From Sulfitobacter sp. OXR-159 (GTDB taxonomy: Bacteria > Pseudomonadota > Alphaproteobacteria > Rhodobacterales > Rhodobacteraceae): a DNA stretch of 64,000 nucleotides. Shown here piece after piece: positions 1 through 64,000 of this stretch (within the stretch, counting starts at the first letter, position 1; the number at the start of each line of letters is the position of its first letter). The notes beneath the pieces are model-generated. The model did not search any database, was not told the origin of the DNA, and was given only the letters and a program-made list of their open reading frames with translations. The translations under genes and the position numbers were made by a program. The stretch is taken from positions 2,117,001-2,181,000 of the forward strand of contig NZ_CP139707.1 of the NCBI RefSeq assembly GCF_034377145.1, read 5' to 3'.

Positions 1-224
1 CGGCTCTCGATGGAATCTGACCGGAGCGCCATCGCCAGCGCGGCAGGTTTGCTGGCGGCCATCTGGCGCCACAGCAAAAGCTCGGTGCAAATTTCAGGAA
101 GGGCAGTGGCAAGCAGTGCGCAGGTCTCAACGTCGAAATCGCCGCACTGCTGCCGATATGTCGGATTGGCCAATTCGGTCAGCAGTTCGTCGCTAACCAG
201 CGGCTGGTTTTCTGTCGCACGCAT
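1..224 (-). CDS. Hypothetical early-left phage protein (partial, 3' end cut by window)
   Basis: An open leftward frame runs off the left edge. I chose the ATG at 224 (MRATENQ) because a GGAGG lies seven bases upstream; an in-frame ATG at 236 would overlap that ribosome site. About 74 residues are visible, acidic and Leu-rich, with Cys at two places (QCGDF, ETCALL). I recognise no family. It lies directly behind a strong promoter covered by two phage operators, so it is probably the first gene of the repressed leftward operon, which in such phages often leads to recombination or integration genes. Confidence 0.6.
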   Translation of the reverse strand, partial: MRATENQPLVSDELLTELANPTYRQQCGDFDVETCALLATALPEICTELLLWRQMAASKPAALAMALRSDSIES

Positions 225-251
225 CGTTGCCTCCATCTGTTGATGAAGACA

Positions 252-303
252 CTTTTAGTAGTCTAAAAACACTACGTCAAGACGAGTTAGTTTAAAAACA
301 CTA
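252..303 (-). promoter_or_regulatory. Leftward early promoter with two repressor operators
   Basis: Read leftward, TTGACG (275-280) and TAAAAG (252-257) are separated by exactly 17 bases, a good sigma-70 promoter. A 16-bp partial palindrome TAGTCTAAAAACACTA (259-274) fills the spacer. A second copy, TAGTTTAAAAACACTA (288-303), lies just upstream of the -35. Two related copies lie between the repressor and the cro-like gene. This is the layout expected for a phage PL/OL region controlled by the XRE repressor. Confidence 0.7.
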
Positions 304-342
304 TACAGGTGGGCCCGGCTTGATTCTGCGACCTTGGTTTTC

Positions 343-657
343 TTACTCCACCCCCCAAACCTCAATCATAGTTTCCCCCATCATGTCAGCTGCTTCTCTC
401 GCCGCTGCGTCGCACCCCACCTCGACCACTCGCGCCTGAAGGGCATCCCGGTTCTTCAGAACTTGAGCTTGCGCAAGGTCATAGTCGCGGCCACTCAGGT
501 GATTACCCATCACGGCGTCTGTGAGAGATGCATAGCTAGCGCATTGATCCTCAATAGTCAGAACGTACCCCCAAAACTTAGAGAACGTCTGCCAATCGCC
601 CGCAAAACCGGTGACTGGCACTACCGCGAGGAAGGCGGAGAAAAAAAATCGGTTCAT
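343..657 (-). CDS. Hypothetical exported protein
   Basis: About 104 residues starting MNRFFFSAFLAVV, with a typical signal peptide ending near GFAGD. The mature part is rich in Ala/Asp/Val, has two Cys (DQCASY, VGCDA) and ends EVWGVE. I prefer the ATG at 657 to the one at 666, because GAGAG lies nine bases before it and the longer form puts an Asp before the signal peptide. It lies between the leftward early promoter and the repressor on the same strand, the usual place for lysogenic-conversion or exclusion genes expressed with the repressor. The family is not recognised. Confidence 0.6.
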   Translation of the reverse strand: MNRFFFSAFLAVVPVTGFAGDWQTFSKFWGYVLTIEDQCASYASLTDAVMGNHLSGRDYDLAQAQVLKNRDALQARVVEVGCDAAAREAADMMGETMIEVWGVE

Positions 658-821
658 CTGGTCCATCTCTCAATCATTGATTCTTCACTTTATCTAAGAT
701 TGCTTCGCCCCTTGGGCATTCAAGCATTTGAAAGTGAACTACATGTGGTGTGCTTGCAAAAACGCGGGATGTTCCGTTAATGTTCTACTTAACGGAGTTT
801 ATTACATGACAGATCGGGAAA

Positions 822-1184
822 TCATTGATCGCCTTCGCCAGATTTTGGCGACCCCGTGTGTGAAGTCGCAACAAGCGCTTCTCCATAGCCTAAAAGCTGA
901 CGGCGGAGATCTTCGGGTAACTGAGATACTAGGCGAACAATCTGCTGCTCTTCTTCGGTCTGAGCGTCAGACAAAAACTCCTCCAAGGTAGTGCCGAGCG
1001 CTTCACAGACCCTCCTTGCGGACTCGATACGGGGGCTTTGGTTTGTTCCTGCAAACCAGGCGCGAATAGCGCTGTTACCCAAGCCTGCCTTTACCGACAG
1101 CCCCGCTGCTGTCAGGCTCGGGTCCGCATCGATCACGGCCTTCAGTTTCAATAAAAATGGTTCAGTTATGCGTTTGTCTGCCAT
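822..1184 (-). CDS. XRE-family phage repressor (CI-like)
   Basis: A 120-residue protein whose N-terminal 70 residues form a helix-turn-helix of the XRE type: SLTAAGLSVKAGLGNSAIRA is helix 2-turn-helix 3, followed by ESARRVCEALGTTLEEFL. The C-terminal half is a short helical tail without the Ser/Lys autoprotease of LexA-type CI repressors, so RecA-driven self-cleavage is unlikely. The gene is divergent from a small cro-like gene, with operator copies between them. No clear Shine-Dalgarno precedes the start, which fits a weakly translated or leaderless repressor message. Role: maintaining lysogeny (inferred from fold and position). Confidence 0.82.
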   Translation of the reverse strand: MADKRITEPFLLKLKAVIDADPSLTAAGLSVKAGLGNSAIRAWFAGTNQSPRIESARRVCEALGTTLEEFLSDAQTEEEQQIVRLVSQLPEDLRRQLLGYGEALVATSHTGSPKSGEGDQ

Positions 1185-1219
1185 GCCAACAATGTGCGCC
1201 TAGCGCCCTCGCTCTGCCA

Positions 1220-1260
1220 TGGTTTAAAAAGACGTTGACCTAAGTAGTTTAAAAAGACTA
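1220..1260. promoter_or_regulatory. Right operator region between repressor and cro-like gene
   Basis: TAGTTTAAAAAGACTA (1245-1260) matches the left operators at 15 of 16 positions; a degenerate copy TGGTTTAAAAAGAC lies at 1220-1233. The two are 25 bp apart centre to centre. A TTGACC at 1235-1240 could be a rightward -35 whose spacer is covered by the stronger operator; its -10 is weak. This is the OR-like switch. Confidence 0.6.
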
Positions 1261-1270
1261 TCCAAGAGCC

Positions 1271-1483
1271 ATGGAACAGTTCATGGAAGAAGTGCGCGCC
1301 TATGCGGACGCGCTTGGGGTTCAGCCTTCGACAGTTGTGCAGCGCGCAGCGAAGCTCGGCGGTGCGGCGTGGGCAAAGTGGGAAGCGGGCGACGGATCGC
1401 CCACCCTGCGCACGGCGGATAAGATTTTGAAGTTCATCCGAGAGAACCCCGCCCCTACAGAACCCCTTAAGGAGGCCAGCTGA
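1271..1483 (+). CDS. Small Cro-like DNA-binding protein
   Basis: 70 residues. YADALGVQPSTVVQRAAKLG followed by WAKWEAGD and LRTADKILKFI resembles a compact helix-turn-helix like those in small phage Cro/antirepressor proteins. AAGAG lies six bases before the ATG. It is the first rightward gene after the operator pair and divergent from the repressor, which is the evidence for a Cro-type role. Its TGA overlaps the next start (TGATG), so the two are translationally coupled. Confidence 0.6.
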   Translation: MEQFMEEVRAYADALGVQPSTVVQRAAKLGGAAWAKWEAGDGSPTLRTADKILKFIRENPAPTEPLKEAS

Positions 1484-1671
1484 TGCGCGCCCTGATAAAC
1501 TCACTTCGCCACCACATCCGCTATGCGTTCGACGCGGATTACCGGATCGAGCGTATCGCGGACGCGGTAGAGCGGCGGCTTCAGCCCCAGATTGGAGCTG
1601 AAGTTCGTGGTGAACTCGATCGCGTCGCTGGTCGGGTCTCGGCCACCATCTCGGCAAGCTTTGCGAATTGA
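1483..1671 (+). CDS. Hypothetical phage protein
   Basis: 62 residues, predicted mostly helical, with a basic N-terminus (LINSLRHHIRYAF) and an amphipathic region (IERIADAVERRLQPQIGAEV). It starts at an ATG overlapping the previous stop, preceded by AAGGAGG. No family is recognised. Its coupling to the cro-like gene implies early, repressor-controlled expression. Confidence 0.55.
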   Translation: MRALINSLRHHIRYAFDADYRIERIADAVERRLQPQIGAEVRGELDRVAGRVSATISASFAN

Positions 1672-1674
1672 CCG

Positions 1675-1899
1675 TCAGGGGGATGTTATGATGCGAACCA
1701 ACCGTGCAAATTCCTCGGCCCGCACCGGTGTCGACGTGTCGCCACTTCCGATTGCATCTAGCCTTTCGACAAGTCGGTCTACCGTTCCGGGCGCTGCCGT
1801 TTCGAGCTCTCTTGCAATCATGCCGATTGCCTTCGAGTTTGCTTCCGCCCGCGCAGCGGTACGTTCCACGACTTCCCACAGCTTCATCGTCTCGGCCAT
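1675..1899 (-). CDS. Hypothetical helical phage protein
   Basis: 74 residues, highly helical (WEVVERTAARAEANSKAIGM), ending in VRIITSP. A good AAGGAAAG ribosome site lies four bases before the ATG. It converges on the preceding rightward gene with a three-base gap. Its amino-acid composition looks coding, whereas the frames on the other strand are Ser/Arg-rich and have no ribosome site. Function unknown. Confidence 0.5.
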   Translation of the reverse strand: MAETMKLWEVVERTAARAEANSKAIGMIARELETAAPGTVDRLVERLDAIGSGDTSTPVRAEEFARLVRIITSP

Positions 1900-2010
1900 C
1901 GTTCTTTCCTTTCAAGTGGTGGCTGAATTGGCGGAGCGGGCCGTGCTGGGCCTGTTCCGCCACCTTAATTGCGGCGTTGTTGCCAAACATGCAATCTGGG
2001 AGGCCAGCTG

Positions 2011-2106
2011 ATGCAGGGATATGCGCTTTGCGTTTCATGCCATAACCCTGCGCCGCTTTCCCGCGCGCGCACAGGAAACGAGGTTTCCCATGGTGTCGCG
2101 CAGTGA
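2011..2106 (+). CDS. Very small CxxCH-containing ORF
   Basis: 31 codons starting MQGYALCVSCHNP, preceded by a strong GGGAGG eight bases before the ATG. The CxxC could bind zinc; a single CxxCH in an unexported peptide is unlikely to be a haem site. The sequence GGAGGCCAGCTGATG before it is identical to the junction at 1471-1485, so the translation-start region is duplicated. Stop and a downstream GTG overlap (GTGA at 2103). It may be real or a remnant of the following zinc-ribbon frame. Confidence 0.3.
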   Translation: MQGYALCVSCHNPAPLSRARTGNEVSHGVAQ

Positions 2107-2189
2107 CTGAATATCCAGCAGGCATACGTCCAGATGATGGAAGCCGTGCCTTGTGGCTGTTGTTTAGCCATTTGCTAAATGGTTCGCCG

Positions 2190-2384
2190 ATGACCAACGC
2201 AGAGTGGTTTCAATTTTCTCAGCGATGGGAGGCCCTTTGCGCGCTTCGCTGCAATGCGTGCAGTGGTGCCGTGAACTGCTGCCCAAAGTGTTCTGATCAA
2301 GCTACATATATGCGCGGCATTCTTCGATCGGAAGTGGAAGCTGCAATCCAGCGCGGCCCGTCACCTGACTTGGTGGAGCTTTGA
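2190..2384 (+). CDS. Small Cys-rich (zinc-ribbon-like) phage protein
   Basis: 64 residues from the ATG: MTNAEWFQFSQRWEAL, then LRCNACSG...CCPKCSDQ, two CxxC knuckles typical of a small zinc ribbon, then a helical tail. No good ribosome site precedes this ATG. An in-frame GTG at 2103, overlapping the previous tiny frame, would give 93 residues. The 3' end overlaps the convergent gene by 24 bases. Function unknown; such small ribbons are common in phage early regions. Confidence 0.45.
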   Translation: MTNAEWFQFSQRWEALCALRCNACSGAVNCCPKCSDQATYMRGILRSEVEAAIQRGPSPDLVEL

Positions 2385-2633
2385 TATGCGCGATATGAGT
2401 TCATTTAACGCCACTTCGGTTGCATCATCCATATGGACTTGGCTTTGTGTCGCAATTCTGCGGCAGAGAGTGTCGAAGCTACCTGGCTTGATCTCATCCA
2501 GCAAGTCGCACGCGGTTCCAAAGGCGATAGCTAGTGCTGACATGTCCGATGGGATGAATTCCAGCACTTCAGATTGTATCTGCAGCTTTTTCTCCAACGC
2601 GGAAATGCGGCCTTCAAGCGTTTTATCCATCAT
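2361..2633 (-). CDS. Hypothetical phage protein
   Basis: 90 residues beginning MMDKTLEGRISALEKKLQIQ, a short coiled coil, followed by a helical domain (SALAIAFGTACDLLDEI). AAAGGAA lies six bases before the start. It is oriented against the surrounding early genes. Nothing identifies its function. Confidence 0.5.
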   Translation of the reverse strand: MMDKTLEGRISALEKKLQIQSEVLEFIPSDMSALAIAFGTACDLLDEIKPGSFDTLCRRIATQSQVHMDDATEVALNELISRISKLHQVR

Positions 2634-2701
2634 GTTGATTCCTTTGTTTTCGCAAGTTTCGAAAACCCTATTCGCTTCGCCTTCAGAAGGAGAGACTGGT
2701 A

Positions 2702-3151
2702 ATGCCTGACTTCCGCAAAATCGTCCGCGCGAACATGAAGTCTCTCGTGGATTGGTTTGGTTGCTATGACGCGGTTGCCGAAACCTTCAATGCCCGGTGG
2801 GGCGGCGGCGCAAGCAAGGGCACGATCAGCAAGAAGATTAGCGGCAATCTGGACTGGACGGTGGCCGACGTCATCGCGCTGGAAGACGCGGCAGGCCGCT
2901 ATCCCGTCACCCGCATGATGGCGCGGCGGCTGGAAAATCGGCCCGCTGCCGAAGGTGGTAGCTTGCTGATGGATGGATCCAGCATCGCCAAGGAAAGCGG
3001 GGAAGCGATATCGGCCATTCTGGCCGCAGAGCAGTCGACCTGCGCCGATGAATGCGCGCAAGCCATCAAGGAAGTCGATGACGCCATGTTCGCCCTGCGC
3101 CAAGCACGGGCGCGGCTGGAAAAGTCGATGGGGAACGGGGGTGCAGCGTGA
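2702..3151 (+). CDS. CII-like phage regulatory protein
   Basis: 149 residues. The N-terminal half (FRKIVRANMKSLVDWFGCYD, then GASKGTISKKISGNLDWTVA) resembles phage CII-type helix-turn-helix regulators, with an insertion helix KGTISKK as the likely recognition helix. The C-terminal half is helical and may oligomerise. AAGGAGAG precedes the ATG. It heads a chain of overlapping early genes: its TGA overlaps a GTG at 3148 opening a 23-codon frame that reaches into the next gene. Role in lysis/lysogeny or early transcription is inferred from the fold. Confidence 0.6.
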   Translation: MPDFRKIVRANMKSLVDWFGCYDAVAETFNARWGGGASKGTISKKISGNLDWTVADVIALEDAAGRYPVTRMMARRLENRPAAEGGSLLMDGSSIAKESGEAISAILAAEQSTCADECAQAIKEVDDAMFALRQARARLEKSMGNGGAA

Positions 3152-3208
3152 CTACACCGAGCTTGCCCGCGGCTGGTCTCCTTACGGCGAAACAGAAGAG
3201 CGTGCACC

Positions 3209-3718
3209 ATGGGGCATGACTTCCAGTTTCCCCGCGACCCTGACTGGGAATGGTTGAAGGCCAGCTATCCGAGCAACGTGCTGCTGCGGGCAGATTGTCA
3301 GTTTGTCGAGGCTGTAAGTCACCTCATCGGACGAATGGCCTACCTATCAACGCCCTACACCAAGGCCGTGGTCAACGATCAGATGGAGTGGGATCGCGGC
3401 ATGTCGTGTGACATCGAAGTGCGCACCGCTCGTTGGGTGCGTGCCTTTGCGATCGAAGGCATCACGGCCGTCTCGCCGATTCTACTTTCCTGCGCAGCCT
3501 GCCACGCGGACATCGAGGACCGGCTTGACCCTTTGGATGACGTGTTTTGGGCACGCTGGCGCCGCCCGCTGCTATCGGCCTCTGGCGCCGTGGTCATCCC
3601 GGCAATGGACGGCTGGGACGTGTCCCAGGGCGTTTGGCGAGACGCCTGTTGGGCGCTGCTGCACAACGTTCCCGTGCACCTCATCGCCAAAGGCTCTGAG
3701 TTTGGAGCTGATTTGTGA
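3209..3718 (+). CDS. DUF1937 family protein
   Basis: 169 residues. MAYLSTPYTKAV, followed by AIEGITAVSPI and a C-terminal VIPAMDGWDVSQGV with VPVHLI, is the pattern of DUF1937, a Rossmann-like family related to nucleoside 2-deoxyribosyltransferases and frequent in phage early regions. The N-terminal 35 residues precede the usual domain start. Substrate unknown; a role in nucleotide modification or degradation is possible but unproven. A weak GAAGAG precedes the ATG, and a short GTG-started frame upstream (3148-3219) may supply coupled ribosomes. The stop overlaps the methyltransferase start. Confidence 0.7.
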   Translation: MGHDFQFPRDPDWEWLKASYPSNVLLRADCQFVEAVSHLIGRMAYLSTPYTKAVVNDQMEWDRGMSCDIEVRTARWVRAFAIEGITAVSPILLSCAACHADIEDRLDPLDDVFWARWRRPLLSASGAVVIPAMDGWDVSQGVWRDACWALLHNVPVHLIAKGSEFGADL

Positions 3719-4425
3719 GTAGCGCGACGAGAGACGTGACGATCGGCAGATGCCGGTTGATCCTCGGTGATGCCCTGGATGTTCTGCCGAACCTTTCGGG
3801 GCAGGCAGACTTGGTGGTCACAGACCCGCCATACCGCTTGACGTCCGGAGGCAATCGCCCCGGAGCCATGGGCGGCAAGATGGCGGCAACCGTCTATGAC
3901 AACAGCGGGCTGCTTATGGATGTCGTGGACTGGGCCGATATCGGCGGCCCAATTTACCGCGCCCTCAAATCCGACGCGGACGCGTATGTCATGGCGGACG
4001 ATAAAAATCTGTTCGCAGCCCACGGGGGTTTCCTTGGCGCAGGGTTCAAATTCCACAGCCTGCTGACTTGGGACAAGATCACCCCCTCGCGCACCCGGTA
4101 CTATATGAAGGACAGTGAGTTCACGCTCTACCTCTGGAAGGGGGCGGCGCGCGACATCACGAACGGTGGTGACAAGCGCATCACGCGAATGGCGCGTCCG
4201 AAAGATGCAGTGCACCCAACACAAAAGCCGGTCGACCTGATGGCGCAGTACATCGGCAATTCCAGCCGCGAGGGCGATCTCGTACTCGATCCGTTCATGG
4301 GGTCCGGAACCACGCTGGTTGCTGCGGCTATGCTGGGTCGACGGGCCATCGGTATCGAAAAGAGCCCCGTGCACTTTGAGGCCGCATGCGCCCGCGTTTC
4401 GGCTGCTGTGAGGGAGGCTGCGTGA
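3715..4425 (+). CDS. Site-specific DNA methyltransferase (beta class)
   Basis: 236 residues. Catalytic motif IV DPPY lies at residues 37-40 and the AdoMet-binding motif DPFMGSGTT at 192-200, with HPTQKP between them. This IV-before-I order defines the beta class of N6-adenine or N4-cytosine methyltransferases. The GTG start overlaps the preceding stop (GTGA). No restriction enzyme is adjacent, so it is an orphan phage methylase that probably protects phage DNA or regulates replication/packaging. The target base and recognition sequence cannot be read from the sequence. Confidence 0.9.
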   Translation: MSSATRDVTIGRCRLILGDALDVLPNLSGQADLVVTDPPYRLTSGGNRPGAMGGKMAATVYDNSGLLMDVVDWADIGGPIYRALKSDADAYVMADDKNLFAAHGGFLGAGFKFHSLLTWDKITPSRTRYYMKDSEFTLYLWKGAARDITNGGDKRITRMARPKDAVHPTQKPVDLMAQYIGNSSREGDLVLDPFMGSGTTLVAAAMLGRRAIGIEKSPVHFEAACARVSAAVREAA

Positions 4426-4539
4426 TGGACGCCCAAATGCCCTCCAGCGCTCTGTTATGGCCCCGCATACTCAAGCCGCCTGCTCGACCTCCATGAGCTG
4501 AGTAAGAGGCGAAAAACAGGCCGCATAAGGCCTGAATAA
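4425..4539 (+). pseudogene. Possible frameshifted small phage gene
   Basis: The ATG overlapping the methyltransferase stop opens MDAQMPSSALLWP and stops after 23 codons. In the +1 frame the same stretch continues protein-like as YGPAYSSRLLDLHELSKRR to a stop at 4537-4539. Joining the frames near 4455-4460 gives one basic protein of about 37 residues without other stops. This may be a small gene broken by a one-base change, a shift site, or chance. No homologue is recognised. Confidence 0.25.
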
Positions 4540-4593
4540 CACACGATTGGCGCGGCGTTTTGCCGTGCCAACAGGCATGCGAGGGCGAAACGA

Positions 4594-5277
4594 GTGGATC
4601 CAATGCGCAAATACGACATCGAGCGGCCCCCCTTTGAGGGTGAACCGCGCGTGATCGCCCCTGAGGAGTGGCGACAGCAACGATGGGGTTGGATGGAAAG
4701 CGTGCGCCGCGACAGCAGCCTGAGCCCCATGGCGCGGCTTGTCGCCGACACCTTGGTGTTGGAGTTCGCCAACCGCGAAACCCATCGCTGCGATCCATCG
4801 CGCCGCCAGCTGGCCGACATACACGGCTGCTCGGAAGACACCATCAAGCGGGCCATCAGGGAACTGATTAAGGCTGAGTGGATCGTGATTCTGGCAGGCG
4901 TCGGCCGGGGGAAAAGCACCCAATACGGGTTCCTCACACGGGCCAAAATCGTGCACCTAAAAGGGGGTAAAAATGCACCCCTAAAAGGGGGTAGGAATGC
5001 CCCCTTTTGCGATTCCGAAAAGGGGGCAGATTTGCCCGGAAAAGGGGGTAAATCTGCATTGGTGCATAATATAGATAAACCACAGAAGAACCAAAGGGCG
5101 AAAGCGGGGAAGTTTTCCCCCAATCCGATGGTTCAGCGAGAGGCGAAAAACGCCGTCGCCAGACTGCGGGAGGGCCGCCCTGATGCCCTCGCCGATCTGC
5201 AGCCTTGGGTCATCGATCACATCATCGCTGCGAACCTGCTCACCGATGCCGAACAGGCAGCGGCGGGGCTGGGCTGA
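4594..5277 (+). CDS. Replication initiator (lambda O-like, winged helix)
   Basis: 227 residues. The region about 35-100 (SPMARLVADTLVLEF, SRRQLADIHGCSEDTIKRAI, ELIKAEWIVILAGVGRGKS, YGF) is a winged helix-turn-helix of the replication-protein-O/DnaD-like type. After it comes a stretch of short GK-rich repeats (KGGKNAP, KGGRNAP, GKGGKSA) encoded by tandem DNA repeats, then a helical C-terminus. Start GTG chosen for GAGGG eight bases upstream; an ATG three codons later lacks spacing. Phage initiators of this kind bind iterons inside their own gene, and such repeats are present here. The role is inferred from fold, repeats and position. Confidence 0.7.
   Translation: MDPMRKYDIERPPFEGEPRVIAPEEWRQQRWGWMESVRRDSSLSPMARLVADTLVLEFANRETHRCDPSRRQLADIHGCSEDTIKRAIRELIKAEWIVILAGVGRGKSTQYGFLTRAKIVHLKGGKNAPLKGGRNAPFCDSEKGADLPGKGGKSALVHNIDKPQKNQRAKAGKFSPNPMVQREAKNAVARLREGRPDALADLQPWVIDHIIAANLLTDAEQAAAGLG
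4957..5050 (+). other. Iteron-like repeats inside the initiator gene (candidate phage origin)
   Basis: AAAAGGGGG occurs four times in direct orientation (from 4959, 4983, 5018 and 5040) and once inverted (CCCCCTTTT within 5000-5008). The first two copies belong to 24-bp units that share CTAAAAGGGGGTA and an AATGC core. Lambda places its O-binding iterons inside gene O, and this arrangement is the same. An A/T-rich stretch (GCATAATATAGATAAACC, about 5063-5080) follows and could be the unwinding element. Confidence 0.6.
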
Positions 5278-5296
5278 GAATAGGGGGATGGGGCGA

Positions 5297-5908
5297 ATGG
5301 ATCAGATCAAAACCACCGATGCGGCAACTGAAGGTGCCGCGCCGCAAGAGACCAACCGAGCGCGGGTACGCCGTCTGTTCATCGATCCGCTGGTCAAGGA
5401 TGGCATGCGCTTCCGCCGACAGACCTCGGCTGACGATCAGCGGCGCAAGCTTGACCAGATGGCCGATGATCTCGGGTATCTCTCGGATGAATCGCTGCGC
5501 GTCCTCGCCGCCTGCATGCGAACGAAGGGCGAAGGGTCGAGCAAGGTCTTTTGGCCCAGCCGGGTGAGCATCCTCGGATTTGCCGAAGCGCGTGAGCGCA
5601 TGCCGTTGCAGGACGTGCCGGGCCTGCGATCTTGGTTCGTGTCGGCCGCAGGCCGAAAGGCGGCAGCCGTTCCGGGCCGGTTGATCTCCGAGTATGTTTT
5701 TTGGAAGAACCACAAGCGCCCTCCGCGTGGGGATCGGGAATGGTCGATCGTCACCAGCCGCGCCGAGGATTACGCGCGCCGGGTCGAGCTGATCGAAGAC
5801 CGCCTGCATCGCGGCGTGACCGTCACCGAAGAGGAAAATAGCTGGCTGCAGCGATACCACGAAACTGAAGAAATGCTGCGCGGCTGGCTGACCGGAGAGG
5901 GTGCGTGA
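5297..5908 (+). CDS. Hypothetical phage protein after the initiator
   Basis: 203 residues from the ATG at 5297; five G's lie nine bases before it, and another ATG at 5288 is possible. The protein is basic and helical (RARVRRLFIDPLVKDGMRFR, WFVSAAGRKAAAVPGRL, WSIVTSRAEDYARR), with no nucleotide-binding motif. Its position after the initiator is that of helicase-loader genes such as lambda P, but no sequence motif confirms this. Its TGA overlaps the next ATG, so the genes are coupled. Confidence 0.6.
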   Translation: MDQIKTTDAATEGAAPQETNRARVRRLFIDPLVKDGMRFRRQTSADDQRRKLDQMADDLGYLSDESLRVLAACMRTKGEGSSKVFWPSRVSILGFAEARERMPLQDVPGLRSWFVSAAGRKAAAVPGRLISEYVFWKNHKRPPRGDREWSIVTSRAEDYARRVELIEDRLHRGVTVTEEENSWLQRYHETEEMLRGWLTGEGA

Positions 5909-6810
5909 TGAAAATGGCGAAGATCGACACCCCCGAAATCCAGTGGTTCGCATGCCGAGTGAAACGCAAGCAGCTTGGCGGCATTCGGTCGGTCACCGTG
6001 GGCGGGGACTTCGAGGCATACCGCGATCGATCAGGCCGGATGCGCAAGCGCCGCGTCAATGGAACCGGAAGCCAGGTGTTCCTGCCGGAACACCTGCTGC
6101 GCCGAGCTGGCTTCGAGGTATTCCTGCCCGTAAAAAAAGTGCTGCGCCGGAAGAACCGTTTTACGCCTGAGAAAACACACGTGACGCAGCCGCTCTTGGC
6201 CGATTGGCTTTTCGTGGGATGGCGGGCGGATGTCGATAGGTGGCGCGAGCTGATGGAGTTGGAGGTGATCTCAGGTGTCATGGGGACTGGCGGGCGCCCG
6301 GCGGCAATCCCTTCGTACAGAGTTGCCCGACTGATGCGACAGTGGGGCGGAGGTCGTTTATCCCGTGAGTGCAAAAAAATGGCCGAACAGCCACAGCCTT
6401 ACAGCCCGGGCGAGATCGTGAAAGTTCCTGATGGGCCTTTTGTCGACTTCGATTTTAGAATTGTGGATGTGACGGCAAAGGCTGCCCGGGGGGTCATCAA
6501 CATCTTCGGGCGCGAAACCCCTCTTGAGGTTCCGATCGAAAAACTTCCAGAGCGCATCACCGAGGAACGCCCATCTCTGCTGTCTGATCTAAGCTTGAGC
6601 GACCCATTCGATCCCGCGCTTTCTGCATGCCCATGCGGCCATCGGGCAGCTCAAGTATTGCCTGACGATTCGGGGTATTGCGTGGCTTGCGGCAACTGCG
6701 GCGGCCGCGCTGCACGATGGTCTCGGGATGAGGACGACGCGAAAAAGCGCTGGAATGCCTGGGTGGACAGCATGACGTTAAGTTTTCCTCACAGCGTTAA
6801 GGGGGCTTGA
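5908..6810 (+). CDS. NusG-like transcription factor with C-terminal Lar-like zinc ribbon
   Basis: 300 residues in three parts. Residues 10-145 look like a NusG N-terminal domain (IQWFACRVKRKQ; VFLP and LADWLFVGWRADV as core strands) with a basic insertion. Residues 165-215 form a KOW-type barrel: YSPGEIVKVPDGPFVDFDFR, then RGVINIFGRETPLEV. Residues 241-285 carry Cys 241, 243, 258, 261 and 264 with a tail KKRWNAWV, resembling the Lar restriction-alleviation ribbon. NusG/RfaH-type proteins bind RNA polymerase and suppress pausing or termination. Its position before two tandem terminators and the late operon suggests a phage antiterminator (inference). Coupled to the upstream gene by overlap. 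Confidence 0.72.
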   Translation: MKMAKIDTPEIQWFACRVKRKQLGGIRSVTVGGDFEAYRDRSGRMRKRRVNGTGSQVFLPEHLLRRAGFEVFLPVKKVLRRKNRFTPEKTHVTQPLLADWLFVGWRADVDRWRELMELEVISGVMGTGGRPAAIPSYRVARLMRQWGGGRLSRECKKMAEQPQPYSPGEIVKVPDGPFVDFDFRIVDVTAKAARGVINIFGRETPLEVPIEKLPERITEERPSLLSDLSLSDPFDPALSACPCGHRAAQVLPDDSGYCVACGNCGGRAARWSRDEDDAKKRWNAWVDSMTLSFPHSVKGA

Positions 6811-6820
6811 CTGCGGGGGC

Positions 6821-6929
6821 GCATGTCTCTTAACAGTTGGGCATAGACGAAGGTTTGTTGGCCACTGTTGAAAGATACATGCCAGCGCTCCGGGCGGTCG
6901 AAGTCGCATGTGTTGCACCCGATTTCGAC
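6821..6929 (+). other. Structured non-coding region upstream of the late operon
   Basis: No coding frame with a ribosome site is visible between 6811 and 7184. Two hairpins occur. Arms 6821-6837 and 6864-6882 pair through GCATGT/ACATGC, TCTT/AAGA and AACAGT/ACTGTT around a 26-base loop. Arms 6897-6905 and 6921-6929 pair nine bases with one G-U. Together with the terminators that follow, this looks like an untranslated leader or a put/Q-type antitermination site; no known RNA family is recognised. Confidence 0.4.
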
Positions 6930-7003
6930 TGTATGCCGTCAAGTCCGGGCTACCACGCGAAAGCGCCGCCGCCTGTGACACTGCTACTGCAATGGAGAGA
7001 ATG

Positions 7004-7030
7004 GCCCGGCTGAAAAGCTCGGGCTTTTTT
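7004..7030 (+). terminator. Rho-independent terminator (first of two)
   Basis: GCCCGGCT, GAAA loop, AGCTCGGGC (one bulged base) followed by six T's. It would stop early transcripts before the late genes unless antiterminated. A small hairpin CACCAA-TGC-TTGGTG (7050-7064) lies between it and the next terminator. Confidence 0.85.
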
Positions 7031-7119
7031 CATGTCTAAAGGGTACTTGCACCAATGCTTGGTGGGTATTGAGATGGAGGTTGCCATGTAAATGAAATCT
7101 ATTTCCTCCCTGTTGAACT

Positions 7120-7155
7120 AAGGCCGGTCACCGTTTGGAGGTGCCGGCCTTTTTT
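7120..7155 (+). terminator. Rho-independent terminator (second of two)
   Basis: AAGGCCGG-T-CACC pairs with GGTG-CCGGCCTT (twelve pairs, one bulged T) around GTTTGGA, and runs into T's. It ends about 30 bases before the first late gene, so late expression needs read-through or a promoter in the 30-base gap, where none is obvious. Confidence 0.88.
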
Positions 7156-7184
7156 GTGAGCGGCGCTCATATGGAGGAATGCCA

Positions 7185-7757
7185 ATGTTCAGCGTGGGCG
7201 AAATCGATGTGAAGGGCCTTCAGCAATTCGAGAACATGCTGGGGGCTTTGGGAGCCGAAGCGCCGAAAGCCGTGAACCGGGCTATCAACCGCACTGGCGA
7301 TATGGCCCGCACACAGGTGGTCAGGACGTTGGCGCGGCAAACCGGCCTGCCGCAGAAGACGATCCGCAAGTCGGTGAAGGTCAAGCGGTCATCCTGGGCC
7401 AGCTTGGAATACCAGCTCAAGTCTGCGGGGGGTGACGTTTCGCTCAAGTACTTCAAGAAGCGCGAGACCGATGACGGCGTCCGGGCTTACCTCGGCGATG
7501 CGCGGGGCTGGGATTGGTTCGCTGAATCATTCTTCCGAGGTGGCCGGTGGCCGCGCCCACGGAAGGCGATCATTTGGAGCCATGGGCACGTTTTCGTTCG
7601 CGTTGGCGGGCGCACCGACTTGGAAAAGGTCAAGTCCGGCGTGTTCATCCCCGAAGAGATGGTGGATGGCGCAACGGCTGAGGCGTTCGAGAAGTCGGTT
7701 GAGAAGAACCTCCCGCGCCGACTGGACCATGAGATCAGCCGCCTTTTGGGCCTGTAG
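7185..7757 (+). CDS. Prophage minor tail protein Z-like
   Basis: 190 residues. AVNRAINRTGDMARTQVVRT, then LARQTGLPQKTIRK, SLEYQLKSAGGDVSLKYFKK and GRTDLEKVKSGVFIPEEMV follow the pattern of the minor tail protein Z family of lambda-like prophages. I chose the ATG at 7185 for GGAGG seven bases upstream; ATG 7179 is too close. Unusually, it precedes the terminase genes instead of lying among tail genes. About 190 bases without a gene follow; they contain an inverted repeat GGGCATA/TATGCCC around 7762-7787 without a T-run. Confidence 0.75.
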   Translation: MFSVGEIDVKGLQQFENMLGALGAEAPKAVNRAINRTGDMARTQVVRTLARQTGLPQKTIRKSVKVKRSSWASLEYQLKSAGGDVSLKYFKKRETDDGVRAYLGDARGWDWFAESFFRGGRWPRPRKAIIWSHGHVFVRVGGRTDLEKVKSGVFIPEEMVDGATAEAFEKSVEKNLPRRLDHEISRLLGL

Positions 7758-7951
7758 CGCGGGCATATGAGTATAAGCTTATGCCCCCGAAAAAAAGGGA
7801 CCGTACAGCATCTGGCGCGCACGCGGGGCGGAAGCTGCCCGAGGGTTCGGCAGTCTGACCGTTTTTTCAAAGCCTTAACACAAGGGGATATGCTTAACGC
7901 TGGCTGATCGGCTTACCAAATTGAGCAGCCAGAAACTGAATGGGGCGATCA

Positions 7952-8626
7952 ATGGAAACCGCACAAGAGGCAGTATCGCAGGCGCAACTGGCGAGGCACT
8001 TTGGCGTGAGCCGAGCGGCCGTAAGTCAGTGGAAGTCAAAGGACATCCTGCAAGAGGATGCATTCACTGAGCCGGGTAAAACGGGAAAGGTCTATCTCCA
8101 CAAAGCCATGGAGCAGGTCCGCCGCAATCGCGACATCGGCCAGTCTCTTGGCAACGGGATTGCGACCCGGACAACCGGCACCCCGGCCTTGCAGGAGGAA
8201 CCCCCAGAAAAAGCCGGTGAGGAAGCGGCGGAGTTGCCCTTGGAGGCGGATTTATCCGAGCAGGTCCCGTCGAACAAACCGGTTTCCGTGGAGGACCAGC
8301 TCAAGCGCGCCAAGCTGGAGCAGCAGCTGCGGACGAACCGCATGCAGGCCTCGGAGGAGGCGCTTCGGCAAGGCAAGTTGATGGCGGCGGAGGATGCGCG
8401 AGAGCAGATGGGGCGCATTGCCGGGATGATGTTACAGATCTTCGAGGGAGCGCTGCCAGACTTCGCAGCCGCAACGGCAGCGCGCTTCGATCTGCCCCAA
8501 AGGGATGTGCTTCACCTGCTGAGAGCGGAATTCAAAAAGGTTCGCAAAACGGCGGCGATGAAGGAGCGGACCCGCGCGGAGGCCGCTCAGAAGGACGTGC
8601 AAACCTCGGTTGATATGGAGGCGTAA
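7952..8626 (+). CDS. Terminase small subunit (Nu1-like)
   Basis: 224 residues. The N-terminus (SQAQLARHFGVSRAAVSQWK) is a helix-turn-helix like lambda Nu1, which binds cos. The middle is acidic and helical (PVSVEDQLKRAKLEQQLRTN) and the C-terminus basic, presumably contacting the large subunit. Start ATG 7952 chosen because GGGG lies six bases upstream; an ATG four codons earlier has no ribosome site. The stop overlaps the large-subunit ATG (TAATG). It recognises phage DNA for packaging. Confidence 0.85.
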   Translation: METAQEAVSQAQLARHFGVSRAAVSQWKSKDILQEDAFTEPGKTGKVYLHKAMEQVRRNRDIGQSLGNGIATRTTGTPALQEEPPEKAGEEAAELPLEADLSEQVPSNKPVSVEDQLKRAKLEQQLRTNRMQASEEALRQGKLMAAEDAREQMGRIAGMMLQIFEGALPDFAAATAARFDLPQRDVLHLLRAEFKKVRKTAAMKERTRAEAAQKDVQTSVDMEA

Positions 8627-10602
8627 TGCTGGATGTTGCGGTCACTAGCGCCGAATGGATGGCGCACGATGTCTTGGCAGATGTGATCGACCCACCGCCC
8701 CCCGTGGATTATCTGACCTGGGCGGAGGAGAATATCGTTTTCTCCTCACGGGAAAGCCCCCTGCCCGGCCCGTACAACCGCGAACGGTTCAGCTACTTCG
8801 ATGAAGTTCTAACCGCACTGTCTCCGGACGATCCATGCCGGATCGTAACGCTTTCAAAGTCGGCGCAGCTCGGCGGCACGGTGCTGGCCAACATTTTCAC
8901 CGGCGGCTCTATGGACATGGACCCCGGTGACTTCCTGTATGTCCACCCGACCGACGAAAACGCACGGCGGTGGTCGAAGATGAAGCTGGCCCCGATGCTG
9001 AAAGGCACCACGGCGCTGCGAAAAATTTTCCCGATGAAGGCCCGCGATGGGTTGGATTCGGTTTTCTACAAAGAGCGCCGCGATGGTCGCGGGGCAATCC
9101 AGATTTCAGGGGCGAACTCGCCCGCCTCGCTCTCGCAAGTATCGATGTCCCGTCAGGTGCAAGATGACCTTGCCAAATGGGATATGAACAGCGCGGGCGA
9201 CCCTGAGACACAAGCGGACAGCCGCAGTCAGGGGTATGAGTTCGCAAAGATATTCAAGATTTCGACACCCATGGTCGTTCCGGGGTGCCGGATCACCAAA
9301 AACTTTGAGGCGGGAAGTCAGGAACTTCTGCATGTGCCTTGCCCCCATGATGAGTGCGGGCACATGCAGGTTTTGGAGTGGGAGAACATGCTCGCGAGCT
9401 TGGATGAAGATCATCCAGAGCGCGCGCACTTCACCTGCGAAAGCTGCGGCTCAGCGATCGAGGAGCACCATCGACCGAAGATGCTACGTGGCGCGAAATG
9501 GGTCGCGGGAAACCCGAAGATGAAAAGGGTGCACCGATCGTTCTACATCTGGTCAGCCTATTCGCTGCTTCAATCCTTCGAGCGCATTGCGCGCTCGTGG
9601 CTGTCGGCGAAGGGTGACCCGCCAAAGGAGCAGACCTTCTGGAATGACGTTGTAGGGAAGGCCTATCGCGTCCTCGGTGAAGCCCCTCCATGGGAGGATA
9701 TCCGGGATCGGGCGGCAGAGTCGGACTACGCTCACGGCAACATTCCGGCCGGGTATCCAATACTAACCTGCGGCGTCGACTGCCAAGGGGACCGGGTGGA
9801 ATGGCAGGTTGTTGCGTGGGGTCAAAACAAACGCCGCGCGGTCATCGAGTACGGCGTGTTCAATGGGCACATCTCAGAGGATCAGTGCCAGTCAAAGCTC
9901 AACGATTTGCTGCGGCAGGGCTTTCGGAATGCCTACGGCCGCAAGATTGAAATCGATATGCTTGCGATCGACGGCAACGCCTACACTGAGGATGTGTGGG
10001 ACTGGGCGCGCAAGCATCCAGCGTCACGGGTCATCATGGTGCGAGGCGTCCACCCTGAAAGCGCCCCATTGCTGGCGCAGGTGAAGAAGGAACGGAATCG
10101 GCGCGGGAAAATCGTCCGCTACTCGAAGCGCTTTTACAACTTCGCCTCCTCGGTTTTGAAGATGGGTCTCTACCGGAATCTGAAAAAGGATGATCCGGAA
10201 GAGCGCGGATTTGTCGCTGTGCCGAAAGGCTTGGAGGATGAGTTTTATCGCCAGCTTACTGCGGAAACGCGAAAGGCGCAGAAAGCGAAATCCGGGTTCA
10301 CCCGGTATCTCTGGGTTAAGGACCCCAACCAGGCAAACGAAGGTTTGGATACTCACCTCCAGGCTGAGGCTGCCTGGGTTAGATTGGCTGGCCCGCAGCG
10401 CGACCTGCCCGAAACCGAGTGGGACCGATTCATGGCCGATCGAGAGCGCCCCCCGGAAGACGTCCAGGGGGATTTTGAAGATCTTCTGATGGCGGCGCAG
10501 CCGCAGGCCGAACCGGCGCCATCAGGGACGGCAACCGAAGACGAAACTGAAGCGCGAGCCAAAGAGCGCGCGCGGTCGAAGTGGAGAAACAGAACGCGAT
10601 GA
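8626..10602 (+). CDS. Terminase large subunit (GpA family)
   Basis: 658 residues, the usual size of lambda gpA. The packaging ATPase starts near residue 70 with a Walker-A-like LSKSAQLGGT (76-85). A four-Cys zinc finger (CPHDECGH ... CESCG) lies at about residues 240-275. The C-terminal nuclease begins at CGVDCQGDRVEWQVVAWG and contains LAIDGNAYTEDVW. The protein cuts concatemeric DNA at cos and drives it through the portal. GGAGG precedes the start, which overlaps the small-subunit stop. Confidence 0.95.
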   Translation: MLDVAVTSAEWMAHDVLADVIDPPPPVDYLTWAEENIVFSSRESPLPGPYNRERFSYFDEVLTALSPDDPCRIVTLSKSAQLGGTVLANIFTGGSMDMDPGDFLYVHPTDENARRWSKMKLAPMLKGTTALRKIFPMKARDGLDSVFYKERRDGRGAIQISGANSPASLSQVSMSRQVQDDLAKWDMNSAGDPETQADSRSQGYEFAKIFKISTPMVVPGCRITKNFEAGSQELLHVPCPHDECGHMQVLEWENMLASLDEDHPERAHFTCESCGSAIEEHHRPKMLRGAKWVAGNPKMKRVHRSFYIWSAYSLLQSFERIARSWLSAKGDPPKEQTFWNDVVGKAYRVLGEAPPWEDIRDRAAESDYAHGNIPAGYPILTCGVDCQGDRVEWQVVAWGQNKRRAVIEYGVFNGHISEDQCQSKLNDLLRQGFRNAYGRKIEIDMLAIDGNAYTEDVWDWARKHPASRVIMVRGVHPESAPLLAQVKKERNRRGKIVRYSKRFYNFASSVLKMGLYRNLKKDDPEERGFVAVPKGLEDEFYRQLTAETRKAQKAKSGFTRYLWVKDPNQANEGLDTHLQAEAAWVRLAGPQRDLPETEWDRFMADRERPPEDVQGDFEDLLMAAQPQAEPAPSGTATEDETEARAKERARSKWRNRTR

Positions 10603-12179
10603 GCGGTCTTATCAAGCCAGACGGAACGCCCTTGATGGCGACTGGACGGTCCTCGCGCCCGACCGCCCGCTATATGCGCGACACCAAGAGCGGCGTCATT
10701 GCATCGCGGGCGACGTCATTGACCAGCCACCGCGACGACGTGCGCCAATCATGGTCACGTGCCGCAGGGCTTGCCATGGACCTGATCCAGAACAGCGGCA
10801 GGCTAAAGGGGGCGACAGACCAGGTACTTGCGGACACCGTTGGCGTGGGACTCACCCTGACGCCGGACCCTGATCTGCTCGCCGCGGGGTACGACGAAAA
10901 GGAAAAGACCGACTGGATTCGTTTGGTGAAGAAGCGCTGGCGGTCCTATTGGCACAACGCGCGCGAATGCGACATGCGTGGCAAGCTCACCGGTGCGCAG
11001 ATGGTCGACATCGGGCTGCGCTGGCATATTGCTTACGGGGAGGCCACAGGCGTTTTTGACTTCTTCTCCGGCAGCGACCGCAGCCGGTATGGGATCACTT
11101 CCGGCACAAAGCTTTGTCTCGTACCCCCATCGCGGCTCGTTCAGGACACAAGCCCGATGGAAGGCCTCTTTCAGGGCGTGCGCCACGACGGCAAGGGGCG
11201 GCCAGTGTCCTATCGCTTTGAAGCTAACGCGGCCGGGTTCAAGACAAAGCGAGACTACGCCGCCTTTGATGCAGATGGCCGGCCGCTGGTTATGCATGTC
11301 TTTGACCCGATGGATGCAACGGACGTTCGCGGCATCTCGCTCCTCGCTCCCGCCTTCCGGAAGCACATACAGGCCGAGATGTTGGACGATGCGACTCTGC
11401 AGATGGCCATCTTGCAAACCGTGTTTGCGATTACTTTGACCAGTGAGTCTCCCAGCCAAGACGCCTATGAGGCGCTCGAAGTGCTTAAAGAAAGCGAAGG
11501 CGGTACGGGCTACGCGCAGGAATACCTCGGATATTTGGGCTCACAGCTTGAGCGCGCTGCGGACAGTAGAATTTCCGTGGGTTCGGACCCGCAGGTGTCC
11601 CATCTCGGCCCGGGCGAAAAGCTTGGGATGGAAACCGCAAAAATACCGGGGCAAGATTTCCTGCCATTCTCGAACAGCCTCGCGCGCGACATGGCTCGCA
11701 CCATCGGAATCACCTATGGCGGCCTGACGATGGATCACACCTCTGCGACGTATTCCAGTGTGCGGATGGAGAATGCGTCGATCTGGGCCGTGGTAATGCG
11801 GCGTCGTGAGCGGATCGCAGCACCGATGTGTCAGATGGTCTATGAAAATTGGCTTGACGAAGAAGTCGGCGAGGGCCGTATCCCCTTCAGGGGCGGCTAT
11901 GCCGCGTTCCGCGCCAACCGCAACCGCGTGAGCGCCGCGAATTGGCAGGGCCCGGCAAAACCGACGGCAGACGATCACAAATCAGCAAGAGCATCGACCG
12001 AAAGGCTGCAGAACGGCACCAGCTCCATTGCTCAGGAGACCGGTGATCTGGGCGTCGATCCGGATACGCTATTCGAGCAACGCCAGCGTGAGCATCAGCG
12101 GTATATCGACGCTGGCATGGAATCACCCTATGCGCCGCGCGAGTTGCAGCCGATCATTGAGACGGAGCCAGCGACATGA
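10599..12179 (+). CDS. Phage portal protein, lambda family
   Basis: 526 residues, close to lambda gpB. Diagnostic stretches include TSHRDDVRQSWSRAAGLAMD, VGVGLTLTPDPDLL, LVPPSRLVQDTSPMEGLFQG, DVRGISLLAPAF and MDHTSATYSSVRMENASIW. It forms the dodecameric DNA gate at one capsid vertex and docks the terminase. The ATG overlaps the terminase stop (ATGA); a GTG six codons earlier is an alternative start. Confidence 0.95.
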   Translation: MSGLIKPDGTPLMATGRSSRPTARYMRDTKSGVIASRATSLTSHRDDVRQSWSRAAGLAMDLIQNSGRLKGATDQVLADTVGVGLTLTPDPDLLAAGYDEKEKTDWIRLVKKRWRSYWHNARECDMRGKLTGAQMVDIGLRWHIAYGEATGVFDFFSGSDRSRYGITSGTKLCLVPPSRLVQDTSPMEGLFQGVRHDGKGRPVSYRFEANAAGFKTKRDYAAFDADGRPLVMHVFDPMDATDVRGISLLAPAFRKHIQAEMLDDATLQMAILQTVFAITLTSESPSQDAYEALEVLKESEGGTGYAQEYLGYLGSQLERAADSRISVGSDPQVSHLGPGEKLGMETAKIPGQDFLPFSNSLARDMARTIGITYGGLTMDHTSATYSSVRMENASIWAVVMRRRERIAAPMCQMVYENWLDEEVGEGRIPFRGGYAAFRANRNRVSAANWQGPAKPTADDHKSARASTERLQNGTSSIAQETGDLGVDPDTLFEQRQREHQRYIDAGMESPYAPRELQPIIETEPAT

Positions 12180-12445
12180 GCGCCTCGACCATGGTCCGCA
12201 TTGGCGGTGAGCTGATCGATATCAGTAAGCCTTGCGATGTGCATACGGCGCTGCTCAAGGTGCAGCTAAAGCTGGCGACCGGCAGCTTGCGGGAAACCGT
12301 CCGCATCGACGGTGAAGAGGTGACCTTTTCCCGGGCAAATGACCGCCGCCTCGCGGCTTTGATTTTGCAGTACCGCGAGCTCTGCCCAGAGGCGCGCCAG
12401 AGCAAGCCTCGAACAAGGTATGCGAAGCGCTTTCGCTTCAACTAA
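12176..12445 (+). CDS. Small head protein (gpW-like head-tail joining candidate)
   Basis: 89 residues, overlapping the portal stop by ATGA. Its position between portal and protease is that of lambda gpW. DVHTALLKVQLKLATGSLRE, then VRIDGEEVTFSRANDRRLAA and ILQYREL resemble small gpW-type connector proteins: helix, beta-hairpin, helix, longer here than the 68-residue lambda protein and with a basic C-terminus. Probably seals the portal after packaging; assignment rests mainly on context. Confidence 0.55.
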   Translation: MSASTMVRIGGELIDISKPCDVHTALLKVQLKLATGSLRETVRIDGEEVTFSRANDRRLAALILQYRELCPEARQSKPRTRYAKRFRFN

Positions 12446-12462
12446 TCGACAAGGAGAAAGAT

Positions 12463-13533
12463 ATGCCCGTCTTGGTAGACGGCGAGCTCGTGCTTTACGG
12501 GTTCGTCGGTGATGACTTTTGGGATGAGGGCTTCACGTCCACTCAGGTGCTTGATGCCTTAGCGGAAGTGGGCGCTGAAGCGGATATCACAGTGCGCATC
12601 AATTCCGGCGGCGGCTTTAGCCACGAAGGTATTGCGATCTACAACGCGCTGACGCGGCACAAAGGCAATGTCCGTGTGGAAATCGACGCCATTGCTGCGA
12701 GCGCCGCCTCGATCATCGCAATGGCCGGCGATCAAATCTTGATGCGCCGTGGCGCTGACATGATGATCCACGATCCGTCTGGCGTCACATTCGGAACCGC
12801 AGCTGATCATGAGCAAGCGGTCACCCGCCTCAATCATCACGCCAGCAGCATGGTCAGCATCTACGCTGAGCAATCCGGCGAAGACCCTGAGGCTATCCGC
12901 GCGGATATGAAGGCGGAAATCTGGCTGAACGGCGAAGAGGCTGTGGCGCGCGGCTATGCAACCGAAACGGACGATACCGAAGCGACTGATGTCGCCGCAT
13001 TCCCATATCAAATTTACTCACACGCTCCGAAGCGACTGACCTCACAGGCAAAGCAAGAGGGTTGGCGCATCGAGAGCTTCTTTCGACCAACGGCGTCTGC
13101 CGCAAAACCCAAGGCCCATGAAAAGGAGAAACCCAACATGGCACAAAAACCTGAAGCGGCGGACAACCAAGCCGCCGACACGGCAAACAGCCAGCAGCCC
13201 GGGAGCACCACTGCCCCCACTGCGGCTGACGTTAAAGCCCGCATCAAAGCCATCACCGAAGATGATGCCGCCCAAGGCTTTCAAGCCCTCGCCAAGCATC
13301 TGGCTTTCGATACCGACATGCCTGCCGATGAGGCCATCGCGACACTGAAAGCGGCGGCATCCGATGCCCCGACCGATCAAGGTGACCCGGCCCCGGACCC
13401 CGCGCAGTACCAAGCAAGCCGCAGCGCCGCTGCGGACTTGGCCCAGCCCGCTCAGCGCGACGCTGCCAAGCCGAAGGCTGCCATCAATACCGGGGGCATC
13501 TACGCCGCCCGCCGCATCGCAAAGGAGGCATAA
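12463..13533 (+). CDS. Head maturation protease, ClpP/SppA-like (gpC), with C-terminal scaffold
   Basis: 356 residues. Residues 1-175 are a ClpP-fold serine protease: INSGGGFSHEG forms the oxyanion strand, Ser80 in AIAASAAS is the expected nucleophile, and His103 in MMIHDPSG the base. The remainder is low-complexity, Ala/Pro/Gln-rich and helical, typical of a scaffold. It processes the prohead before DNA filling. AAGGAG precedes the ATG. An internal, in-frame start with its own ribosome site yields the scaffold alone (separate entry), as in lambda C/Nu3. Confidence 0.92.
   Translation: MPVLVDGELVLYGFVGDDFWDEGFTSTQVLDALAEVGAEADITVRINSGGGFSHEGIAIYNALTRHKGNVRVEIDAIAASAASIIAMAGDQILMRRGADMMIHDPSGVTFGTAADHEQAVTRLNHHASSMVSIYAEQSGEDPEAIRADMKAEIWLNGEEAVARGYATETDDTEATDVAAFPYQIYSHAPKRLTSQAKQEGWRIESFFRPTASAAKPKAHEKEKPNMAQKPEAADNQAADTANSQQPGSTTAPTAADVKARIKAITEDDAAQGFQALAKHLAFDTDMPADEAIATLKAAASDAPTDQGDPAPDPAQYQASRSAAADLAQPAQRDAAKPKAAINTGGIYAARRIAKEA
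13138..13533 (+). CDS. Nested in-frame scaffolding protein (Nu3-like)
   Basis: AAAAGGAGAAACCCAACATG: a strong ribosome site with an ATG nine bases on, in frame with the protease at its codon 226. The product would be 131 residues (MAQKPEAADNQAADTANSQQ onward), acidic, Pro/Ala-rich, with helical stretches (PADEAIATLKAAA) and a C-terminal GGIYAARRIAKEA capsid-binding-like tail. Lambda makes its scaffold Nu3 from exactly such an internal start in gene C. Production here is inferred from the ribosome site. Confidence 0.7.
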   Translation: MAQKPEAADNQAADTANSQQPGSTTAPTAADVKARIKAITEDDAAQGFQALAKHLAFDTDMPADEAIATLKAAASDAPTDQGDPAPDPAQYQASRSAAADLAQPAQRDAAKPKAAINTGGIYAARRIAKEA

Positions 13534-13536
13534 GCC

Positions 13537-13917
13537 ATGGAAAATGTAACTATGCAGACCCGCAATCTGTCCTTTCTGCTTTCTGAGGCGGCAGGGCAGC
13601 GCTCGCGCAACGCCGGCACGATTGCCTCTGGCGCGGGCAAGCTCGCGCCCGGCACGGTGCTGGGCAAAGTCACCGCCTCCGGCGAGTATATTCCCTCAAC
13701 TGCGGCGTCAGTTGCAGGCAAAGAGGGTGCAGAAACCGCCGTGGCCATTCTTGCCTATGGCGTAGATGCGACCAACGAGGCCGTTGAGGTGGCCATCATC
13801 GATCGCGATGCCGAAGCCAAGCTGCCGATGCTGTCTTTTGACGCCTCGGTGGATGATCAGACAAAAACCGATGCGAAGGTGGCGCAGCTGGACGCTGTCG
13901 GCATCCGCGTGCGCTAA
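13537..13917 (+). CDS. Head decoration protein (gpD)
   Basis: 126 residues, about the size of lambda gpD (110). Typical features are the Gly/Ala-rich GTIASGAGKLAPGTVLGKVT, then AVAILAYGVDATNEAVEVAI and DRDAEAKLPMLSFD. Trimers bind the capsid surface after expansion and stabilise it. GGAGG lies eleven bases before the ATG. Its place between scaffold and capsid genes is canonical. Confidence 0.9.
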   Translation: MENVTMQTRNLSFLLSEAAGQRSRNAGTIASGAGKLAPGTVLGKVTASGEYIPSTAASVAGKEGAETAVAILAYGVDATNEAVEVAIIDRDAEAKLPMLSFDASVDDQTKTDAKVAQLDAVGIRVR

Positions 13918-13930
13918 GGAGACAGCCACT

Positions 13931-14938
13931 ATGGAACAATTCAACGACCCGCAGTTCAGCGTTATCGCCCTCACGGCCGCGCTCAACAACCAACCCTTCG
14001 TCCCGGGCCAGATCGGCGATCTCGGGATCTTCGAAGAAGATGGGGTGAATGTCACGACCGTCGAAGTCGAAGAAGAGAACGGCGTCCTCGATCTCATCGA
14101 GCCCACCCCGCGCGGCGCGCCTGGGGTGACCATTGGTGACAGTGAGCGCAACAAAATTCCGTTCAATATGGATCACTTCGAGATCAATGACGCGGTCTAT
14201 GCCGATGAAGTGCAAGGGGTGCGAGCGCTTGGCAGCGATGATGCTCTGGAGACAATCCAATCGCGCATCGATTCAAAGCAAGAGCGTCATGCCCGCGCCA
14301 TGGACAACACTTTGGAGCATTACCGGGTCGGCGCCATCAAAGGGTTGATCGTCTCGAAGTCAGGCCGGGTGCTCCACAACCTCTATGATCGCTTCGGCAT
14401 CGCTGTGCCGAATGCGGTGAACCTCGGCATCGGCGCGGGCGAAGTGGCAAATCTCGGCGAACTCCTCGATGGCGTGACGCATTCCGTCGAAGACGATCTC
14501 GATGCTAATTACGATCACCTACACGTTTTGACCGGCCGCACCTTCCACACAAAGATGTGGACCCAAAAGGTTGTCCGCGAAACGTTCCTGAACACAAATG
14601 CGGCCGAAGTTCTGCGGCGTGGCATCCCGCGCGTCTTTGAATTTGGCGATATGGTGTTCGAGCGCTACCGCACGGGCCGCAAGGCCAAGACGGCAAACAA
14701 CAACGCCGCCTATATCGCAGATGACGAGGCCCGGCTGTTCCCGGTGGGCGTTCCCGAGATGTATCTGACCCGCTTTGGTCCGGCGGATTACGAGGAAACT
14801 GTCAACACGATCGGCCTGCCCCGCTACGCACGTCAGTACGCGATGCCAAATGGCAAGGGGCGGCACCTCGATGCGCAGATGAACGTCATCAACCTGTGCA
14901 CCCGTCCAGGCGCGCTGCGCCGCCTGACCATCGCCTGA
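13931..14938 (+). CDS. Major capsid protein (gpE family)
   Basis: 335 residues (lambda gpE has 341). Family features include FVPGQIGDLGIFEEDGVNVT, IEPTPRGAPG, MDHFEINDAVYADEVQGVRA, AMDNTLEHYRVGAIKG and the C-terminal PMYLTRF-like stretch PEMYLTRFGPADYEETVN. HK97-like fold, building the icosahedral shell. AAGGAG lies ten bases upstream of the ATG. A stable hairpin follows the gene. Confidence 0.95.
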   Translation: MEQFNDPQFSVIALTAALNNQPFVPGQIGDLGIFEEDGVNVTTVEVEEENGVLDLIEPTPRGAPGVTIGDSERNKIPFNMDHFEINDAVYADEVQGVRALGSDDALETIQSRIDSKQERHARAMDNTLEHYRVGAIKGLIVSKSGRVLHNLYDRFGIAVPNAVNLGIGAGEVANLGELLDGVTHSVEDDLDANYDHLHVLTGRTFHTKMWTQKVVRETFLNTNAAEVLRRGIPRVFEFGDMVFERYRTGRKAKTANNNAAYIADDEARLFPVGVPEMYLTRFGPADYEETVNTIGLPRYARQYAMPNGKGRHLDAQMNVINLCTRPGALRRLTIA

Positions 14939-14964
14939 TATCCGAGAAGATCGCTGCAAGATTG

Positions 14965-14988
14965 GGCCCGCCGGGAAGTCGGCGGGCC
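14965..14988 (+). other. Stable hairpin after the capsid gene
   Basis: GGCCCGCC and GGCGGGCC pair over eight bases around an eight-base loop, with no T-run after it. It probably stabilises the abundant capsid mRNA or attenuates downstream transcription without full termination. Confidence 0.6.
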
Positions 14989-15050
14989 TATGGCTGCATT
15001 CCCGAGCGCCACGGGGGCGTTTCGGAATTTAGCCCCAAGAGGAGACGATC

Positions 15051-15428
15051 ATGGCCAAGAGTAAAAAGAAATGGGTGGCGTTCCGGACGAATGCCACGGT
15101 TCCTGCTGAGGTGATCGGCACAGAAAAGGATCAGAAGATGCAGGTTGGTGAGCCGGTCTTGCTTCCGGCTGATTATGCCGACCACGTTGTTCACGAGGGT
15201 TTTGCTGAAAAAAGTCAGGCACCAAAGAAATCTGAGCCAAAAGCGTCCGGCGGGCAGTCAGAAGAGGAGAAGGCCGAGGCCGCAAAGCTCAAAGCCGCCC
15301 AAGACCGCGTTGATGAGCTGAATGCCGAAAAGACCGAAATGTCAGAAGGCGACGATGGCTGGGATGATATGATCAAGAAGTTGGAAGAAGCGGAAGCCGA
15401 TCTGGCCGCGCTGAAACCGGCGTCGTAA
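15051..15428 (+). CDS. Hypothetical head protein (FI-position)
   Basis: 125 residues. An N-terminal beta domain (WVAFRTNATVPAEVIG, QVGEPVLLPADYADHVV) is followed by a long Lys/Glu/Ala helix (EEEKAEAAKLKAAQDRVDEL), a likely coiled coil. GAGGAG precedes the ATG. Its place after gpE corresponds to lambda FI, a packaging accessory that is also acidic and helical, but no direct similarity is evident. The stop overlaps the next start (TAATG). Confidence 0.6.
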   Translation: MAKSKKKWVAFRTNATVPAEVIGTEKDQKMQVGEPVLLPADYADHVVHEGFAEKSQAPKKSEPKASGGQSEEEKAEAAKLKAAQDRVDELNAEKTEMSEGDDGWDDMIKKLEEAEADLAALKPAS

Positions 15429-15799
15429 TGGACCGCAGTCTGCGCCAAGACCTGATGGCCGAGGTGGATGATGTGTGGGCGGAAGTGGTCCGCCATCTTC
15501 CACTGGCCGATGGTCGCCAAGACCATGATCGCGATGCCGTGGAGTTTGTCGCGGTCTTGCGGACCGGGGATCGCAACGTGGAGCGCATGAACTTCGGCCG
15601 TGGAAATAGCGCGCGCTCGGGTGTTGCAGCGGACGGCGGCTATCTGCGGGTCGACCGGTCGCTCTATGCGACGATCTCAATCCGCAAGGGCGACAAGATT
15701 GTTGCGATGGAGCGTGACGGGCAGCCGATTTTCGAGGTGCTGTCAGTCGACGATCGATCACACCTCAGACTAATTTGTGAACTGGGAGATGCGAGCTGA
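15428..15799 (+). CDS. Head-tail connector protein (FII-position)
   Basis: 123 residues, mostly beta (VEFVAVLRTGDRNVERMNFG, GGYLRVDRSLYATISIRKGD, PIFEVLSVDDRSHLRLICEL). Size, position and the small beta-barrel look fit an FII-like head-tail attachment protein that seals the connector. Overlaps both neighbours (TAATG, TGATG), so it is coupled within the head operon. Assignment by context and fold. Confidence 0.5.
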   Translation: MDRSLRQDLMAEVDDVWAEVVRHLPLADGRQDHDRDAVEFVAVLRTGDRNVERMNFGRGNSARSGVAADGGYLRVDRSLYATISIRKGDKIVAMERDGQPIFEVLSVDDRSHLRLICELGDAS

Positions 15800-16575
15800 T
15801 GTCCTTGACGATGATGGCATTGCGCATTGCGGCCGTGCAGGCCCTAAAGGCTGGCGGGACGTTGGTCGGTGACAATGTTCTGGACAGTCAGATTTCCGCC
15901 ATCGATCAGACGGCAGATGGAAAGCTGAAAAGCGACCAGAGCCGACCCTTCATTGCCGTCTATACCGACGCCGCCAAATCACAAGACTTGAGCCAGAGTG
16001 GCCTGCGCTCGAATGGACGCATCGACGTCATGTTCAATTGTGGCGTCTCGGTCACCATGGCGGAAACCAATCGAGAGACCGGCGAGACGCAAATCGTGGA
16101 CCTCTTCCCGGCCACTGACGCCAATCTTGAGGCGACGATCGACATGCTGGATTTGCAGATCACGCGCACGCTGACAGACCCGGACAACCCGTGGGCTCAG
16201 GTGTTTGGGGATTTCGTACAGTCCTATGTGGCGAAGGAACATGTTCGATCGAGTAGTGCGGCGGAAAACGTGCGCCTCGCCGCAGGGCAAACCAAGATAA
16301 CCGTCGATGTCTTCGCAGACCCGCGCCACGGTCAGCCTTTGGCCGAGGGCGGCCCCTGGCCTCGCTTTCTGGCCTTGATGGCCGAGCACGGCGCGCCGCA
16401 GTTGCCGCTATTCCAGCAGATGCTCGGCGATCCGACGTCTGGCCCCTATGAGGAATTTGAGCGCTTGACCGGCATGTCGACCCGCGACGCGCATTCGCTC
16501 CGGCTCTACACTTATGGCGGCGTGTCGCGTGATGTCGTGGTGACCGAGGCCATCAGTGACGCGGTGCCAAGCTAA
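15799..16575 (+). CDS. Hypothetical phage protein, tail terminator position
   Basis: 258 residues. The N-terminus (MSLTMMALRIAAVQALKAG) is helical, followed by a strand-rich part (FIAVYTDAA, GRIDVMFNCGVSVTM, ATDANLEATIDMLDLQITRT) and a helical C-terminus. It lies between connector and baseplate genes, where tail-completion proteins are encoded. Overlaps the upstream stop (TGATG) and the downstream start. I recognise no family with certainty. Confidence 0.55.
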   Translation: MSLTMMALRIAAVQALKAGGTLVGDNVLDSQISAIDQTADGKLKSDQSRPFIAVYTDAAKSQDLSQSGLRSNGRIDVMFNCGVSVTMAETNRETGETQIVDLFPATDANLEATIDMLDLQITRTLTDPDNPWAQVFGDFVQSYVAKEHVRSSSAAENVRLAAGQTKITVDVFADPRHGQPLAEGGPWPRFLALMAEHGAPQLPLFQQMLGDPTSGPYEEFERLTGMSTRDAHSLRLYTYGGVSRDVVVTEAISDAVPS

Positions 16576-17120
16576 TGCGGGGCCTGCCAGAAATTATCGA
16601 TGATCACCGACGCCGCATCGCTGAATTGGAGCGGCGGCTACGGTCTCAATCCCGCATCGGTGTCGTGACAGAGGTGGATGCAGGCAACGGCACGGCGCGG
16701 GTGAAGCTGCAAGACGGCGACCAACCGTTTCTGACGGGGTGGATACCTTGGGTGGAGCCATCCGCGGGCGCCAACAAAACACACAACCCGCCTTCAGTGG
16801 GGCAGCAAGTGCAGATCGCATCTGAATCTGGCGACCTGCATGACGCGGTTATTCAGGGCAGCTTGAACTCGGATGCCAATGGCCGCCCCTCCGGCGCGGG
16901 AGATGAGTATGTGATGCTGTCCGTTGGGGCTGCCAAGATAACGGTGACCGGCGGAGGGACTGCAATCGTCTTTTCGGTCGGCGGCTACTCACTGACCCTA
17001 TCCAGCGGGGGCGCGACCAATTCGGGCGGCGCGTTGACCCACGATGGCAAGAACATCGGCAAAACTCACACCCATGGCGGCGTCCTAAGCGGGCCCGCTG
17101 ACACCAAACCACCAAACTAA
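16575..17120 (+). CDS. Baseplate assembly protein V (central spike)
   Basis: 181 residues. A coiled-coil start (IIDDHRRRIAELERRLRSQS) leads into an OB-fold (RIGVVTEVDAGNGTARVKLQ, SVGQQVQIASESGDLHDAVI), then a repetitive beta-helix. The C-terminal THTHGGV and PADTKPPN match the gpV apex, where two His residues of HxH bind iron in P2 and phi92 spikes. It punctures the outer membrane. It overlaps its upstream neighbour by one base. Confidence 0.92.
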   Translation: MRGLPEIIDDHRRRIAELERRLRSQSRIGVVTEVDAGNGTARVKLQDGDQPFLTGWIPWVEPSAGANKTHNPPSVGQQVQIASESGDLHDAVIQGSLNSDANGRPSGAGDEYVMLSVGAAKITVTGGGTAIVFSVGGYSLTLSSGGATNSGGALTHDGKNIGKTHTHGGVLSGPADTKPPN

Positions 17121-17131
17121 TGGAGAGAGCC

Positions 17132-17356
17132 ATGGCGGACCTCAAGAAAATCGAACCGGTTGACTACGAAGTAACCAAAGCTCGTGAAATCCAAGGCGTG
17201 CATCGCGCCGTTGGCGAGACCGTGTCCATGACGCCTAAGCAGGCGAAGTACTATTTGCCCCCGCACGGCGCAGGCTTGAAGCTGGCTGGGGATAAGCTTC
17301 CCAAGCAGAAGGTGCATGCGGAGAAGCCCCTCAAGGCAGATAAGACTGAGGTCTGA
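17132..17356 (+). CDS. Hypothetical small baseplate-operon protein
   Basis: 74 residues. VTKAREIQGVHRAVGETVSM and TPKQAKYYLPPHGAGLK suggest a small beta protein, with a Lys-rich C-terminus. GGAGAG precedes the ATG at 17132; an earlier ATG at 17120 sits on that ribosome site. Similar small genes occur between V and W in alphaproteobacterial Mu/P2-like prophages. Function unknown. Confidence 0.6.
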   Translation: MADLKKIEPVDYEVTKAREIQGVHRAVGETVSMTPKQAKYYLPPHGAGLKLAGDKLPKQKVHAEKPLKADKTEV

Positions 17357-17361
17357 TCGCC

Positions 17362-17751
17362 ATGGATCTGAACCATGAGACCGGGGCCGCGGTGGAGGGG
17401 TGGGATCATGTGGTGCAAAGCATCCAGACCATCCTCACCACACGGCTGAATTCGCGCGTGTTTCGCCGGGAATTTGGCTCCGAGGTCCCGGCTCTGGTCG
17501 ATGCGCCTATGAACGACGCGAACGTCTTGGCGCTTTACGTGGCTGTTGCCGACGCTTTGGAGCGGTGGGAGCCACGATTTGAACTGACCGACGTCGCAGT
17601 CGAGGCCGCTGAAAGCGGCGTCATGACCATGACATTGGTCGGAAGCTACCGCCCAAATGCGCACAAAGGCGATCTGGCGGCTGTGGTGGATGACATTCAA
17701 ACCGTCCGCGTCGTTCGCGATCGCGTGGAAAACTGGAGGCTTGTTGCATGA
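17362..17751 (+). CDS. Baseplate assembly protein W (gp25-like)
   Basis: 129 residues. VVQSIQTILTTRLNSRVFRR with EFGSEVPALVDAP and ALERWEPRFELTDVAVEAAE are the gp25/gpW hallmarks; the EPR motif is the conserved core strand. This T4-lysozyme-unrelated wedge protein starts the sheath. Its stop overlaps gene J by ATGA, and J and I follow as in P2. Confidence 0.92.
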   Translation: MDLNHETGAAVEGWDHVVQSIQTILTTRLNSRVFRREFGSEVPALVDAPMNDANVLALYVAVADALERWEPRFELTDVAVEAAESGVMTMTLVGSYRPNAHKGDLAAVVDDIQTVRVVRDRVENWRLVA

Positions 17752-18704
17752 GCCGTTTTGCCGCACTCGATTTAACCACCCTGCCAGACCCAACCGCCAT
17801 CGGCGTCCTGGACTTCGATGCCATTCTGGAGGCGCGCCTGGCTGAGCTGGAGGCGCAGCTATCTGAGGTGTTCGACGCACCGAAGGTGGCCGAGGTTATG
17901 GCGCTCGCACGAAACATCGCTGCCAGCCCGATACGATACCTCAACGAGGCGGGTGCCGCACGAGAGCTGTATATGGAAAACCGCATCAATGAGGCGGTGC
18001 GGTCTGTATTTCTGTCGACGGCACGCGGTAATGATCTCGATCAGATCGGGGCCAACCGCGGTGTCCTGCGAAAAATCTTGGATGATAGCGATCCGGACAA
18101 TCCGGTGATGGAAACAGATGAGGCCCTTCGTGCCCGCATCCAACTGGTCATCGAGGCTTGGTCCCCCCACGGCACTGAAGGCTCTTACGTTTATTGGGCG
18201 CTGGATGCCGATGACCGCGTGGTCGATGTTGCCGTCTACGGGCCAAACCATGGCTTGGAGCCACCCATTCCGCCTGCCGAGCCAAAGATGGTCATCCTGT
18301 CCAGCGAAGGTGATGGTACAGCAGATGCGGCGCTTTTAGAGGCAGTGTTTCTGCACTGCACAACAGATAAGCGCCGTCCGGTAGCAGATAAGCTTTCAGT
18401 GATATCCGCATCGCCCGCCCCCTATGCGATCGAAGCGGTGCTGCACGTCACCACCCCCGAAACCGCCTCGGCGGTCCAGGAGGCGGCGCAGGCGGCAGCA
18501 ACGGCGTTCGTGAATAGCCGGATACGTATTGGCCGAAAGCTTTACCGTACCTCTTTGGCAGCTGCGCTGACTGTGCAGGGCGTGGTCGATGTCGAGCTGA
18601 TATCGCCCGCTGCTGATCTGGATATCGGCCCGTTTGAGGCGCCGTACTGCACCGGTGTCAACCTGACCCTTAAATCGATCACCGGGGGCTGGCGCGATGT
18701 TTGA
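17748..18704 (+). CDS. Baseplate assembly protein J
   Basis: 318 residues, typical for P2 gpJ. ILEARLAELEAQLSEVFDAP, ARGNDLDQIGANRGVLRKIL, ALRARIQLVIEAWSPHGTEG and YVYWALDADDRVVDVAVYGP follow the family, and the C-terminal GRKLYRTSLAAALTVQGVVD is the conserved wedge domain. It forms baseplate wedges with I and W. Start and stop overlap both neighbours. Confidence 0.94.
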   Translation: MSRFAALDLTTLPDPTAIGVLDFDAILEARLAELEAQLSEVFDAPKVAEVMALARNIAASPIRYLNEAGAARELYMENRINEAVRSVFLSTARGNDLDQIGANRGVLRKILDDSDPDNPVMETDEALRARIQLVIEAWSPHGTEGSYVYWALDADDRVVDVAVYGPNHGLEPPIPPAEPKMVILSSEGDGTADAALLEAVFLHCTTDKRRPVADKLSVISASPAPYAIEAVLHVTTPETASAVQEAAQAAATAFVNSRIRIGRKLYRTSLAAALTVQGVVDVELISPAADLDIGPFEAPYCTGVNLTLKSITGGWRDV

Positions 18705-19539
18705 CGCAAGGGACACGCTGCTGCCACCGACCGCGACCCCGCTCGCGAAGGCGCTGGATATTTTGGAGGAGCGGCTATTCCAGCTTCCGGTCGAGATGGT
18801 GTCGAAAAACCCGCGCACTGTGGATGTGCGACTGCTCGACCATCTCGCTTGGGAGGAGTCTGTCGATGTTTGGGATTTCGACTGGCCAGAAGAGGTAAAG
18901 AGAAACGTTATCGCAGCCTCTGCGGAGGTTCATCGCCATAAGGGGACCCCGTACGCCCTAAAGTTGGCGCTCGCTGCCTTCGACGTTGATTCAGAGCTTC
19001 TTGAGTGGTTCGAGCCCGAGGGCGTGACGGACGGCTTGGAGGCCGGCAGTTTCAGGGTCACGGCATACGCAGGTCGGTCGCTATATGGCGACAGTGAAAA
19101 CACGCTGAACAATCGCATGGTGGCTGCGATGAACGCCGTTCTGCAGCGTGTCGCGCCAGTGTCTCGCAAACTTATATTCCGGTTGGGCGAGAAGTTTCAG
19201 ACGGAGACGTATGTTCGCGCTCACGCGCAGGGGTCGCAGTCACTGGAGGACGGGTCAGACCCAGCCCCCCGCCCCGAGCTTGCAAGTCCTGATATTTCTG
19301 TGCGCACAGGCTTTCGCCTTACGCAATCCAAGGTGGGCAGCCTTGAGTTGCTACCGCCATCAACCCCGGCGCCGACAGACCTTTCGGCCAGAACCCAGCT
19401 CCGGATTTATCTACAGCACCCGGGTCACGAGAGTCCGGACGTACGGCCGGCCATGACCTCAACGGCGTTCACCCTGCGGTTTGCTGCCATGGCTACGGCC
19501 CTGAGCAGTGAATTCCATGACATCCAAAGGAGGGCATAG
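18697..19539 (+). CDS. Tail protein I
   Basis: 280 residues. LLPPTATPLAKALDILEERL, VDVRLLDHLAWEESVDVWDF and the helix KRNVIAASAEVHRHKGTPYA are diagnostic for P2 gpI. The C-terminal 100 residues after YAGRSL are longer than in P2 (176 residues). Part of the baseplate wedge that receives the tail fibre; the fibre gene is next. Overlaps gene J by eight bases. Confidence 0.92.
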   Translation: MFDARDTLLPPTATPLAKALDILEERLFQLPVEMVSKNPRTVDVRLLDHLAWEESVDVWDFDWPEEVKRNVIAASAEVHRHKGTPYALKLALAAFDVDSELLEWFEPEGVTDGLEAGSFRVTAYAGRSLYGDSENTLNNRMVAAMNAVLQRVAPVSRKLIFRLGEKFQTETYVRAHAQGSQSLEDGSDPAPRPELASPDISVRTGFRLTQSKVGSLELLPPSTPAPTDLSARTQLRIYLQHPGHESPDVRPAMTSTAFTLRFAAMATALSSEFHDIQRRA

Positions 19540-19544
19540 ACCCA

Positions 19545-20723
19545 ATGCCAACAACACTTCTAACAGACATTGCGGAAACAAAGATCACCGCTGCAGCAGG
19601 CACGGGATCGGCGGTCGCAATCACGCACGTTGCCCTGGGCGACGGGAATGGCTCGAATTATGCCCCGGGGCACGCCCAAACAGGCTTGCGCCGAGAAATG
19701 GCTCGGCAGCCGATTGCAACGCGACACATCGAAGGCGGGAATGCTTGGCGTGTTCGGGCTGAGTTCGGTCCCGAAACACCTGCCTTCGCTGTCCGTGAGA
19801 TGGGGTTCTTTGATGCTGACGGAGACCTCATTGCGGTTTGGGCAGGCAATGACGTGGAGCCCCGCCAGACTGGGGCCATAAGCTATCTGATCGATCACGT
19901 CCTCAGCTTCACACGTGTTGCGGACGGCCTCGTGATTGTGGAGGCTCCTGATGATGAGCTGGCGGAGGCTCGGGGCGACTTCAATCGTCTTGGGGCGCGG
20001 CTGGATGCGATGGATCAATACAGCCCTGCCGACCAGGTCGCTATGGCGGCAGGGGTGCAGCAGGCCATGAACCTCGGCGGAGTCTTGCTGCGAGAAATGG
20101 ATGTCATGCGGCGGCGCGTGCTGGCTCAGGGTGTCGCCCTTATTCGCCTCAAGCACGTCATTGCAGGCATGCAGCTGACCAAGAGCGAGGTCCGCACCCT
20201 GCACCTCTCCCAAACCGGCACAGTTGGCGCAGGCCTGTCCAAGGCAAAGCTAGACGGCCTTATCGTGGCCCTTCCCGATGATGACTATCACGTCTCGGTG
20301 CCCACAAATGAAACGGGATCGCCGGTTCAGTATTTTGCCTACCTAGTGAAGTCGGGTGGCGTGTATGGCGTCGATATTGGAGCTTCCGTTCCGGATGAGG
20401 CGCTCGCGCTCTATCGGATCGATATCCCGGCTGGGGATACCGCGAGCAACCTGAACGCTGTGACGCTCGTAGATTTGCGGGTCATTCAGGCGGAAAACGC
20501 ATGGACATCCGTCATTGAGCCATTCGCGGCCGTGGCATTTGCCGATGCGCTGCCATCGGCTGACTACATGGTGTCGGTCGAAATCGAAGATGCAACTAAC
20601 ATCGCAGCGGTCGGTGATGTGGTCATCTACGACAAGGCCAATAACGGCTTCAAAATTGGCCAAACCGGAAGCGCAGATAACGTGCGCATTCGCTGGACCG
20701 CGATCAACCCAAACTATCAATAA
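19545..20723 (+). CDS. Tail fibre protein (gpH-like N-terminal domain)
   Basis: 392 residues. The N-terminus (LTDIAETKITAAAGTGSAVA, ITHVALGDGNGSNYAP, FAVREMGFFDADGDLIAVW) is the tail-collar/DUF3751 domain that anchors P2-type fibres to the baseplate. The region 150-230 is helical. The C-terminal beta part ends GSADNVRIRWTAINPNYQ. No chaperone gene follows; instead a small gene and the DGR target come next, suggesting the adhesin tip is the DGR-diversified protein. Confidence 0.88.
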   Translation: MPTTLLTDIAETKITAAAGTGSAVAITHVALGDGNGSNYAPGHAQTGLRREMARQPIATRHIEGGNAWRVRAEFGPETPAFAVREMGFFDADGDLIAVWAGNDVEPRQTGAISYLIDHVLSFTRVADGLVIVEAPDDELAEARGDFNRLGARLDAMDQYSPADQVAMAAGVQQAMNLGGVLLREMDVMRRRVLAQGVALIRLKHVIAGMQLTKSEVRTLHLSQTGTVGAGLSKAKLDGLIVALPDDDYHVSVPTNETGSPVQYFAYLVKSGGVYGVDIGASVPDEALALYRIDIPAGDTASNLNAVTLVDLRVIQAENAWTSVIEPFAAVAFADALPSADYMVSVEIEDATNIAAVGDVVIYDKANNGFKIGQTGSADNVRIRWTAINPNYQ

Positions 20724-20737
20724 GAGGGGGTGGCTAA

Positions 20738-21091
20738 GTGAACGTCACGCACATGAACAAGGGCCCGAAGGTCGCCCATAGCCTCGAAGGCAGCATTCTG
20801 ACCATCGGCCAGAATATCGTTCTCGACCTCAATGAGGAGCAAGAGGACGTCGAGCGGGTGATCAGCCTGTTTGTCGACGATGAGGGTCAATTGCAGGAAA
20901 GCGGAAAGCGCTACGCCGCGGTGATCGTTGTCCCGCCCCGCCGCTACCTCGATGAGGAGGTCGACGATGTCGTGGACGGCGAAGAAGTCGTCCAAATCAT
21001 TCCGGTTGCCCAGCCCTGCCAGGTCGCCGCCGTAACCCTTCAGCTTTGGTCGATCGACGAAACTGCTGACCCTACCGAAAACGAGGAGTGA
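20738..21091 (+). CDS. Hypothetical protein between fibre and DGR target
   Basis: 117 residues. Start GTG chosen for GGGGGT seven bases upstream; an ATG five codons later is an alternative. It is very acidic (YLDEEVDDVVDGEEVVQIIP, ETADPTENEE) with beta-strand segments and no known motif. Six bases separate it from the DGR target gene. It could be an adaptor between fibre and target; that is inference from position only. Confidence 0.6.
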   Translation: MNVTHMNKGPKVAHSLEGSILTIGQNIVLDLNEEQEDVERVISLFVDDEGQLQESGKRYAAVIVVPPRRYLDEEVDDVVDGEEVVQIIPVAQPCQVAAVTLQLWSIDETADPTENEE

Positions 21092-21096
21092 CCTAG

Positions 21097-22176
21097 ATGT
21101 CCATTACAATTTCCACACCAGATGCGCTGCGGCAGTCCGTTGAGGCTGCCTCGGGTGGTGCCAACACGGTGCTGTATGATGCCAAGGGGTATCCTTCCGT
21201 CATGTGCATCGTGCCGCGCTTCAATATCGAGGACATCGATCCTGCCTTGGGGTCCGGAACTCACCCCGCGTTTGTCGTGAACGGCGTCCCAAAATCTGAA
21301 ATCTTCGTCGGCAAATTCCTGTCCCGCATTCACGATGGTCACGCCCTGTCATTGCCTGGGCAAGATCCATCTGCTGCAATCAACTTCGATACCGCCGACG
21401 CCCGCTGTACAGCTAAGGGCCCAGGCTGGCACATGATGACCAATGCAGAATGGTCGGCCGTCGCGCTCTGGTGCTGGAAGAACGGGTTCATGCCGCGTGG
21501 CAATACACAGTATGGCCGCGATCACGTTCAGCAATACGAAACCGGTCGGCGCCAAGACGGCGCAGCGCCGGGAGAAGCCTCGGGCACAGCGCGGACATTG
21601 ACCGGCTCAGGCCCGGCTAGCTGGTTCCATGACAATACCCCGGCAGGCATCGCCGATCTGACGGGTAACGTATGGGAATGGCAGCGCGGCATGCGGATGG
21701 TTGATGGCGAAATCCAGATCATCCCTGACAACGATGCCGCAGCAACCGATGCCGACCACTCGCCTGCGAGCGCGCTTTGGAAGGCGATCATGCCCAACGG
21801 ATCGCTGGTTGCGCCGGGCACAGCGGGGAGCTTGAAGTGGAATGCCACCGGCGCGGATGGCACCGGAAGCCCCGAGCTTGACACAGCTGTCACCAGCCAA
21901 TCGGACGGCACCACGAGCGCGTCCGCGATGTACAAGGATGTCGCAGCCGCGGCAGGCGTGACAGTTCCGAACCTTCTCAAGCTTCTCGGCCTGTTCCCGT
22001 ACGACGCGACCATTGAGCGCGGGCGGTTCTACATGCGCAACGAGGGGGAGCGTCTGCCGTTCCGTGGGGGCAACTGGCTCTACGGTGGCGGTGCCGGCTT
22101 GTTCGCCCTCAGCCTGAACGACCCGCGTTCGTACGTGCACACGAGCCTCGGTTTTCGGCCCGCTTTCGTAATCTGA
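21097..22176 (+). CDS. DGR target protein, C-type-lectin/FGE-sulfatase fold, predicted tail receptor-binding protein
   Basis: 359 residues. FVGKFLSRI, GWHMMTNAEWSAVALWCWKN and GNVWEW (190-195) belong to the formylglycine-generating-enzyme/C-type-lectin fold used by many DGR variable proteins. The C-terminus, codons 318-356, is the variable repeat: RLPFRGGNW, then variable positions 328, 329, 331, 332, 339, 342, 346, 348, 350 and 351 in a scaffold ending GFRPA. The protein ends three residues after VR. It follows the tail-fibre gene, so it probably displays a diversified binding surface on the tail. No enzymatic activity is expected. Confidence 0.93.
   Translation: MSITISTPDALRQSVEAASGGANTVLYDAKGYPSVMCIVPRFNIEDIDPALGSGTHPAFVVNGVPKSEIFVGKFLSRIHDGHALSLPGQDPSAAINFDTADARCTAKGPGWHMMTNAEWSAVALWCWKNGFMPRGNTQYGRDHVQQYETGRRQDGAAPGEASGTARTLTGSGPASWFHDNTPAGIADLTGNVWEWQRGMRMVDGEIQIIPDNDAAATDADHSPASALWKAIMPNGSLVAPGTAGSLKWNATGADGTGSPELDTAVTSQSDGTTSASAMYKDVAAAAGVTVPNLLKLLGLFPYDATIERGRFYMRNEGERLPFRGGNWLYGGGAGLFALSLNDPRSYVHTSLGFRPAFVI
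22048..22164 (+). repeat. DGR variable repeat (VR)
   Basis: 117 bp, in frame with the target gene and aligned without gaps to the template 558 bp downstream. It has 12 substitutions, all opposite template adenines. The adenine-free last 17 bases (TCGGTTTTCGGCCCGCT) are identical in both copies and should act as the initiation-of-mutagenic-homing segment. Similarity stops abruptly after 22164. Confidence 0.97.
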
Positions 22177-22203
22177 AATCGGACCACCTGAGTTCTGTTG
22201 GGT

Positions 22204-22219
22204 GCGGGCGATAGCCCGC
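22204..22219 (+). other. Hairpin with GATA tetraloop downstream of VR
   Basis: GCGGGC-GATA-GCCCGC: six perfect G/C pairs around a GRNA-type tetraloop, 39 bases after the VR. BPP-1 and related DGRs need a hairpin/cruciform with such a loop shortly downstream of the VR for target recognition. No T-run follows, so it is not a terminator. The spacing is longer than in BPP-1. Confidence 0.55.
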
Positions 22220-22250
22220 GCCTCGCTTTTGATCGCTGAAGGAGTTTGCG

Positions 22251-22607
22251 GTGGAAGACTTAAAAATCCGACGCAAATGCGAAGACATGATTGCGTATGG
22301 CTATGTCGTGTTGCCGCAATTTCCAAAATCAGAACGGCACGTTCTGAATCAGGAAATCCGCAACTCAATGTGGTCACTCCTTCGGTTAATCATCATCTGC
22401 AACAAGCGGTACTTTAAAAAGACCACGATGCAGGACTTGGACGCGGAGCTTGACCTGCTCCGCAGTCAGGTCCGGATGGCGCAAAGGCTCGGCTACTTGT
22501 CGTTTAAAAGCTACGAGGTGTGGAGCCGCCATCTTGATGAGATTGGCCGCATGGTTGGCGGTTGGTTCAAGAGCCTTCAGGAAAGGGGTGCAGGTAATGT
22601 GGCTTGA
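22251..22607 (+). CDS. avd: DGR accessory variability determinant (Avd)
   Basis: 118 residues, the usual Avd length. The protein is almost entirely helical and basic (MEDLKIRRKCEDMIAYGYVV, IRNSMWSLLRLIIICNKRYF, YLSFKSYEVWSRHLDEIGRM), fitting the four-helix-bundle, barrel-forming Avd that binds the reverse transcriptase and template RNA. The start is a GTG preceded by AAGGAG. Its TGA lies inside the first bases of the template repeat. Related families (23S rRNA intervening-sequence proteins) share the fold, but the DGR context decides. Confidence 0.92.
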   Translation: MEDLKIRRKCEDMIAYGYVVLPQFPKSERHVLNQEIRNSMWSLLRLIIICNKRYFKKTTMQDLDAELDLLRSQVRMAQRLGYLSFKSYEVWSRHLDEIGRMVGGWFKSLQERGAGNVA

Positions 22608-22722
22608 GCGTCTGCCGTTCCGTGGGGGCAACTGGAACAACGGTAGCAATGCCGGCTTGTTCGCCCTCAACCTGAACAACCCGCGTTCGAACGTGAACAC
22701 GAACATCGGTTTTCGGCCCGCT
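22606..22722 (+). repeat. DGR template repeat (TR)
   Basis: 117 bp, 24 adenines, many in AAC codons (AAC AAC, AGC AAT, AAC). This is the composition that lets adenine mutagenesis reach many amino acids without stop codons. It serves as non-coding RNA template for mutagenic cDNA. An ATG at 22598 would read the TR in the same frame as the VR (MWLERLPFRGGNW), so the TR could have come from an intact target-like gene end. Confidence 0.97.
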
Positions 22723-22890
22723 CTCGGGAAATGCCAGAAGTTGCAGCCCTAACGGGGCTTCATCCAGAGCACCCTCGAAAGGACCCGCACTCCTCGGCCA
22801 AGTGCCGAAAGATATAAACAGGCCGGGGTGGGATAGTATCCAATCCTAGGTGGAGACCCCTCGCCCTGGCCGACTTTGGAAATACAAGAA
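22723..22890 (+). ncRNA. TR-RT spacer, part of the DGR RNA
   Basis: 168 bases between TR and the reverse transcriptase without a coding frame. In BPP-1 the corresponding spacer of about 140 bases is part of the TR RNA, binds RT-Avd and primes cDNA synthesis. Here it contains GC-rich inverted segments (for example GGCCGGGGT near 22824). The boundaries are inferred from the neighbours. Confidence 0.55.
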
Positions 22891-23961
22891 ATGGCAAAAA
22901 CGTACTCCGGCCTGTTCGAAGGCTTCACCACCTTCGAAGCGCTGCATCGGGCATATGGGAGGGTCGTGAAAGGACGCAGGCATCAGCTGGATGTCATCCG
23001 GTTCGAGACTGACTTGGAAGCAAACCTCATCAACATCCAGAACAGCCTACTATGGAAGACCTATAAGACCGGCCCCTACAGAAACTTTAAGGTCTTTGAG
23101 CCGAAGGAGCGGGATATTTCAGCCCTTCCGATAAAGGACCGCATTGTTCAACACGCGCTGGTGGAGGCGATCGACCCGATTTGGTCCAGTCGGTTTATTC
23201 ATGACACCTACGCATGCAGGCCTGGCAAAGGCGCGCACGCCGGTGCAGATCGGGCGCAGTTGTTTTTGCGTCAAACCCTGCAGGAAAGTGATGTGATCTA
23301 TGTTTTGAAAGCTGACATCGCCAAATACTTCCCATCGATTTGCCATGATGTGCTGAAGCGCCTGCTGCGCAAGCGCATCGCCTGCAAGGATACCCTGTGG
23401 GTCATCGACAATATCATCGACAGCACCCTTGAGCCGGGCGATCCCTTGCCTCGGGGCATCCCGATCGGCAACCTGACGTCGCAGCTCTTCGCGAACATCT
23501 ACCTTCATGAACTCGATGAGTTTGTGAAGTTCGACCTTCGAGAAAGCCGCTATCTGCGGTACATGGATGACTTTGCGATTGTTGGAAGCAACAAGGCCCA
23601 TCTGCACGCGGTGCGGCAGGACATCGAGAATTTCCTGCATGCGCGTCTCGGCCTGCGCTGCAATCACAAGACACAGATTTTTCCGGTGTCACTCACGAAT
23701 GGCCGCGCCCTAGACTTCCTCGGGTACCGTATCTGGCCGACGCATCGCAAAATCCGAAAGGATAGCGCGTGTAGGATGCGCAAAAAGATGAAGCGCATGG
23801 CGCGGCATTATCACGAAGGCAAGATCAGCCTGAAAGATGTCGACAAGGTCATCATGAGTTGGATCGGCCACGCGGGACACGCAAACACTTATCGCCTGCG
23901 GACACGCGTCCTTGGCGATGTCCCATTCATCCCACCCCCGCTTCTGCGCGACAGGAAGTAA
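22891..23961 (+). CDS. rt: DGR reverse transcriptase
   Basis: 356 residues from ATG 22891 (GGA 11 bases upstream); a TTG five codons earlier is an alternative. Catalytic aspartates are Asp142 (KADIAKYFPSI) and Asp226/Asp227 in YMDD (224-227). IGNLTSQ at 192-198 replaces the QGxxxSP of retroviral and group II enzymes, which is typical of DGR RTs and linked to low fidelity at adenines. FLGYR (276-280) begins the thumb boundary. No maturase or endonuclease domain is present. It copies TR RNA into adenine-mutated cDNA that replaces the VR. Confidence 0.97.
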   Translation: MAKTYSGLFEGFTTFEALHRAYGRVVKGRRHQLDVIRFETDLEANLINIQNSLLWKTYKTGPYRNFKVFEPKERDISALPIKDRIVQHALVEAIDPIWSSRFIHDTYACRPGKGAHAGADRAQLFLRQTLQESDVIYVLKADIAKYFPSICHDVLKRLLRKRIACKDTLWVIDNIIDSTLEPGDPLPRGIPIGNLTSQLFANIYLHELDEFVKFDLRESRYLRYMDDFAIVGSNKAHLHAVRQDIENFLHARLGLRCNHKTQIFPVSLTNGRALDFLGYRIWPTHRKIRKDSACRMRKKMKRMARHYHEGKISLKDVDKVIMSWIGHAGHANTYRLRTRVLGDVPFIPPPLLRDRK

Positions 23962-24143
23962 AGGGGTGGCCCCAGTCGCCGGCGCGGCTGCGACACCGAA
24001 CACACGATGGCACCAGCATACGGGCGCAGCGACTGCGGCGCTCGCATGCTGATGGCTGCCGACGGCACCCCCGCGTGTTGACGGCAAACGGCTTGGCGGC
24101 ACCGGCAAGCTACTGAACGGGCCTTTCGGCTCACAATCCAAAT

Positions 24144-24166
24144 CCGGCTGATGCCGGGCTTTCTTT
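24144..24166 (+). terminator. Weak intrinsic terminator after the DGR
   Basis: CCGGC-TGAT-GCCGG followed by GCTTTCTTTT. The stem has only five pairs, so termination is probably partial, letting late transcription continue into the sheath gene. The stretch 23962-24143 between RT and this hairpin shows no coding frame with a ribosome site. Confidence 0.5.
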
Positions 24167-24183
24167 TGTCAGAGGAGACGAAG

Positions 24184-25362
24184 ATGAGCTTTCTTAGCTT
24201 CCACCACGGCACCCGCCTTCAGGAGTCCAATGAGACCCCGGTTTTGGTGCAGGTGGCACAAACTGCTGTTGTAGGCCTCATGGGCACCGCCCCTGATGCT
24301 GACCCGGCGAAATTCCCGATCAACACTCCCGTGCTGCTAAAAGGCAACCCCGCGGCGGCGGCTGACCTTGGCACGGCGGGCACGCTCAAAGACGCCGTCG
24401 ACGATGTGTTCGACCAGATCGGTGCTTACACCATCGTGATCCGTGTCGAGGAGGGTCTCGATGAGGCCGCGACGATGACCAACTTGGTGGGCGATGCAAC
24501 GCAGCTTACCGGCGTCCACGCACTGAAAAAGGCGGAAGCTCAGCTGGGCATCAAGCCGCGGCTGATCGCTATCCCGGGCTTCACCAGTGGCGACGGCGTG
24601 ACCGCAAACCCCGTGGTAGCCGAGCTGGTCGGCGTCCTGGACCAGCTGAAGGCTGTCGCGTTCGTCGATGGGCCCGACACCACTGATGAGGATGCTCTCG
24701 CCTATCGCGAACTGATTGGCTCGCAGCGGGTCTATGTGGTCGATCCGAAAGTTCTCGTTTGGGATGCAGAGGCCGACGCATATGCGGCGCGGCCTGCGTC
24801 TGCGCGGTTTGCCGGTGTCCAGGCGCGCGTGGATACCAATCTTGGCTTCTGGCACTCGCTGTCGAACAAGAACATCAACGGGATCGGCGGTGCATCTCGC
24901 ACAGTGACCTACGGCCTGCAGGCTGACTACCTCAACGAAAACCATGTCGGCACCATCATCAATATGGGGTCGGGCTTCATCACTTGGGGCAACCGCGCGG
25001 CGACGGAAGATGATCTGTGGGTATTCCTGTCGGTGCGCCGGACAGCGGACTTCATCAATGAGGCCATCGAGAAGGCGTATCTGGAATTCGTGGACAAGCC
25101 GTTCTCGGCCGCGAACCTGAAGTTCATGCTGGAAAGCGGCAACGCCGCCATGCGGACCTTCAAGGCTTCGGGCGCCATTCTGGGGGGTCGCGTTTGGATT
25201 GACGAAACCCTGAACGAGCCAACTGAAATGGCGGCGGGTAAAATCACGCTCTCCATGGAGTTCGAGCCGCCCGCGCCGATGGAGGACATCCGCTTCATCG
25301 CTCACCGCAACATCCAGTATTACCTGGAACTGACCAAAGAGGCGCTGAAGGCGGCAGCATAA
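24184..25362 (+). CDS. Tail sheath protein (FI)
   Basis: 392 residues, P2 FI size. FHHGTRLQESNETPVLVQVA is the N-terminal family signature; VVGLMGTAPDAD, NINGIGGASRTVTYGLQADY and ESGNAAMRTFKASGAILGGR are further conserved stretches. It polymerises around the tube and contracts on infection. I chose the ATG at 24184 for GAGGAG seven bases upstream; an upstream in-frame ATG overlaps the terminator hairpin. Confidence 0.96.
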   Translation: MSFLSFHHGTRLQESNETPVLVQVAQTAVVGLMGTAPDADPAKFPINTPVLLKGNPAAAADLGTAGTLKDAVDDVFDQIGAYTIVIRVEEGLDEAATMTNLVGDATQLTGVHALKKAEAQLGIKPRLIAIPGFTSGDGVTANPVVAELVGVLDQLKAVAFVDGPDTTDEDALAYRELIGSQRVYVVDPKVLVWDAEADAYAARPASARFAGVQARVDTNLGFWHSLSNKNINGIGGASRTVTYGLQADYLNENHVGTIINMGSGFITWGNRAATEDDLWVFLSVRRTADFINEAIEKAYLEFVDKPFSAANLKFMLESGNAAMRTFKASGAILGGRVWIDETLNEPTEMAAGKITLSMEFEPPAPMEDIRFIAHRNIQYYLELTKEALKAAA

Positions 25363-25446
25363 AGGCACCGCCCACTGCGATCTGAAAGCCAAGCGCGCAC
25401 CCCGCGCGCTTGGTCTGCAACATTGCGCTGACAAGGAGAAACAGCC

Positions 25447-25953
25447 ATGAAATCCACCCCAGCCCTCATCCTGCGCAACTGCGCGCTTTGGGTGAACGAA
25501 GACGTCAAGGTCGGGCAGATGTCCGAAGTGACCATCCCGGCCTTCAAGGTGAAAACCGAGGGGCTTCGCAACGCCGGTATGGTGAAGGAACGTCAGGTTT
25601 CGCTCGGCTATGAGACCGATGACCTGAAATTCAAAATGACCGCCATGGATCCCGCCACGGTGACCGAGCTGACCGGCAAACCCGGCTATGAGCTGCCCTT
25701 CATGATCACCGGCGCGCTGGCTGATGAAGACGGCACCATGACGAACGCAACGCTTTATCTGCGGGGCTTCATGAAGTCCTTTGATTTCGGCACATGGAAG
25801 CCCGGCGATAAGGCCGAATCCGAGTACGAATTCGTCTGGCACTACTTCAAGCTGGACATCGGCGGCCAAACCCGCGTCGAAGCCGATGACTTCGACGTCA
25901 GCATCAACGGCGTTAGCCAAACCGGCGATATCCGCGCCGCACTGCTGCTGTAA
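25447..25953 (+). CDS. Major tail tube protein (FII)
   Basis: 168 residues. ALILRNCALWVNEDVKVGQM, EVTIPAFKVKTEGLRNAGMV and EYEFVWHYFKLDIGGQTRVE match the P2 FII family. Stacked hexamers form the inner tube inside the sheath. AAGGAG precedes the ATG. Sheath then tube then chaperone is the canonical order. Confidence 0.95.
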   Translation: MKSTPALILRNCALWVNEDVKVGQMSEVTIPAFKVKTEGLRNAGMVKERQVSLGYETDDLKFKMTAMDPATVTELTGKPGYELPFMITGALADEDGTMTNATLYLRGFMKSFDFGTWKPGDKAESEYEFVWHYFKLDIGGQTRVEADDFDVSINGVSQTGDIRAALLL

Positions 25954-25962
25954 GGGGGCATC

Positions 25963-26262
25963 ATGGAATATCCTATCGAAGTGCCGCTGAAGCGCCCTGT
26001 TGAGGTTGATGGAAAGACGATCGACAAGCTCTCATTCGACGAGCCCGATCTTGCGACCAGCATTGCTGTTGAGGAGGCGCAATCCCCCGCCCTCCAGACT
26101 GCCACACTCCTAGCGGGCATGGCGGGCGTAGACCGTTCGGTGATGCTGAAGGTGAAGGAAAGCGACTTCCGAGAGATCGGAAAGCTCGTTTTGCGCCCCT
26201 ATCAAGCGCATGTGGCCGCGCAGCAGGGGTCTGACGCGGGAAACGACCAACCGGCAAAGTAG
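25963..26262 (+). CDS. Tail assembly chaperone (E, short form)
   Basis: 99 residues. VPLKRPVEVDGKTIDKLSF and VDRSVMLKVKESDFREIGKL are typical of the P2 gpE/Mu gp41-type tail assembly protein family. GGGGG precedes the start. The coding region contains the heptamer G GGA AAC near its end, in the zero frame, which would divert a fraction of ribosomes into the overlapping downstream frame (next entry). It coats the tape measure during tail assembly. Confidence 0.9.
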   Translation: MEYPIEVPLKRPVEVDGKTIDKLSFDEPDLATSIAVEEAQSPALQTATLLAGMAGVDRSVMLKVKESDFREIGKLVLRPYQAHVAAQQGSDAGNDQPAK

Positions 26263-26411
26263 CGAAAGACCTGCGCTTTGCCGCGGGGTTTGTTGCGAAG
26301 GCGCTTTCAACCCCGCTCCCGCAGGTGCTGGCCATGAAGGTCAGTGAGTTCGACATCTGGCAAGACACTGCCCGCGATGTATGGGACGCAACCCGTTTGA
26401 AATTCGAATAG
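25963..26411 (+). CDS. Tail assembly chaperone E-E' (-1 frameshift fusion)
   Basis: Slipping back one base at 26244 joins 94 residues of E to 55 codons reading RPTGKVAKDLRFAAGFV and ending DVWDATRLKFE, 149 residues in all. The second frame has no ribosome site and no good start of its own and is the E'-like domain that contacts the tape measure. P2 E+E' and lambda G-GT use the same -1 strategy. Existence of the fusion is inferred from the heptamer and the overlap. Confidence 0.82.
26238..26244 (+). promoter_or_regulatory. Slippery heptamer for -1 frameshifting
   Basis: GGGAAAC in the register G GGA AAC, a canonical X XXY YYZ site (lambda uses GGGAAAG). The zero-frame stop lies 15 bases beyond it, and the -1 frame stays open to 26411. 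Confidence 0.85.
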
Positions 26412-26413
26412 GT

Positions 26414-26632
26414 TCAGTCGTCAGACAGAGGGCGCTGAAAGGCGTTCAGCTCGTCTCGTCTCAAAGGGCGCGATGGCCCGCTTTGGTGCGTCATCGCGCG
26501 ATAGATCACGATCAGCAAAGCGGCGAATGCGAGCGCTCCCCACACCCCACCTGCAAACATGCCCACAAAGATTGTCGCCGCAACAGCGGCGGCAATCATG
26601 AAGATGGCAAAGATCATCGCGAAGATTTCCAT
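26414..26632 (-). CDS. Small membrane protein on the opposite strand (moron candidate)
   Basis: 72 residues with two membrane helices (IFAMIFAIFMIAAAVAATIF and GALAFAALLIVIYRA) and a basic, cytoplasmic C-terminus. It stands against the late operon between chaperone and tape-measure genes, a place where lambdoid phages often insert independently expressed genes. Superinfection exclusion or host-surface alteration would fit but is not shown. A weak AAGG lies directly before the ATG. Confidence 0.6.
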   Translation of the reverse strand: MEIFAMIFAIFMIAAAVAATIFVGMFAGGVWGALAFAALLIVIYRAMTHQSGPSRPLRRDELNAFQRPLSDD

Positions 26633-26682
26633 GCCTTATACATAGGCTCCCCCCTCAATCACTTCAATGTGAGTACTGACTT

Positions 26683-29600
26683 ATGGCCACCAAGCGCATC
26701 GAGACCCTCCTTAGCATTAAAGCGATCGACCAGTATTCGAACACCTTGCGCAATATGCGAACCGCTACCGGTCGGTTTGCAGATGGTGTCCGTACTGAGT
26801 TGAGCAGCTTGCAAGGCATTCGCGGGCCTCTGCGGCTGATCGAGGACTTCCGTAAGCAGCAAGATGTGGTGCGCAAGTCAGGCGCCGCCATGGAGCAGGC
26901 GCGCGAAAAGCAGCGCCGCTTGCTGGCTGAAATCCGCGCGACAAATAATCCGACAGCGCAGATGCGACGTGAGTTCGACCGCGCTCGAACTGCGGCTGAC
27001 AGACTTGAGCAGCAGCACCATCAGAACCGCCGCACACTGTCCGGGCTTCGGGGTCAAATGCGTAGTGCCGATATCAATACGGCAGACCTTGCGGGCGAAC
27101 AGCGGCGGCTTGCGGGGTCGGTCGATCGCGTCACCACATCGATCGGCAACCAAATCGATCGCCTGCGTCGGTTGGAGACGATGCAAACCCGCATCGCTGA
27201 AGGCCGTGAGCGGATGGATAGGTCGCTGGCAACCGCCAGCAATGTCGCAATCACCGGCTTTGCGTCGATACATTCCGGCAAGCGCATCCTGACCGCGCTC
27301 TCGGGCCCGGTGCAGCAGGCGGTCGAATTTGAAAGCGCGATGTCTGATGTTCGGAAGGTTGTGGATTTTGACACGCCGGAGGCATTTTCCGAGATGTCGG
27401 AGGATATTCTGGAACTGTCGACCCGTATCCCAATGGCGGCGGACGGTTTGGCGCAAATCGTTGCTGCTGGTGGTCAGTCGGGTATTGCCCGCGATGAACT
27501 GCTGAAATTCACTGAAATGGCAGCGAAGGTTGGGGTGGCTTTCGACATCTCGGCAGATCATGCTGGCTCATCCATGGCTGATATTAAAACAGCGATGCGG
27601 CTGACGCTGGATGAGACGGGTTCCCTGTTCGACGCGATGAACCATCTGTCGAATAACTCCAATGCTCGAGCCGACAAGACATTGGACTTTATGAATCGCG
27701 CTGGTGCATCCGGCGCGACGTTCGGTTTCGATAACACCGAAACTCTTGCGATCGGTGCGTCTATGATCGCGGCGGGGGCTGGCGCGGATACCGCAGCGAC
27801 ATCCTTTCGCAATATGGGACGTTCGCTGACGCGCGGCGCGAGCGCGACCAAACGGCAGTCTGGGGCGATGCGCATCCTCGGTCTAGATGCTGAGCAAGTC
27901 GCCCGAGGCATGCAGCGTGATGCAGTCGCTACGACATCTGACGTGCTTCAGCGTCTCCGCGAATTGCCGGAGCATATGCAGGCGTCGGTGATGTCAGACC
28001 TTTTTGGCGATGAGGCGCGAGAACTGACCAAGCTGATTAACAATGCGGAGCTTTTGCCGCAGCTTCTGTCGTTGGTCGCCGAAGAGCGCCAGTATTTGGG
28101 TAGTTCCGAAGCTGAGTATGCCGAACGTGCAAAAACCACGGCGAATAACCTTCAGCTGATGCGAAACCAGATGTCCCGCCTTGGTATCAGTATTGGTGAA
28201 GTAGTTTTGCCGCCTCTGAATGACCTGCTCGAAATGTCGCAGGGCGTCATTGAGCGGCTGGTTGAGTGGACGAAAGAGAACCCCAAACTAACCAAAGGTC
28301 TCGTTATTGGCGCCACTGCCTTTGGCGCTCTGGCAGTGGCAGGGGGTGCTGTGTTGACCGTTGCAGGTGGCCTGATCGGGACGATGGCGGTTCTGCGCTT
28401 CGGTTTGGTTGGGTTGGGCGCTCGCGCGGTATTCGCGGGTGGCGAGGTCGCAACGTTGGCTTCCAGTATCGTTCGCGCTGGCCGTAGCGGGTCAGGGCTG
28501 GCCCGTCTCAGCACTGGGTTGACCGCGTTTACCACTAGCCGTGCGGGCGCGATGCGGGCGGTCAGCGGCGCTTTGCGTGGGTTTGCCGGGATCACTGGGC
28601 TACGCGTAGTGGCAACGGCCCTGACAGGCCTCGTTGGCGTCGTGGGCACCATCAGCGCCCCTGTATGGGCGGCAGTCGCCGCCGCTGTTGCCACGGTCGG
28701 GGCTGCTTGGAAGTACTGGGATCGGATTTCCTCGATCGTCAGTGGCGTTGCTTCGGCGATCGGAGATCGGCTTCAGCCCGTTCTGGAAAGCATCAAGCCG
28801 GTGCTGGAATTCTTGTCGCCTGTTGTCGACGGGGTGAAAACCGCATTCTCTGGGATCGGGGATGTCATCAGTGACGTTGTGTCGGCCATTCGCGAATTCT
28901 TTTCCGGTGACCTTTTCTCGCGTGAGGTGCTAACCGATGAGGAAAAATCTCGTCTAGAGAATAGCGCATCAGAAATGACCGATAAGATCATCGACGGTAT
29001 TGCGTCGGGGGTTTCTGGTGTCTTCCAGGTTGGCCGCGACATCATCGTCAGTCTTTGGGATGGCGCCCGCGCTGAATTCGCTGAGTTTATCGAGTGGGTG
29101 AAGGACATGCCTGCGCGCATCGTTGAATCAATTGGCGTGATAGAGATGTCCGATGTGTTTAATTGGGGCGGACCGCCGAGCTGGTGGACATCCATCTTTG
29201 GAGGGGATGAGGCTGAAATTGCTGCGCCGACCATTATTGACGCCCCGAATTTTTCCCAGCTACCCGAGGCGCAACAGTCAGCTGCGGAGACCGTTGTCTC
29301 CGTGGCGCAGGCCGGGCCGTTACCGACACCCAGACGTCTGCAAGATTTGCGCGAACATTCCATCAGTCTTCGTGAGGAGATCACACGAATTCAGGGTGAG
29401 ATTGATGATCTTGGCCAGGGCCCGATGGCTGACAGTATGGCAGCCTCGCTACGACAAGCCATGGGTGTCCGCAGTAGAGAGCTGCGGGAAGTCGAGGCGG
29501 AATTGTCGAATGCTGAAGTGCGCGCAGACGAGTTGTCTGCCGCGTTGAAAGTGATCCACGGCACTGATGCCGCGCCGGAAATCAGCACGGCATCAATTGA

Positions 29601-30567
29601 GCGCGCAGACGGCCTGATCTCCGAGATGTTAGCGAAGTTGCAAGCAGCGCCTTTGTCCGAAGTGGTGGAGCTGGATAGCTTTCGCATGCTGCCGCCAGCT
29701 CCCCGTGCGGCGGCGGAAACGGTCGTGTCCATAACCCAGTCTGGGCCATTGCCAACACCTGCACGACTTCAGGAGCTTCGCGATCACGCGGCCAGTCTGC
29801 GCGAGGAAATCGCCAATATCCAAGGTGAGATTGACAACCTCGGTCAGGGTCCGATGGCCGATACCATGGCGATCCCGCTGCGGCAGGATATGGACGCCCG
29901 CCGCCGAGAGCTTCAAGAGGTCGAAACGGAACTGTCCAGCGCTGAGAAGCGGGCGGACGATCTGACCTCGGCGCTTCAGGTTCTGGATGGAACGGAGGCG
30001 GCACCTGAGATCAGCACGGCATCCATCGATCGCGCGAATGAAAAAGTGGCACGCCTGCTGGCTCAATTGCGCTCAATCCCATCTGCGGGCACTGGCGCGG
30101 TTGCAAGCCCGAAGCCCGCGGGGGCGCGTGCGCTCGGGGGGCCGGTCCGCACGGGGCTTCCCTATCTGGTGAATGAGAACACCCCTCGGTCTGAGTGGTT
30201 TGTCCCGTCTCAGTCAGGGGGGATTCTGAATGTGTCTCAGGCGCAATCCGCACTTCGAGCTCACATGACCTCGATGTCCTTCCGCCCGATCCCCACGAAC
30301 CCGTCTCTGACGCGGCTTCACCGGGGCGCGCAGGGGCTGCGTGCGGCGAGCCTGGCGGTTCTGACCAGCTCGGCCGTTGCGATGCCAGCCGCGGCGCAGT
30401 CTGCCCCGCCGGTCAAGCCCGGCAGCAGTTCCGTCACGGTGCAGATCGAAAACTTCACCGTGCAGGTCCCGTCTGGGGTTTCTGACCCTGAGGCTATCGC
30501 AGACCTCGTGTCTGAACGCATTGGGCAGCGGGTATCCGCCACACTCACGGCAAGCTTTTCAGATTAA
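26683..30567 (+). CDS. Tail tape measure protein
   Basis: 1294 residues. N-terminal coiled coils (MEQAREKQRRLLAEIRATNN, LRRLETMQTRIAEGRERMDR) are followed by the TP901-type core (AVEFESAMSDVRKVVDFDTP; MAAKVGVAFDISADHAGSSM). Hydrophobic segments at about 545-600 and 650-690 may enter the host membrane. A tandem duplication lies at about 860-1130, and a C-terminal AEQ/VTVQIENFTVQVPSG stretch closes the protein. Length sets the tail length. The ATG lacks a strong ribosome site, with only GAG upstream. Confidence 0.94.
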   Translation: MATKRIETLLSIKAIDQYSNTLRNMRTATGRFADGVRTELSSLQGIRGPLRLIEDFRKQQDVVRKSGAAMEQAREKQRRLLAEIRATNNPTAQMRREFDRARTAADRLEQQHHQNRRTLSGLRGQMRSADINTADLAGEQRRLAGSVDRVTTSIGNQIDRLRRLETMQTRIAEGRERMDRSLATASNVAITGFASIHSGKRILTALSGPVQQAVEFESAMSDVRKVVDFDTPEAFSEMSEDILELSTRIPMAADGLAQIVAAGGQSGIARDELLKFTEMAAKVGVAFDISADHAGSSMADIKTAMRLTLDETGSLFDAMNHLSNNSNARADKTLDFMNRAGASGATFGFDNTETLAIGASMIAAGAGADTAATSFRNMGRSLTRGASATKRQSGAMRILGLDAEQVARGMQRDAVATTSDVLQRLRELPEHMQASVMSDLFGDEARELTKLINNAELLPQLLSLVAEERQYLGSSEAEYAERAKTTANNLQLMRNQMSRLGISIGEVVLPPLNDLLEMSQGVIERLVEWTKENPKLTKGLVIGATAFGALAVAGGAVLTVAGGLIGTMAVLRFGLVGLGARAVFAGGEVATLASSIVRAGRSGSGLARLSTGLTAFTTSRAGAMRAVSGALRGFAGITGLRVVATALTGLVGVVGTISAPVWAAVAAAVATVGAAWKYWDRISSIVSGVASAIGDRLQPVLESIKPVLEFLSPVVDGVKTAFSGIGDVISDVVSAIREFFSGDLFSREVLTDEEKSRLENSASEMTDKIIDGIASGVSGVFQVGRDIIVSLWDGARAEFAEFIEWVKDMPARIVESIGVIEMSDVFNWGGPPSWWTSIFGGDEAEIAAPTIIDAPNFSQLPEAQQSAAETVVSVAQAGPLPTPRRLQDLREHSISLREEITRIQGEIDDLGQGPMADSMAASLRQAMGVRSRELREVEAELSNAEVRADELSAALKVIHGTDAAPEISTASIERADGLISEMLAKLQAAPLSEVVELDSFRMLPPAPRAAAETVVSITQSGPLPTPARLQELRDHAASLREEIANIQGEIDNLGQGPMADTMAIPLRQDMDARRRELQEVETELSSAEKRADDLTSALQVLDGTEAAPEISTASIDRANEKVARLLAQLRSIPSAGTGAVASPKPAGARALGGPVRTGLPYLVNENTPRSEWFVPSQSGGILNVSQAQSALRAHMTSMSFRPIPTNPSLTRLHRGAQGLRAASLAVLTSSAVAMPAAAQSAPPVKPGSSSVTVQIENFTVQVPSGVSDPEAIADLVSERIGQRVSATLTASFSD
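29260..30078 (+). repeat. Two-copy tandem duplication in the tape measure gene
   Basis: Two units with a 429-bp (143-codon) period. Shared elements include AAETVVS, QGEID-LGQGPMAD and APEISTASI. Each unit is a helical hairpin. The copies have diverged at the DNA level (for example GAGACCGTTGTC versus GAAACGGTCGTG), so the duplication is old and not an assembly artefact. Confidence 0.85.
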
Positions 30568-30576
30568 GGAGGTGGC

Positions 30577-30999
30577 ATGGCTGGACCTGTGACCATGGCC
30601 CTCGGGCCATTCATGTTTCGCGCCCATGGCTTCGGCTATAGCGGGCTGGGTCGGAAACTGGATACCACATGGGCTGAAATTGAGACGGCGGGGCGGTTGA
30701 ACGCCCTGCAATGGACAGGCCCGCGCAGTGAGGTCGTGACGATCAACGGCGTTCTGTTCCCGCAAGAGTTCGGGGGCATCGGCACGCTTGAGGGGGCACG
30801 CCTTGCGGCTAAGTCCGGTCTGCCTCTGATGCTGGTTTCGCTTGGGGGCAAGGTATTCGGCAGCCACGCAATTCAGAAGATCGATGAGGATCGAGGGTTC
30901 CACGATCGCTACGGTACCCCCGGCCGGAACGCCTACACCATCGAGGTAAAGCGGATCGGCGCGGGGTTCTCTCTCCTTTCCTTGCTGGGGGCATTCTAA
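30577..30999 (+). CDS. Tail protein U (tail terminator)
   Basis: 140 residues. MALGPFMFRAHGFGYSGLGR, then WTGPRSEVVTINGVLFPQEF and GGIGTLEGARLAAKSG are diagnostic for P2 gpU. It completes tails and joins them to heads. GGAGG lies five bases before the ATG. The stop overlaps gene X (TAATG). Confidence 0.93.
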   Translation: MAGPVTMALGPFMFRAHGFGYSGLGRKLDTTWAEIETAGRLNALQWTGPRSEVVTINGVLFPQEFGGIGTLEGARLAAKSGLPLMLVSLGGKVFGSHAIQKIDEDRGFHDRYGTPGRNAYTIEVKRIGAGFSLLSLLGAF

Positions 31000-31211
31000 T
31001 GGCAGGCACCTACGTCACCCGCGCAGGGGATGCGCTCGACCTCATTTGCTTGCGCGAATACAGCGCGCAGTCGGGTGCTGTTGAGCGCGTCCTGGAAGCA
31101 AACCCCCACATCAAGAAGGTAGCACATCGGCTCCCAGGGGGCATTGAAATCACGCTGCCCGACATCGCGATCCAAGAGAGGTCCGGCCAACCGTTGAGGT
31201 TATGGGACTGA
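30999..31211 (+). CDS. Tail protein X (LysM-like)
   Basis: 70 residues, P2 gpX size. YVTRAGDALDLICLREYSAQ, RVLEANPHIKKVAHRLPGGI and EITLPDI form a LysM-like peptidoglycan-binding domain. A baseplate-hub accessory. TGATG overlap with gene D follows. Confidence 0.9.
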   Translation: MAGTYVTRAGDALDLICLREYSAQSGAVERVLEANPHIKKVAHRLPGGIEITLPDIAIQERSGQPLRLWD

Positions 31212-32200
31212 TGACACACCCTCAAATCGTTGTCACCGTCGATGGGGTGCCGGTGTCTGGGCCCTTCTTTGAGCGGCTCGTGAGCCTGACCATCACTGAT
31301 CGTGAAGGCATCCAGACAGACACTTTGGAGATGACCTTTAACGACGCGCCGCCGCATTTCCAATCACCGCGGCGCGGTGCTGTTGTATCTGCCACGATAT
31401 TAAGCGGCGCAAGTGGGGCGTTTGTCGGCTCCTACATCGTCGATCGAGTGGAATTCGCCTGCTTGCCCTACACGATCACGGTCAGGGGGCACTCTGCTGA
31501 TCTTCGCTCAGCGATGAAGGCCAGTAAAACCAAACACTGGGATGACGCTTCAGTAAAAGACATCGTCGAAGAAAAGGCCGGCGACTACGACCTAGAGGCC
31601 AAGGTATCCGATGCTGTTTCAGGTCACGTCTATGAGTGGATTGCCCAGCAAGATGAATCGGACCTGAACTTTCTGGAGCGCCTCGCGCGCCGTCATCGCG
31701 CCCTGTTCACAATTAAGAACGGCACCCTCCTTTGGCTGGAGCGCGGCGCGGGAAAAACGGCAGATGGAACCGCCATCCCGCCGTCGATCGTTCTTGCGCC
31801 GGCGGTGATCGAAGGTTCGTGCCGCGTGTCGGAAACTGATGTCGATCGGTTCAAGACGGTCAAGGCTTATTGGCAAGACCGGAAGGGCGCAAAACGTCAG
31901 GAGATCACCGTCGATGCAGACCCCGAGGCAAGTGGAGAGCACGTGCTCCGCGACCCCTACAGCTCGAAAGAAGAGGCGACATCAGCGGCCAAGGCGGCCG
32001 CACGCGAAATGATGCGCGGGCTTATCGAAACACAGTGCTCGATCGTCGGCCGTCCCGCCCTCATGGCGGGGCAGCCACTCATCTACGCCGGGGTGCGCCC
32101 TCTGGTCGATGGTCGAGAATTCATTCTCGATCGCGTCACGCACTCCTTCACGAAGTCCGGCGGTTTGCGCACCGCATTTACGGGGAAAGCTAAAGTATGA
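31211..32200 (+). CDS. Tail protein D (late control D, baseplate hub)
   Basis: 329 residues. GPFFERLVSLTITDREGIQT, DTLEMTFND, SADLRSAMKASKTKHWDDAS and QQDESDLNFLERLARRHRAL are gpD hallmarks. It forms the trimeric hub carrying spike V. I chose the ATG overlapping the X stop; an ATG three codons earlier sits too close to GAGG. The stop overlaps the next gene (ATGA). Confidence 0.93.
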   Translation: MTHPQIVVTVDGVPVSGPFFERLVSLTITDREGIQTDTLEMTFNDAPPHFQSPRRGAVVSATILSGASGAFVGSYIVDRVEFACLPYTITVRGHSADLRSAMKASKTKHWDDASVKDIVEEKAGDYDLEAKVSDAVSGHVYEWIAQQDESDLNFLERLARRHRALFTIKNGTLLWLERGAGKTADGTAIPPSIVLAPAVIEGSCRVSETDVDRFKTVKAYWQDRKGAKRQEITVDADPEASGEHVLRDPYSSKEEATSAAKAAAREMMRGLIETQCSIVGRPALMAGQPLIYAGVRPLVDGREFILDRVTHSFTKSGGLRTAFTGKAKV

Positions 32201-32802
32201 ATGAAAAGACGAAGACGAAGGCGCGCGAACGTGCAGAGTCAGCGTTTCTTTGGTGGCGCATCATCGCCACCGCCTGTGGCGTAGCAGCTGCGCTATGGGT
32301 TCAGTTGATCGGCCCCGGGGTGCAGGAGTGGATCCGTGAGTTCTCCGGTCAGAATGAGCTGCGCCGAGACTTCAATGACCAAATCAGCGGGGTGTCTGAG
32401 CGCCTAGAGTATATCGAGCGCGTCCTGCCAGCACCGCCGGTCGTCGACTGGATACCCGAAGCATCATTCCAGGTTGGCGCCTGCACATCTCAGCGTTGCG
32501 TTTATCGGCTGGTTGGTTCCCGGACTGAGTTTGGTGAGAATTGCGGCCGCCCCCGCGAGGTAGAGGTGTTCCTCAGGCTGTCCAGCGGCCGCCAGCTGCG
32601 GATCGGGTATAGCAGAGGGTTCCGCCCTGTTGAGCTCGGGCGCACCCCGCAGGAGTTCGACGTGCCGCTCGATCTCCCCCCGTTGATAGCTGAGGGGGAA
32701 TACTATTGGCGCAGCCGGGTTGTTTATCCCGAGTGCACCGGCCCACGGGAGCCAATCCCGCGCTTCTCTCCCTGGTGGCCTTTGAACGTAAGCCGCGGCT
32801 AA
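32197..32802 (+). CDS. Hypothetical membrane-anchored protein in the lysis region
   Basis: 201 residues. One N-terminal membrane helix (WWRIIATACGVAAALWVQLI) follows a basic start, then a coiled-coil linker (RRDFNDQISGVSERLEYIER) and a periplasmic beta domain with four Cys (ACTSQRC, GENCGR, YPECTG) that could form disulfides. Located between gene D and the endolysin; a lysis or host-interaction role is possible. No family is recognised. Confidence 0.65.
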   Translation: MNEKTKTKARERAESAFLWWRIIATACGVAAALWVQLIGPGVQEWIREFSGQNELRRDFNDQISGVSERLEYIERVLPAPPVVDWIPEASFQVGACTSQRCVYRLVGSRTEFGENCGRPREVEVFLRLSSGRQLRIGYSRGFRPVELGRTPQEFDVPLDLPPLIAEGEYYWRSRVVYPECTGPREPIPRFSPWWPLNVSRG

Positions 32803-32871
32803 AGGCCAGATCACCGCAAACTCAACTACCACACCCCGTCTGCGGGGCTTCTAAACATGGAAGGATCGAAC

Positions 32872-33735
32872 ATGAACCTCATAGACAACTGGCGACGGAT
32901 CGCCTTTCGAAGCTATTCGATGTGGAGCCTGTACCTCGGCCTCCTCGCCCTTTTAGGCAGCGAAATCCTCTACGGGTTTTTCGGCATCGAGGCGGACCCC
33001 TACCCGCTCGGCAAGGCCGCTCTCGCGTTCTTCATTATCGGTATTTTTGGGCGCTTGATTCGGCAGGATGCGCAAAGCGTTGTTTTCCGCCGGGGCCTGT
33101 TCCTCACGGCTTTCGCCTACGGCTTGGTGATGCTGTTTCAATCGCTGGGCGGTGCGGTCATCGAGGGCCGACAGGCGCCGGAGTATCGCCATGATGTCCG
33201 CATTGAGCAGCATGCCCGCATCATCCCGGCGATGGCGGAGGTGCCCGTGGAGCTGGTCAAGGCCGGGGGTGTCGCGACCGAAGGCGAGTTCTTGGCGATC
33301 GCCGTGCCGTTCATTGGCGAGTGGGAGGGCTTGCGGCTGGTGGCCTACAAGGATGTTGTCGGCGTCTGGACCGTCTGTTTTGGAGAGACGAAAGGCGTGC
33401 GGCCTGGTGACCGCTATACCGTGGCGGAATGCGAAGCCATGCTCGCCCGCGAGATATTGAGCTACCGGCAAGGCCTGCACCGCTACTTCACCCCATCGAC
33501 CTTATCCGATCGGCTGCCCGTCAAGCGCGATGTGGCCTATGTCAGCCTTGCGTACAATGTCGGCGTGTCGCGGGCCGGGACAGCAACCGCGACCAAGCGC
33601 CTGAACGCGGGTGATGTGCCGGGCGGCTGCGAAGCGCTGACCTGGTACAATAAGGCGGGCGGCCGCGTGTGGCGCGGTCTTGTTCGTCGGCGCTCTGCTG
33701 AGAAAGGTTTCTGCATGGCCGGGGTGATCGCATGA
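32872..33735 (+). CDS. Endolysin, GH24 muramidase with N-terminal holin-like membrane domain
   Basis: 287 residues. The first 95 contain three membrane helices (about 17-37, 46-64, 75-93), like stand-alone small holin-type proteins of alphaproteobacterial phages. The lysozyme domain starts near 138; E152-x8-D161-x5-T167 is the T4-lysozyme catalytic triad, and ALTWYNKAGGRVWRGLVRRR is the conserved C-terminal helix region. I chose the ATG at 32872 for GGAAGG eight bases upstream. It cleaves peptidoglycan at lysis; membrane tethering suggests a SAR- or pinholin-like release control (inference). Confidence 0.88.
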   Translation: MNLIDNWRRIAFRSYSMWSLYLGLLALLGSEILYGFFGIEADPYPLGKAALAFFIIGIFGRLIRQDAQSVVFRRGLFLTAFAYGLVMLFQSLGGAVIEGRQAPEYRHDVRIEQHARIIPAMAEVPVELVKAGGVATEGEFLAIAVPFIGEWEGLRLVAYKDVVGVWTVCFGETKGVRPGDRYTVAECEAMLAREILSYRQGLHRYFTPSTLSDRLPVKRDVAYVSLAYNVGVSRAGTATATKRLNAGDVPGGCEALTWYNKAGGRVWRGLVRRRSAEKGFCMAGVIA

Positions 33736-34016
33736 TGTACGAGCTCGTAACCATTCTCGCCCTGTTCGCGGTCCAAATCGCGGACGTGTGGACAACCAAT
33801 CAGATTCTCGCCCGCGGCGGCCGTGAGCTGAACCCGATCATGAAATGGATCATGGATAAGACAGGTGATCAGTGGTCAGTGGTGAAGGTCGCGGCCGCGC
33901 TGATCGTAGCCGCTTTTCTCTGGACCAATGGGAATATCTCGGCCGTCTGGATCATCACCGCGATCACGGGGCTCGTTGCCTTGAATAACTATCGGGTCTT
34001 GCGAGGCATGAGATGA
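33732..34016 (+). CDS. Small membrane protein, DUF5658-like (holin candidate)
   Basis: 94 residues, three hydrophobic segments (LVTILALFAVQIADVWTTNQ, SVVKVAAALIVAAFLW, SAVWIITAITGLVALNNYRV). DVWTTNQIL with ELNPIMKW resembles DUF5658 membrane proteins. Placed between endolysin and spanins and overlapping both, it is the best stand-alone holin candidate, although the endolysin also carries a holin-like part. Confidence 0.65.
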   Translation: MMYELVTILALFAVQIADVWTTNQILARGGRELNPIMKWIMDKTGDQWSVVKVAAALIVAAFLWTNGNISAVWIITAITGLVALNNYRVLRGMR

Positions 34017-34300
34017 TCGGGGCGGCCCTGATTTCTCGCCTCGCGCCCTACCTGATCGCCGCCGCACTAGCAGGTGGCGGCGTCTGGTGGGTCATGGGGC
34101 TCAGAGAGGAGAACGCGGCCCTGCGGTCCGATGTTGACCGACTGACAAGAGTGCTGGCCGGATGCACGGCCCGCGCAAGCAACCTCATAGAGGACAATGA
34201 AAGCGATGCCAAAGTCGACAACATGCCTGATCTTCGCGCCGTTCCTGATGAGTGGCTGTTCGTGGTTCCAGACACCCCCGGCCCCTCCACCGTCTACTGA
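34013..34300 (+). CDS. Inner-membrane spanin (Rz-like)
   Basis: 95 residues. One N-terminal membrane helix (LAPYLIAAALAGGGVWWVMG) with its C-terminal part outside, continuing into a coiled coil (LREENAALRSDVDRLTRVLA), as expected of Rz. Its overlap with the lipoprotein frame below supports this role: together they span the periplasm and fuse inner and outer membranes at lysis. Overlaps the upstream stop (ATGA). Confidence 0.7.
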   Translation: MIGAALISRLAPYLIAAALAGGGVWWVMGLREENAALRSDVDRLTRVLAGCTARASNLIEDNESDAKVDNMPDLRAVPDEWLFVVPDTPGPSTVY

Positions 34301-34436
34301 GGTGGCATTCTGCGATGTCGAAGAGAAGCGCCGGTTCACGCGCGAGGAGATCGATTGGCGGGCGAAAAATGCGCCGTGGAATCTGAGGCGGGATTATAAG
34401 ACCAACCTGACCTTCGAGCGTGAGTGTGAAGCTTGA
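34197..34436 (+). CDS. Outer-membrane spanin lipoprotein (Rz1-like), overlapping in another frame
   Basis: 79 residues. MKAMPKSTTCLIFAPFLMSG-C is a lipoprotein signal with lipobox LMSGC (Cys21), followed by the Pro-rich PPAPPPSTE typical of Rz1. The start is preceded by AGAGGA and lies inside the Rz-like gene in the +1 frame, the classical Rz/Rz1 nesting. The C-terminal 40 residues are charged. No gene follows for 130 bases. Confidence 0.78.
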   Translation: MKAMPKSTTCLIFAPFLMSGCSWFQTPPAPPPSTEVAFCDVEEKRRFTREEIDWRAKNAPWNLRRDYKTNLTFERECEA

Positions 34437-34568
34437 GCGGCCAATAGGCGCCTTGGTGCTCACCTAGTATGGACTATGTCTGGTTTGCAGAATCACCGCC
34501 AATGATGAAGGCTCCACCGGCGAGCGTTGGAAAATTGAAAAACTACGCAATCATGTTATATATTTCCT

Positions 34569-34745
34569 ATGTGTAAGAATGATCGAAACAATCATGAAGC
34601 TAACGACCGCACCCGGTCGGACGACGCCTGCGACGCGGCGAACAAGTTTTTTGATGCTATTTTTCAGGACGATACGTTGGAAGAATCAGTAAAAAGAGAT
34701 CATTCAGATGGCGCATTCCGAGGAAAAAAACCTTTCCGTTTATGA
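34569..34745 (+). CDS. Possible small acidic protein overlapping the DUF6414-like gene
   Basis: 58 codons, MCKNDRNNHEANDRTRSDDA onward, ending GKKPFRL inside the next gene in another frame. Charged, with FFDAIFQDDTLEESV as a possible helix. No Shine-Dalgarno; the ATG follows an AT-rich TATATATTTCCT, so it may be leaderless. Could be an antitoxin-like partner of the next gene or chance. The stretch 34437-34568 shows nothing else. Confidence 0.35.
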   Translation: MCKNDRNNHEANDRTRSDDACDAANKFFDAIFQDDTLEESVKRDHSDGAFRGKKPFRL

Positions 34746-35496
34746 ATTTATCTATGTCGACTGGCGACGCGTTGCCAGTCTGATCGCTCAAATGGATCCG
34801 AACGGGGTCATGACGGCGTTAGAGACTTCTTCAACTCGCGACAAAGCTGTCTCACTAGACGTGGAAACCGCAGGCGAAGCGGGGATACCTCTTGTTAAAA
34901 AGGGCTCGCTAGGAGCAGCCTTACAAGGCCAAGCTGGCTATGCGGCCTCAGTTAATAAGAGCTTTGACGCATCTGATATTGCTCCGCAGACGCTACTCTC
35001 CCTACTTGATCATAGAGGAATGATCTTCCGAGATGCCAGTAAGGCAACATTTGGGTCAATTGCACTGATGCGAGGCAACTTGCATATATTGGATTTGGGC
35101 TTGATTTCCGAAAGCTGGCACCAATTCGAAGGCGAGGGCGAGCAAGGATTTGGCGCAGTGGCAAGCAAGCTCTTCGACGATCCAGTCGCACTCCTATTTG
35201 GGGCTGGGAAAAAGACCTGGTCTCCCTTCAAGAGAGAGTATTGGCAGCTGGGCGCTTCTAGCATCCTGACACACGGCCACCATATTTCTGGGAAATGGAG
35301 TATCTTAGGGGTGATTTCGAAAATGCCCGAAACCAAGCCCTCCAACTCAAAAGCTAATAGCTTCCCCGACGGGCACCGCATCCCCACCATGCTTGAGGGA
35401 ATGAATGAAATTAAACAGGAAACGGGGTGTCCAGATGATTTCTACGCTGTCACCCCTCTTCTTTGCTTCCGGGCGATAGGGGTAAATGCGGGCTGA
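34708..35496 (+). CDS. DUF6414-like cargo protein
   Basis: 262 residues. The start YEFIYVDWRRVASLIAQMD resembles the DUF6414 opening (IY-D-RV-S--AQ), and KGSLGAALQGQAGYAASVNK with a later helical LLSLLDHRGMI also fits. The gene is richer in A/T than the tail operon and lies behind the lysis genes, where morons and defence cargo are found. No catalytic motif visible; function unknown. A weak AAAGAGA precedes the ATG. Confidence 0.55.
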   Translation: MAHSEEKNLSVYEFIYVDWRRVASLIAQMDPNGVMTALETSSTRDKAVSLDVETAGEAGIPLVKKGSLGAALQGQAGYAASVNKSFDASDIAPQTLLSLLDHRGMIFRDASKATFGSIALMRGNLHILDLGLISESWHQFEGEGEQGFGAVASKLFDDPVALLFGAGKKTWSPFKREYWQLGASSILTHGHHISGKWSILGVISKMPETKPSNSKANSFPDGHRIPTMLEGMNEIKQETGCPDDFYAVTPLLCFRAIGVNAG

Positions 35497-35523
35497 TAGA
35501 GCCATCTCCACTTCTTTCGGCTG

Positions 35524-35680
35524 CTAGAGGTGCTGCATTTTGCAGCGCATCCAGTGGTTTTTCAATGAATTCCAGCTGCCTCGGCTGAGCTGGATTTCAC
35601 CCACAGTATTTCCGTCGACATCCAACAAGTCGGCCCAGAACCGTGTCCTGGGGCACGTCGCTCTCGAAAGCAAGAACCAT
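35524..35680 (-). pseudogene. Frameshifted small gene downstream of the zinc-ribbon gene
   Basis: An ATG at 35680 with GGAGG seven bases upstream opens MVLAFESDVPQDT but stops after 27 codons. The neighbouring frame continues RFWADLLDVDGNTVGEIQLS and ends MRCKMQHL at 35524. One base near the QDT codons joins both into a plausible 52-residue protein. A broken gene, a shift site or a sequencing error are the options. Confidence 0.4.
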
Positions 35681-35698
35681 ACTGATTTCCTCCGGCAG

Positions 35699-35968
35699 CT
35701 AGTCGGGTTTACGGTTGGTGATCTCAATTGATGTCCTATCGCCGTGCAGGCTAACGCGCACCTCAGCTCGATCATCGGTCGAGCCTTGAGCCTGGCTGCG
35801 CGCCATATTCAGAAGCGCCTGAATTGGCCTCCACGCTTCCCAATCTTTCTGGGTCAAGAGGTTTGCCCCACATTTAGGGCAGGCTGCGCCGACATGCTCC
35901 GGTGTGATCGTACCGACATGTTCAACATGACCGCATCCGCCTGCATCGCAATTTAATACTTCGCTCAT
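35699..35968 (-). CDS. Small zinc-ribbon protein
   Basis: 89 residues. NCDAGGCGHVEH and AACPKCGAN form a four-Cys ribbon, followed by a helical segment and RTSIEITNRKPD. AAGGAGG lies six bases before the ATG, a very strong start. Belongs to the leftward gene group at the right end of the prophage. Such ribbons occur in many phage early genes; the target is unknown. Confidence 0.65.
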   Translation of the reverse strand: MSEVLNCDAGGCGHVEHVGTITPEHVGAACPKCGANLLTQKDWEAWRPIQALLNMARSQAQGSTDDRAEVRVSLHGDRTSIEITNRKPD

Positions 35969-35988
35969 TACCGCCTCCTTTCGTGTAC

Positions 35989-36873
35989 TTAAGCGCGATG
36001 GCTTGGCAGACCATCACCTTCCCATCCATGTGGCATCAGGAAGCCAGCCGCGCGGCGGTGGCCGCCCCCGCCATAGGCTGCGGCGATCTGCGAAACGTCT
36101 AGGCCGTCGCCGCGCGATCGAAGTGAGAACGCCCGGCCCTTCGGCCCGTCGACATAAGTCGCAGCGAAGGGCTCACCCTCGGCCATTGTGCCGGCCGTGT
36201 CCGATGCGAGAGCGTATGGCGCGGCGGCGACAGGAACCTCATGGCCGCCGATCACCATACGGCGTTTCGAGACATCGATTACCTGACGCACCAGTTTGTC
36301 GTGCGCGCGCAGAATGGCCCCGCCCTCAGCAGCAACGCGGCCGATGTCGGCGTCTGCCTGGAGCCGCGCCGCTAGATCGTGCCATGTATCCCATGTCATC
36401 TCGTGCGATCCGATGACCGCGTTTATCTCTCGCGACTGGTCTATGCTCCAGCGCCACAGATCGCGGTCGGCCACGACATCGACCAGGAAGGGGCGCGCGC
36501 CCTGGTGGAAGTAGTCCCACGCCATCTGCGCACCGCTCCGATCCATATCGAAGAGCGCGGCGGGGTTTCCGGCAGCCGCCCGATGTGCGTCCCATCCCCC
36601 GGCTGGGCGCGGCAGGTTGATCAGGTCATCCCTCGCAGTCTTGTGGTGGTCGAGAACGATAATTGAACGAGCTGTGTGGGCCATGCGCTCAAGGACAGGG
36701 CGCTTATAGCTAAAGTCGACGATTATGACGTCAGCGCCTGTCACGCCTGGCGGCTCATCGCCATATCCAGCGGGGATATACTCCACCGTTTCGCCAAGGG
36801 CCTCACGTACCGCCCATGCGGCGGTGAACCCGTCGGCGCAGTTTGCGTGGTAGATACAGATAGTTCGGGTCAT
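35989..36873 (-). CDS. DHH-family phosphoesterase
   Basis: 294 residues. Motif I YHANCADGFTAAW, motif II VDFSYKR, motif III LDHHKTA and the C-terminal DHHA1 GGGGHRRAAGF are all present, so the Mn-dependent active site is intact. The family includes RecJ-like nucleases, NrnA-type oligoribonucleases and cyclic-dinucleotide phosphodiesterases. The absence of a RecJ OB domain and the length of about 300 suggest a small-nucleotide hydrolase. In a phage it could degrade signalling nucleotides or nanoRNA; that is inference. Confidence 0.87.
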   Translation of the reverse strand: MTRTICIYHANCADGFTAAWAVREALGETVEYIPAGYGDEPPGVTGADVIIVDFSYKRPVLERMAHTARSIIVLDHHKTARDDLINLPRPAGGWDAHRAAAGNPAALFDMDRSGAQMAWDYFHQGARPFLVDVVADRDLWRWSIDQSREINAVIGSHEMTWDTWHDLAARLQADADIGRVAAEGGAILRAHDKLVRQVIDVSKRRMVIGGHEVPVAAAPYALASDTAGTMAEGEPFAATYVDGPKGRAFSLRSRGDGLDVSQIAAAYGGGGHRRAAGFLMPHGWEGDGLPSHRA

Positions 36874-36899
36874 CTCAATCCCTCCCAGATGTAGTTGGA

Positions 36900-37274
36900 T
36901 TACGCGCCGTTTTCGACAGCGGCGGGCGAGTGCGTGGGTGCTCGCAGCATGTCTTGAACCATTCTGATGTCGTGCTCTGACGGCTCTTGTTTCAAAGTGA
37001 CCCGCAAGGCTTTCCGATTATCGGCATCGCGCCCCACCCCGAGCACCCGAATTGCACTGTCGAATAAAGCGCATGGCCATTTTATCAGGTGATGCTTGAC
37101 TGCATTCCCGGCGCGCGCCGCCGCCTCACAATGAGCCGCGTCCCTTCCATAGGTGATCACATGTTCATATCCATCATCTCCCACCTTCCTTGCGATGACG
37201 ATCACCTGATCCCACCCATGAGTAACTGCGATGTCTTTTGCTGCTTTGATTGGCAGGCGTGACTGTTTGGTCAT
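36900..37274 (-). CDS. Hypothetical phage protein
   Basis: 124 residues. LPIKAAKDIAVTHGWDQVIV, IARKVGDDGYEHVITYGRDA and HCEAAARAGNAVKHHLIKWP resemble a small alpha/beta protein often found in phages of Alphaproteobacteria, of unknown function. GGGAG precedes the ATG. The C-terminal part (KALRVTLKQEPSEHDIRMVQ) may be a separate helix pair. Confidence 0.65.
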   Translation of the reverse strand: MTKQSRLPIKAAKDIAVTHGWDQVIVIARKVGDDGYEHVITYGRDAAHCEAAARAGNAVKHHLIKWPCALFDSAIRVLGVGRDADNRKALRVTLKQEPSEHDIRMVQDMLRAPTHSPAAVENGA

Positions 37275-37290
37275 TTAGGTCTCCCTTGAA

Positions 37291-37533
37291 TTATTTCGGT
37301 TGGCGCTTGTTCGCAAAAAGCATGATCCGTTCTTCTACGCTGGGGATGACCCCCTCATTGAGCATGGCGATCGCCTTCTTCGGGTCATTTCCCATCGCGG
37401 CAATTGGGACCGTGGCGATCACATGATCGAGAGTGATCAGGATGGTTGCCCGGTCCTCCATCGGGTGGCGTCCATCGCAAATCTCTTTGGCCGCGGCGAG
37501 CGCGCGATAGGTGTCTTTTTGAGCATTATTCAT
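37291..37533 (-). CDS. Hypothetical phage protein
   Basis: 80 residues, helical: DTYRALAAAKEICDGRHPME, ATILITLDHVIATVPIAAMG, VEERIMLFANKR. GGAG lies six bases before the ATG. First gene of the leftward group near the prophage right end. No family is recognised. Confidence 0.6.
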   Translation of the reverse strand: MNNAQKDTYRALAAAKEICDGRHPMEDRATILITLDHVIATVPIAAMGNDPKKAIAMLNEGVIPSVEERIMLFANKRQPK

Positions 37534-37847
37534 GGGGTCTCCTGCGGCCGAAAAGCGTGTATTTTCCTGTGGGGAGTCCTGATTTTTCGTGGTCCACCCT
37601 CATTGTAAGTGATTGAAATATATAAGGCCCGACAGGCTTCGCGCGTGGTCCACATGCCCTATAAAAATAAGAGAAAAACGGCGCTAATTGTTGACCGTGT
37701 GGGGGCACCACTTTTCCCGCCAGATGAAACACTTATCCTCACGCTGATCCGATACCTGCCGCCCGCGGTTTACGGATGCCTGTGCGCATTGCTCGCCCCC
37801 AAGGCCCCGCGATCACACCAGTTTCGGCGAACGCGGGGCCGTGGCGC
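37534..37847. other. Non-coding right junction of the prophage
   Basis: No convincing gene. CGTGGTCCAC occurs twice (37588-37597 and 37644-37653), 56 bp apart, around an A/T-rich stretch. The host-side part contains a long inverted repeat GGCCCCGC/GCGGGGCC (37803-37840) just after purU. The attachment site probably lies here, but the left copy needed to prove it is outside the window. Confidence 0.4.
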
Positions 37848-38732
37848 TTACCCCATCAGCTTGGAACTATAGCTGCCCGGCGATGCCGGAAAGACCACGG
37901 TTTTATTCCCGTTCAGAAAGACCCGTTGATGGGCATGGGCGTGGATCGCCCGCGCCAGGACGCTGGCCTCAACGTCACGGCCCAGCGACACATAGTCAGA
38001 GGCGCTTTGCGCATGGGTGACCCGCACGGTGTCCTGTTCGATAATCGGTCCTTCGTCCAAATCGGCGGTGACGTAATGCGACGTGGCACCGATCAATTTC
38101 ACGCCCCGCTCATAGGCCTGTTTATAGGGGTTCGCCCCCTTGAAAGACGGCAGGAAAGAGTGGTGGATGTTGATGATCCGACCCGACATTTTCTGACACA
38201 TGGCATCCGAGAGGATCTGCATGTAGCGCGCCAGCACGACCAGTTCCGCGCCGGTATCCTCTACCACCTCCATGATCCGCGCCTCTGCCTGCGGCTTGTT
38301 ATTCTTGGTTACCTTGATGCAATGAAACGGAATGTCATGGTTCGCCACCACCTTTTGATAGTCCATGTGGTTCGAAATCACGGCGACGATCTCAATCGGG
38401 AGGGCTCCGATCCGCACCCGGTAGAGCAGATCGTTCAGACAATGGCCAAAGCGAGAGACCATGACCACGACCTTCATCGTGGTGTCTTGGTCATGGAAAT
38501 CATAGGTCATGCCAAAGGGTTCTGCGACCGCATCAAACCCGTCGCGCAGGCTCTCAAGCGTGGCCCCGGTTTCCGCCTCTGCGCTGATGCGCATGAAAAA
38601 CTGGCCGTTCTCCGTGTCGTCGAACTGCGCGCTGTCGGTGATATTGCACCCGGTTTCGGCGATGTAATTGGCGATGGCGGCGACGATCCCCCGTTTCGAG
38701 GGGCAAGTCACGGTCAGGCAGAACTGGGTCAT
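37848..38732 (-). CDS. purU: Formyltetrahydrofolate deformylase
   Basis: 294 residues. An N-terminal ACT domain (LTVTCPSKRGIVAAIANYIA) regulates the enzyme. The formyl-transferase fold contains SNHMDYQKVVANHDIPFHCI, ARYMQILSD, INIHHSFLPSFKGANPY and GATSHYVTADLDEGPIIEQD, with the catalytic Asn/His/Asp set (N-HHSFLP-D) intact. It hydrolyses 10-formyl-THF to formate and THF, balancing one-carbon pools. Start at 38732 chosen by homology of MTQFCLTVTC and a GGACC upstream. Confidence 0.95.
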   Translation of the reverse strand: MTQFCLTVTCPSKRGIVAAIANYIAETGCNITDSAQFDDTENGQFFMRISAEAETGATLESLRDGFDAVAEPFGMTYDFHDQDTTMKVVVMVSRFGHCLNDLLYRVRIGALPIEIVAVISNHMDYQKVVANHDIPFHCIKVTKNNKPQAEARIMEVVEDTGAELVVLARYMQILSDAMCQKMSGRIINIHHSFLPSFKGANPYKQAYERGVKLIGATSHYVTADLDEGPIIEQDTVRVTHAQSASDYVSLGRDVEASVLARAIHAHAHQRVFLNGNKTVVFPASPGSYSSKLMG

Positions 38733-38954
38733 GGGGTGGTCCTTTGGGCGGTTGTACGTGGCGGCAGGGGGCCTGTTTTGCTTACGCAACGGATTGCAGG
38801 CTCCACGCGGGAAGGCAAGCGATAGCGGGCTCACGGCGCCGCCAAAGCGGCCCATACCAAATGGTGAGCATCTGTTATCGCTTGAAATCTACGCGGCGGC
38901 CTTAAATTTGCCCATAGTGGACCCTGTCTGCGGACCACCAAAGGAGCGCCCGAA

Positions 38955-40217
38955 ATGAACGCCAAACCCCAGCCGATGTCCCCTGATGAGGCCTTGAGCC
39001 TTTTCGCCACCACCCGCAGCCGGACGCAGGCTTTGGCAGCGCCGCTTTGTCCCGAAGACATGATGCTGCAAAGCATGGAGGATGCCTCTCCGGTGAAATG
39101 GCATCTGGCCCATACGACGTGGTTCTTTGAGGAGTTCATCATCAAACCCCGGGTCGCTGACTATCGCTCGCCCGATGACCGTTTCGCGGTGCTGTTCAAC
39201 TCCTACTATGTGCAGGCTGGACCGCGTCATGCGCGTGACAAACGCGGATTGGTCTCGCGCCCCGATGGCGCTGCGGTGGGGGCCTATCGCGATCATGTGG
39301 AGAACAGCCTGAACGATCTGATGAACGCCAGCCGCGACGATGCCGATGAGATCGCTCAACTGGTTGAACTGGGCTGCCACCATGAGATGCAGCATCAAGA
39401 GCTGTTGATCACCGACCTGCTCCACGGGCTGAGTTTTAACCCTTTGCTGCCCACCTACAAAGACCCCGAGCCGCTGGCGGTCACCGACGAAATGCCACTC
39501 AACTTCAGCCGCCACAGGGGCGGTCTTGTTGAGATTGGCCATGAGGGGGGCGGCTTTGCCTATGATTGCGAAGGGCCGCGCCACAGGGTCTGGCTCGACC
39601 CCTTTGAGATTGCCGACCGTCCGGTGACCAACCGCGAATGGATCGCTTTCATGGAGGACGGCGGGTACAGCGACGCGCGGCTATGGCTGATGGAAGGCCA
39701 TGCCGTAGCGCAGCGCGAAGCATGGGCGCATCCGCTCTACTGGTGGCAGCAGGATGGCACATGGTGGACCTTTTCCCTGCGCGGGCCGCAGCCTGTCGCG
39801 CTTGATGCGCCGGTGGTCCACGTCAGCTATTATGAGGCCGAAGCCTTTGCCCGTTGGGCCGGGGGCCGTTTGCCCACCGAAGCCGAGCATGAAGTTGCCT
39901 TTCGCGATGTGCCGATCAACGGCAACCTGATGGGCGATGCCGATGCGATCGGTGCCCTACGCCCCCTGCCCGGCAAGGGCATTTGGGGCGATGTCTGGGA
40001 GTGGACCGCCTCTGACTTTGCACCCTACCCCGGTTTCCGCCCGCCTGAGGGTGCTTTGGGCGAATACAATGGCAAGTTCATGGTCAACCAGCGCGTTTTG
40101 CGCGGCGGATCGTGCGCCACGCCAAAGCAACAGTTGCGCCCGAGCTACCGGACGTTTTTCTATCCGCATCAACGCTGGCAGATGATGGGTCTGCGGTTGG
40201 CGCGCGACGCGGATTAA
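38955..40217 (+). CDS. egtB: Ergothioneine biosynthesis protein EgtB (sulfoxide synthase)
   Basis: 420 residues. A DinB-like domain carries the iron ligands (VKWHLAHTTWFFEEF and HHEMQHQELL). The FGE-type C-terminal domain shows DRPVTNREWIAFMEDGGY, HVSYYEAEAFARWAGGRLPT, GDVWEWTASDFAPYPGF and RVLRGGSC. EgtB couples hercynine with cysteine or gamma-glutamylcysteine using O2. The methyltransferase EgtD, usually adjacent, is not here, so the pathway is split. Confidence 0.93.
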   Translation: MNAKPQPMSPDEALSLFATTRSRTQALAAPLCPEDMMLQSMEDASPVKWHLAHTTWFFEEFIIKPRVADYRSPDDRFAVLFNSYYVQAGPRHARDKRGLVSRPDGAAVGAYRDHVENSLNDLMNASRDDADEIAQLVELGCHHEMQHQELLITDLLHGLSFNPLLPTYKDPEPLAVTDEMPLNFSRHRGGLVEIGHEGGGFAYDCEGPRHRVWLDPFEIADRPVTNREWIAFMEDGGYSDARLWLMEGHAVAQREAWAHPLYWWQQDGTWWTFSLRGPQPVALDAPVVHVSYYEAEAFARWAGGRLPTEAEHEVAFRDVPINGNLMGDADAIGALRPLPGKGIWGDVWEWTASDFAPYPGFRPPEGALGEYNGKFMVNQRVLRGGSCATPKQQLRPSYRTFFYPHQRWQMMGLRLARDAD

Positions 40218-40224
40218 GGCCTGA

Positions 40225-40324
40225 GCGGAGTAAGGCCCCGGCGGGAAAAGCCCCGGCGGGAAAGACCGGGCGGAAAAGGCCGAGCGGAAAAGGCCGAAAC
40301 GCCGGGGCATCGCGGCGCCCCGGC
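40225..40324 (+). repeat. Degenerate short tandem repeats and hairpin
   Basis: Units of 14-16 bp resembling CCCCGGCGGGAAAAG are repeated about five times (CCGGGCGGAAAAGG, CCGAGCGGAAAAGG). A hairpin GCCGGGGC/GCCCCGGC (40301-40324) follows, which may terminate egtB. It sits between egtB and the convergent large surface gene. Confidence 0.65.
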
Positions 40325-40350
40325 ATGAGCCTTGCCGCTGGGCCCGCGGC

Positions 40351-43300
40351 CTATTGAATGCCAACCCTGAACTGCACTGCCCCGGTCTCACCCGGCAACA
40401 TCTGCCCGGTGCAGTTCCACTCGATCGCCCCGGCATAGCCTGCCAGGTTGCTTGCTGGCCGCACCAAATCACAACTGAGGTTGGGTGAGACCTGTTGCGG
40501 ATCGACGATGGATTCCGACAGCTCCGTATAGGGTGGGGTCATGTCGTAAATCTTGACGTTCGATGCCTGGGTGGTCGCATTGTTGCGCAGGTATATTCGG
40601 TAAAGCAGGATATCATTCACACCGCCAAGGTTGATGGTCCCTTCACCGGTGCCTTGAGTCTCATTCTCCACCGTTTTGCGCAGCTCGATCTGGGTCGATT
40701 GCCCCCCGACCGAGACTTCGTCGGTGTTGCTGGCCGAACTGGTCACCGTGGTGCGCGCAAAGGCCGTGGCCGCCAGCACCTGATAGACATAGGTACTGCC
40801 CTGCCCAGCGCCAGACCCGGCAGAAACCCGCGAGACGATACAGACGGTTTGCCCCGTCGTGACCGCGATGGGACCGGTGATCGGCCCATCGACACTGTCG
40901 TCACAGCCGATGTCTTGGAAAAGTGCCGCGCTGAACGCGCCGGTTGGGGTCGAGGTGGCACCGGCGTAGGAGAAGGTCACCTGCCCTTCGGAGGTTGCGG
41001 TATAGATATGCGGCAGGGTCGCGACCTGCCCCTGAGCGACCGTCGTGGTTTGGTCGTTGGTCAGGCTGGGCAGTTGCAACAGGCCGATATCCAGTCCCAT
41101 GCGATTGCCGAAAGCCTCAGGGGTGAAGGTAAATTCACCGTCATGGGGGTTGGCGTTCACTAGGTCGGGCAGACCTGCCGCGGCTTCGGAAATCGCGCGG
41201 TAGTTATTGGCCGGGATCGCACGGATTGTGATCGGACCGCTATAGGCGCCGGAGAGCCCATAGCTCCACGTGCCATCCGTCGCCAGCCCGGGGGTGGCCA
41301 GCACCGCGCCGCCACTGTCGAGGATCTCCAACACCGCCGAAGACGCCCCTTCTTCGCTGCCATTGCGCAGCGCGTCATGCGCGGTGCCGCCGCCCGCCCC
41401 ATTGTCGATGAAGACACGGCCCGTCAGGATCCGCTCACCTGTCACAAGGTTCACGGAATAGGACGCTTCGTCGTCATCGGGCAGTTGGTCGAACAGGTCA
41501 TCGGTCAACGGCCCCGTATTGGGGTCGCTGTCGGGATCGGGCAGCGAGCTATAGATGATCTCGGCCTGATTGGTGAAATCACCGCTGCCGAGCACCGTGG
41601 TGGTGATCGTCAGGGTCTCGCTCGCCCCGCTGAGCAGTTCATCCACGAACCACAATCCGGTATCGGGGTCATAGGTATCCCCGGTCGCGGGCGCATCGTC
41701 CGAGACATAGGCAAAACCGCTTGGTATTTGATCGATCACCTTGACGCCCGAGGGCGAGCCGCCGCTGACATTGGTGATCGTGATGATCCAATCGATTGTG
41801 TCCCCTTCCGAGACATTTGTGATCGGCGTCGTCGTCCCGGTCGCGGCGGCGATTTTGCTGAGTTCAAGGTCACTTCCCGCCGGATCGAACCCGAAGTCTT
41901 GGTCACTGGTCACGCTATTGCCGGAAACCGGGACGCCAATCAGCGGGTTGGAGGTGCCGATGGTCAGCCCCGAGGGCAGATCAGGGTCCGCCTCATCCAG
42001 CGCGACGCGGTAGGTCGTGTTCACCATCAAGTCCCCCACCGCATAGGTGCCATCGGCCAATGTATCCGTCGTGACAAGAAAAATATCATCGGCGGTATTG
42101 GACGGGGTGCCATTGTCGGCAAAGACCGAGATGCCCACGCCCGCCCCGAAATTGGTCTCCCCATTGTCCTTCACGTCCGATGCGTCCGCGTCCTCATAGA
42201 GGTTGCCCGAAATGCCCCCCAGCGGGATCGGTGCTGGCCCCCGACAGGAGACGCCATCGCTGCGCCCGCCTTCGTCAAAGGGAATGCCGGAAACCAGTTG
42301 CGGCACACCCGTCGCCGTCGAAATCACGAAAAGATTGTTGGTGGTGTTGGAATAGCCATAGAGCCTGCCATCACGGTCAAACCACAGCGCATCGAACTCG
42401 CCCGCATAGACGGCAGGGCCAATCGCCTGCGGTGTCACGCTCCCCGGTGTGCCGTTGTTGATCGCCGCGCGGAACAAAAAGCCCGAGTTCCTGTCGATCC
42501 CATACATGATGCCGTCGACGGGATTAAAGGCGAGGTCTTCCGGATTGACGCCGATGGTAAGTGCGATGTCACCCAATACAATCGGTGCGGCAGGGTTGGT
42601 CAGATCAACGATCTGCCATGTGTTTGGATCAACTTCGTAGATCAGCCGCCCATTGGGTAGAATATCCCCGGCGTTCAGCGCATCGTCCGCGCCGGGGATG
42701 TTGCCGAAATCCGTGATGTCGCCAGCCCCATCAATCCGGTAGAGCCTGCGGGTGTTCTGATCCACGCCATAGATATAGCCATCCAGCGCGTTGTAGCCCC
42801 AAGCGCCATCGCGGTTCTGCCCGGTGCTGCCAGAAGCCTCAACCGTCGTGGCGTAGCTGCCGCCGCTATCGCGGAAGGTCATACGCACCAGTGTAGAAGG
42901 TCTGTCGACGATGGCATAGAGCGAGGCATCGCAGACCAGCGGTGGCGGATCGCTGGAGATGGTCAGCGTGTAGTCTTCCACCTCCCCTTCGAAAGCAGTG
43001 GCAAGGCCGGTGCTGTCCGTCGACCAGCGAAAACGGGCGTAGGTGGGCAATGTGGTCGCCCCTGCGGGCACCGCCACCTCGAAAAGGATTGTCCCATTGG
43101 TCAGACCATCCTTATCCAGCAGACCGCCGTCTTGCAGGTTCAGCGCGACCTGCTCTCCGGCTTGGTTAAAGGTGCCGTCGCCATCAAAATCGATGAAGGC
43201 TTGAAGATAAGAAGATCCCGGCGCTCCGGCCAGATCGCTGACCGCCACTGAGATCTCGGCCAACCCGCCGCGATAGAACTGTGGCAAGGTCACCCCGTCT

Positions 43301-45582
43301 TCGTCATCCGACCCATCGGTATCGTCGCCCGTGGCCCCGATGGAGTTCTGCGCCAAAAGATCGATATCGGGCGCTGTGCTGCCCAGATAGACCTCCGGCG
43401 CGCCGGGGCCTTCGATGATATGCTGCGGATCGCCATAGCTGGCAGGGGCATCGCCGCGGTCGGCGTCGGGCGGTGTTCTGATGGTGATGCCATAGTCTTC
43501 GACTTCTCCATCGGGGGCGGGGGTGATCGCGTCCAGCCCAGGCGTTGAGGACCAGCGCAGTCGGACGAAAGTCGGGGTCAGCACCGCCGTGACCGGCACG
43601 CTGACGGGGAATGAAATTTCACCATTCACCAGCCCATCGAGATCCTGCGCCCCGCCGTCTTGGATATCGGTCGCGACCTGATCGCCAAGAAAGAGGCCAT
43701 CGCCGCCGAAATCGACAAAGGCCTGCAAATATCCGGTGCCGGGCGTGGGCTCGTTCACCACCACGGTTACGGTGCGGGTCAGATCGCCGTAGAGCTGGGG
43801 AAAGCTCTCTTCGTCCTCGTCATCCTTGCCGTCGAGGTCATCGCCCGTGCCATCGACGGAATGCTGTGCCGACCCGTCGCCATCACCGTTGAGCGCGCCG
43901 ATCCAGTATTGCGCGGTATCCGCGTGCTGCGGATCGCCATAGGTGACCGGCGCATCGCCCCGGTCGGGGCCGGAGCCTGCGTAGATCGTCGTGGGGTCAT
44001 CGCGCCCCTCGCCTGGCCCGTTGGACGCGACACCATCCCCGTCGCCGGGATTTTCGGAATCCGACAGGTCCGAGACAACCGTCCCGCCCGGCGTCTCGGC
44101 GGTGACCTCCGCTTGGTTGCTGATCGTGGTGTCCAAATCTTCGGGCACCAATGTGTAGGTCGCCGTATAAACGGCCTTTTCGCCAACCAAGAGCGTGCCT
44201 TCGGGCGACAGCGATGTCGCGGTTTGAAAGGTGATCACGGGCGGCACGCCTTTGCCGCTGAACTGCGTTTCGGCAAGCTGCACATTGGTCAGATCGACAT
44301 TGCCAAAGTTCTCAGCGGTAAAGACATAGGCGATCGTCTCTCCAGGGTCGGCATAGCCGTTCAGGTTGGCATCGACCAATTGCGCAAGTTTCAGCAGACC
44401 GACAGAGCCCACATCGATCGAGACCTGCGCCGGGGCCGAATAGGCCCGCGGCTCATTGGGCAGGATGATGGGCGATTGATAGCGGTAGCCAATCGGCGTC
44501 GGCGCGGCAAAAAAGGCCACGAAGGGGGTAAAGGTCAACTCTCCGGTCAGATCATCATAGCTCCACGTGCCCTCTCCCAACACATCGAAACCCACCCGAT
44601 GGCCTTCGGAATCGGTCACGATGTTCTGCGCCCCGGCGGGCGGGATCAGATCGATGGCCTGTTTGGAATATTCGCTGGGCTGCCCGGAATTATTGGCCGG
44701 CGCATTGTTATTTTCGGTCGCGACGCTGTCATTGAACAGGATGTTCACCACCACAGGCTCGCTCAGCACCTGCTCTTTCACGTCGTCCTGCAGAACCGGT
44801 GCTTTGAAGTCACCACATTTCAGGTCATAGGTCTGCGCTTCGTCATAGGTTGGATTAGCAAGCCGGACGAGGAAGCCGTTGTTGGCGGTCCGGCCAAAGC
44901 GAAAGGTCGAGGTCTGCGGGTAGAAGATTTCCAAACCCGATACCGGCTGGTTGCTATAATTGCGGTCCCCGGCGAGATAGAAGACCTCTGTCCCGAGGTT
45001 CGCATCCGGCCCTTCGATATAGCCGCGATAGGTGGTCGCACTGCGGTCAATCCGAACATATTCGACCGTCCCGTCGCAAATATTTACATAGACCTGCTCA
45101 TTCAGCGGCCCATCAATGTCATTGATCTGAAAAAAGACATCCGCCACCACCGGCACGCCGCCCGTGTTGGTCGAGATGTTATGGGTGCCTGCCTCATAGA
45201 TGAAGAAATCCATGAAATGCGGATCTTGCCCGGTCGAGGTGATCTGGATCTGTCCATTGCCAGTGGCGAAAACATGATCCCGACCCGTAAAGATCATCTC
45301 ACCAACAATATCGACCGTCACCCCGCCAACCGTGCCCGCGTTGCGCCACAAGGCCCGCTCACCAATGCCCGCCCCGACCACAGTGGGGGCGGCGACAGGA
45401 TTTAGGATCAACTGCTGGGCCACGGCGACCTTGGTCAGCAAGGCGAACGGAAGCAGGGAAAAGAGCGCCTTCGAGATCACCCGCAGCCCTGTCTCCCACC
45501 CGCCCCAAGCGGAGAGAGAGCGCAAACCCTGCGCCACGAACAAGCCGAGAAAATGAAAATAAAAATGCATATCTTTGCTCAC
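40351..45582 (-). CDS. Very large secreted DUF11/GEVED/SdrD-B-type surface protein
   Basis: 1743 residues. A signal peptide ends near AVA-Q (about 55) after a long N-region; GTG 45582 or ATG 45570 may be the start. Approximate order: an N-terminal beta domain with Cys; DUF11 (about 390-500); two copies of a GDAP-x-YGDPQ to GEVEDY module (about 540-700 and 710-875) rich in Asp loops, likely Ca-binding; a DUF6923-like beta-propeller (about 885-1110); SdrD-B-like (about 1120-1220); DUF11 (about 1237-1350); mixed beta domains; a final DUF11 (about 1630-1743). No sortase signal or autotransporter barrel. Probably a cell-surface adhesin. Confidence 0.85.
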   Translation of the reverse strand: MSKDMHFYFHFLGLFVAQGLRSLSAWGGWETGLRVISKALFSLLPFALLTKVAVAQQLILNPVAAPTVVGAGIGERALWRNAGTVGGVTVDIVGEMIFTGRDHVFATGNGQIQITSTGQDPHFMDFFIYEAGTHNISTNTGGVPVVADVFFQINDIDGPLNEQVYVNICDGTVEYVRIDRSATTYRGYIEGPDANLGTEVFYLAGDRNYSNQPVSGLEIFYPQTSTFRFGRTANNGFLVRLANPTYDEAQTYDLKCGDFKAPVLQDDVKEQVLSEPVVVNILFNDSVATENNNAPANNSGQPSEYSKQAIDLIPPAGAQNIVTDSEGHRVGFDVLGEGTWSYDDLTGELTFTPFVAFFAAPTPIGYRYQSPIILPNEPRAYSAPAQVSIDVGSVGLLKLAQLVDANLNGYADPGETIAYVFTAENFGNVDLTNVQLAETQFSGKGVPPVITFQTATSLSPEGTLLVGEKAVYTATYTLVPEDLDTTISNQAEVTAETPGGTVVSDLSDSENPGDGDGVASNGPGEGRDDPTTIYAGSGPDRGDAPVTYGDPQHADTAQYWIGALNGDGDGSAQHSVDGTGDDLDGKDDEDEESFPQLYGDLTRTVTVVVNEPTPGTGYLQAFVDFGGDGLFLGDQVATDIQDGGAQDLDGLVNGEISFPVSVPVTAVLTPTFVRLRWSSTPGLDAITPAPDGEVEDYGITIRTPPDADRGDAPASYGDPQHIIEGPGAPEVYLGSTAPDIDLLAQNSIGATGDDTDGSDDEDGVTLPQFYRGGLAEISVAVSDLAGAPGSSYLQAFIDFDGDGTFNQAGEQVALNLQDGGLLDKDGLTNGTILFEVAVPAGATTLPTYARFRWSTDSTGLATAFEGEVEDYTLTISSDPPPLVCDASLYAIVDRPSTLVRMTFRDSGGSYATTVEASGSTGQNRDGAWGYNALDGYIYGVDQNTRRLYRIDGAGDITDFGNIPGADDALNAGDILPNGRLIYEVDPNTWQIVDLTNPAAPIVLGDIALTIGVNPEDLAFNPVDGIMYGIDRNSGFLFRAAINNGTPGSVTPQAIGPAVYAGEFDALWFDRDGRLYGYSNTTNNLFVISTATGVPQLVSGIPFDEGGRSDGVSCRGPAPIPLGGISGNLYEDADASDVKDNGETNFGAGVGISVFADNGTPSNTADDIFLVTTDTLADGTYAVGDLMVNTTYRVALDEADPDLPSGLTIGTSNPLIGVPVSGNSVTSDQDFGFDPAGSDLELSKIAAATGTTTPITNVSEGDTIDWIITITNVSGGSPSGVKVIDQIPSGFAYVSDDAPATGDTYDPDTGLWFVDELLSGASETLTITTTVLGSGDFTNQAEIIYSSLPDPDSDPNTGPLTDDLFDQLPDDDEASYSVNLVTGERILTGRVFIDNGAGGGTAHDALRNGSEEGASSAVLEILDSGGAVLATPGLATDGTWSYGLSGAYSGPITIRAIPANNYRAISEAAAGLPDLVNANPHDGEFTFTPEAFGNRMGLDIGLLQLPSLTNDQTTTVAQGQVATLPHIYTATSEGQVTFSYAGATSTPTGAFSAALFQDIGCDDSVDGPITGPIAVTTGQTVCIVSRVSAGSGAGQGSTYVYQVLAATAFARTTVTSSASNTDEVSVGGQSTQIELRKTVENETQGTGEGTINLGGVNDILLYRIYLRNNATTQASNVKIYDMTPPYTELSESIVDPQQVSPNLSCDLVRPASNLAGYAGAIEWNCTGQMLPGETGAVQFRVGIQ

Positions 45583-45587
45583 AATCT

Positions 45588-45635
45588 TTTAAAGCAGCCT
45601 AGCAATGAACCTTTAAAACAGCTTAGCGACGAAGC
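45588..45635. repeat. Degenerate direct repeat upstream of the surface-protein gene
   Basis: CTTTTAAAGCAGCCTAGC and CTTTAAAACAGCTTAGC are two imperfect copies at about 24-bp spacing just upstream of the large gene's start, possible tandem regulator sites. The remainder up to 45840 holds no supported gene. Confidence 0.35.
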
Positions 45636-45841
45636 GGGTTGGGAGGACTTACGCAGAAAGGTATTAAGATATGCTTCCGGTCAGACAGGTGGCAGAAGAC
45701 TAGGCGCCGATACGACCTTCGCATATACCGCTACGCCTTTGCCGCTCCCGAAAATGGCCCAGCCCGTGCCGCGCTTCGGCCTGCTGTTAACCGTGATTCG
45801 CCTCCCCCTCGGCCCCCTACTCATTTTTTCTAAATGCCCCC

Positions 45842-45872
45842 TTGACCCTCCAGCAACTGGAAGCCCCATATT
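45842..45872 (+). promoter_or_regulatory. CueR-type copper-responsive promoter of copA
   Basis: TTGACC (45842-45847) and CATATT (45867-45872) are separated by 19 bp, the overlong spacer of MerR-family promoters. The spacer contains the dyad TCCAG-CAA-CTGGA. CueR bound to Cu(I) would bend this DNA to activate. The regulator gene lies immediately downstream of copA. Confidence 0.82.
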
Positions 45873-45899
45873 CGGCATATGACGGATAAAGGACATGAA

Positions 45900-48407
45900 A
45901 TGCGCAAAGCAGATACACTCACTTTTGGCGTGCAAAACATGAGTTGCGCGTCCTGCGTGGGACGTGTGGAAAAAGCGCTGAACGCGCTGGAGGGTCTGCA
46001 CGATGCGCGGGTGAACCTTGCCGCGGAGAACGTGCGGGTGACGACAGAACCGGGTTTTGACGCGGCAAAACTCGACGTTGCCTTGACGCAGGCGGGCTAT
46101 CCGGCGCGCAAGACCACCCACAGATTGCGACTGTCCAACATGAGCTGCGCCTCCTGCGTGGGCCGTGTGGAACGGGCGCTGCTTGCGGTGCCGGGGGTGA
46201 TCTCGGCCTCGGTGAACCTTGCCAGCGAAGAGGCGACGGTCGAGAGCTTGGAGGATGCCGATCTGTTGCCTGCCCTGCGCGATGCGGCGGCGCAGGCTGG
46301 CTATCCGGCGAGTGTCGATGCCTCCGCGGCAGGCAGCCCTGATGCGACAGCGCGCAAAGAAGCGGAAGTCTCCCATCTCAAACGGATGACCCTGTTGGCG
46401 GCGGCGCTCACCCTTCCAGTCTTCGTGCTGGAGATGGGCGGCCACCTGATCCCTGCATTCCACCATTGGATCGCGGCCACCATCGGGAGGGAGACAAGCT
46501 GGTTCATTCAGTTCATCCTCACCACCCTCGTGCTGGCGTGGCCGGGGCGGCATTTCTATAGCAAGGGGCTTGGCGCTTTGGCGAAAGGCGCGCCGGATAT
46601 GAACTCTCTCGTGGCGCTTGGATCGGGGGCGGCATGGCTCTTTTCGGTCACCGCGCTCTTTGCGCCGGGGGCCCTGCCCGAGGGCAGCCGCGTGGTCTAT
46701 TTCGAAGCAGCCGCCGTGATCGTGACGCTGATCTTGCTGGGCCGCTACCTTGAGGCACGCGCCAAGGGGCAAACCGGGGCCGCGATTGCCAAGCTTATGG
46801 GCCTGCGCGCCAGCAGCGCAAGGGTGGAGCGGGATGGCACGCTCGTTGAGTTGCCGTTGGACAAGATCGTCGCGGGCGATATCATCTACCTCCGCCCGGG
46901 CGAGAAGATCGCCACCGATGGCGTCGTCGTCGACGGGCAATCCTATGTCGACGAAAGCATGATCACCGGCGAGCCTGTGCCGGTGGAAAAGGCCAAAGGA
47001 ACGGAGGTTGTCGGCGGCACGGTCAACGGCACCGGCAGCCTGACCTACCGCGCCACCAAAGTGGGCGGTGACACTGTATTGGCGCAGATCATCCGCATGG
47101 TCGAAGAGGCCCAAGGCGCAAAGCTGCCCATTCAGGACTTGGTCAACCGCATCACCCTGTGGTTCGTCCCGGTGGTGATCGCCGTGGCGCTGGTGACCTT
47201 TGGGGTCTGGCTCGCCTTCGGCCCATCGCTTAGCCACGCTTTGGTGGCGGCGGTAGCGGTACTGATCATCGCCTGCCCCTGCGCCATGGGTCTGGCCACA
47301 CCGACCTCGATCATGGTCGGCACCGGGCGCGCGGCGCAACTGGGCGTGCTCTTCCGGCGGGGCGATGCTTTGCAAAGCCTGCAAGGCGTCAAGACCGTGG
47401 CGCTGGACAAGACCGGCACGCTGACCAAGGGCAAGCCCGAACTTACCGATCTTGTGATGATGAATGACCTGCCCGAGGATGAGTTGCTGCCCCTGATCGG
47501 CGCGGTCGAGGCGCGCTCGGAACATCCCATCGCCCAAGCCATCCTGCGGCGTGCAGAAGCTGCGGGACCAATACCGGGCGAGGTCAGCGATTTCCAATCC
47601 CACACCGGTTTTGGCGTCAGCGCGACGGTCATGGGCCGCCGGGTCACATTGGGTGCGGACCGCCTTATGACCCGCGACGGGATCGATTTGGGCGACACCG
47701 GGAAGATCGCGGCGGAATTGGCAAAGGCCGGGAAAACCCCGCTCTACGCCGCGCTAGACGGTCAGCTGGCGGCGGTGATCGCCGTGGCCGACCCGATCAA
47801 ACCCGGCACGCCCGAGGCCATCGCGCGGCTGCATGACCTCAATCTCGACGTGGCGATGATCACCGGCGACAACCGGGTTACGGCAGACGCCATCGCGGCG
47901 CAACTGGGCATCGATTGGGTCATCGCCGAAGTGCTGCCAGACGGCAAAGTGGCCGCCATCGACGAGCTCAGGGAAGGCGACAACCGCGTCGCTTTCGTGG
48001 GCGACGGCATCAATGACGCCCCTGCTCTTGCGCAGGCCGATGTGGGGCTCGCCATCGGCACCGGCACCGATGTGGCGATCGAAGCCGCAGACGTGGTGCT
48101 GATGTCCGGGGACCTGCGCGGCGTGGTCAACGCCATCGACGTGAGCCAGCGCAGCATGGCGAATATCCGGCAGAACCTCTTTTGGGCCTTTGGCTACAAC
48201 GTGCTGCTGATCCCGGTCGCCGCGGGTGCGTTCTATCCGCTGACCGGCTGGCTTCTGTCGCCTGCTCTGGCCGCCGGAGCGATGGCATTGTCGAGCGTAT
48301 TCGTCCTCAGCAACGCGCTGCGCCTGCGCTGGATTGCCGCCCCCTTGGCCGAAAACGCCACCCCCTCACACGGCCCCCGGGCCACCGCCCCCGTGGCCGC
48401 AGAATAG
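45900..48407 (+). CDS. copA: Cu(I)-translocating P1B-type ATPase
   Basis: 835 residues. Two N-terminal heavy-metal domains with MSCASC (Cys 16/19 and 83/86); eight membrane helices expected; the copper channel motif CPC is at 459-461; the phosphorylated DKTGT Asp is at 503; [10 protein letters not shown] is the hinge. It exports cytoplasmic Cu(I). I chose the ATG at 45900 for AAGGA upstream; an ATG at 45879 lies at or before the expected transcription start. It forms an operon with cueR, ten bases downstream. Confidence 0.96.
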
Positions 48408-48416
48408 GAGCGCATC

Positions 48417-48812
48417 ATGAACATTGGAGAAGTCTCACAACACACAGGCCTGCCGCCGAAAACCATCCGCTATTACGAAGATATCGGATTGGTCAAACCG
48501 CTGCGGGACGCCAACGGCTACCGCGCCTTTCGCGAAAGCGAGATGCACAAGCTCGCCTTTCTGTGCCGCGCCAGAACCTTGGGTTTCAGCATTGAGGATT
48601 GCCGCAACCTGCTGGCTCTTTGGGAGGACAAAAAACGTGCCAGTGCCGACGTGCGGGCCATCGCCAAAGAGCATCTGGCGCAGATCGAAGCCAAGATCAG
48701 CGGCCTGCAAGAAATGCGCGACACGCTGAGCACGCTGGTCCGCGACTGCGCCGGGGATGATCGACCCGACTGTCCGATCCTAAAGACCTTGGGCACCGCA
48801 GCGGCCACATAA
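48417..48812 (+). CDS. cueR: Cu(I)-responsive MerR-family regulator
   Basis: 131 residues. The winged helix MNIGEVSQHTGLPPKTIRYY with EDIGLVKPLR and a long dimerisation helix are MerR-like. The Cys111-x7-Cys119 metal loop (CAGDDRPDCP) is the CueR Cu/Ag/Au site. AGGAG precedes the ATG. It senses cytoplasmic Cu(I) and activates copA from the 19-bp-spacer promoter; being behind copA it is autoregulated. Confidence 0.95.
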   Translation: MNIGEVSQHTGLPPKTIRYYEDIGLVKPLRDANGYRAFRESEMHKLAFLCRARTLGFSIEDCRNLLALWEDKKRASADVRAIAKEHLAQIEAKISGLQEMRDTLSTLVRDCAGDDRPDCPILKTLGTAAAT

Positions 48813-48827
48813 CCACCGCTTTCAATA

Positions 48828-48868
48828 GCAAAAGGCGCCGCCCAGCCAAGCCGGGCGGCGCCTTTTGC
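48828..48868. terminator. Strong bidirectional terminator
   Basis: A 16-bp perfect stem GCAAAAGGCGCCGCCC/GGGCGGCGCCTTTTGC with a nine-base loop. A's on one side and T's on the other allow termination of both cueR and the convergent choV. Confidence 0.93.
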
Positions 48869-48886
48869 GTTTTGTCAGACCTCGGC

Positions 48887-49906
48887 CTAGGCCTTGAGCC
48901 GGTCCACGATGCTATGCGCCGTGACTGTCCCGATCTGCGTGCCCTCTTCCATCACCGCAATCGCCGCATCCGCCCCGCGCAGCCGCTCCATCAACGCACG
49001 CACCGGGGTCTCTGCCGTGGTTTCGCCCTGCGTCGGAGCGCCGTCAACCACGCCCATCACGTCGCGCGCGGTCAGAACCTCCAGCGGGTTCATATTGGCC
49101 ACGAACTCCGCCACATAGTCCGATGCAGGGTTCGAGAAAATCTCGCGCGGCGTGCCGATCTGGACAATCCGCCCGCCTTCCATGATGGCGATGCGCCCGC
49201 CCAGCTTGAAGGCTTCGTCAAGGTCATGGCTCACGAAGATGATCGTGCGGTTCAATTCGCGCTGCAGGTCCAGCAGTTCGTCCTGCAGCCGCGTGCGTAT
49301 CAGCGGGTCGAGCGCAGAGAATGGCTCATCCATCAGCAAAATCGGCGCTTCGGTGGCAAAGGCGCGGGCAAGCCCCACACGCTGCTGCATCCCGCCCGAA
49401 AGCTCGCCCACCTTGCGGTCGGCCCAATCGCTGAGGCTCACTAGTTTCAACTGCCGCTCTGCCCGTTCCAGCCGCTCGGCCTTGGGGACATTCGACAGTT
49501 CCAACCCAAGCGCCACATTGTCGCGCACCGTGCGCCATGGCAGCAGGCCGAACTGCTGAAACACCATCGACACACATTCACGGCGCACGCGTCGCAGCTC
49601 TGCGGCATTGCTGGCGTGGATGTCACAAGACCAGTTTACGTCATGCACATGCACCGTGCCGCGCACCATCGGGTTGAGCCCATTCACCGCGCGCAAAAGC
49701 GTCGATTTGCCCGAGCCCGAAAGCCCCATCAGCACAAGGATCTCGCCATTCTCAACGGTGAGCGAGCAATCATGCACGCCCAGCACCTGCCCGGTCGCCG
49801 CTTCAATCTCGGCACGGCTTTGGCCTTCGTCCATCAGCGGCAGCGCCTTCTCCGGCTTGTCGCCAAAGACGATGGATACGTTGTCGAATTCTACTGCTTT
49901 ACTCAT
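48887..49906 (-). CDS. choV: Choline/glycine-betaine ABC transporter ATP-binding protein
   Basis: 339 residues. Walker A GLSGSGKS, Q-loop VFQQFGLLPWRTV, signature LSGGMQQRV, Walker B ILLMDEP and the H-loop FVSHD are complete. A short C-terminal CBS-like region (EVLTARDVMGVVDG, TPVRALMERL) is kept. Homologous to ProV/OpuAA; the binding protein in the operon indicates choline. Its start overlaps the permease stop by ATGA. It powers osmoprotectant or choline import. Confidence 0.92.
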   Translation of the reverse strand: MSKAVEFDNVSIVFGDKPEKALPLMDEGQSRAEIEAATGQVLGVHDCSLTVENGEILVLMGLSGSGKSTLLRAVNGLNPMVRGTVHVHDVNWSCDIHASNAAELRRVRRECVSMVFQQFGLLPWRTVRDNVALGLELSNVPKAERLERAERQLKLVSLSDWADRKVGELSGGMQQRVGLARAFATEAPILLMDEPFSALDPLIRTRLQDELLDLQRELNRTIIFVSHDLDEAFKLGGRIAIMEGGRIVQIGTPREIFSNPASDYVAEFVANMNPLEVLTARDVMGVVDGAPTQGETTAETPVRALMERLRGADAAIAVMEEGTQIGTVTAHSIVDRLKA

Positions 49907-50736
49907 TTCCGTCCCACCCGCAGGATACGGTCGAGCATGATCGCCACGACGACGATCACCAACCCGGATTCAAATCCCAAGCCTGTGTTCACTTGGTTCA
50001 AGGCACGCACCACCGGCACACCCAAGCCATCTGCGCCCACAAGTGCTGCAATCACCACCATCGACAGCGACAGCATGATCGTCTGGTTCAGCCCCGTCAT
50101 GATCTGCGGCAAAGCATAGGGCAGTTCGATCTTCCACAGCGTCTGACGTGGCTTAGCGCCAAAGGCCTGAGCCGCTTCCAATAGCGCCTTAGGGGTTGAG
50201 GAGATGCCCAGTTGCGTCAACCGGATCGGCGCGGGCAACACGAAGATCACCGTGGCGATCAGCCCCGGCACCATGCCGATACCGAAGAACACAATCGCGG
50301 GGATCAGATAGACGAAAGTCGGCAGCGTCTGCATCAGGTCCAAGACCGGGGCCACCCATGCATAGAGCCGGGGCCGATGCGCCACGGCGATGCCAATCGG
50401 CACGCCGACGCCCATACAGACCACACAGGCCGAAAGCACCAGCGTCAGGCTCTCCATCGTCTCTTCCCAGTAGTCTTGGTTGAGGATGAAAAGGAAGCCC
50501 AGCACCACAAAGGCCACGGTTTTCCAATTGCGTTGAATGCCCCATGTGATCGCGGCAAACACGGCGATGAGGATCAGCGGGTGCGGGGTTTGCAGCACCC
50601 AGAGGATCGCGTCGATCAGCCGTTCCATCAGGTCCGACAGCCCGTCAAAGAACCACGCTCCGTTCGTTTGCAGCCAATCCAGCGCGTCTTCGGCCACATC
50701 GGCCACGGGGATCTTGTTTTCTGTCAGCCAGTCCAT
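49903..50736 (-). CDS. choW: Choline ABC transporter permease
   Basis: 277 residues with six to seven membrane helices (LILIAVFAAITWGI, TVAFVVLGFLFIL, LTLVLSACVVCMGVGVPIGI and others). The EAA loop reads EAAQAFGAKPRQTLWKIELP. ProW/OpuAB-type permease. An N-terminal amphipathic segment precedes the first helix. Lies between the binding-protein and ATPase genes, with an mRNA hairpin before it. Confidence 0.93.
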   Translation of the reverse strand: MDWLTENKIPVADVAEDALDWLQTNGAWFFDGLSDLMERLIDAILWVLQTPHPLILIAVFAAITWGIQRNWKTVAFVVLGFLFILNQDYWEETMESLTLVLSACVVCMGVGVPIGIAVAHRPRLYAWVAPVLDLMQTLPTFVYLIPAIVFFGIGMVPGLIATVIFVLPAPIRLTQLGISSTPKALLEAAQAFGAKPRQTLWKIELPYALPQIMTGLNQTIMLSLSMVVIAALVGADGLGVPVVRALNQVNTGLGFESGLVIVVVAIMLDRILRVGRK

Positions 50737-50773
50737 GTCAGTCCTTCAGGATTGGAGAATTGCGCATGAGAAT

Positions 50774-50801
50774 GACCCGCCCCATCGCTTTGGGGCGGGT
50801 C
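50774..50801 (-). other. Intercistronic hairpin between choX and choW
   Basis: GACCCGCCCC pairs with GGGGCGGGTC (ten pairs, eight-base loop). Read leftward, no T-run follows, so it probably protects the choX mRNA 3' end and gives more binding protein than permease. Confidence 0.6.
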
Positions 50802-50822
50802 TTTTCCATCATATCGCGATGA

Positions 50823-51743
50823 TCACTTCAGCGAAGCGACAGCTTCCATCGCGTCGCCACCATCGACGGTGGTCACACCGTCCAGCCAAGTGCTGAGCAC
50901 GTCGGAGTTCGCTTTGATCCAAGCGGCGGCTGCCTCTTCCGGCTTTTCGCCGTCATCAAGGATCGCGCCCATGATCTCATTCTCCATTTCAAGCGTGAAC
51001 TCGAGGTTGTTCAGGAATTTACCAAGGTTCGGGCATTCCTCAACAAAACCGGCGCGGGTGTTGGTATAGACCGTTGCACCGCCCAGATCGGGGCCGAAGT
51101 AGTCATCGCCGCCTTCCAGATAGGTCAGATCGAAGTTGGCGTTCATCGGGTGCGGTTCCCAACCAAGGAAGACGACGGGCTCCTCTTTGCGGGTGGCGCG
51201 CTGGACTTGGGCCAGCATCCCCTGCTCGGAGGATTCAACGACCTCAAACTCGCCCAGATCAAATGCATTCTCGTCGATCATCGACTGGATCAGACGGTTG
51301 CCGTCATTGCCGGGCTCGATGCCATAGATTTCACCTTCCAGCGCGTCTTTATTGGCGGCGATGTCGGCGAAGGTCTTGATGCCCATGTCGGCGGCGGCTT
51401 TGTTCACAGCCAGCGTGTATTTCGCGCCTTCAAGGTTGGCGCGCACGGTGTCGACGCTGCCTTCTTCGCGATATTTCGCGATGTCGCCTTCCATGGTGGG
51501 CATCCAGTTGCCCAAAAACACGTCGATGTCGCCCGAGGCCATGGAGGTGTAGGTCACCGGCACGGCGAGGATCTTGGTCTCGGTATCATAGCCAAGCGCG
51601 TCAAGCACGACCGAAGCGGCGGCGGTGGTCGCGGTGATATCGGTCCAACCCACGTCTGAGAAGGTGACTTCGCTACATTCGGCCGCCGCCAGCGAGGTCG
51701 CGGCAACTGTCGCCAGAGCGGATGTCATAAGCAGTTTTTTCAT
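50823..51743 (-). CDS. choX: Choline-binding periplasmic protein
   Basis: 306 residues. The signal peptide MKKLLMTSALATVAATSLAA ends before AECSEV. SEVTFSDVGWTDITATTAAA, VFLGNWMPTMEGD, EPGNDGNRLIQSMID and VFLGWEPHPMNA match rhizobial ChoX; Trp residues in these stretches would form the aromatic box around the trimethylammonium head. I chose the ATG at 51743, with GGGGAG upstream. First gene of the operon. Confidence 0.94.
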   Translation of the reverse strand: MKKLLMTSALATVAATSLAAAECSEVTFSDVGWTDITATTAAASVVLDALGYDTETKILAVPVTYTSMASGDIDVFLGNWMPTMEGDIAKYREEGSVDTVRANLEGAKYTLAVNKAAADMGIKTFADIAANKDALEGEIYGIEPGNDGNRLIQSMIDENAFDLGEFEVVESSEQGMLAQVQRATRKEEPVVFLGWEPHPMNANFDLTYLEGGDDYFGPDLGGATVYTNTRAGFVEECPNLGKFLNNLEFTLEMENEIMGAILDDGEKPEEAAAAWIKANSDVLSTWLDGVTTVDGGDAMEAVASLK

Positions 51744-51871
51744 TGGTGTTCTCCCCAGAGAAGTTTTTATTGACTGATGCGCCAATCAAAAGCCATCGGC
51801 CGCGATATTGCAACCGGATTAATTTCGCCAACTTACTGGAGGGCAAAAAGCAATTCTACTTGTTTCAAAAC

Positions 51872-53491
51872 TCACTCCCGCGCGGCCTGTTTCGGGCGCA
51901 GAACCGGGGTGACATTTTGGTCCGCACCCGGCTCGGGTTCGGCGTCAATCTTCGGGGTCTCTTCGGCGGGGGCGGCGGGCGTCTGAGCAGGCGCAGCCAC
52001 GGGCGTGGCGGGCGTTGACGGGGGCGATTCGAGGGTGTCGGTCCCTTGCGTTTCCTCAACGGTTTCAGGGGCTTCTCCCTGCCCCTCTGCCGCCTTCATC
52101 CCAAATGCCGCACGGATCGCGGCTTGGGTTCCCTCGCCGTAAAGCCCGTCGATCGCGCCGTCGTAAAATCCGAAATCCGAAAGTTTGCGTTGCAGGGCTT
52201 TGCGGGTCTCGCTGTTGAAAAGTTTGGGCTCATCCTGCATCAGCCCCAGCAGCGTGCCGTCCCCCGCCCGCAGCGCGCGATAGAGATAAAGCGCCGCATC
52301 CGCCGCCCCGCGACCGGGCACTTTGCCATCGTCGATCATCGCGGCAAAGTTGAACATCGCCGCTGGGTGTCGCCTATCGGCTGCGCGGCGGAAATAGTCC
52401 AACGCCAGATCGGAATCGGTTTCCTGCCCCAATTCCCCCTGTAGATGGATGAACCCCAGATCGTTCAGCGCCCCGGCATGGCCCCGCTCGGCGGCGTCGC
52501 GATAAAGGGCCATGGCGCGGGCCTCATCCTGAGCGACGCCGCGTCCTTCTTCATAAAGCTGTGCAAGCTGATACCGCGCCTCGGCAGAGCCGGTTTCTAC
52601 TGCCCGCATCAGTTGGGCCGCAGCGGTTTGCGGGTCATAGCGCGGATCGTCAGGGTCGCTTTGCAGGGCGGCAAGACCAAGTTGGGATCGGGTGTCCCCT
52701 TGCCGCGCCAATTCGGCCAAGCGCTGGCTCTGCGCGGGGTCCAAATCCCCCCATGTCTGCGGGGCCGCATCCGCGCTGTCCGTCTCTGCGATGAAAGCTG
52801 GCGTCGGGGTCAGCCGCCCAAAGCGCCGGGCGGAGAGGCTGCCGCCGCTACGGCTGCGCAGCGTGGCGCGAAATCCGTCCAGCATGGCGCCGACTTCGAC
52901 ATCCGGCTCGGTCAAAACCTCGGCCAATGTGGCCGCGAAAAGGCCCGCGTTTTCACCGCCCTTGTCACAGGCGCCCACCTCACCGGAGGTGACGACCAGC
53001 GTGCCAAGACGCGGCTCGGGCGGCGGCAGCGGGGCGGTCGACTGGCGCGGGGCGGCATGGCAGTTATCAAGCAAAACAAGCCGTATCTGTCGCGCCTTGC
53101 CCGCCGCACGCAGCAGCGCAGGCAGCGCCACCCCCTGTTGCCGCAGCGCCGAGGCCGGGGCCAAGGGCGCATCGACCGGGATCAGATAGCTCTGCCCGCC
53201 CGAGGCGACGCGGCGACCCGCGTAGTAGATCAAGGCGATATCCGCCGTTTCGGCCTGAAAGGCAAAGTCAGAGAGTTCCCGCTTGAGCGTGGCGCTATCC
53301 GTGTCGATCAGCGTGGTAACATCGAACCCCTGCCCCTCTAACGTTTGGGTCAGCAGCGCGGCATCGGCGCGCGGCCCGTCAAGCGGGGCGGCATACTCAT
53401 AGGCAGAGATGCCAATCACCATCGCCACACGGTCTTGGGCCGCTGCAGCGAGGGGCAGAAACAACATCAAGAGGATCGCGGTCAAACGCAT
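51872..53491 (-). CDS. Caspase-like (C14) protein with Sel1 repeats, probable pseudo-protease
   Basis: 539 residues. A signal peptide (1-19) leads to a caspase/metacaspase domain: VAMVIGISAYEYAAPLDGPR, IALIYYAGRR, SYLIPVDAPLAPASAL and LVLLDNCHAAP. The Cys144 position is kept, but the catalytic His of GHG is Arg93 (GRR). Several Sel1-like repeats follow (AEARYQLAQLYEEGRGVAQD, AGALNDLGFIHLQGELG), then a peptidoglycan-binding-like segment (FYDGAIDGLYGEGTQAAIRA) and a Pro/Glu-rich tail. Probably periplasmic and non-catalytic, a scaffold. Confidence 0.85.
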   Translation of the reverse strand: MRLTAILLMLFLPLAAAAQDRVAMVIGISAYEYAAPLDGPRADAALLTQTLEGQGFDVTTLIDTDSATLKRELSDFAFQAETADIALIYYAGRRVASGGQSYLIPVDAPLAPASALRQQGVALPALLRAAGKARQIRLVLLDNCHAAPRQSTAPLPPPEPRLGTLVVTSGEVGACDKGGENAGLFAATLAEVLTEPDVEVGAMLDGFRATLRSRSGGSLSARRFGRLTPTPAFIAETDSADAAPQTWGDLDPAQSQRLAELARQGDTRSQLGLAALQSDPDDPRYDPQTAAAQLMRAVETGSAEARYQLAQLYEEGRGVAQDEARAMALYRDAAERGHAGALNDLGFIHLQGELGQETDSDLALDYFRRAADRRHPAAMFNFAAMIDDGKVPGRGAADAALYLYRALRAGDGTLLGLMQDEPKLFNSETRKALQRKLSDFGFYDGAIDGLYGEGTQAAIRAAFGMKAAEGQGEAPETVEETQGTDTLESPPSTPATPVAAPAQTPAAPAEETPKIDAEPEPGADQNVTPVLRPKQAARE

Positions 53492-53610
53492 ATGGCGGGC
53501 TCCTTTCGGTCAGCTTCGGTTGGGCGGCGCCGCCCATTAACCTATGCTGGCAGGAAAAGGTTTCCACCATCGTAACAGTTTGAAATGAATCCGACCCTTG
53601 CTGCCGTGGT

Positions 53611-54006
53611 TCAGGCGTTGGGCGAAGTCTCTTCGATCTCGCGGTCTTCTTCCGGCACGTTGAGCGTGGCCCACGTATCGCCATCCGGCAGTTCCGGCGG
53701 ATGCGGCAGGCAATCGCGCCGGTGGATATTCGCCTTGGCCATGAAATTCGCCGAAACCGGAGCCGTGACAAAGATGAAGGCCATGATCAGCAGTTCATGC
53801 AGCGACCCCGTTCCAGACAGAAACGAATTCACCATCGCCGCCAACAGATAGGCCCCGATCCCCAGCGTCGCGGCTTTGGTCGGCGCGTGAAGGCGGGTCA
53901 TCGGGTCGTTCAGCTTGAGCAAGCCAATCCCGGCGACAAGCACGAAGAAACTGCCGATCACCAGCAGCACGATGATAAAATAGGTGGCGATGATATCGGG
54001 GCTCAT
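53611..54006 (-). CDS. mrpG: Monovalent cation/H+ antiporter subunit G
   Basis: 131 residues, three membrane helices (IIATYFIIVLLVIGSFFVLV, TKAATLGIGAYLLAAMVNSF, ELLIMAFIFVTAPVSANFMA). GLLKLNDPMTRLHAPTKAAT is the MnhG/PhaG signature. A charged C-terminal tail of 40 residues is extra. Last gene of the Mrp operon; its start overlaps subunit F. Confidence 0.95.
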   Translation of the reverse strand: MSPDIIATYFIIVLLVIGSFFVLVAGIGLLKLNDPMTRLHAPTKAATLGIGAYLLAAMVNSFLSGTGSLHELLIMAFIFVTAPVSANFMAKANIHRRDCLPHPPELPDGDTWATLNVPEEDREIEETSPNA

Positions 54007-54290
54007 TCGATGATATCTCCGCGCAAGACGAACCGGGCATAGGCCACGGTTGAGACGAAACCCAGCATGGCGATGATCAGCGCCGCCTCAAAATAGATCT
54101 GCGTGCCCTGCAGGATGCCCAAAAGCACGATGATGCCGATGGCGTTGATGAACATCGTGTCCAGCGCCAGAATGCGGTCCCCGGTGCCGGGGCCGATCCA
54201 CAGCCGGATCATCGCCATGAACTGCGCGATGGCGACCAAGGTCAGGGCACCATAAAGCGCAAGGGTCAAAAGGTCGGTCGCTTGGGTCAT
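54003..54290 (-). CDS. mrpF: Monovalent cation/H+ antiporter subunit F
   Basis: 95 residues, three helices. MIRLWIGPGTGDRILALDTM and NAIGIIVLLGILQGTQIYFE are MnhF/PhaF hallmarks. Overlaps E and G by four bases each. Confidence 0.95.
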   Translation of the reverse strand: MTQATDLLTLALYGALTLVAIAQFMAMIRLWIGPGTGDRILALDTMFINAIGIIVLLGILQGTQIYFEAALIIAMLGFVSTVAYARFVLRGDIIE

Positions 54291-54787
54291 ACGAAAATCT
54301 CCTTCAAGCGGCGTTCGTAGCGGTCTTTGATCTCATCGCGCACGGCGTCGGGGTCAGTGGCGTCCAGCGCGTGCACCAGCAGGTAGCGCCCGTTGTCCGA
54401 CAGATCCGCCGAGACTGTGCCGGGGGTCAAGGTGATGGTGCCCGCAAGAATCGTGATCGCTTCGGGTTCTTTCAGGTCCAGCGGCACGACAACCCAGGCG
54501 GGCGACATGCTGGCGTTGGATTTGGTCAGGATGATCCATGCCACTTGGATATTGGCGATGATGATATCCCACAGGACCAAGATCACATAGGCGATCATGC
54601 GCAGCGGGCGAATGCCTTGGGGCCGGTCGGTCCACCAACGCGCGGTCAGCACCGGGATCACGATCCCGAGGATCAGACCAAAGACCAGCATGCCCGCGCT
54701 GAATTTGTTTTGCAGCAGGACCCAGACCACTGTCAGCAGTAGGGTCAGAAACGGGTGCGGCAAGAGCCAACGGATAGGTCGCATCAT
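54287..54787 (-). CDS. mrpE: Monovalent cation/H+ antiporter subunit E
   Basis: 166 residues. WVLLQNKFSAGMLVFGLILG, the long ILVLWDIIIANIQVAWIIL and GTITLTPGTVSADLSDNGRY are diagnostic of subunit E. Needed for assembly of the membrane complex. One base separates it from subunit D. Confidence 0.95.
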   Translation of the reverse strand: MMRPIRWLLPHPFLTLLLTVVWVLLQNKFSAGMLVFGLILGIVIPVLTARWWTDRPQGIRPLRMIAYVILVLWDIIIANIQVAWIILTKSNASMSPAWVVVPLDLKEPEAITILAGTITLTPGTVSADLSDNGRYLLVHALDATDPDAVRDEIKDRYERRLKEIFV

Positions 54788-54788
54788 A

Positions 54789-56333
54789 TCAATGGGCCTC
54801 CTCTTTGCCGTCCGACAGTTTGCCGGGGGTCTCTAGCACGGTGCTCAGATAGCGTTCCGGGCCGAACAGTTGGTTTGAGATCGCCGTGGCATATTGCGTG
54901 GCCGGGCCCGCCAGCAGCGTATGCGCGACCAGTAGCGCCAGAAGGCCACCGACCGCAACATAGCTCAGCGCCGAGGGCGCCTCGGCGGGGGTGGCCCCCT
55001 CTTGCGGCGTGACGCTGCGAGATTTCCAGAAGACCACGCTGCCCGCGCGACCAAAGCCGACAAGGCTCAAAAGGCTCGCGCCTAAGATCACGGCCCAGAT
55101 CCAGACCCAGTAATCATTCTCGGCAGCAGCATCCATGATCAGCAACTTGCCCAGAAAACCCGAAAGCGGCGGCACGCCGACCATGGCGATAGCCGCGACA
55201 AAGAACAGGGCCGAGGTCAGCTTGGCCCCCGCCACCTGCGGCTGCGCCGTCAGATCAAGATTGTCCCGACCCGCCCGCGCCAGATCGGCGATCAGGAACA
55301 ACGCGCCTGCGGCCAGCGTCGAATGCACGATATAATAAAGCGCCGCGGCGATCCCTTCGGGCGTGAACAGCGCGATAGAAATCATCACCATGCCCATCGA
55401 CCCAATCACCGAAAAGGCGACCATTCGGTCCAACTGCTTGGCCGCCAGCACGCCGATCATGCCAAGCGCCAGCGACAGCAGCGCGGCAGGCAGCAGCCAT
55501 GTTGTGTGCAGGTCCACCGTGGCGGCAAGGTCTGGCGGGAAGATCAGCGTATAGACGCGGATGATTGCATAGGCGCCGACCTTGGTCATGATCGCGAAAA
55601 GCGCCGCCACAGGGCCGGGTGCTTCGGCATAGCTCGACGGGAGCCAGAAGTGCAGCGGCACCACGGCAGCTTTGACCGCGAAGACCATCAAAAGCAGCAC
55701 CGCCGCGATGCGAATGCCCACGGTCGCGCCGGTATCAATCAGCGCCACACGCTGCGCCAGATCGGCCATGTTGAGCGTCCCCGTCTCGGCATAGATCGCG
55801 CCAAGCGCAAAGAGGAACAGCGTCGAGCCCAAGAGGTTATAGAGCACATATTGCACCCCGGCCCGCAGCCGCGGCGTGCCGCCGGCGTGGATCATCAACC
55901 CGTAGGAAGCGATCAGCAGCACTTCGAAAAAGACGAAGAGGTTGAAAAGGTCGCCCGTCAGGAACGCCCCCATGATCCCCATCAACTGGAACTGGAACAG
56001 CGCGTGAAAATGCCGTCCGCGTTCGTCCCATTTCGAGCCGATCACGTAAAGCAGCACGAAGAGCGCCAGCACCGCCGTCAGCGTGACCATCAGCGTCGAC
56101 AGACGGTCGCCCACCAGCACGATGCCAAAGGGCGCGGCCCAATCGCTGAGACGGTAGAGCATGACATCGCCGCTCGCCGCCTCGACCGACAGGCCAAGCC
56201 CCACGGCGACCAACGCGAGCGCCCCGAACAGCGACAACACCCGTTGGATGGTGATGTGGTAGCGTGCGGCCAAAATGATGAAGGGCGCAATAAATGCGGG
56301 CAGCACGATGGGCAGGATCAGCCAATGGGTCAT
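54789..56333 (-). CDS. mrpD: Monovalent cation/H+ antiporter subunit D
   Basis: 514 residues, 14 membrane helices, NuoM/N-like. GIMGAFLTGDLFNLFVFFEV carries the conserved Glu for proton transfer; FAVKAAVVPLHFWLPSSYAE has the Lys, and LFAIMTKVGAYAIIRVYTLI the second Lys. Forms the proton/cation path with subunit A. Overlaps subunit C by four bases. Confidence 0.96.
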   Translation of the reverse strand: MTHWLILPIVLPAFIAPFIILAARYHITIQRVLSLFGALALVAVGLGLSVEAASGDVMLYRLSDWAAPFGIVLVGDRLSTLMVTLTAVLALFVLLYVIGSKWDERGRHFHALFQFQLMGIMGAFLTGDLFNLFVFFEVLLIASYGLMIHAGGTPRLRAGVQYVLYNLLGSTLFLFALGAIYAETGTLNMADLAQRVALIDTGATVGIRIAAVLLLMVFAVKAAVVPLHFWLPSSYAEAPGPVAALFAIMTKVGAYAIIRVYTLIFPPDLAATVDLHTTWLLPAALLSLALGMIGVLAAKQLDRMVAFSVIGSMGMVMISIALFTPEGIAAALYYIVHSTLAAGALFLIADLARAGRDNLDLTAQPQVAGAKLTSALFFVAAIAMVGVPPLSGFLGKLLIMDAAAENDYWVWIWAVILGASLLSLVGFGRAGSVVFWKSRSVTPQEGATPAEAPSALSYVAVGGLLALLVAHTLLAGPATQYATAISNQLFGPERYLSTVLETPGKLSDGKEEAH

Positions 56334-56677
56334 GTGCGGTCCTCCGCCTTGATATCGGTCAGCGGGTCGTCGACATGGTCGTCATTGTTGCCCAGATAGG
56401 CGCCAAGCGCGATCATCACCACCACGGCGGTCATGCCGAATGAAATCACGATGGCGGTCAGCACCAGCGCTTGGGGCAGCGGATCGGTATAGCGCGCGGC
56501 ATCCGTGAGGATCGGCGGCGCGCCCACGGTCAAACGGCCCGAGGCAAAGAGAAACACGTTCACCGCATAGGTCAGCAGCGATGTGCCCATGATGACGGGA
56601 AAACTCCGCAAGCGCAGCACGAGGTAGAGGCCAGAGGCCGTCAGGATGCCGATGGCGGATGCGACGAGAAGTTCCAT
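56330..56677 (-). CDS. mrpC: Monovalent cation/H+ antiporter subunit C
   Basis: 115 residues, three helices, NuoK-like: LVASAIGILTASGLYLVLRL, SFPVIMGTSLLTYAVNVFLF and LPQALVLTAIVISFGMTAVV. Two bases downstream of subunit A, so co-translated. Confidence 0.95.
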   Translation of the reverse strand: MELLVASAIGILTASGLYLVLRLRSFPVIMGTSLLTYAVNVFLFASGRLTVGAPPILTDAARYTDPLPQALVLTAIVISFGMTAVVVMIALGAYLGNNDDHVDDPLTDIKAEDRT

Positions 56678-56679
56678 GT

Positions 56680-59538
56680 TTATGCCTCCGCCTTGGTGGT
56701 GTCTTCGCGCGATGGGTCGATGTCCATCGGGTGATCGGCCTCAGGCACATGCGCCCGGCGGGCCAGCCGCGAGAAACTTTCGAGCGACAGCATCACCGCA
56801 CCGACAACGGCAAGGAACACGCCAAGATCAAAGAGCGCGGCAGTCGCCAGTTCGAACTTGTCGAAAGGCGGGATGCGCACATAGGTGAAATCCGAAGTCA
56901 GGAAAGGTTTGGCAAAGAGCCACGACCCGATCCCCGTCAGCCCCGCGATCAAGACGCCGGTGCCGATGATCCCGTGATAGGGATATCGCAGCCGCGCCGA
57001 TGCCCAGGCAAAGCCACTGGCCATATACTGCATCACCACGGCGATGGAGACGATCAGACCGGCGATAAACCCGCCGCCCGGCTCGTTATGGCCGCGCAGG
57101 AAGATATAGAAACCAACCATCAGCACGACGGGCATGATGACGCGGGTCATCACCACCATCATCATCGGGTGCCGGTCCCCTGCCCTTGGCTGGTCTGGTT
57201 TGCGGTTGAGCAGGCGTGCGCGTACTGGGCCAGACAGCAGCGTTTCTGTCAGGGCGTAGATCAGCAAGGCAGCGATGCCCAGAACGATGATCTCACCATA
57301 GGTGTCAAAGCCCCGGAAATCGACGAGGATCACGTTCACCACATTGGTGCCGCCGCCGCCCTTGTAGGAGTTGGCAAGGTGGAATTCCGAGATGCTCGGT
57401 GCGACGGTGTCGCGCAGGAGGTAGTGATAGGACAGCGCCATCGTCGCCGCCCCCGCCGCGAGGGAGACCACAACGTCGCGCGTCCGACGCAGCACGCTGC
57501 TTTCGATCGGTGTGCGGTTGGGCAGGAAGTTCAGCGCCAAGAGCAACAAGATGATCGTCACCACCTCGACCGTCAGCTGGGTCATCGCCAAGTCAGGCGC
57601 GCTGAAAAAGACGAAACCAGCCGAGACGATCAGCCCCACGATGCCGATCAGGATCAGCGATAACAGGCGGTTGCGGTGCAGGAACACCAGCCCGCATGCC
57701 GCCGCCACCAGCATCAGCCAGCCCGCGATCTGCACTGCGTTGGTCGGCTGCAACGCACGGGTCGCGGCCCCGACGGTGCCGGTGGCCCAAGCGTAGTAGC
57801 CCACTACAACCACGGTCACCGCCATGATCGCGGCATAGCGCGAGAACGCCCCGTTGTGCAGACGCAGCGACATCGCCTGCGACAGGCCGACAAAGGCCGC
57901 GATGATGCGGTCAAAGATCGACTTGGCCTCGGGCCGGGGCGTGGCATCCCAAACACGCAGAAGCGGGGCGAAAAGCGCCAGTAGGATCAGGCCACCGACA
58001 ACCGCGATGATCGACATATAAAGCGCCGGACCCAGCCCGTGCCAGATTTTGAGATGAGTCGAAGGCATCTCTGCCGCGCCGCCGAGAACCGAAGCCGTCA
58101 CCAGTTTGACGAAAGGCTCAGCCAGAAACGGTGCGAGGCCGATCACCACAACGGGGATGATCAACAACGCAGGCGGCAGCCACAGACCGGGCTTGGGGTC
58201 ATGCGGATGGTCGGGATAGTCGTCACGCTCTTTGCCAAGGAAGGTATGGCCGATCAGCCGGAAGCTATAGGCGGCAGAGAAGAGCGCACCAAAGGTCGCA
58301 AGCCCCGGCACCAGCCACGGCATGTCAAAGAGCTTCGTGTGCAGGGTCTCTTCCAGCATCATCTCTTTCGACAGGAAGCCGTTGAGCAGCGGGATCCCCG
58401 CCATCGACAGCGCCGCCAGCGTGGCGATGACAAAGGTCACAGGCATCAGATGCCGCAACCCACCCAAGCGGCGGATGTCACGGGTATGCACCGCGTGATC
58501 CACGATCCCCGCCGACATAAAAAGCGCGGCCTTAAAGGTCGCGTGGTTCAAGATGTGAAACACCGCCGCCATCGCGCCAAAGGCCGTGCCGGTGCCCAAA
58601 AGCATAGTGATCAGACCAAGGTGGCTGACGGTCGAAAAGGCCAGCAGCGCCTTTAGGTCATGTTTGAACAGCGCGATGACCGCGCCCAGCACCATGGTGA
58701 TCAGACCCGCCGTGGTGACGATGACAAACCACTCTGGCGTGCCCGACAGCACCGGCCACATCCGCGCCATCAGGAAGATCCCCGCCTTCACCATGGTGGC
58801 GGAGTGCAGATAGGCCGAGACCGGCGTTGGTGCTGCCATCGCGTGGGGCAGCCAGAAGTGGAACGGGAACTGCGCCGATTTGGTGAAACAGCCCAAGAGG
58901 ATCAGGATCAGCGCGGGCAGATAGAGGGGCGAGGCTTGGATCATCTCGCGGTTGTCGAGGATCACGCTCAGGTCATAGCTGCCGACGATCTGACCCAGCA
59001 GCAACATGCCACCGATCATCGCAAGGCCGCCCATGCCCGTCACGGTCAACGCCATGCGTGCGCCTTGACGGCCTTCGGGCAGGTGTTTCCAATAGCCGAT
59101 CAGCAGGAAGGACGACAGCGAGGTTAGCTCCCAGAAGATCAGCAAGATCAACACGTTATCGCTTAGAACGATGCCGACCATCGCGCCTTGGAACAGCAGC
59201 AGATAGGTGAAAAACTCACCCATATGATCGTCGCGCGACAGGTAAGACCGCGCATAGGCGATGATCAACAGACCGATGCCAAGGATCAGACAGGCAAAGA
59301 AAAAGCCGAGGCTGTCAAGCATCAAGGTCAGGTTCAGGCCAAGCTGCGGGATCCAGTCAACCCGCGCGGTGACCAATTCGCCCGCCAGCACGGCGGGCAG
59401 ATGCGTGAGCAAACCCACCAGCGCCACGAGGGTCACCATAAAGGTCACCCCGGCGCAGGCTTGACGCCCTGCGGAATTCATCAGTCCGGGTAACAATGCG
59501 CCCAAGAAGGGCAAGGCAACGATAAGGAAGAGGGACAC
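56680..59538 (-). CDS. mrpA: Monovalent cation/H+ antiporter subunit A (fused A/B)
   Basis: 952 residues. An NuoL-like part with FWELTSLSSFLLIGYWKHLP and AQFPFHFWLPHAMAAPTPVS is followed by an NuoJ-like region and a C-terminal MnhB domain (VMTRVIMPVVLMVGFYIFLR, GHNEPGGGFIAGLIVSIAVV). This A/B fusion defines the six-gene group 2 Mrp/Pha systems of Alphaproteobacteria; no separate B gene is present. I chose the GTG at 59538 for CAGGAG upstream. Exchanges Na+ or K+ for H+ in pH and salt homeostasis. Confidence 0.95.
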   Translation of the reverse strand: MSLFLIVALPFLGALLPGLMNSAGRQACAGVTFMVTLVALVGLLTHLPAVLAGELVTARVDWIPQLGLNLTLMLDSLGFFFACLILGIGLLIIAYARSYLSRDDHMGEFFTYLLLFQGAMVGIVLSDNVLILLIFWELTSLSSFLLIGYWKHLPEGRQGARMALTVTGMGGLAMIGGMLLLGQIVGSYDLSVILDNREMIQASPLYLPALILILLGCFTKSAQFPFHFWLPHAMAAPTPVSAYLHSATMVKAGIFLMARMWPVLSGTPEWFVIVTTAGLITMVLGAVIALFKHDLKALLAFSTVSHLGLITMLLGTGTAFGAMAAVFHILNHATFKAALFMSAGIVDHAVHTRDIRRLGGLRHLMPVTFVIATLAALSMAGIPLLNGFLSKEMMLEETLHTKLFDMPWLVPGLATFGALFSAAYSFRLIGHTFLGKERDDYPDHPHDPKPGLWLPPALLIIPVVVIGLAPFLAEPFVKLVTASVLGGAAEMPSTHLKIWHGLGPALYMSIIAVVGGLILLALFAPLLRVWDATPRPEAKSIFDRIIAAFVGLSQAMSLRLHNGAFSRYAAIMAVTVVVVGYYAWATGTVGAATRALQPTNAVQIAGWLMLVAAACGLVFLHRNRLLSLILIGIVGLIVSAGFVFFSAPDLAMTQLTVEVVTIILLLLALNFLPNRTPIESSVLRRTRDVVVSLAAGAATMALSYHYLLRDTVAPSISEFHLANSYKGGGGTNVVNVILVDFRGFDTYGEIIVLGIAALLIYALTETLLSGPVRARLLNRKPDQPRAGDRHPMMMVVMTRVIMPVVLMVGFYIFLRGHNEPGGGFIAGLIVSIAVVMQYMASGFAWASARLRYPYHGIIGTGVLIAGLTGIGSWLFAKPFLTSDFTYVRIPPFDKFELATAALFDLGVFLAVVGAVMLSLESFSRLARRAHVPEADHPMDIDPSREDTTKAEA

Positions 59539-59712
59539 GCGAACTCCTGATCTGGCGGACTGAAAGGTCACCACATTTTGTAGAAATTTTCCCGGCACCT
59601 CAAGCGAAACCGGGCATTAAACGCCAGATTGTCGCAGGTTACACCGCAGTCCTGCCCCGTGGGATGGCGATACCGCCGCCCCTATGCCCGCTAGAATGGC
59701 CCTCGGGCGCCC

Positions 59713-61230
59713 CTACCCCGGTTGAAACAAGTCCCGGTAGGTGTCGCGCAGCACGTTCTTTTGCACCTTGCCCATCGTGTTGCGCGGCAATTCCGGCAGG
59801 ACGATCAGCTTGGCGGGTCGTTTGAACTTGGCCAGCGATCCGGCCACATCCCCGGCGATCTGCGCAAGGTCCAACTCCGCGCCCCGCCGCGCCACCAACA
59901 CCGCCACCACGCTTTCCCCGAAATCGGGATGCGGCACGCCAAACACCGCGCTTTCCAGCACGCCCGGTCGGTCATCGAGCAGCAGTTCGACCTCCTTAGG
60001 GTAGATATTATAGCCGCCCGAGATGATCAGGTCTTTGTCGCGGCCCACAATGGTCACATAGCCATCCGCATCGCGCCGCCCCAGATCGCCGGTGATGAAA
60101 AAGCCATCTTCGCGCAGTTCGGCGGCGGTTTTCTCGGGCATCTGCCAATAGCCCTTGAAGACATTCGGGCCACGTACTTCGATGCTGCCTATCTCTCCGT
60201 CCGGCAGGGTCGCGCCGGTTTTGGGGTCGGTGATTTTCAACTCCACATCCGGCAGCGGCAGGCCCACGGTGCCCGCGCGGCGCTCGCCTTCATAGGGGTT
60301 TGATGTGTTCATATTGGTCTCGGTCATGCCGTAACGCTCTAGGATACGGTGGCCGGTGCGTTCTTCAAAATCGACATGGGTTTCGGCCAAAAGCGGAGCC
60401 GACCCCGAGATGAACAGCCGCATGTTCGCCGTCGTCTCACGGGTGAAACGCGCGTCGTCCAAAAGCCGGGTGTAGAAGGTTGGCACCCCCATCATCGCGG
60501 TGGCATGGGGCATCCGGTCGATCAACCGGTCGATGTCGAGCTTGGGCATGAAGATCATCGCGCCCCCCGCCACCAGCGTCACATTGGTCGCCACGAACAG
60601 CCCGTGCGTGTGAAAGATCGGCAGCGCATGCAGCAGCACGTCACTTGCGGTGAAGCGCCACAGGTCGGCCAGCGTCTGCGCGTTCGACAAAAGGTTTGCC
60701 TGCGTCAGCATTGCCCCCTTAGAGCGCCCCGTGGTGCCCGAGGTATAGAGGAAGGCCGCAAGGTCATCGGCGTCCCGTGCCACAGTCTCAAAATTATCGG
60801 AGGCCGAGGTCGCACGATCCGCAAAGCTGCCGTCGTTATCCGCCCCCAACGTCTCAAGTTGGCAACCCGCCGCCTTGGCCACCGGAGCCATCTCATTGCG
60901 GCGCGCAGGCTGGCAGACAAAGGCTGCCGCCCCGCTGTCGGTCACGAAATAGCGCACCTCATCGGCGGTATAGGCGGTATTGAGCGGCAAAAAGATGACC
61001 CCGGCCTGCACGCAGGCGGCATAAAGCGCCAAAGCGTCGGCGGATTTGTCGATCTGCACCGCGAGCCGGTCACCCGGCTTTAGGCCAAGATCGGTCAGCA
61101 CATGGGCAAACCGCGCAGCGCGCCCAAGGAAACCCGCGTGGGTCAGCACGACCCCGCCTTCGAGATGCAGAAAGGCCGTCGTTTTGCCAGCGTGACGGCC
61201 AAACAGAGTGTCATAAAGGGGGTTTGCCAT
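59713..61230 (-). CDS. matB: Malonyl-CoA synthetase
   Basis: 505 residues, ANL superfamily. The P-loop is YTSGTTGRSKGAM, with LPIFHTHGLFVATNVTLVAG, ERYGMTETNMNTSNPYEGER, the hinge TGDLGRRDADGYVTIVGRDK and the catalytic Lys in LPRNTMGKVQKNVLR. The MTETNM-NPY-G-RR-GTVG run is characteristic of MatB over other acyl-CoA ligases. It makes malonyl-CoA from malonate. I chose the ATG at 61230 for GAGGAG. The upstream TRAP transporter may import the malonate or another dicarboxylate. Confidence 0.92.
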   Translation of the reverse strand: MANPLYDTLFGRHAGKTTAFLHLEGGVVLTHAGFLGRAARFAHVLTDLGLKPGDRLAVQIDKSADALALYAACVQAGVIFLPLNTAYTADEVRYFVTDSGAAAFVCQPARRNEMAPVAKAAGCQLETLGADNDGSFADRATSASDNFETVARDADDLAAFLYTSGTTGRSKGAMLTQANLLSNAQTLADLWRFTASDVLLHALPIFHTHGLFVATNVTLVAGGAMIFMPKLDIDRLIDRMPHATAMMGVPTFYTRLLDDARFTRETTANMRLFISGSAPLLAETHVDFEERTGHRILERYGMTETNMNTSNPYEGERRAGTVGLPLPDVELKITDPKTGATLPDGEIGSIEVRGPNVFKGYWQMPEKTAAELREDGFFITGDLGRRDADGYVTIVGRDKDLIISGGYNIYPKEVELLLDDRPGVLESAVFGVPHPDFGESVVAVLVARRGAELDLAQIAGDVAGSLAKFKRPAKLIVLPELPRNTMGKVQKNVLRDTYRDLFQPG

Positions 61231-61405
61231 CACGGTGCTCCTCGCGTGTTGTTCTTGGGAAAGCCGACTGCCTCCTTGCGGGATTACAACCGCATCACGC
61301 GGGGTAATGCAAGCCAACCGAAGCCCGCGCGCGGCGGCACAGTCGGCAAATGTCGAATTAAGGCAATAGCTTGCGGGGCGGCGCTGAGGCGCGCCGCCCC
61401 AAGAT

Positions 61406-62722
61406 TCAGCGGCCCATCAAACCGGGCAACCATGTGCCGATACCCGGCAGCCAAACAATCAATGCCAGAACGAAGAGCTTGATCAGCAGGAACGGCATGA
61501 CCGACGCATAGATCTGTGGCATCCGGATTTCAGGCGGCGCCACGCCCCGCATGACGAACAGCAGCAGACCAAAGGGCGGTGTCAGCAAACCGATCTCCAT
61601 GGTCAGCAGATAGACCACGCCAAGGGTCAGCTCATTGATCTCCATCGCACCCGCCAAGGGCACGAAGACCGGTACGGTGACCATCAGCATTGAAACCTGA
61701 TCAATGAAGCACCCCAAAAAGAGCAGGATCGCGATCATCCCCAAAAGCACCATCAAAGGCGTCGGATCGACCGCGTTGATTGCGTTGATCAGCCCATTGG
61801 TCGCCCCCGAGAAAGACAGCACCTGCGCAAAGGTCTGGCTGGCCGCAATGATGAACAGGATCATCACCGAAAGCTTCAGCGTCTCCATCAAGGCGCGGCC
61901 CATCTTCTCCCAACTCAGCGCGCGATAGGCCGCCCCGATGATCACGGCGGTGATGCTGCCAAGGGCGGCACTTTCCGTGGGCGTTGCGATCCCCGCCAGC
62001 AGTGAGCCGATGACCACAGCAAAAAGCACCGACAGCGGCAGCACATAGATCACGAAAGGCGTCCAGCGTTCACGGAGGGTCATTTCCTCATAGACATCTG
62101 GCGGCGCCACCTTCGGGTCCAGCACACTGCGCCCCACCACATAAACCACAAAGAGCACCGCCAGCAGCAGCGCGGGCAGCACCCCCGCGATCAGCAGCCC
62201 GGCGATGGAAATACCCGCGAGCGAGCCCACCAGAACCGCCAGTGCCGAGGGCGGGATCAACATCGCAATCGCGCCCGAGGCCATGATCGGCCCCATCGCC
62301 ATCGAGGGATGATAGCCCCGTTTCAGCATCCCCGGCAGCAGCGTGCCGCCCAGCATCGCGGTATTGGCGATGGTCGAGCCGGAGAGGGCTGCAAAGATCG
62401 TGCCGCCAAAGATCGTCACGACCGACATGCGGCCCGGAATGCGCGTCACCACCCGCTCGATCGCGTCAATGGCCCGGTGCGCGACCCCGGTCTGAAAGAG
62501 GATCTCTCCCATCAAGATAAACAGCGGTATCGGCGCGAGTTGAAAATTCGCCACCGATTGCGCCGAGTTGCGTGCCAGTTGCAGAATGCCGCGGTCTCCG
62601 CCCAATACGAAATAGGCGCCTACGGTGGTCACGGCGATAAAGGCAAAGGCGACCGGCAGACCGATCAACAGCAAAACCGCCAATCCGCCCAGCATCAAAG
62701 TCAGTGTCAGGCCCCAATCCAT
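61406..62722 (-). CDS. dctM: TRAP transporter large permease (DctM)
   Basis: 438 residues with 12 membrane helices. MDWGLTLTLMLGGLAVLLLI, LIPPSALAVLVGSLAGISIA, GIATPTESAALGSITAVIIG and LTPPFGLLLFVMRGV are DctM/SiaM signatures. Symports substrate with Na+. The ATG lies just after the DctQ stop; a GTG four codons earlier lies inside dctQ. Confidence 0.94.
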   Translation of the reverse strand: MDWGLTLTLMLGGLAVLLLIGLPVAFAFIAVTTVGAYFVLGGDRGILQLARNSAQSVANFQLAPIPLFILMGEILFQTGVAHRAIDAIERVVTRIPGRMSVVTIFGGTIFAALSGSTIANTAMLGGTLLPGMLKRGYHPSMAMGPIMASGAIAMLIPPSALAVLVGSLAGISIAGLLIAGVLPALLLAVLFVVYVVGRSVLDPKVAPPDVYEEMTLRERWTPFVIYVLPLSVLFAVVIGSLLAGIATPTESAALGSITAVIIGAAYRALSWEKMGRALMETLKLSVMILFIIAASQTFAQVLSFSGATNGLINAINAVDPTPLMVLLGMIAILLFLGCFIDQVSMLMVTVPVFVPLAGAMEINELTLGVVYLLTMEIGLLTPPFGLLLFVMRGVAPPEIRMPQIYASVMPFLLIKLFVLALIVWLPGIGTWLPGLMGR

Positions 62723-62723
62723 C

Positions 62724-63218
62724 TCAAAGACCACTCAAACTACGCTCGGCCGTTTCCGGATAGAGCAGACGACGGATAAAGATGATCGTACACAGCGCCA
62801 GCGACAGCGGCACAAAGGCCAGCATCCACCACTCCGGGATCACAAAAGAGGTGCGGATCATCGACCCGCGCGCGGCAGAGGCCAGCACCGCCTGCAGCCC
62901 GTACCAGCCCAGCACCCCCGCTGTCACCGCGCCGATGGCGCTGGTCAGGCGGGTCAAAGCATAGGCAGTGCGCTGCGACAGGTTGCTGGTGATCAGATCA
63001 ACCTTCACATGCCCGCCGATTGACAGCACCCAAGGCGCGCCGAGGAAGGTGGCAATCATCAACGCATATTGGATGGCATCCAGCGCGCCATAGACCACCG
63101 GCAAGCCGAGATTGCGCAGCACCACGTTGATCGCGATAAACACCGCGATCACCCCGAGGATACCGGCCGAGAAAACGGCCAGCCCCCGGAGTGTCCGGTC
63201 AAACAATGTTGAGATCAT
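62724..63218 (-). CDS. dctQ: TRAP transporter small permease (DctQ)
   Basis: 164 residues, four helices. RGLAVFSAGILGVIAVFIAI, GAPWVLSIGGHVKVDLITSN and LAFVPLSLALCTIIFIRRLL are typical of DctQ. It pairs with DctM; seven bases separate it from dctP. Confidence 0.92.
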   Translation of the reverse strand: MISTLFDRTLRGLAVFSAGILGVIAVFIAINVVLRNLGLPVVYGALDAIQYALMIATFLGAPWVLSIGGHVKVDLITSNLSQRTAYALTRLTSAIGAVTAGVLGWYGLQAVLASAARGSMIRTSFVIPEWWMLAFVPLSLALCTIIFIRRLLYPETAERSLSGL

Positions 63219-63225
63219 CGGGCGA

Positions 63226-64000
63226 TCACTTGGTCATGCAGGCGCGCATCTGCTGCGCAAGATCGGCATCCACTTCTGCGACAGCGGCCCAGCCAGCATC
63301 GCGCGCGGCATTGGTCCAAGCTTCGGCATCGGCCTCGCTGAAGGTGATCGTCTCGATCCCCGCCTCTGCCTGCGCCGCGTATTCCGTCGCGTTGCGGTCG
63401 GCATTGTCGTTGTTAAGCTCCTCCATCCAAGCCGCGCCCTCTTCGAGTTTGGCGCGCTGTTCGTCGGTCAGCCCGTTCCACGTGTCGAGGTTCACCAGCA
63501 GGTTCACGTCGACGTTGTAAAAGCTCGGGTCGACCCGGTATTTCGTCTGCTCGTCCCAGCCGAGATCAAGCACACCCTGCGAGGGCCAGCCGTAACCGTC
63601 AATCGCCCCACGCTCCAGCGCGCTATAGACTTCGCCCGGCGCGGTGCGCACCAGATTGGCGCCCAGTTGCGTGAACATCGCCTGATAAACCGGTGTGGTG
63701 CGGATGGTCAGACCGCTCAGGTCCGGCCCCTCGACCGGTTTGGTCAGATAGAGGTGATAGCCGATCCCGTCGCCGCCGTGGCCGAGGTATTTGACGTTCA
63801 TCTGCTCTTGGTGGATGCGGTCGACCAGTTCATAGCAGCCATTCTCGCGCTGCTCTTGAATGGTGTTTTCCGCCAGATGCAGCGCGTCGCCCGTGGGCAG
63901 CAGGTTCGGGTAATAGGCCGTGGTGTTGTTAGCGATATCGACAACGCCAGATTGCACCGCGTTGCCCAATTCAAAGGGCGGCACGGCCTCTGGCCCGCCG
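63226..64000 (-). CDS. dctP: TRAP transporter substrate-binding protein (DctP), N-terminus outside window
   Basis: The frame is open to the right edge (GGPEAVPPFELGNAV is the first visible part), so about 257 C-terminal residues are seen. GVVDIANNTTAYYPNLLPTG, RTTPVYQAMFTQLGANLVRT and ALERGAIDGYGWPSQGV are DctP-family features; the Arg in LTIRTTPVY is the carboxylate-binding Arg. Substrate a carboxylic acid, identity unknown. Confidence 0.93.
   Translation of the reverse strand, partial: GGPEAVPPFELGNAVQSGVVDIANNTTAYYPNLLPTGDALHLAENTIQEQRENGCYELVDRIHQEQMNVKYLGHGGDGIGYHLYLTKPVEGPDLSGLTIRTTPVYQAMFTQLGANLVRTAPGEVYSALERGAIDGYGWPSQGVLDLGWDEQTKYRVDPSFYNVDVNLLVNLDTWNGLTDEQRAKLEEGAAWMEELNNDNADRNATEYAAQAEAGIETITFSEADAEAWTNAARDAGWAAVAEVDADLAQQMRACMTK

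Follow-up and report, generated by a model that had tools for sequence, protein, structure and literature searches.

Diversity-generating retroelements (DGRs) are well known, and several described systems bear closely on the locus reported here; what is new is its host and a view of how the parts of such an element fold and travel. The DGR prototype, that of Bordetella phage BPP-1, shares with the window (the whole 64,000-nucleotide stretch of DNA that was analysed) the order target, Avd (accessory variability determinant), template repeat (TR) and reverse transcriptase (RT), as well as adenine mutagenesis and a hairpin after the variable repeat (VR). The two RTs are homologous (39% identical), whereas the BPP-1 target, Mtd, is weakly fold-related to the target in the window, the Avd proteins are 22% identical and the BPP-1 spacer RNA belongs to a different Rfam family (Phage_DGR, RF03022). 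TaqVP of Thermus aquaticus (PDB 5VF4; PMC6328139) is a full-length homologue of the window target, with the same fold and a VR at the same C-terminal place, but it comes from a thermophile prophage and the two proteins have 52–53% identity.

Other phages provide further relatives. Vibrio phages VHML and VP58.5 have targets that are 43% identical to that of the window, over the full length in VP58.5, where Avd, TR and RT follow. All 12 VR differences of VP58.5 are at TR adenines, a hairpin with a GGTA loop lies 33 nt after its VR, and its spacer is detected by R1, our own spacer RNA model. The Vhmlvirus DGR differs from that of the window in its RT (49% identical) and its Vibrio hosts, and the stretch of VP58.5 examined has no match to the window's tail fibre or to the 117-aa protein that follows it. 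Pseudoalteromonas phages ACA1 and ACA2 are P2-like and have the same target family (38%), Avd and RT. Their description (PMC10612066) reports that the isolates differ mainly in the VR, that VR differences are the likely cause of missing cross-infection, and that the ACA1 target homologue was detected by mass spectrometry, but as the prophage's version and in a surprising amount. Their VR differences are at TR adenines in 15 of 17 cases and their hairpin has a GATA loop. Unlike in the window, their TR is read within the RT reading frame and integration is in dusA rather than in tRNA-Thr (PMC10612066). The existence of these published close relatives (VHML/VP58.5, ACA1/ACA2 and TaqVP) makes the locus less novel than an earlier note on this DNA had implied.

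Locus organization

The locus is, with high confidence, a complete phage DGR of canonical type. The earlier note had placed such an element at positions 21097–23961 of the window, in a prophage tail operon beside the tail fibre and with its components in the order target, Avd, TR and RT; the coordinates are correct, the order is the canonical DGR layout, and completeness is supported by sequence, model and comparative evidence. All features are on the forward strand. A tail-collar fibre of 392 aa (19545–20723; PF12571, E 1.5e-17; tail-fibre PHROGs) is followed by a 117-aa protein (20738–21091; phrog_8734), the one gene between fibre and target. The model of this small protein is mostly beta and a fold search gave no match with E under 0.001; it may be an adaptor or chaperone. 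The target protein (359 aa; 21097–22176; PF03781) contains the VR (22048–22164) and is followed by a hairpin- or cruciform-forming inverted repeat (22201–22222), Avd (118 aa; 22251–22607; PF22296, E 9.8e-34; phrog_3206, "Avd protein of DGR", E 1.3e-44), the TR (22606–22722), which starts inside the Avd stop codon, a structured spacer (22723–22871) and the RT (356 aa; 22891–23961). IGxxxSQ is a mark of DGR RTs. The window RT contains IPIGNLTSQ, which includes IGNLTSQ, and YMDD, and it matches PF00078 (E 2.1e-17), phrog_1423 (E 5.2e-139) and the BPP-1 bRT structure (PDB 8UB7, E 1e-65). The next tail-operon gene encodes a contractile tail sheath (24175–25362; PF04984; phrog_23, E 9.1e-95).

The prophage is about 46.25 kb long, starts 8.5 kb before the window and is inserted in tRNA-Thr; attR (37695–37710) is a 16-bp repeat of the tRNA-Thr 3' end. 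Besides the 16-bp att core, the prophage has an integrase, terminase, portal, head protein, sheath, tape measure and endolysin, as is found in intact temperate prophages. A genome of the same species (G026) has an empty site at tRNA-Thr. This marine, non-gut system, with an intact-looking prophage, an empty site for comparison and mapped cis elements, would allow DGR-driven adhesin diversification to be measured.

Adenine-specific diversification

VR and TR align over 117 bp without gaps and differ at 12 positions, all of them TR adenines, with 24 adenines and 93 other positions available (hypergeometric p=3.5e-10). These counts reproduce those of the earlier note, including 0 of 93 changes elsewhere, and show the past adenine-specific transfer that it had read as retrohoming. 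Just beyond the 117 bp, at 22165, comes the first difference that is not at an adenine (TR has C, VR has T), and homology fades a few bases farther on. With the TR as query at E<=0.001, the complete genome (8 contigs, 4.42 Mb) yields only the TR itself and one VR, with no second, remote VR; an exact 24-base TR pattern has no match in viral contigs. A hairpin with a GRNA loop after the VR is a published retrohoming landmark (PMC3240598). The hairpin in the window has a perfect core, GCGGGC-GATA-GCCCGC (22204–22219), with outer pairs that include one T.G, and lies 32–36 nt from the VR, at or just past the published 4–34 (PMC3240598); hairpins with a GRNA loop were found in 12 of 20000 base shuffles.

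Related genomes have the same bias. TR adenines account for 227 of the 242 differences counted in 20 distinct TR/VR pairs; the remaining 15 are at the 1877 other positions, and several of them are T to G at position 14. The earlier note had proposed comparing VRs across relatives: in 12 pairs of relatives that share the TR sequence but not the VR, TR adenines are the site of 169 of 185 VR–VR differences, and 16 are elsewhere. Mismatches were also located in three nearly identical relative pairs: of 21 in 19.2 kb, 30 in 17.9 kb and 29 in 8.3 kb, the 117-bp VR contains 15, 14 and 14, respectively. The VR is thus a hotspot between near-identical relatives and has undergone repeated turnover. At adenines before C, substitutions in the 20 pairs (G 58, T 22, C 5) differ from the BPP-1 enzyme behaviour reported in PMC12875486. 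We do not claim an enzyme difference from this spectrum because selection filters natural VRs and the BPP-1 comparison has just 3 distinct VRs.

A DGR that worked formerly could now be silent in this lysogen, with intact parts and a static VR. This is unlikely, although we know this prophage from a single copy only, the site in G026 is empty, and a close cassette of the same kind (L006) has an early RT stop at codon 55, so that cassettes of this type also decay. RT, Avd, TR, spacer helices and hairpin are all intact in the window, and the RT is under purifying selection: dN/dS is 0.025–0.057 against L003, L026, L004 and L020 and 0.153 against L007, with dS near saturation. The nearest target relative (P0121) has 16 amino-acid differences, with 12 in the 39 VR codons and 4 in the other 320 residues, and all 12 VR residue differences are reachable from the window's TR through adenine changes only. 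We infer that the DGR copy in the window is presently active. A genus search also gave seven weak RT matches, spread over six genomes; these are partial and 27–32% identical, and were not taken as DGRs.

Target protein

The target can be assigned from its sequence and predicted structure to the TaqVP family of variable proteins with an FGE-type C-type lectin fold. It is homologous to PDB 5VF4 over residues 3–359 (phmmer, 1.9e-112), its AF2 model is confident (pLDDT 91), and Foldseek places 5VF4 at ranks 1–3 (TM 0.93–0.94), which bears out the lectin fold that had been proposed for it. An FGE-sulfatase domain is its sole Pfam match, which could suggest a diversified enzyme or host-function protein rather than a tail adhesin. 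We regard that as improbable: TaqVP, which the target matches over its full length, is itself an FGE subtype of the lectin fold, the target gene lies between fibre and sheath, and the homologue in ACA1 has been annotated, and is discussed in PMC10612066, as an antireceptor. The tail adhesin reading is preferred here; gene position and homologues suggest that the target is carried in the virion, where it would bind a host receptor.

VR corresponds to target codons 318–356, at the C terminus of the lectin-fold protein. It has 14 mutable codons, of which ten (328, 329, 331, 332, 339, 342, 346, 348, 350 and 351) differ, the number given in the earlier note. All 24 TR adenines occupy codon position 1 or 2, and no stop codon is reachable by accessible changes in the VR. 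That TR and VR are an ordinary drifted duplicate without retroelement activity is rejected, although such duplicates occur and the copies are just 558 bp apart, because drift neither chooses adenines, as in the window and the 20 pairs, nor would place 15 of the 21 mismatches of 19.2 kb within 117 bp.

Spacer RNA

The TR–RT spacer is a covarying structured RNA with five helices. In its alignment, 97.7% of cells are paired and 12 of 32 pairs are changed on both sides, and none of 500 shuffles is as high. The window spacer matches Rfam RT-14 (RF02921) over its full length (1–144) with 38.8 bits and E 0.00044, below the gathering cut-off of 48.1, while relatives are at or above that cut-off: the genome of L003 scores 50.8, G443 (the record of L007) 48.1 and L018/L026 50.6 bits. 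The window has no match to Phage_DGR RNA (RF03022), for which BPP-1 scores 104.7. This kinship of the spacer means that RT-14 is probably a DGR spacer RNA, and so suggests what this Rfam family, so far named after its neighbour, is likely to do; a literature search on RT-14 returned nothing relevant. A genome search at E<=0.001 has no RT-14 match in the window's own genome, and the RF02921 search of 398 genomes of the phylum, the window's own included, had none and is uninformative on rarity.

Model R1 is a structure-based finder of DGR template RNAs. It detects L046, L054, L055, L056, L057, L059 and L060, all of which RT-14 misses at E<=0.05, and it misses BPP-1 and BalMu-1. RT-14 also misses L040 at that threshold; L040 (the record of L006), L041 (the record of L007) and L018 (99.8% identical to L026) are R1 training sequences and were excluded as independent tests.

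By analogy with BPP-1, the structured spacer RNA may be where RT and Avd bind a transcript that runs from the Avd end through TR and spacer. Reverse transcription of TR by RT would then make errors opposite adenines, and the resulting cDNA would replace the VR in the target gene, which the hairpin downstream of the VR would mark as the recipient. The lectin-fold protein made in this way, TaqVP-like and tail-associated, would probably sit at the fibre tip, with exposed C-terminal residues that vary on a fixed scaffold, so that phage particles would differ in what they bind.

Shared block and host range

A block from mid-fibre (residues 137–392) to RT is common to otherwise different phages, which suggests that the cargo of the DGR is a display platform as well as an RT. 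We see an even chance that two propositions hold jointly: that RT-14 is the TR–RT spacer that recruits RT and Avd across many phage DGRs, as the counterpart of Phage_DGR RNA in BPP-1, and that in the Rhodobacterales a single display-and-diversify module, made up of fibre tip, 117-aa protein, lectin-fold target, Avd, TR, spacer and RT, passes as a unit between phages whose tails differ, some contractile and others lambda-like.

The marine roseobacter hosts suggested earlier are supported by six named RT-bearing hosts, which we take to be Rhodobacterales. The host of the window's prophage is probably Sulfitobacter; the best named match of its P-type ATPase (90%) is from Sulfitobacter faviae, and a 99% match listed without a source is probably the window's own cluster.

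Organization of the retroelement

The diversity-generating retroelement (DGR) lies in a stretch of prophage tail operon that begins with a tail-collar fibre gene (19545–20723) and continues with the gene for a 117-aa protein (20738–21091), the DGR target gene (21097–22176), the accessory variability determinant gene (Avd; 22251–22607), the template repeat (TR; 22606–22722), the reverse transcriptase gene (RT; 22891–23961) and the tail sheath gene (24175–25362). The variable repeat (VR) occupies codons 318–356 of the target gene. TR and VR align over 117 bp without gaps and have 12 differences, all of them at TR adenines (p = 3.5e-10, for 24 adenines and 93 other bases in the TR). Ten VR codons differ from the TR and 14 are mutable, of which 10 are AAC or AAT. 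Each of the 24 TR adenines occupies the first or second position of a codon, and none of the accessible codons is a stop. An earlier note had reported a complete DGR here; that finding is real and its reading good, given the parts in order and the exclusively adenine-sited differences, and realignment bore out its counts of 117 bp, 12 differences and ten varying codons. A TR search of the whole genome (E ≤ 0.001) returned the TR itself and this VR, and nothing else. The DGR is a well-formed example and not a surprise; its spacer RNA and the block in which it lies are parts for specialists.

The target is a full-length homologue (E 1.9e-112) of TaqVP, the crystallised variable protein from the DGR of a Thermus aquaticus prophage (PDB 5VF4), and the VR falls inside the alignment. 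A structure model built from 44 sequences (mean pLDDT 91) superposes on 5VF4 with a TM score of 0.93–0.94; among the next solved structures, all weak matches, are TvpA and Mtd, both DGR proteins, and proteins resembling FGE. The sole Pfam match of the target is FGE-sulfatase because the protein belongs with TaqVP, which has an FGE-type lectin fold.

Guo et al. (PMC3240598) demonstrated that retrohoming in the Bordetella phage BPP-1 requires a hairpin downstream of the VR, and they describe phage hairpins with GC-rich stems and GRNA loops located 4 to 34 bp from the VR. The window has a perfect core, GCGGGC-GATA-GCCCGC, at 22204–22219, which extends to 22201–22222 with one T.G pair; the extended stem begins 32 to 36 nt from the VR, according to the VR end chosen. 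Nineteen loci, including some near-duplicates, were examined: in 16 the hairpin has a GANA loop on a perfect stem of 6 bp or more, and in L005, L022 and L024, cassette loci of relatives, one of its pairs is imperfect. Of the six core pairs, three have both-sided changes. When the 100 bases that follow the VR were shuffled 20000 times, 12 of the shuffled sequences formed a hairpin of this kind; the plus strand of the full 64 kb carries two such stems and the minus strand one. A similar script recovers the known BPP-1 hairpin and those of Vibrio phage VP58.5 (GGTA) and Pseudoalteromonas phage ACA1 (GATA).

Turnover of the variable repeat

RT relatives comprised 6 loci from species genomes and 19 from viral contigs. 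With the window included, a TR/VR pair is present in 25 of 26 loci; the L018 contig starts within its cassette. Five pairs repeat others, and the 20 distinct pairs retained have 227 of their 242 differences at TR adenines (463 adenines) and 15 at 1877 other positions. Identical TRs accompany different VRs in three groups (L004/L006/L019, L007/L027/L028 and L030–L033), which give twelve pairs in which, summed, 169 of 185 differences between VRs are at TR adenines. Genome background was counted for the three of these twelve pairs that are nearly identical; the remaining pairs are more diverged, with L004/L006 at 97% and the main pieces of L033 at 97–99%, for example. The VR holds 15 of 21 mismatches over 19.2 kb in L030/L031, 14 of 30 over 17.9 kb in L030/L032 and 14 of 29 over 8.3 kb in L007/L028, so that mismatches are 408, 133 and 66 times as frequent there as in the rest, respectively. 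Within the window's own lineage, the nearest target relative (P0121, protein only) has 16 residue differences; 12 fall within the 39 VR codons, and all 12 can be reached from the window's TR.

When the window's RT is compared with those of L003, L026, L004 and L020, dN/dS is 0.025–0.057; the comparison with L007 gives 0.153, and that with L030 has a saturated dS. The RT frame of L006 (same record as L040) is interrupted by a stop at codon 55, and its TR/VR differences are still mainly adenine-sited (13 of 15). TR adenines before C were changed to G in 58, T in 22 and C in 5 cases across the 20 pairs, compared with 5, 9 and 4 in three distinct natural VRs of BPP-1, the enzyme of which is reported to favour a change reading as C at such adenines (PMC12875486); this contrast may reflect a difference of enzyme, or selection.

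The RNA between template repeat and reverse transcriptase

An alignment of 16 sequences gives the TR–RT spacer a five-helix fold in which 97.7% of cells are paired and 12 of 32 pairs have both-sided changes, neither value being reached in 500 shuffles; the number of further pair types was matched by 13 of 500. With the partner displaced by one, two or three columns, pairing falls to 38–52%. These values are favoured by derivation of the structure from the same alignment, and searches beyond the training set are a better test. A covariance model of the spacer (R1) matches its own genome in one place and, with stricter filters, one of 289 genomes across the class, which is that of the window. 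With BPP-1 set apart, R1 finds eight of nine named DGR loci from phages or plasmids (VP58.5, ACA1, L054, L055, L056, L057, L059 and L060), weakly in L055 (22 bits) and L057 (20 bits); BalMu-1 and BPP-1 gave no match. Three loci duplicating training sequences were left out of this test; the strength of the conclusions is unaffected, since it rests on the named phage loci. Each place found lies between a TR and an RT start, apart from the second unit of L059, where the RT side alone is seen. L059, an Ideonella dechloratans plasmid, has a tandem pair of Avd-RT units (1388–4787), with an R1-found spacer ahead of each RT.

The Rfam match of the window spacer (22721–22869) is RT-14 (RF02921), at 38.8 bits, below the 48.1 cut-off. 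RT-14 reaches the cut-off in four distinct cassettes: those of the L003 genome, of G443 (the record of L007), of L026 with its near-copy L018, and of BalMu-1, where it scores 70.4 bits between the TR end (1839) and the RT start (1992). Lower scores occur in the genomes of L008 (47.7) and L005 (45.2) and in ACA1 (41.9), and RT-14 is unmatched in G377 (the record of L006) and in seven of nine named DGR loci. Every match lies within a TR–RT spacer, with no second site in four matching whole genomes; the search covered DGR loci and a phylum sample (zero matches there), so copies away from DGRs could escape it. These results make it very probable that RT-14 represents a DGR spacer RNA. The BPP-1 spacer, a positive control, matches Phage_DGR (RF03022; 104.7) at 2361–2493; two Rfam families, with RT-14 below its cut-off in the window, occupy the same TR–RT position in BPP-1 and the window.

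A block shared from fibre to reverse transcriptase

Twelve window genes were compared with the relatives' contigs. L003 and L026 match through head and tail genes (sheath 92–94%, RT 87–89%), whereas L007 and L008 have targets at 73–74% and RTs at 70–71%, yet sheaths at 46–47%. In L004, L006, L019, L020, L022 and L025 the match spans fibre residue 137 to the RT, and beyond it only one baseplate gene among the 12 matches, weakly (32–34%). In L005, compared with 10 kb on either side, the match starts at fibre residue 195 and ends with the RT; a lambda-like central fibre J is present instead. Close matches are limited to the VR end of the target, Avd and RT in L024 (sheath 43%), and matches to the target (42–43%), Avd and RT in L030–L033. 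Because several of the contigs are short or stop shortly after the RT, genes absent from them may lie outside; the firmer evidence comes from L005 and L007. Simple descent is not an easy explanation, because sheath conservation exceeds RT conservation in one group but falls far below it in the other. We read these sequence comparisons as suggesting that phages have exchanged a block reaching from the fibre tip to the RT, and they hint that the target may sit on the fibre tip.

Distribution, host and prophage

One survey analysed over 30,000 DGRs, among which C-terminal lectin-fold VRs are the rule (PMC8144416). The nearest described systems are those of VP58.5/VHML and ACA1/ACA2 (PMC10612066). 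A literature search combining DGR, Rhodobacteraceae and prophage found nothing, and two Sulfitobacter prophage papers, searched by term, name no retroelement, although one of them mentions an RT in an S. faviae genomic island. The DGR is thus of a known kind, with no DGR description for this host group found in the literature searched. RT matches occur in seven of 62 genomes of the genus, namely its own and six with weak partial RTs (27–32% identity), and, at E ≤ 1e-50, in three of 394 genomes of a family sample, its own included; the other two contain the records of L006 and L007.

Among the best 120 matches listed for the host P-type ATPase, the closest named ones are mostly Sulfitobacter and the best is Sulfitobacter faviae (90%); a 99% match without a source is probably the window's own cluster. 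In a same-species genome (G026, 88% complete), which has no RT match, homology breaks at the end of tRNA-Thr (TGT) and restarts at window position 37695, with both prophage flanks joined as a site without the element. A 16-bp core is common to both prophage ends. The prophage, taken as the sequence past the left core up to and including the right core, is 46,254 bp long, with 8.5 kb before the window start. It has an integrase adjoining the tRNA, a repressor-like gene, a replication initiation gene, head and packaging genes (terminase, portal, protease and major head protein) and tail and lysis genes (baseplate, sheath, tape measure and endolysin). A DHH phosphoesterase family gene (phrog_4771, E 2e-95) lies near attR at 35989–36873 on the minus strand.
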